Made by a program: the position numbers and the translations under genes. A stretch of 13,181 nt of DNA from Anaerolineales bacterium (GTDB lineage Bacteria; Chloroflexota; Anaerolineae; Anaerolineales; VGOW01), in the NCBI GenBank assembly GCA_919901875.1, contig CAKKQG010000096.1, forward strand, positions 1,726-14,906. The letters run 5' to 3'. Each line of letters opens with the position of its first letter. The stretch's first letter is position 1. Shown here one piece after another: positions 1-13,181 of the stretch. The notes beneath the pieces were generated by a model, which was given only the letters and a program-made list of their open reading frames with translations, searched no databases and had not been told where the DNA came from.

Positions 1-1108
1 CAAAAGAGGTCGCCAGACCGGCGACGGTGCTGCTGTGTCAAAGCCGCGCGCAGTGATCAATGTTATTTGTGCCGATCACCTGCCGCGCAAATTTTTGCAT
101 CAAATAATTTTCTTCGTTCAAACATTTCGCCGAAGAAAGAACACCGATACTGTCGCCGCCAAACTGATCGCGCGCCTCCCTTAATTTCCTCGCAGTAATA
201 TCGAGCGCGACATCCCAACTCACCTCAACCCATTTCCCTCTATTTCCATCTTTCCTTTGTTTCCCTTGCAATAGGTATTCACGGACAAGAGGCTTAGTGA
301 GTCGATCCGAATGATGAACGAAGTCATAACCATAACGACCTTTGACGCACAAGTGCATTCCATTGACGGGCGCGTTGGGGTTCGAGGTGACGCGGATGAT
401 CTTGTTATCTTTTATGTTGAGATCAAGTTGGCAGCCGACTCCACAATAGGTGCAAGTGGTCGTCACTACTTTATCGGGTTTGCCTGCCTCAATGGACATT
501 TTGTTATCCAGCGCGCCCGTCGGGCAGTAGGCAACACACGCGCCGCATGATTCGCATCGCGCTTCGAGCATCGTCGTGCCAAGTCCGGCGGCGATTTGCG
601 TGCTTGCCCCGCGCTCACTGGTGCGCCAGACGAATCGCCCTTGCACTTCGGCGCAAGCGCGCACACAGCGCGTGCATAAAATACATTTGTTGAAGTCCAC
701 CCACACAAACGGATTCGGATCGCTGTTCACCTTGTGTTCAACGCGAGTGATCGATCCTTCGGGGCGAGTCGCGCCATAAAGTTTCACCCAACGTAAAAAC
801 TCGGTATCACCTTGAAGATCGTTATCGCTGTAATTAGTGAGCAGCAATTCGAGGATCGTTTTCCGCGCGCGAGTCAGCTCATCCGATTCGGTTCGCACCT
901 TCATCCCCTCACGCACAATCACGCCGCACGCCGCTTGCGGAGTCTTTGCGCCTTCCACTTCCACCACGCACAAACGGCACGACCCGACGGTAGATAAATC
1001 TTTGTGATAGCACAACGTCGGAATCGTGATGTGCTGTTCGCGGGCGATCTCGATCAGGGTTTGACCTTCGCGGGCTTCAATGGATTGATTGTTGATAGTG
1101 ATTAACAT
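1..1108 (-). CDS. fdhF: Formate dehydrogenase catalytic subunit, selenocysteine-containing, N-terminal part (runs off left edge)
   Basis: Catalytic subunit of a cytoplasmic Mo/W-bis-MGD formate dehydrogenase with a NuoG-like N-terminus; it interconverts formate and CO2. The order is: a [2Fe-2S] domain (Cys33, 44, 47, 61), a double [4Fe-4S] ferredoxin domain (Cys142/145/148/152 and 185/188/191/195), then the molybdopterin-oxidoreductase [4Fe-4S] motif (Cys219, 222, 226, 254) with the usual Lys256 two residues after the last Cys. The sequence reaches CARL and then a TGA at 40-38. After it the frame reads HSSTVAGLATSF, the family sequence that follows the active-site Sec/Cys, so TGA is read as Sec357. 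About 369 codons are visible of a protein usually 700-900 residues long. The His-Cys cluster motif normally found near residue 90 is absent. ATG 1108 lies just before the ferredoxin fold; no clear Shine-Dalgarno precedes it. The formate channel gene lies 79 nt upstream on the same strand, which suggests an operon. Family assignment is very secure; the redox partner is unknown. Confidence 0.93.
9..25 (-). promoter_or_regulatory. Bacterial SECIS hairpin for the fdhF UGA
   Basis: Twelve nucleotides after the UGA, the minus strand forms a perfect six-base-pair stem, GUCGCC with GGCGAC, closed by the five-base loop GGUCU. From general knowledge, the E. coli fdhF SECIS also presents GGUCU in its apical loop about 17 nt after the UGA and binds SelB there; here the loop starts 18 nt after. 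The Gly-Leu codons GGU-CUG occupy the same codon positions relative to UGA as in E. coli. It would require SelA, SelB, SelC and SelD elsewhere in the genome. Confidence 0.85.
38..40 (-). other. UGA selenocysteine codon (Sec357 of formate dehydrogenase)
   Basis: The minus strand reads TGA here, directly after codons for CARL and before codons for HSSTVAGL. In the formate dehydrogenase family the residue between these blocks is the Cys or Sec that ligates Mo/W. The in-frame continuation to the window edge and the hairpin just downstream argue for recoding rather than termination. Confidence 0.88.
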
Positions 1109-1138
1109 AAAACGTGGGAAATAGGGAAAAAGGGAAAC

Positions 1139-1186
1139 ACGTAGACAGGTAAACAGGTACGTGTCTACCTGTCTACGTGTTTACGT
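1139..1186. repeat. Octamer-word hairpin repeat between channel and formate dehydrogenase genes
   Basis: This 48-base stretch divides into six consecutive 8-base words. The first two are ACGTAGAC and AGGTAAAC, the third (AGGTACGT) is a centre, and the last three are near reverse complements such as GTCTACGT. It contains a perfect 17-base inverted repeat (1135-1151 with 1166-1182) separated by 14 bases, so it would form a strong hairpin in the transcript joining the two minus-strand genes. No clean U-run follows on the minus strand, so it is not a convincing terminator. It may pause RNA polymerase, protect mRNA ends, or simply be a repeat. Confidence 0.8.
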
Positions 1187-1187
1187 T

Positions 1188-2045
1188 TTACATGCTCTTC
1201 CTCAAATACACAAACCAATACACCACCCCCACCAACAACGCCCCGCCGATGATGTTGCCGATGGTGACGGGCAGCAGGTTATTGATGAAGAATCGATCCC
1301 AAGTGAGAAATGGGAAATCGTCGGGAGTCTTTTGAATCATCCCCCAAAAATTTTGCGCCGCACTTGCTTTGATGAATAAGCCAATAGGGATGAAATACAT
1401 ATTAGCGATGCTGTGTTCAAAGCCCGCCGCCACAAACGCCGTGATGGGCGGAATGATCGCCAAGATGCGATCCGTGGTCGTGCGCGCGCTAAAGGTGAGC
1501 CACACGGCAAGGCAAACGATGGCGTTGCACATCACGCCCAAAGCAATCGCCGGAATAAAATCGAGACCGGATTTTGTGTTGGCGGTGATGAGCGCGGCTA
1601 AACCCACCACGCCTTTGCCAAACAAGTATTGACCACTGATGAACATCAGCATCGCCGTGGCAAACGAACCGACGAAGTTGCCCACATAGACAATCACCCA
1701 ATTGTGCAACAGTTGCATAGTGGTCACTTTGCCGCTCGCCCACGCCATGACGATCAAATTATTTCCGGTGAACAACTCTGCCCCGCCGACGATGACCAAG
1801 ATCAAGCCCAGCGAAAAAACTAAACCGGCGAGAAGGCGAGTCACGCCAAAGGGCAAATCGGCGGCGCCCGCGCTAACGGTGGTCGAGAAGATCGCTCCAA
1901 TGGCGATGAACGCTCCCGCCATCACCGAGAGTGTGAACATGCTGAGCCAATTCATATTGGCTTTGCGCACGCCAATCGCTTCCGCCTTCGCTGCCATATC
2001 GGGCGGGAGTAGTGCATCCAATTGAATTTCGCCGTTTGTGGTCAT
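1188..2045 (-). CDS. focA: Formate/nitrite transporter (FNT) family channel
   Basis: Inner-membrane pentameric channel of the FNT family, 285 residues, the same length as E. coli FocA. Signature segments are visible: GGAELFTGN (residues 87-95, with the gating Thr93) and FEHSIANMYF (209-218, with the central pore His211). There are about six hydrophobic membrane segments starting near residue 37. The start at 2045 is chosen over an upstream ATG at 2075 because GAGGAG (minus strand, 2057-2052) lies six bases before it, while the upstream ATG has no ribosome site. It sits directly upstream of a formate dehydrogenase gene on the same strand, so formate is the likely substrate; nitrite or hydrosulfide relatives (NirC, HSC) cannot be excluded from sequence alone. 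Confidence 0.93.
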   Translation of the reverse strand: MTTNGEIQLDALLPPDMAAKAEAIGVRKANMNWLSMFTLSVMAGAFIAIGAIFSTTVSAGAADLPFGVTRLLAGLVFSLGLILVIVGGAELFTGNNLIVMAWASGKVTTMQLLHNWVIVYVGNFVGSFATAMLMFISGQYLFGKGVVGLAALITANTKSGLDFIPAIALGVMCNAIVCLAVWLTFSARTTTDRILAIIPPITAFVAAGFEHSIANMYFIPIGLFIKASAAQNFWGMIQKTPDDFPFLTWDRFFINNLLPVTIGNIIGGALLVGVVYWFVYLRKSM

Positions 2046-2080
2046 CGTGATCTCCTCAGCCAATTCCCCCAGCATTGGTC

Positions 2081-2110
2081 ATATTACCCGCCCGACACAG
2101 TTTATGTCAG
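2081..2110 (-). promoter_or_regulatory. Candidate sigma-70 promoter for the channel-dehydrogenase pair
   Basis: On the minus strand CTGACA (2110-2105) is followed after 18 bases by TAATAT (2086-2081), about 36 bases before the channel start codon at 2045. The match is 5/6 and 4/6 to consensus. It overlaps a loose dyad (GACA then TGTC, 2094-2108) and part of a wider inverted pair, CGCCCGA/TCGGGCG (2089-2095 and 2126-2132), which could be regulator sites. Confidence 0.4.
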
Positions 2111-2144
2111 TAGCAAACTTCCGTATCGGGCGTGTAAGAAGTCA

Positions 2145-2173
2145 TTGAATTTTTCGTGACAGTTTGCTATTCT
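2145..2173 (+). promoter_or_regulatory. Candidate sigma-70 promoter for ppdK
   Basis: TTGAAT (2145-2150) and TATTCT (2168-2173) are separated by exactly 17 bases, predicting a start near 2180 and an 80-base leader before the ppdK start codon. The -10 overlaps the right half of an eight-base inverted repeat, TAGCAAAC (2111-2118) with GTTTGCTA (2162-2169), which could be an operator. Matches are 4/6 for both boxes, so this is plausible but not strong. Confidence 0.4.
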
Positions 2174-2259
2174 GGTAAGTGATTTCCGACACGCAACTGG
2201 CGTGCGGGCTACCTTTAGAGTCATGGCAACTCATCTCTCTCACCCCTTGGAGGTCATCT

Positions 2260-5178
2260 ATGTCACAAAAAGTTTTAACGCGGCGAACTAAAATTGCAAA
2301 AGTGAAAAAGAAATGGGTCTATCTTTTTGATGAAGTGGATCAAGCGGAGAAGTACGCCAAAAACCCGGAAGGGGTGCGGACTCTGCTGGGCGGCAAAGGC
2401 GCCGGGTTAGCCGACATGGCGCGGCGCGGCTTGCCTGTGCCGCCGGGATTCACGGTGACGACGGAAGCCTGCAACACCTATCTCGCCGCCGATGAAAATT
2501 TTCCGGCGGGGATGTGGGATCAAGAACTTGCCGCGCTGAAAGAAGTGGAGAAAGCGACCGGCAAAAAATTCGGGGATGCCGCCAACCCGTTGTTCGTCTC
2601 GTGTCGTTCGGGCGCCAAATTCTCTATGCCCGGCATGATGGACACCGTGTTGAACATCGGGCTCAACGACGAAACGGCCGAGGGCATGATCGGGCTGACG
2701 CAAAACCCGCGCTCTGTCTATGACTCGTATCGGCGTTTGGTGCAGATGTTTGGCTCGGTCGTGATGGGCATCGCCAAAGATGATTTTGAAAAAGTATTGG
2801 AAGCCTATCGTCACAAACGTGGCGTCACCAACGACGCGGATTTGCAACCCGAAGACTTGCAAGTGATCACCGCCGAATTTAAAAAGATCGTCCGCGAAAA
2901 AGCCGGACGTGATTTCCCCACCGATCCCTACGAACAACTTAATCTGGCAACTGAAGCCGTGTTCAAATCGTGGAACGGCAAACGCGCCTTTGATTATCGC
3001 AACCACGAAAAGATTCCGCACAACCTCGGCACTGCCGTCAACATTGTGACGATGGTCTTCGGCAACATGGGGCAGGACTGTGGCACGGGTGTGTTGACCA
3101 CGCGCAACGTCTCGGATGGGCGCAACGAAATGGAAGGCGACTTTTTACTTAACGCGCAAGGCGAAGACGTAGTTGCCGGAACGCGGATGCCGATGCCCAT
3201 CAGCGAGATGAAGGCGCAGATGCCCAAACTCTACGCGCAGTTAGAAAAATTCTGCAAGCAGCTAGAGAAGTCTTATAAAGAAACACAAGATATTGAGTTC
3301 ACCATTGAGCGCGGCAAACTGTGGATGTTGCAAACGCGCGCCGCCAAACGCACAGCGCAAGCGGCGATCCGCATTGCGGTGGAACAGGCGGAAGAAAAAT
3401 TGATCTCGCGCGTGGAAGCTGTTAAACGCGTCTCGCCCGACCATGTGGATTTCTTCTTGCATCCGCAATTCGATCCGAAACAGAAGCGAGACGTGATCGC
3501 CAAAGGTCTCAACGTCTCGCCCGGCGCAGCCGTCGGCATGATCGTCTTCGACGCCGACACCGCCGAGAAGTGGGGCAAACACGACAAGAAAGATGTGATC
3601 ATGGTGCGCCCCGAAACAAAACCGGATGACGTGCATGGCATGATCGCCGCCAAAGGAATTTTGACGAGCCGCGGTGGGCGCACAAGTCACGCCGCGTTGG
3701 TGGCGCGGCAGTTCGGCAAACCGGCAGTCGTCGGCATCGCCGAGATGGATGTGAATGTTGAGGGACGATGCTTCACCGTGAAAGGCCGCACCTTTAAAGA
3801 GGGTGATTACATTTCGTTAGACGGCACCACCGGCGAAGTCTATTCCGGAAAATTGGAGACGATCATCCCTGACTTCAACGATCCGTATTTGATCAAACTT
3901 TTGTCGTGGGCGGATGCTATTCGCGTGTTGGGTGTATGGGCAAATGCCGATTACCCGCGTGACGCTAAACGGGCGCGCGAGTATGGCGCCGAGGGCATTG
4001 GTCTGTGCCGCACCGAGCACATGTTTTTTGAAACCGAGCGTTTGCCCTTCGTGCAGCAAATGATCTTGGCGAAGAGCGAAGAAGAACGCAAAGCCGCGCT
4101 GGCGCAGCTGTTGCCTTACCAACGCGCCGACTTCGACGGACTCTTCCGCGCGATGGACGGCTTGCCGGTGATCATCCGCTTGATCGATCCGCCGATGCAC
4201 GAGTTCCTGCCGAGTCACGATGGCTTGCTGCGCGCGGTCGCCGTGTTAGAAGTGCAGATAGAAGATCGGCAAAAGATCATTCAAGAGCTGGCGGATAAAG
4301 TTGAGCAGAGACGCCGCATGATGGAGAGCATCGAGGCCGTGCGTCAAACGGCAAGCCAAGAGGCGGCTTCGGTTTTGCCAAGTCGTGAGGAACAATTGCG
4401 AGACATCGCCGAGCTAAAAAAGCGTTTGCACGACGATCAACGCGAAGTAGATTCCTTGAAAATGGATCTGCAGCAGAAGCAAAAGATGTTAGGTGCAGTT
4501 GAATCCATGCGTGAAGCCAACCCGATGTTGGGCTTGCGCGGCGTGCGACTCGGAATCCACATGCCCGACCTGACGCGGATGCAAGTGCGGGCGATCCTTG
4601 AAGCGGCGTGCCAGTGCGCCAAAGATGGCGTTGACGTGCATCCCGAAGTGATGATCCCCTTAACGTCACACGTCAACGAACTCAAAGTTCAACAGACCGC
4701 GCTTGAAGAAGAAGCGAAGATCGTGATGAAGGAACAAGGGATGGACGTGGATTACAAATTCGGGACGATGATCGAAATACCGCGCGCGGCATTGACCGCC
4801 GATGAGATCGCCGAGTACGCGCAGTTCTTCTCCTTCGGCACAAACGATCTGACGCAAACGACGTACGGCATTTCGCGCGACGACGCCGAAACGGGATTCT
4901 TGATGGAGTATTTGGAAAAAGAAATTTTGCCGGAGAATCCATTTGCCTCGATTGACGAGTTTGGCGTGGGCAAGTTGATGGACATGGCAGTGAAAGCCGG
5001 ACGCAGCAAACGACCCGGACTCGAAATAGGAATCTGTGGTGAGCATGGCGGCGATCCTAAATCTATCGCGCTGTGTCACAAGCTCGGTTTGAATTACGTC
5101 AGCTGTTCGCCGTTCCGCGTCCCCATTGCGCGGTTGGCGGCGGCGCACGCCGCAATCGGTGCGGCAGATTTGAGGTAG
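2260..5178 (+). CDS. ppdK: Pyruvate, phosphate dikinase with a coiled-coil-like insertion
   Basis: Cytoplasmic enzyme interconverting pyruvate + ATP + Pi and PEP + AMP + PPi. The ATP-grasp domain begins with GGKGAGL (residues 44-50). The swivelling phosphohistidine domain carries GGRTSHA with catalytic His477 and the conserved Thr475. The C-terminal PEP/pyruvate barrel has GIGLCRTEHMFF, SFGTNDLTQ, GICGEHGGDP and a terminal SCSPFRVPIARLAAA. The start at 2260 has TTGGAGG six bases upstream; a longer GTG start at 2179 has no ribosome site and would overlap the promoter. The protein is 972 residues against roughly 870-890 usually. The extra length is a basic N-terminal tail and, mainly, residues about 652-745 between HEFLP and NPMLG. 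There a helical, charged stretch of about 95 residues replaces the usual segment of about 35. All catalytic motifs are intact. Next to a formate dehydrogenase and near PFOR, it probably supplies PEP from pyruvate or works as PPi-dependent glycolysis. Confidence 0.96.
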   Translation: MSQKVLTRRTKIAKVKKKWVYLFDEVDQAEKYAKNPEGVRTLLGGKGAGLADMARRGLPVPPGFTVTTEACNTYLAADENFPAGMWDQELAALKEVEKATGKKFGDAANPLFVSCRSGAKFSMPGMMDTVLNIGLNDETAEGMIGLTQNPRSVYDSYRRLVQMFGSVVMGIAKDDFEKVLEAYRHKRGVTNDADLQPEDLQVITAEFKKIVREKAGRDFPTDPYEQLNLATEAVFKSWNGKRAFDYRNHEKIPHNLGTAVNIVTMVFGNMGQDCGTGVLTTRNVSDGRNEMEGDFLLNAQGEDVVAGTRMPMPISEMKAQMPKLYAQLEKFCKQLEKSYKETQDIEFTIERGKLWMLQTRAAKRTAQAAIRIAVEQAEEKLISRVEAVKRVSPDHVDFFLHPQFDPKQKRDVIAKGLNVSPGAAVGMIVFDADTAEKWGKHDKKDVIMVRPETKPDDVHGMIAAKGILTSRGGRTSHAALVARQFGKPAVVGIAEMDVNVEGRCFTVKGRTFKEGDYISLDGTTGEVYSGKLETIIPDFNDPYLIKLLSWADAIRVLGVWANADYPRDAKRAREYGAEGIGLCRTEHMFFETERLPFVQQMILAKSEEERKAALAQLLPYQRADFDGLFRAMDGLPVIIRLIDPPMHEFLPSHDGLLRAVAVLEVQIEDRQKIIQELADKVEQRRRMMESIEAVRQTASQEAASVLPSREEQLRDIAELKKRLHDDQREVDSLKMDLQQKQKMLGAVESMREANPMLGLRGVRLGIHMPDLTRMQVRAILEAACQCAKDGVDVHPEVMIPLTSHVNELKVQQTALEEEAKIVMKEQGMDVDYKFGTMIEIPRAALTADEIAEYAQFFSFGTNDLTQTTYGISRDDAETGFLMEYLEKEILPENPFASIDEFGVGKLMDMAVKAGRSKRPGLEIGICGEHGGDPKSIALCHKLGLNYVSCSPFRVPIARLAAAHAAIGAADLR

Positions 5179-5186
5179 CGCAACAC

Positions 5187-5219
5187 AGACCGCGTCGGTT
5201 TTAAAAACCGACGCGGTCT
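5187..5219. repeat. AAGACC-type modular hairpin, copy 1
   Basis: A 16-base perfect inverted repeat (5187-5202 with 5204-5219), left arm AGACCGCGTCGGTTTT, begins nine bases after the ppdK stop. No T-run follows, so unlike the near-identical copy at 12523 it is not a classical terminator. It is followed by a smaller hairpin, CCGCAG/CTGCGG with loop CTCAA, near 5231-5247. Confidence 0.85.
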
Positions 5220-5253
5220 CACGGTTCGCTCCGCAGCTCAACTGCGGCGCAAA

Positions 5254-5283
5254 CATTGTTTCATTGTTCATTGTTTCATTGTT
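5254..5283. repeat. Short tandem repeat of CATTGTT(T)
   Basis: Alternating words CATTGTTT and CATTGTT occur twice each, making two exact 15-base tandem copies (5255-5269 and 5270-5284). It lies in the gap before the nitroreductase-family gene. The next segment, GCGGCT-GGA-AGCCGC (5290-5304), is a hairpin directly against the start codon at 5307 and contains the only purine-rich ribosome-site-like bases, so initiation may be affected by its folding. Confidence 0.8.
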
Positions 5284-5306
5284 CATTTGCGGCTGGAAGC
5301 CGCGCT

Positions 5307-5885
5307 ATGAACTCCAACTTTGAATCATCTCTCCGTCCTTTCTTCAAAAAATTCCTCAACCCGTTTATGCTGTTGATGTGGCGACTCGGTTTGGGCCCCG
5401 CCCTCAACATATCACCCAAGTATGGCGGGCGCATCATGGTGCTGACTCACATCGGGCGCAAAAGCGGACAGCTGCGGCGCACCCCGGTCAATTACACCGT
5501 CTCAAATGGCGAACTCTACTGCCTCGCCGGATTCGGATCGATCTCCGATTGGTATCGCAATATGATTAAGAATCCAAATGTGGAAGTGTGGCTACCCGAT
5601 GGTTGGTGGCGTGGGGTCGCCGAAGAGGTCGGCAACGATCCGAGTCGGCTGTCGCTGGTGCGGCAGTTGATGATAGATAGCGGCTTCGCGGCGCAGGCCT
5701 TTGGCAGAATCGATCCGTACACGATCAGCGATGAAGAGTTAGAACAAATTTCAAAACCGTATCGTTTGATCCACATTAAACGTGAAGAGGCAAGAACCGG
5801 GCGCGAGGGCCCGGGTGAATTAAGTTGGGTGTGGATCGCGGCGACGGCGATCTTGTTATTTATGCTGTTTCGACGGAAAAAATGA
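5307..5885 (+). CDS. Deazaflavin (F420)-dependent nitroreductase family protein with C-terminal membrane anchor
   Basis: The 192-residue protein contains the split-beta-barrel fold of the Ddn/F420H2-dependent reductase family. The characteristic run is THIGRKSGQLRRTPVNY (about residues 49-65), followed by the segment that ends SDWYRNMIKNPNVEVWL. Family members use reduced F420 to reduce nitroaromatics, quinones or unsaturated lactones; the substrate here is unknown. The last 20 or so residues form a hydrophobic helix (about 172-188) with a basic RRKK end, predicting a tail-anchored membrane protein. The ATG at 5307 is preferred; an in-frame ATG at 5256 would make a start inside the CATTGTT repeat and add low-complexity residues. 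GGAAG lies 8-12 bases upstream, inside a hairpin. It ends 20 bases before the next gene, so they are probably co-transcribed. Confidence 0.85.
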   Translation: MNSNFESSLRPFFKKFLNPFMLLMWRLGLGPALNISPKYGGRIMVLTHIGRKSGQLRRTPVNYTVSNGELYCLAGFGSISDWYRNMIKNPNVEVWLPDGWWRGVAEEVGNDPSRLSLVRQLMIDSGFAAQAFGRIDPYTISDEELEQISKPYRLIHIKREEARTGREGPGELSWVWIAATAILLFMLFRRKK

Positions 5886-5905
5886 TCTGACGATTATCAC
5901 TAGCC

Positions 5906-6295
5906 ATGAACACCGCACCACTCCCCCGTCATAAACCAAATCCCCTCGAAGGACTGTTGGCGACGCTCGCCGCCGTTCTAGTCTTCACCACACTCTCGCT
6001 CAACGAATCATCACTGCACATCAGCTATCGCGAGACGCTGGTGTTGCTCTTGCTGATCGGTTACGCAATGTGCCACGTCGCCAAGATTCATGATCGGCAA
6101 GTGAAGATCGTTTTTTCGTGGGGGCATCGTATCGTGTTGTCGTTGCTCGGCATAATGAGCGCCATCTTCGTCATCGCCCATCTCTTCGGTTTCGATCTGC
6201 CGATGGTCAAAGATGATCGTCAAGCGTTGGTGATGCTTGCCGCGACGATGTTGGTGAAGTGGATGTTGACGGCGGGGCAGAGAATGGCAAAGTAG
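5906..6295 (+). CDS. Small four-helix integral membrane protein, unknown function
   Basis: The 129-residue protein has four predicted membrane helices (about residues 14-33, 43-60, 74-96 and 107-125) with short loops and a basic N-terminus. I do not recognise a family. The start at 5906 follows the previous stop by 20 bases; no clear Shine-Dalgarno is visible. Reality as a gene is supported by the ordered pattern of hydrophobic segments and by its tight position after a membrane-anchored F420-family protein, with which it might act. No enzymatic motif or metal-binding cluster is seen. Confidence 0.72.
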   Translation: MNTAPLPRHKPNPLEGLLATLAAVLVFTTLSLNESSLHISYRETLVLLLLIGYAMCHVAKIHDRQVKIVFSWGHRIVLSLLGIMSAIFVIAHLFGFDLPMVKDDRQALVMLAATMLVKWMLTAGQRMAK

Positions 6296-6296
6296 T

Positions 6297-6367
6297 CCTC
6301 ACCCCCAACCCCTCTCCAGAAAATGCCTTTGGTTTTTATTTTCGGGAGAGGGGGTCGGGGGGTGAGG
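6297..6367. repeat. Intergenic C-rich/G-rich inverted repeat
   Basis: A pyrimidine-rich arm (6297-6317, starting CCTCACCCCC) is imperfectly complementary to a G-rich arm (6345-6367, ending GGGGTGAGG), with a 27-base A/T-rich centre. It begins a few bases after the membrane-protein stop and ends about 20 bases before the methyltransferase start. Similar CCCTCACCCC palindromes are common between genes in Chloroflexota genomes, to my recollection. The G-rich arm could also form a quadruplex. No T-run follows, so terminator function is uncertain. Confidence 0.75.
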
Positions 6368-6387
6368 AAATGTGGTAAAACATCCTC

Positions 6388-7353
6388 GTGTCCCTCCCTC
6401 AAAAAATCTCCTCCGCCCTCGCCCGCCGCGACTCTCTCCTCAATTCGACTCACACCGATACCTATCGTCTCATTCATCGCGCCGCCGATGGATTCCCTGA
6501 CCTGACCGTTGATCGCTACGCCGATGTTTTGATCGCCAATCTTTACAGTGCCGGACTCAAGGTGACGCCGCCTCTTGACCTGTTGCGTGAGATCGCCGAA
6601 AAGACTCACGCTCGATCTGTTTATATCAAATATCGCCCCACCGAAGCCAGCAAACTTTCCAAAGCGCAACTTGATTCACTCGCGCCACCCACGCCGATCA
6701 TCGGCGACCCCGTTGATCAAGTGATCGTCACAGAAAACGGAATCAAATTCATCATCCGCCCCGCCGATGGTTTAAGCAGCGGATTATTTTTGGATATGCG
6801 CGAGATGCGGGCGTGGGTTCGTGACAACGCTAAAGATAAAACCGTCTTGAACTGTTTTGCTTACACCTGCGGCTTCGGAGTGGCGGCTTTAGTAGGTGGC
6901 GCGACCCGCGCAGTGAACATTGATATTTCTAAAAAGTATTTGGAATGGGGAAAGGAAAATGCAACGCTTAACGGCTTCACGCCCGACCCTAAAGATTTTA
7001 TTCGCGGCGATGTGTTCGACTGGCTGAAACGATTCGGCAAGCGCGATCAAAAATTCGACATCGTGATTCTCGATCCGCCGCCCTACTCCACCACAAAAGA
7101 ATCGCGCTTTTCGATTCAGCGCGATTACGCCGATTTAGTGTCGCTCGCCGCCAAAGTTGTTGCGCCGAATGGCTACTTGATCGCTTGCGCCAACGCGGCA
7201 GAGGTAAGTGAAAAACAGTTTATGAGTCAGATTAAGAAAGTGATCGGTGAACAGTTATCAGTAAAGATCGCAGACATGAAGCATGAACCAGAAGTGGATT
7301 TCCCGAGTGAGGGGGAGCATTATTTAAAAATCGTGGTGATCAAGTTTGGTTAA
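6388..7353 (+). CDS. Class I SAM-dependent rRNA methyltransferase (RlmI/RlmK-like)
   Basis: The 321-residue protein matches the family of 23S rRNA cytosine-C5 methyltransferases. An N-terminal RNA-binding/EEHEAD-like part carries GFPDLTVDRYADVLIAN (about residues 35-51) and SSGLFLDMREMR. The Rossmann fold has motif I NCFAYTCGFGVAAL (from Asn155), an acidic VNIDIS turn, and motif IV DPPPY (from Asp229). A Cys in LIACANA could serve as catalytic nucleophile. It is shorter than E. coli RlmI (about 396 residues) and seems to lack the N-terminal PUA domain. The start is GTG at 6388: an in-frame stop at 6376 excludes anything further upstream, and no good ribosome site is visible. The exact target base is not determinable. 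Confidence 0.88.
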   Translation: MSLPQKISSALARRDSLLNSTHTDTYRLIHRAADGFPDLTVDRYADVLIANLYSAGLKVTPPLDLLREIAEKTHARSVYIKYRPTEASKLSKAQLDSLAPPTPIIGDPVDQVIVTENGIKFIIRPADGLSSGLFLDMREMRAWVRDNAKDKTVLNCFAYTCGFGVAALVGGATRAVNIDISKKYLEWGKENATLNGFTPDPKDFIRGDVFDWLKRFGKRDQKFDIVILDPPPYSTTKESRFSIQRDYADLVSLAAKVVAPNGYLIACANAAEVSEKQFMSQIKKVIGEQLSVKIADMKHEPEVDFPSEGEHYLKIVVIKFG

Positions 7354-7360
7354 AAAGTGA

Positions 7361-7389
7361 TTGACAACACTCGTTGATTTGAAGATAAT
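7361..7389 (+). promoter_or_regulatory. Near-consensus sigma-70 promoter after the methyltransferase gene
   Basis: TTGACA (7361-7366) is a perfect -35, followed by exactly 17 bases and GATAAT (7384-7389), a 5/6 -10. This is the best promoter in the window and lies only seven bases after a stop codon. It predicts transcription from about 7396, yet the next convincing start codon is at 7853. Confidence 0.65.
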
Positions 7390-7426
7390 GTTGACACTCC
7401 CCCCAGTAGCTTCGGCGAAAAGGTAC

Positions 7427-7448
7427 GAAGCCGCCGCAGGGCGGCTTC
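7427..7448. repeat. GC-rich hairpin, possibly an IS200/IS605-type end remnant
   Basis: GAAGCCGCC and GGCGGCTTC pair perfectly around the loop GCAG. Upstream at 7388-7402 stands ATGTTGACACTCCCC. By my recollection this resembles sequences next to the terminal hairpins of IS200/IS605 (tnpB-type) elements. No transposase or TnpB remnant is seen nearby, so this is only a possible solo end. Confidence 0.35.
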
Positions 7449-7551
7449 CGTGTTTTATAACGCGGTACATTCTCCAAACCCGCCTTATGGTAAAACCGAA
7501 TTCACGCGGCGTAATTTTGTAGCGCGGCGACTTCATCGCCGTGCGGCGGCT

Positions 7552-7583
7552 AGCAAAACCCGCGCAGGCGGGTTTCGCTTTTT
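7552..7583 (+). terminator. Intrinsic terminator in the gap before nifJ
   Basis: Stem AAACCCGC/GCGGGTTT (7556-7563 with 7568-7575), loop GCAG, extended by AGC/GCT past one mismatch, and followed by TTTTT (7579-7583). It would end transcripts starting at the promoter at 7361 or reading through from the methyltransferase gene, and so separate them from nifJ. Confidence 0.6.
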
Positions 7584-7659
7584 GTTGCCGCGAATTCATT
7601 CGCCTGCCCAAAACCCGAAGGGTCTTTCGCTGTTCTTCGCCCTTTGTTTTAAATCCCCA

Positions 7660-7701
7660 ACAAAGACCTGTGATGTTTAGCAAAACCTCACAGGTCTTTG
7701 T
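7660..7701. repeat. AAGACC-type modular hairpin, copy 2
   Basis: A 14-base perfect inverted repeat (7660-7673 with 7688-7701), left arm ACAAAGACCTGTGA, with an inner GTTT/AAAC stem (7675-7678 with 7683-7686) after one mismatch. It has the same outer AAGACC/GGTCTT and inner GTTT/AAACC blocks as the copies at 5187 and 12523, but the middle five bases are TGTGA instead of GCGTC. No T-run of terminator quality follows. Confidence 0.75.
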
Positions 7702-7733
7702 CATTCAAAAGTGGATACTAGTCATCCGAGATA

Positions 7734-7762
7734 CTGTCATATATCACTAGTGACTATGACAG
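7734..7762. promoter_or_regulatory. Near-perfect palindrome upstream of nifJ (candidate operator)
   Basis: CTGTCATA (7734-7741) and TATGACAG (7755-7762) flank a perfect ten-base palindrome, TCACTAGTGA (7744-7753), so almost the whole 29 bases are self-complementary with one extra base on the left. A related half, ATACTAGTCAT, lies just upstream near 7715-7725. It ends 90 bases before the nifJ start. The size and symmetry suit a dimeric regulator; which one is unknown. Confidence 0.45.
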
Positions 7763-7784
7763 AGGAGTAATAGGCTTACCTGAT

Positions 7785-7836
7785 AAGACCGACGCGGTTT
7801 ACAAGACCGACGCGGTCTTGCGAAGCACGTCGGTCT
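7785..7836. repeat. AAGACC-type repeat, rearranged copy in the nifJ leader
   Basis: AAGACCGACGCGGT occurs twice directly (7785-7798 and 7803-7816). The second copy pairs with CGTCGGTCT (7828-7836) through AGACCGACG (7804-7812). The middle block GACGC is the reverse complement of the GCGTC found in the left arms of the copies at 5187 and 12523, as if half-arms had been recombined. It ends seven bases before the nifJ ribosome site (GAGG, 7844-7847), so the hairpin could affect initiation. Confidence 0.65.
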
Positions 7837-7852
7837 AATAAACGAGGCGACT

Positions 7853-11434
<3,582 letters not shown>

Positions 11435-11437
11435 AAG

Positions 11438-11486
11438 CGTATTGCGTATTCCGTAAAACGTAACGGAATACGCAATACGAAATACG
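11438..11486. repeat. Heptamer-word hairpin repeat after nifJ
   Basis: Again 49 bases in seven 7-base words: CGTATTG, CGTATTC, two centre words beginning CGTAA, then GAATACG, CAATACG and AAATACG. It contains a perfect 17-base inverted repeat (11438-11454 with 11463-11479) with an eight-base loop. It starts four bases after the nifJ stop, and its last base begins the GGAG that may serve the next gene (12 bases before ATG 11502). No T-run follows, so read-through into the next gene is likely, with possible pausing or mRNA processing. Confidence 0.85.
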
Positions 11487-11501
11487 GAGCAAACTAAATT
11501 T

Positions 11502-12515
11502 ATGCCTGACCTTTCCACCACTTATCTCGGATTAAAACTGAGCAGCCCGCTCGTGCCGTCAGCCTCACCGTTATCAAAAAGTATTGACAACATCAAACGC
11601 ATGGAAGATGCCGGCGCCGCCGCCGTCGTGATGTATTCGCTTTTTGAAGAACAGATCAATCAAGAGAGTCACGAGTTAGATTATTACCTCACACACGGCG
11701 CAGAGAGCTACGCCGAAGCGACGAGCTACTTCCCCGAACCCAAAGAGTTCACGCTCACCCCCGATCAATATCTCGAACACATCCGCCAAGCGAAAGCCGC
11801 CGTCAAGATTCCGATCATCGGCAGCCTCAACGGAGTCTCTACCGGCGGTTGGGTCAAATACGCCCAGAAGATCGAGCAAGCCGGCGCGGACGCTTTGGAA
11901 CTCAACATTTATTTCATCCCGACCGACCCCCTACTGTCCAGTGTAGATATTGAATACAACTTACTTGATCTGGTGAACGATGTGCGGCGCACCGTGAAGA
12001 TTCCCCTCGCCGTGAAGCTGAGTCCGTTCTTCACCAATTTAACCAACGTCGTGCGCCGCCTCGACGAAACCGGCGTCAACGGACTCGTGCTGTTCAACCG
12101 TTTCTATCAACCTGATATTGATCTCGACTCACTCGAGGTAGTACCGCGCGTGACTCTCAGTTCGCCCTTCTCGCCTCACGCCATGCGTCTGCCTTTGCGC
12201 TGGATCGCCATTCTCTACGGACGCCTCAAAGCTGATCTCGCCGCCACCAGCGGAATCCACAACGCGCAGGATGTGTTGAAGATGCTGATGGCCGGCGCGA
12301 CGGTGACGATGATGGCAAGCGAGTTATTGAGCAACGGCATAGATCGACTCAAGGTGATCCGCCAAGACATGATCCAGTGGATGGAAGAACACGAATACGA
12401 CTCGGTGGCACAGATGCGCGGCAGCTTGAGCCAACAGTCAGTGAAGTTCCCCGCCGCGTTTGAACGAGCGCACTACATGAGGGCGATTACCAACTACGAA
12501 GTGCCGTGGAAGTAA
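11502..12515 (+). CDS. Dihydroorotate dehydrogenase-like FMN protein downstream of nifJ
   Basis: The 337-residue protein has the TIM-barrel of the PyrD/dihydropyrimidine-dehydrogenase family. FMN-site features are visible: the early strand [19 protein letters not shown] with Lys172, and [11 protein letters not shown]; the usual phosphate-binding GGI appears as [10 protein letters not shown]. In true class 1 enzymes the segment after ELN reads SCPN or SCPH and a catalytic Cys lies nearby. Here it is [13 protein letters not shown] (from Glu133), with no Cys. It is therefore probably not a pyrimidine-synthesis enzyme. Members of this subgroup are often encoded beside nifJ, which suggests a redox role linked to PFOR, not yet known to me. 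The likely ribosome site, GGAG at 11486-11489, is rather far (12 bases) from the ATG. A strong terminator follows eight bases after the stop. Confidence 0.88.
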
Positions 12516-12522
12516 CTTTCTC

Positions 12523-12562
12523 AAGACCGCGTCGGTTTCTAAAACCGACGCGGTCTTTTTTT
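12523..12562 (+). terminator. Intrinsic terminator after the nifJ operon (AAGACC-type hairpin, copy 3)
   Basis: A 16-base perfect stem (12523-12538 with 12542-12557), left arm AAGACCGCGTCGGTTT, loop CTA, and then an unbroken run of seven T's (12556-12562). This is a textbook Rho-independent terminator and closes the nifJ transcription unit. Its hairpin is nearly identical to the one at 5187-5219, which lacks the T-run. Confidence 0.9.
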
Positions 12563-12567
12563 ATGGA

Positions 12568-12573
12568 TATAAT
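12568..12573 (+). promoter_or_regulatory. Candidate -10 box for the FecR-domain lipoprotein gene
   Basis: A perfect TATAAT starts six bases after the terminator's T-run and 30 bases before the ATG at 12598. The -35 position, 17 bases upstream, falls in the terminator's right arm (CCGACG) and is poor. Transcription would start near 12580, leaving a short leader with AAGGA (12583-12587) as ribosome site. Confidence 0.4.
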
Positions 12574-12597
12574 GCACGCTATAAGGAATCACATCTC

Positions 12598-13181
12598 ATG
12601 TTCAATCGCACTATCGTCATTGCCCTATCCACACTCATCATCGCCGCTCTCGCCTGCAGCGCGCCGTTCATTGACGCCGGGCGCGCCGCCTCACTCTCGG
12701 AATTACGCAACTCGGTGCAGAGCAAAGGCGATGCCAACTCGCAATTTAAACTCGCCACCGATGGCGACAAGATCATTTCCAGTGGCGGCGTCAAAACCGG
12801 AAACGATTCGCGCGTGCGGATCAGCGTCACCGATGGCACCATCATCCGGCTCGGCGACAACACCGAATTTGTGCTGAAAGAACTTTCGGCAACGTCCAAC
12901 GATCCGATCACCAACATCACACTCGTCTCCGGCAGAATGTGGGTGGCAGTGACGAGCGCACTTGGCAACGGCAAGTTCGACGTGAACACGCCCGTCGGCG
13001 TTGCCACCGTGCGTGGATCATTTATGAGCGTAGAAATTTTTCAGGCAACGGGGCAGATGATCGTCACTTGCTTGGAAGGGTTATGTCGTTTGGCATCGTT
13101 AGCCTCCGGACGATTCGTTGATCTCAAGACAGCCGAACAATCCGAAATTCCAGGAACGGGTCAAGACCCGACTCCGCCGAA
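12598..13181 (+). CDS. FecR-domain lipoprotein, N-terminal part (runs off right edge)
   Basis: An open frame from ATG 12598 to the window end gives 194 residues. It begins with a positively charged, hydrophobic signal sequence ending AALAC, so Cys20 is a likely lipidation site. A FecR domain follows: KIISSGGVKTGNDSRVRI (about residues 58-75), then TIIRLGDNTEFVL, SGRMWVAV and FDVNTPVGVATVRGS (about 127-141). The end is Pro-rich (GTGQDPTPP). FecR domains outside iron signalling are common in surface or envelope proteins, where they probably act as binding or sensing modules; nothing here points to TonB or a sigma factor. AAGGA lies ten bases before the ATG. It is set apart from the nifJ operon by the terminator, so it is probably a separate unit. 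Confidence 0.85.
   Translation, partial: MFNRTIVIALSTLIIAALACSAPFIDAGRAASLSELRNSVQSKGDANSQFKLATDGDKIISSGGVKTGNDSRVRISVTDGTIIRLGDNTEFVLKELSATSNDPITNITLVSGRMWVAVTSALGNGKFDVNTPVGVATVRGSFMSVEIFQATGQMIVTCLEGLCRLASLASGRFVDLKTAEQSEIPGTGQDPTPP

Follow-up and report, generated by a model that had tools for sequence, protein, structure and literature searches.

In fdhF of Escherichia coli, a TGA codon stands at the catalytic position of the formate dehydrogenase, and a hairpin located just downstream within the coding region goes with it, the codons GGT CTG being the seventh and eighth after the TGA. The apical stem of this hairpin contains a bulged U, and an A-U pair closes its GGUC loop. Other formate dehydrogenases belong to the FdsA type, a name which we take to denote alpha subunits with an N-terminal iron-sulfur extension, as in the protein considered here.

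According to PMC13188914 and PMC1794560, no bacterial selenoprotein family is more widely distributed than FdhA, and switches from Sec to Cys with remnants of the SECIS element were described in 2006. As for the Chloroflexota, published reports mention a formate dehydrogenase annotated with Sec in single-cell genomes of Anaerolineales (PMC4959059; see also PMC5736913), a focA gene adjoining fdhA together with the selenocysteinyl-tRNA pathway in a Chloroflexi MAG from Lost City (PMC7117926), and, in Dehalogenimonas, selC as well as formate dehydrogenase and SelD genes with an in-frame UGA followed by a putative SECIS (PMC4918011). A selenocysteine-containing formate dehydrogenase with its SECIS is a well-known arrangement and an ordinary one in this lineage. 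The present locus differs from these reports in that it comes from another species and in that figures are given here for how often the hairpin is retained with TGA and lost in Cys homologues.

The window, by which we mean the whole stretch of 13,181 nucleotides that was analysed, corresponds to bases 1726-14906 of contig C96 in an Anaerolineales assembly (G000) of 2.63 Mb and 484 contigs that is 64% complete. Judging from its sequence, the fdhA gene at the left edge of the window (Table 1) very probably encodes the alpha subunit of a selenocysteine-containing formate dehydrogenase, with Sec at residue 357.

Table 1. Features of the fdhA locus. Positions refer to the window except where locus L009 is named.
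Feature	Position	Strand	Evidence
fdhA 5' part, residues 1-356	41..1108	minus	ORF; Pfam Fer2_4, Fer4 families, Molybdop_Fe4S4, Molybdopterin (start of domain)
In-frame TGA, predicted selenocysteine 357	38..40	minus	sequence; aligned with TGA or TGC/TGT in relatives and with the TGA of E. coli fdhF
fdhA portion 3' of the Sec codon: HSSTVAGLATSF plus the first base of the following codon	1..37	minus	ends at 100-N gap
Putative SECIS hairpin (5' arm 25-20 GTCGCC, loop 19-15 GGTCT, 3' arm 14-9 GGCGAC)	9..25	minus	fold; pair counts and consensus structure on 19 sites; 80 loci
fdhA continuation outside the window, 537 codons	L009:15-1625	minus	one frame beyond gap
focA-type formate channel	1188..2075	minus	TIGR04060 297.3 bits (cut-off 290.1); PF01226; homologue at the same place in G004

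The fdhA reading frame on both sides of the assembly gap

On the minus strand, the ATG at 1108 opens a frame of 356 codons which runs into a TGA (40-38) preceded by CARL and followed by HSSTVAGLATSF. The sequence-only reading had assigned this codon to the Sec/Cys position of the family, and the alignment with relatives bears this out; the residue at this position is presumably the metal ligand, as in known formate dehydrogenases. Residues 1-356 comprise, according to Pfam, a 2Fe-2S domain, 4Fe-4S domains, Molybdop_Fe4S4 and the start of Molybdopterin. Since a run of exactly 100 N (L009 1626-1725) lies directly at the left edge of the window, this edge is a scaffold gap and not the end of the contig. 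The reading from the sequence alone had also proposed that the frame extends leftwards into the catalytic domain: beyond the gap it indeed goes on for 537 codons, without an early end, and holds Molybdopterin and Molydop_binding domains, both over the Pfam cut-off. TIGR01591 is the best match of this C-terminal piece (581.2 bits) and, for the N-terminal piece (169.9 bits), ranks after NuoG (220.2 bits, with the NuoG cut-off of 470.05 not reached); each piece alone stays under the TIGR01591 cut-off of 666.25 because the gap splits the gene.

An intact and continuous fdhA frame of 943 residues, with one internal TGA, is found in a genome of the same genus (G004), and counting against its translation indicates that about 31 residues, or about 92 bases, are missing in the gap. 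The G000 codons that follow the hairpin fall in this unsequenced gap, and the frame across it is therefore taken from G004. In both genomes, the terminator of fdhA is also a TGA (L009 14-12, minus strand, in G000). As a frame read with TGA as Sec runs on past the last domain, TGA most likely serves as a stop here too, and a single fdhA gene seems to use TGA in both capacities.

A separate observation concerns the part of the coding sequence located beyond the window, where an in-frame inverted repeat of 28 nt, 86% complementary, is found at L009 969-1041 on the minus strand. At this position, the fdhA gene of G004 has, by eye, a different short stretch, and the element resembles a short repeat that has been inserted in a variable linker.

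A hairpin downstream of the TGA codon

The perfect 6-bp stem and GGUCU loop that had been announced from the sequence are present at 25-9, with six Watson-Crick pairs and a 5-nt loop that starts 18 nt after the TGA, and GGT CTG make up codons 7-8 after the TGA, an offset identical to that of fdhF in E. coli K-12. In contrast to the E. coli hairpin, the six pairs are unbroken, a C-G pair closes the GGUCU loop and there is no bulged U. For the last 40 bases, the minimum-energy and centroid predictions both give this hairpin (-10.6 kcal/mol). In the form quoted in PMC13188914, the bacterial SECIS model has a loop of 3-9 nt, an upper stem of 4-16 bp, a G in the first two loop positions, a distance of 16-37 nt from UGA to loop and an energy of at most -7.5 kcal/mol; the window hairpin agrees with it throughout (5-nt loop starting with G, 6-bp stem, 18 nt from UGA to loop, and the energy given above).

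Taken alone, the hairpin is weak evidence, and the comparison of TGA with Cys genes is strong evidence. Indeed, the fold of the single sequence is not exceptional, with a shuffle z-score of -0.69 and 48 of 200 shuffles folding at least as well, and among 200,000 synonymous recodings the six pairs are kept in 17.6%, the loop in 9.8% and both in 1.8%. The z-score and the 1.8% of recodings were set aside as support, and the comparison of TGA and Cys genes was used in their place. These same figures, namely the modest z-score and the frequencies at which recodings give the stem or the stem with the loop, lend some colour to the view that the hairpin arises as a side effect of the encoded peptide (VAGLA[TA]) and of codon bias, Sec insertion making use of another signal. 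The existence of one TGA homologue (L042) devoid of the hairpin points the same way.

Comparison of TGA and Cys homologues

A first set of relatives comprised 59 scanned loci, with 36 sites fitting the motif used (20 TGA and 16 Cys) and 23 loci without the motif. The full six-pair stem was present at 19/20 TGA sites and at 0/16 Cys sites, and the same counts were obtained for the GGTCT loop. Covariation was examined in an alignment (A2) of the 19 canonical TGA sites, amounting to 18 distinct rows, from which L042 was left out. In this alignment, 100% of cells pair, against a shuffled mean of 90.2% and with 0/500 shuffles as high; furthermore, 10 cells show two-sided changes, a number reached by 0/500 shuffles, each slid control giving 0. 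The two-sided changes are found in just two of the six pairs, which 222/500 shuffles also attain, and three pairs are invariant; the covariation in this 19-site set is narrow. Pairing at the 16 Cys sites is limited to 47.9% of cells, a level like that of their shuffles.

The homologue L042 (G033, 1046-1085) has a TGA and lacks the GGUCU hairpin at its usual place, with 2/6 pairs and a GGCCT loop. This site, which may reflect an error, gene decay or a SECIS of another kind, is counted as a miss in the first set and is absent from the tree described below.

A second set came from GTDB contigs: scanning them yielded 232 relatives, and the best 80 were retained, so that the nearest relatives are favoured. 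Nearly all belong to Chloroflexota, two loci being labelled Acidobacteria and Betaproteobacteria, and the two sets overlap (L177 is G004 and L179 is G017). Among these best 80 of 232, 55 have TGA and 25 have Cys at the Sec/Cys position. The GGUCU loop occurs in 55/55 TGA genes versus 9/25 Cys genes and the six-pair stem in 54/55 versus 1/25, the exceptions being a TGA gene with one C-A mismatch in the stem (L232) and a Cys homologue from Ornatilinea in which the whole hairpin is kept (L219). Within the same best 80 of 232, all 55 TGA genes share the CGGUCUG core, and 53 of them CCGGUCUGG.

These 80 relatives, the window gene and three more distant rows were placed on a tree of 84 rows, built by a quick method and with the few hairpin-coded residues left in. 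Sec and Cys interchange at least 8 times on this tree. When 8 independent pairs were compared, an average of 7.9 had the full hairpin on the side of Sec and none on the opposite side (sign test, median p 0.0078). At the pair that joins a third codon position to another third codon position, both partners change among the Sec rows, each at least 12 times, and pairing is found in 57/57 Sec rows versus 12/27 Cys rows; when restricted to this pair, the independent-pairs test does not reach significance (4.6 for and none against; median p 0.0625). At a different pair, U-A replaces C-G in L182. Across relatives, the hairpin is far beyond chance, and the trait of a bacterial SECIS is present in that pairing is kept through changes and mostly lost where Cys replaces Sec.

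Such a pattern is hard to reconcile with a mere by-product of the coding sequence, given the repeated changes of both third-codon partners with pairing maintained in every TGA row, the U-A pair of L182 and the loss of the stem in most Cys rows, and we regard this explanation as very improbable. Even less credible is a sequencing error, with TGC/TGT miscalled as TGA, or a pseudogene with a genuine nonsense mutation. The codon does lie 37 bases from the 100-N gap, in a fragmented assembly, but TGA occupies the same codon in a same-genus gene that is 91% identical, in a gene that is 74% identical and in 55 of the best 80 of 232 loci; furthermore, the SECIS loop and stem accompany it, and the reading frame is open before as well as after it.

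Selenocysteine machinery

Profile searches of G000 retrieved selA (371 bits), selB (319 bits) and selD (365 bits), all over cut-off, selA and selB both being cut by contig ends. Hence, of the complete selenocysteine pathway that the sequence-only reading had expected in the organism, these three genes are in place, but selC was not found in this one 64%-complete assembly: the best Rfam match, at 41 bits, falls short of the gathering score (47), and blastn with the selC region of G003 returned no selC. Five weak Rfam matches to tRNA-Sec in G000 (29.6-41 bits) were rejected as selC because ARAGORN calls the same loci Gly, Ser, Trp, Gly and Leu tRNAs. On the other hand, the same-genus genomes G001-G004 carry selC, with the anticodon TCA according to ARAGORN, beside tRNA-Phe, -Gly and -Cys.

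For the wider comparison, tRNA-Sec was counted at 64 bits or more only. Matches of about 48 bits in relatives (L073, L074) can be tRNA-Ser despite exceeding the gathering score, ARAGORN finds nothing in the 53-bit match of G010 (L072), and the first Rfam look scored only 88 candidates per genome. Among 20 genomes with a TGA fdhA, tRNA-Sec at this level is present in 16, selB over cut-off in 17 and selD over cut-off in 20. Within these 20, tRNA-Sec at 64 bits or more is missing in G000, G017, G010 and G006 and selB is under cut-off in G003, G033 and G006, G006 having selD alone at these levels. The genomes G013 and G038, which have a Cys fdhA, show none of the three at these levels, whereas all three are there in G016, G026 and G020, also with a Cys fdhA; therefore, a Cys fdhA does not mean loss of the pathway. 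More broadly, selB is over cut-off in 128 of 150 genomes of the class (90% completeness asked for; G000 among the 150).

The genome G017 (L140, L143) combines a TGA fdhA, selB and selD with no tRNA-Sec match, including beside the tRNA-Phe/Gly/Cys cluster. A missed or unusual tRNA-Sec and an assembly gap are the candidate readings.

The selD gene of G000 has itself an in-frame TGA in its CAGU motif (L136 on contig C142, 2720-2718, minus strand) and is therefore a probable second selenoprotein gene. Among 29 genomes, selD is over cut-off in 26, each best match having one TGA, and at all 27 selD sites read a candidate hairpin is among the best two per site, with a spacing of 21 nt at 4/5 sites of the window genus and of 32-33 nt at the 22 others. 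A SelD-PAS/GAF fusion, suggested by an open frame of 935 aa, was rejected: a 100-N gap hides the end of selD, and the same-genus selD genes L147, L148 and L150 end about there.

Reading of UGA as Trp or Cys genome-wide, or by a suppressor tRNA and without selenium, would suit an assembly in which selC is unseen, but the TGA at the end of fdhA itself most likely acts as a stop, the genome has selA, selB and selD, and on the tree the hairpin accompanies TGA; we give this explanation next to no credence.

Neighbourhood and enzyme type

The focA gene lies directly upstream of fdhA on the same strand and is followed by a divergent gene of the pyruvate phosphate dikinase family; both families occur in the same order in G004. 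There, the next ORF downstream of fdhA is an arginine-deiminase-family gene, at the place where the contig ends in G000. Two more distant genomes, G014 and G017, have NuoE/NuoF-like diaphorase genes next to fdhA, and G014 also has fdhD there; FdhD was not found in the 64%-complete assembly of G000.

Formate dehydrogenase H (1aa6) aligns from residue 219 only of the 943-aa G004 protein and thus represents a formate dehydrogenase without the N-terminal extension. In contrast, the alpha subunits of 7vw6, 7e5z, 9wxb and 6tg9 match it over nearly the whole length, from residue 2-6 to residue 936-940. Like FdsA-type alpha subunits, the piece in the window has N-terminal cluster domains of the same kind, and this extension with 2Fe-2S and 4Fe-4S clusters is a feature of the FdsABG type; unlike FdsA-type systems, the window and G004 have focA as the upstream neighbour of fdhA. 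The enzyme is probably NAD(P)-linked.

Two kinds of repeats were noticed in the window. Between focA and fdhA, an inverted repeat at 1128-1189 consists of two adjoining 31-nt arms that are 87% complementary. Elsewhere, a near-identical intergenic palindrome (AAGACCGCGTCGGTTTT and complement) is found at 5187-5219 and 12523-12557 and, in a less similar form, at 7783-7843; a REP-like or terminator-like repeat is a candidate reading.

Discussion

We are highly confident that fdhA encodes an N-terminally extended formate dehydrogenase alpha subunit with Sec at residue 357, whose UGA would be decoded by SelA, SelB, SelC and SelD by means of the hairpin. The read-through as Sec with a SECIS in register, put forward by the sequence-only reading, has gained in support at the level of comparative sequence analysis because an open catalytic half lies beyond the gap, because an intact TGA-containing gene exists in G004 of the same genus and because the hairpin persists in genes with TGA and has disappeared from most genes with Cys. 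In the proposed mechanism, SelB with GTP and Sec-tRNA would bind the hairpin through its GGUCU loop and 6-bp stem, 18 nt downstream of the UGA, and, once bound, would deliver Sec to the ribosome at this codon. Sec insertion, SelB binding and the presence of selC, as well as the electron partner and the direction of catalysis, are inferred.

Such genes are read as truncated if the TGA is taken as a stop, and in the present case the 100-N gap, falling just where it matters, obscures the picture further. The comparison provides a clean picture of a SECIS under selection, kept with TGA and mostly decayed with TGC/TGT over at least 8 switches. It also leads us to suggest, tentatively and with somewhat more doubt than conviction, that Anaerolineae possess a lineage-wide and rigid fdhA SECIS with an unbroken stem, no bulged U, an invariant CGGUCUG and a fixed spacing of 18 nt. 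Our literature search turned up no description of a bulge-less SECIS for the class, although one may nevertheless exist. If this suggestion is true, SelB of Anaerolineae would recognise a GGUCU loop that has no bulge of the E. coli kind, a bulge that SelB of E. coli may need, and the Sec/Cys switches among close relatives, at least 8 in number, would constitute a natural series of SECIS decay.
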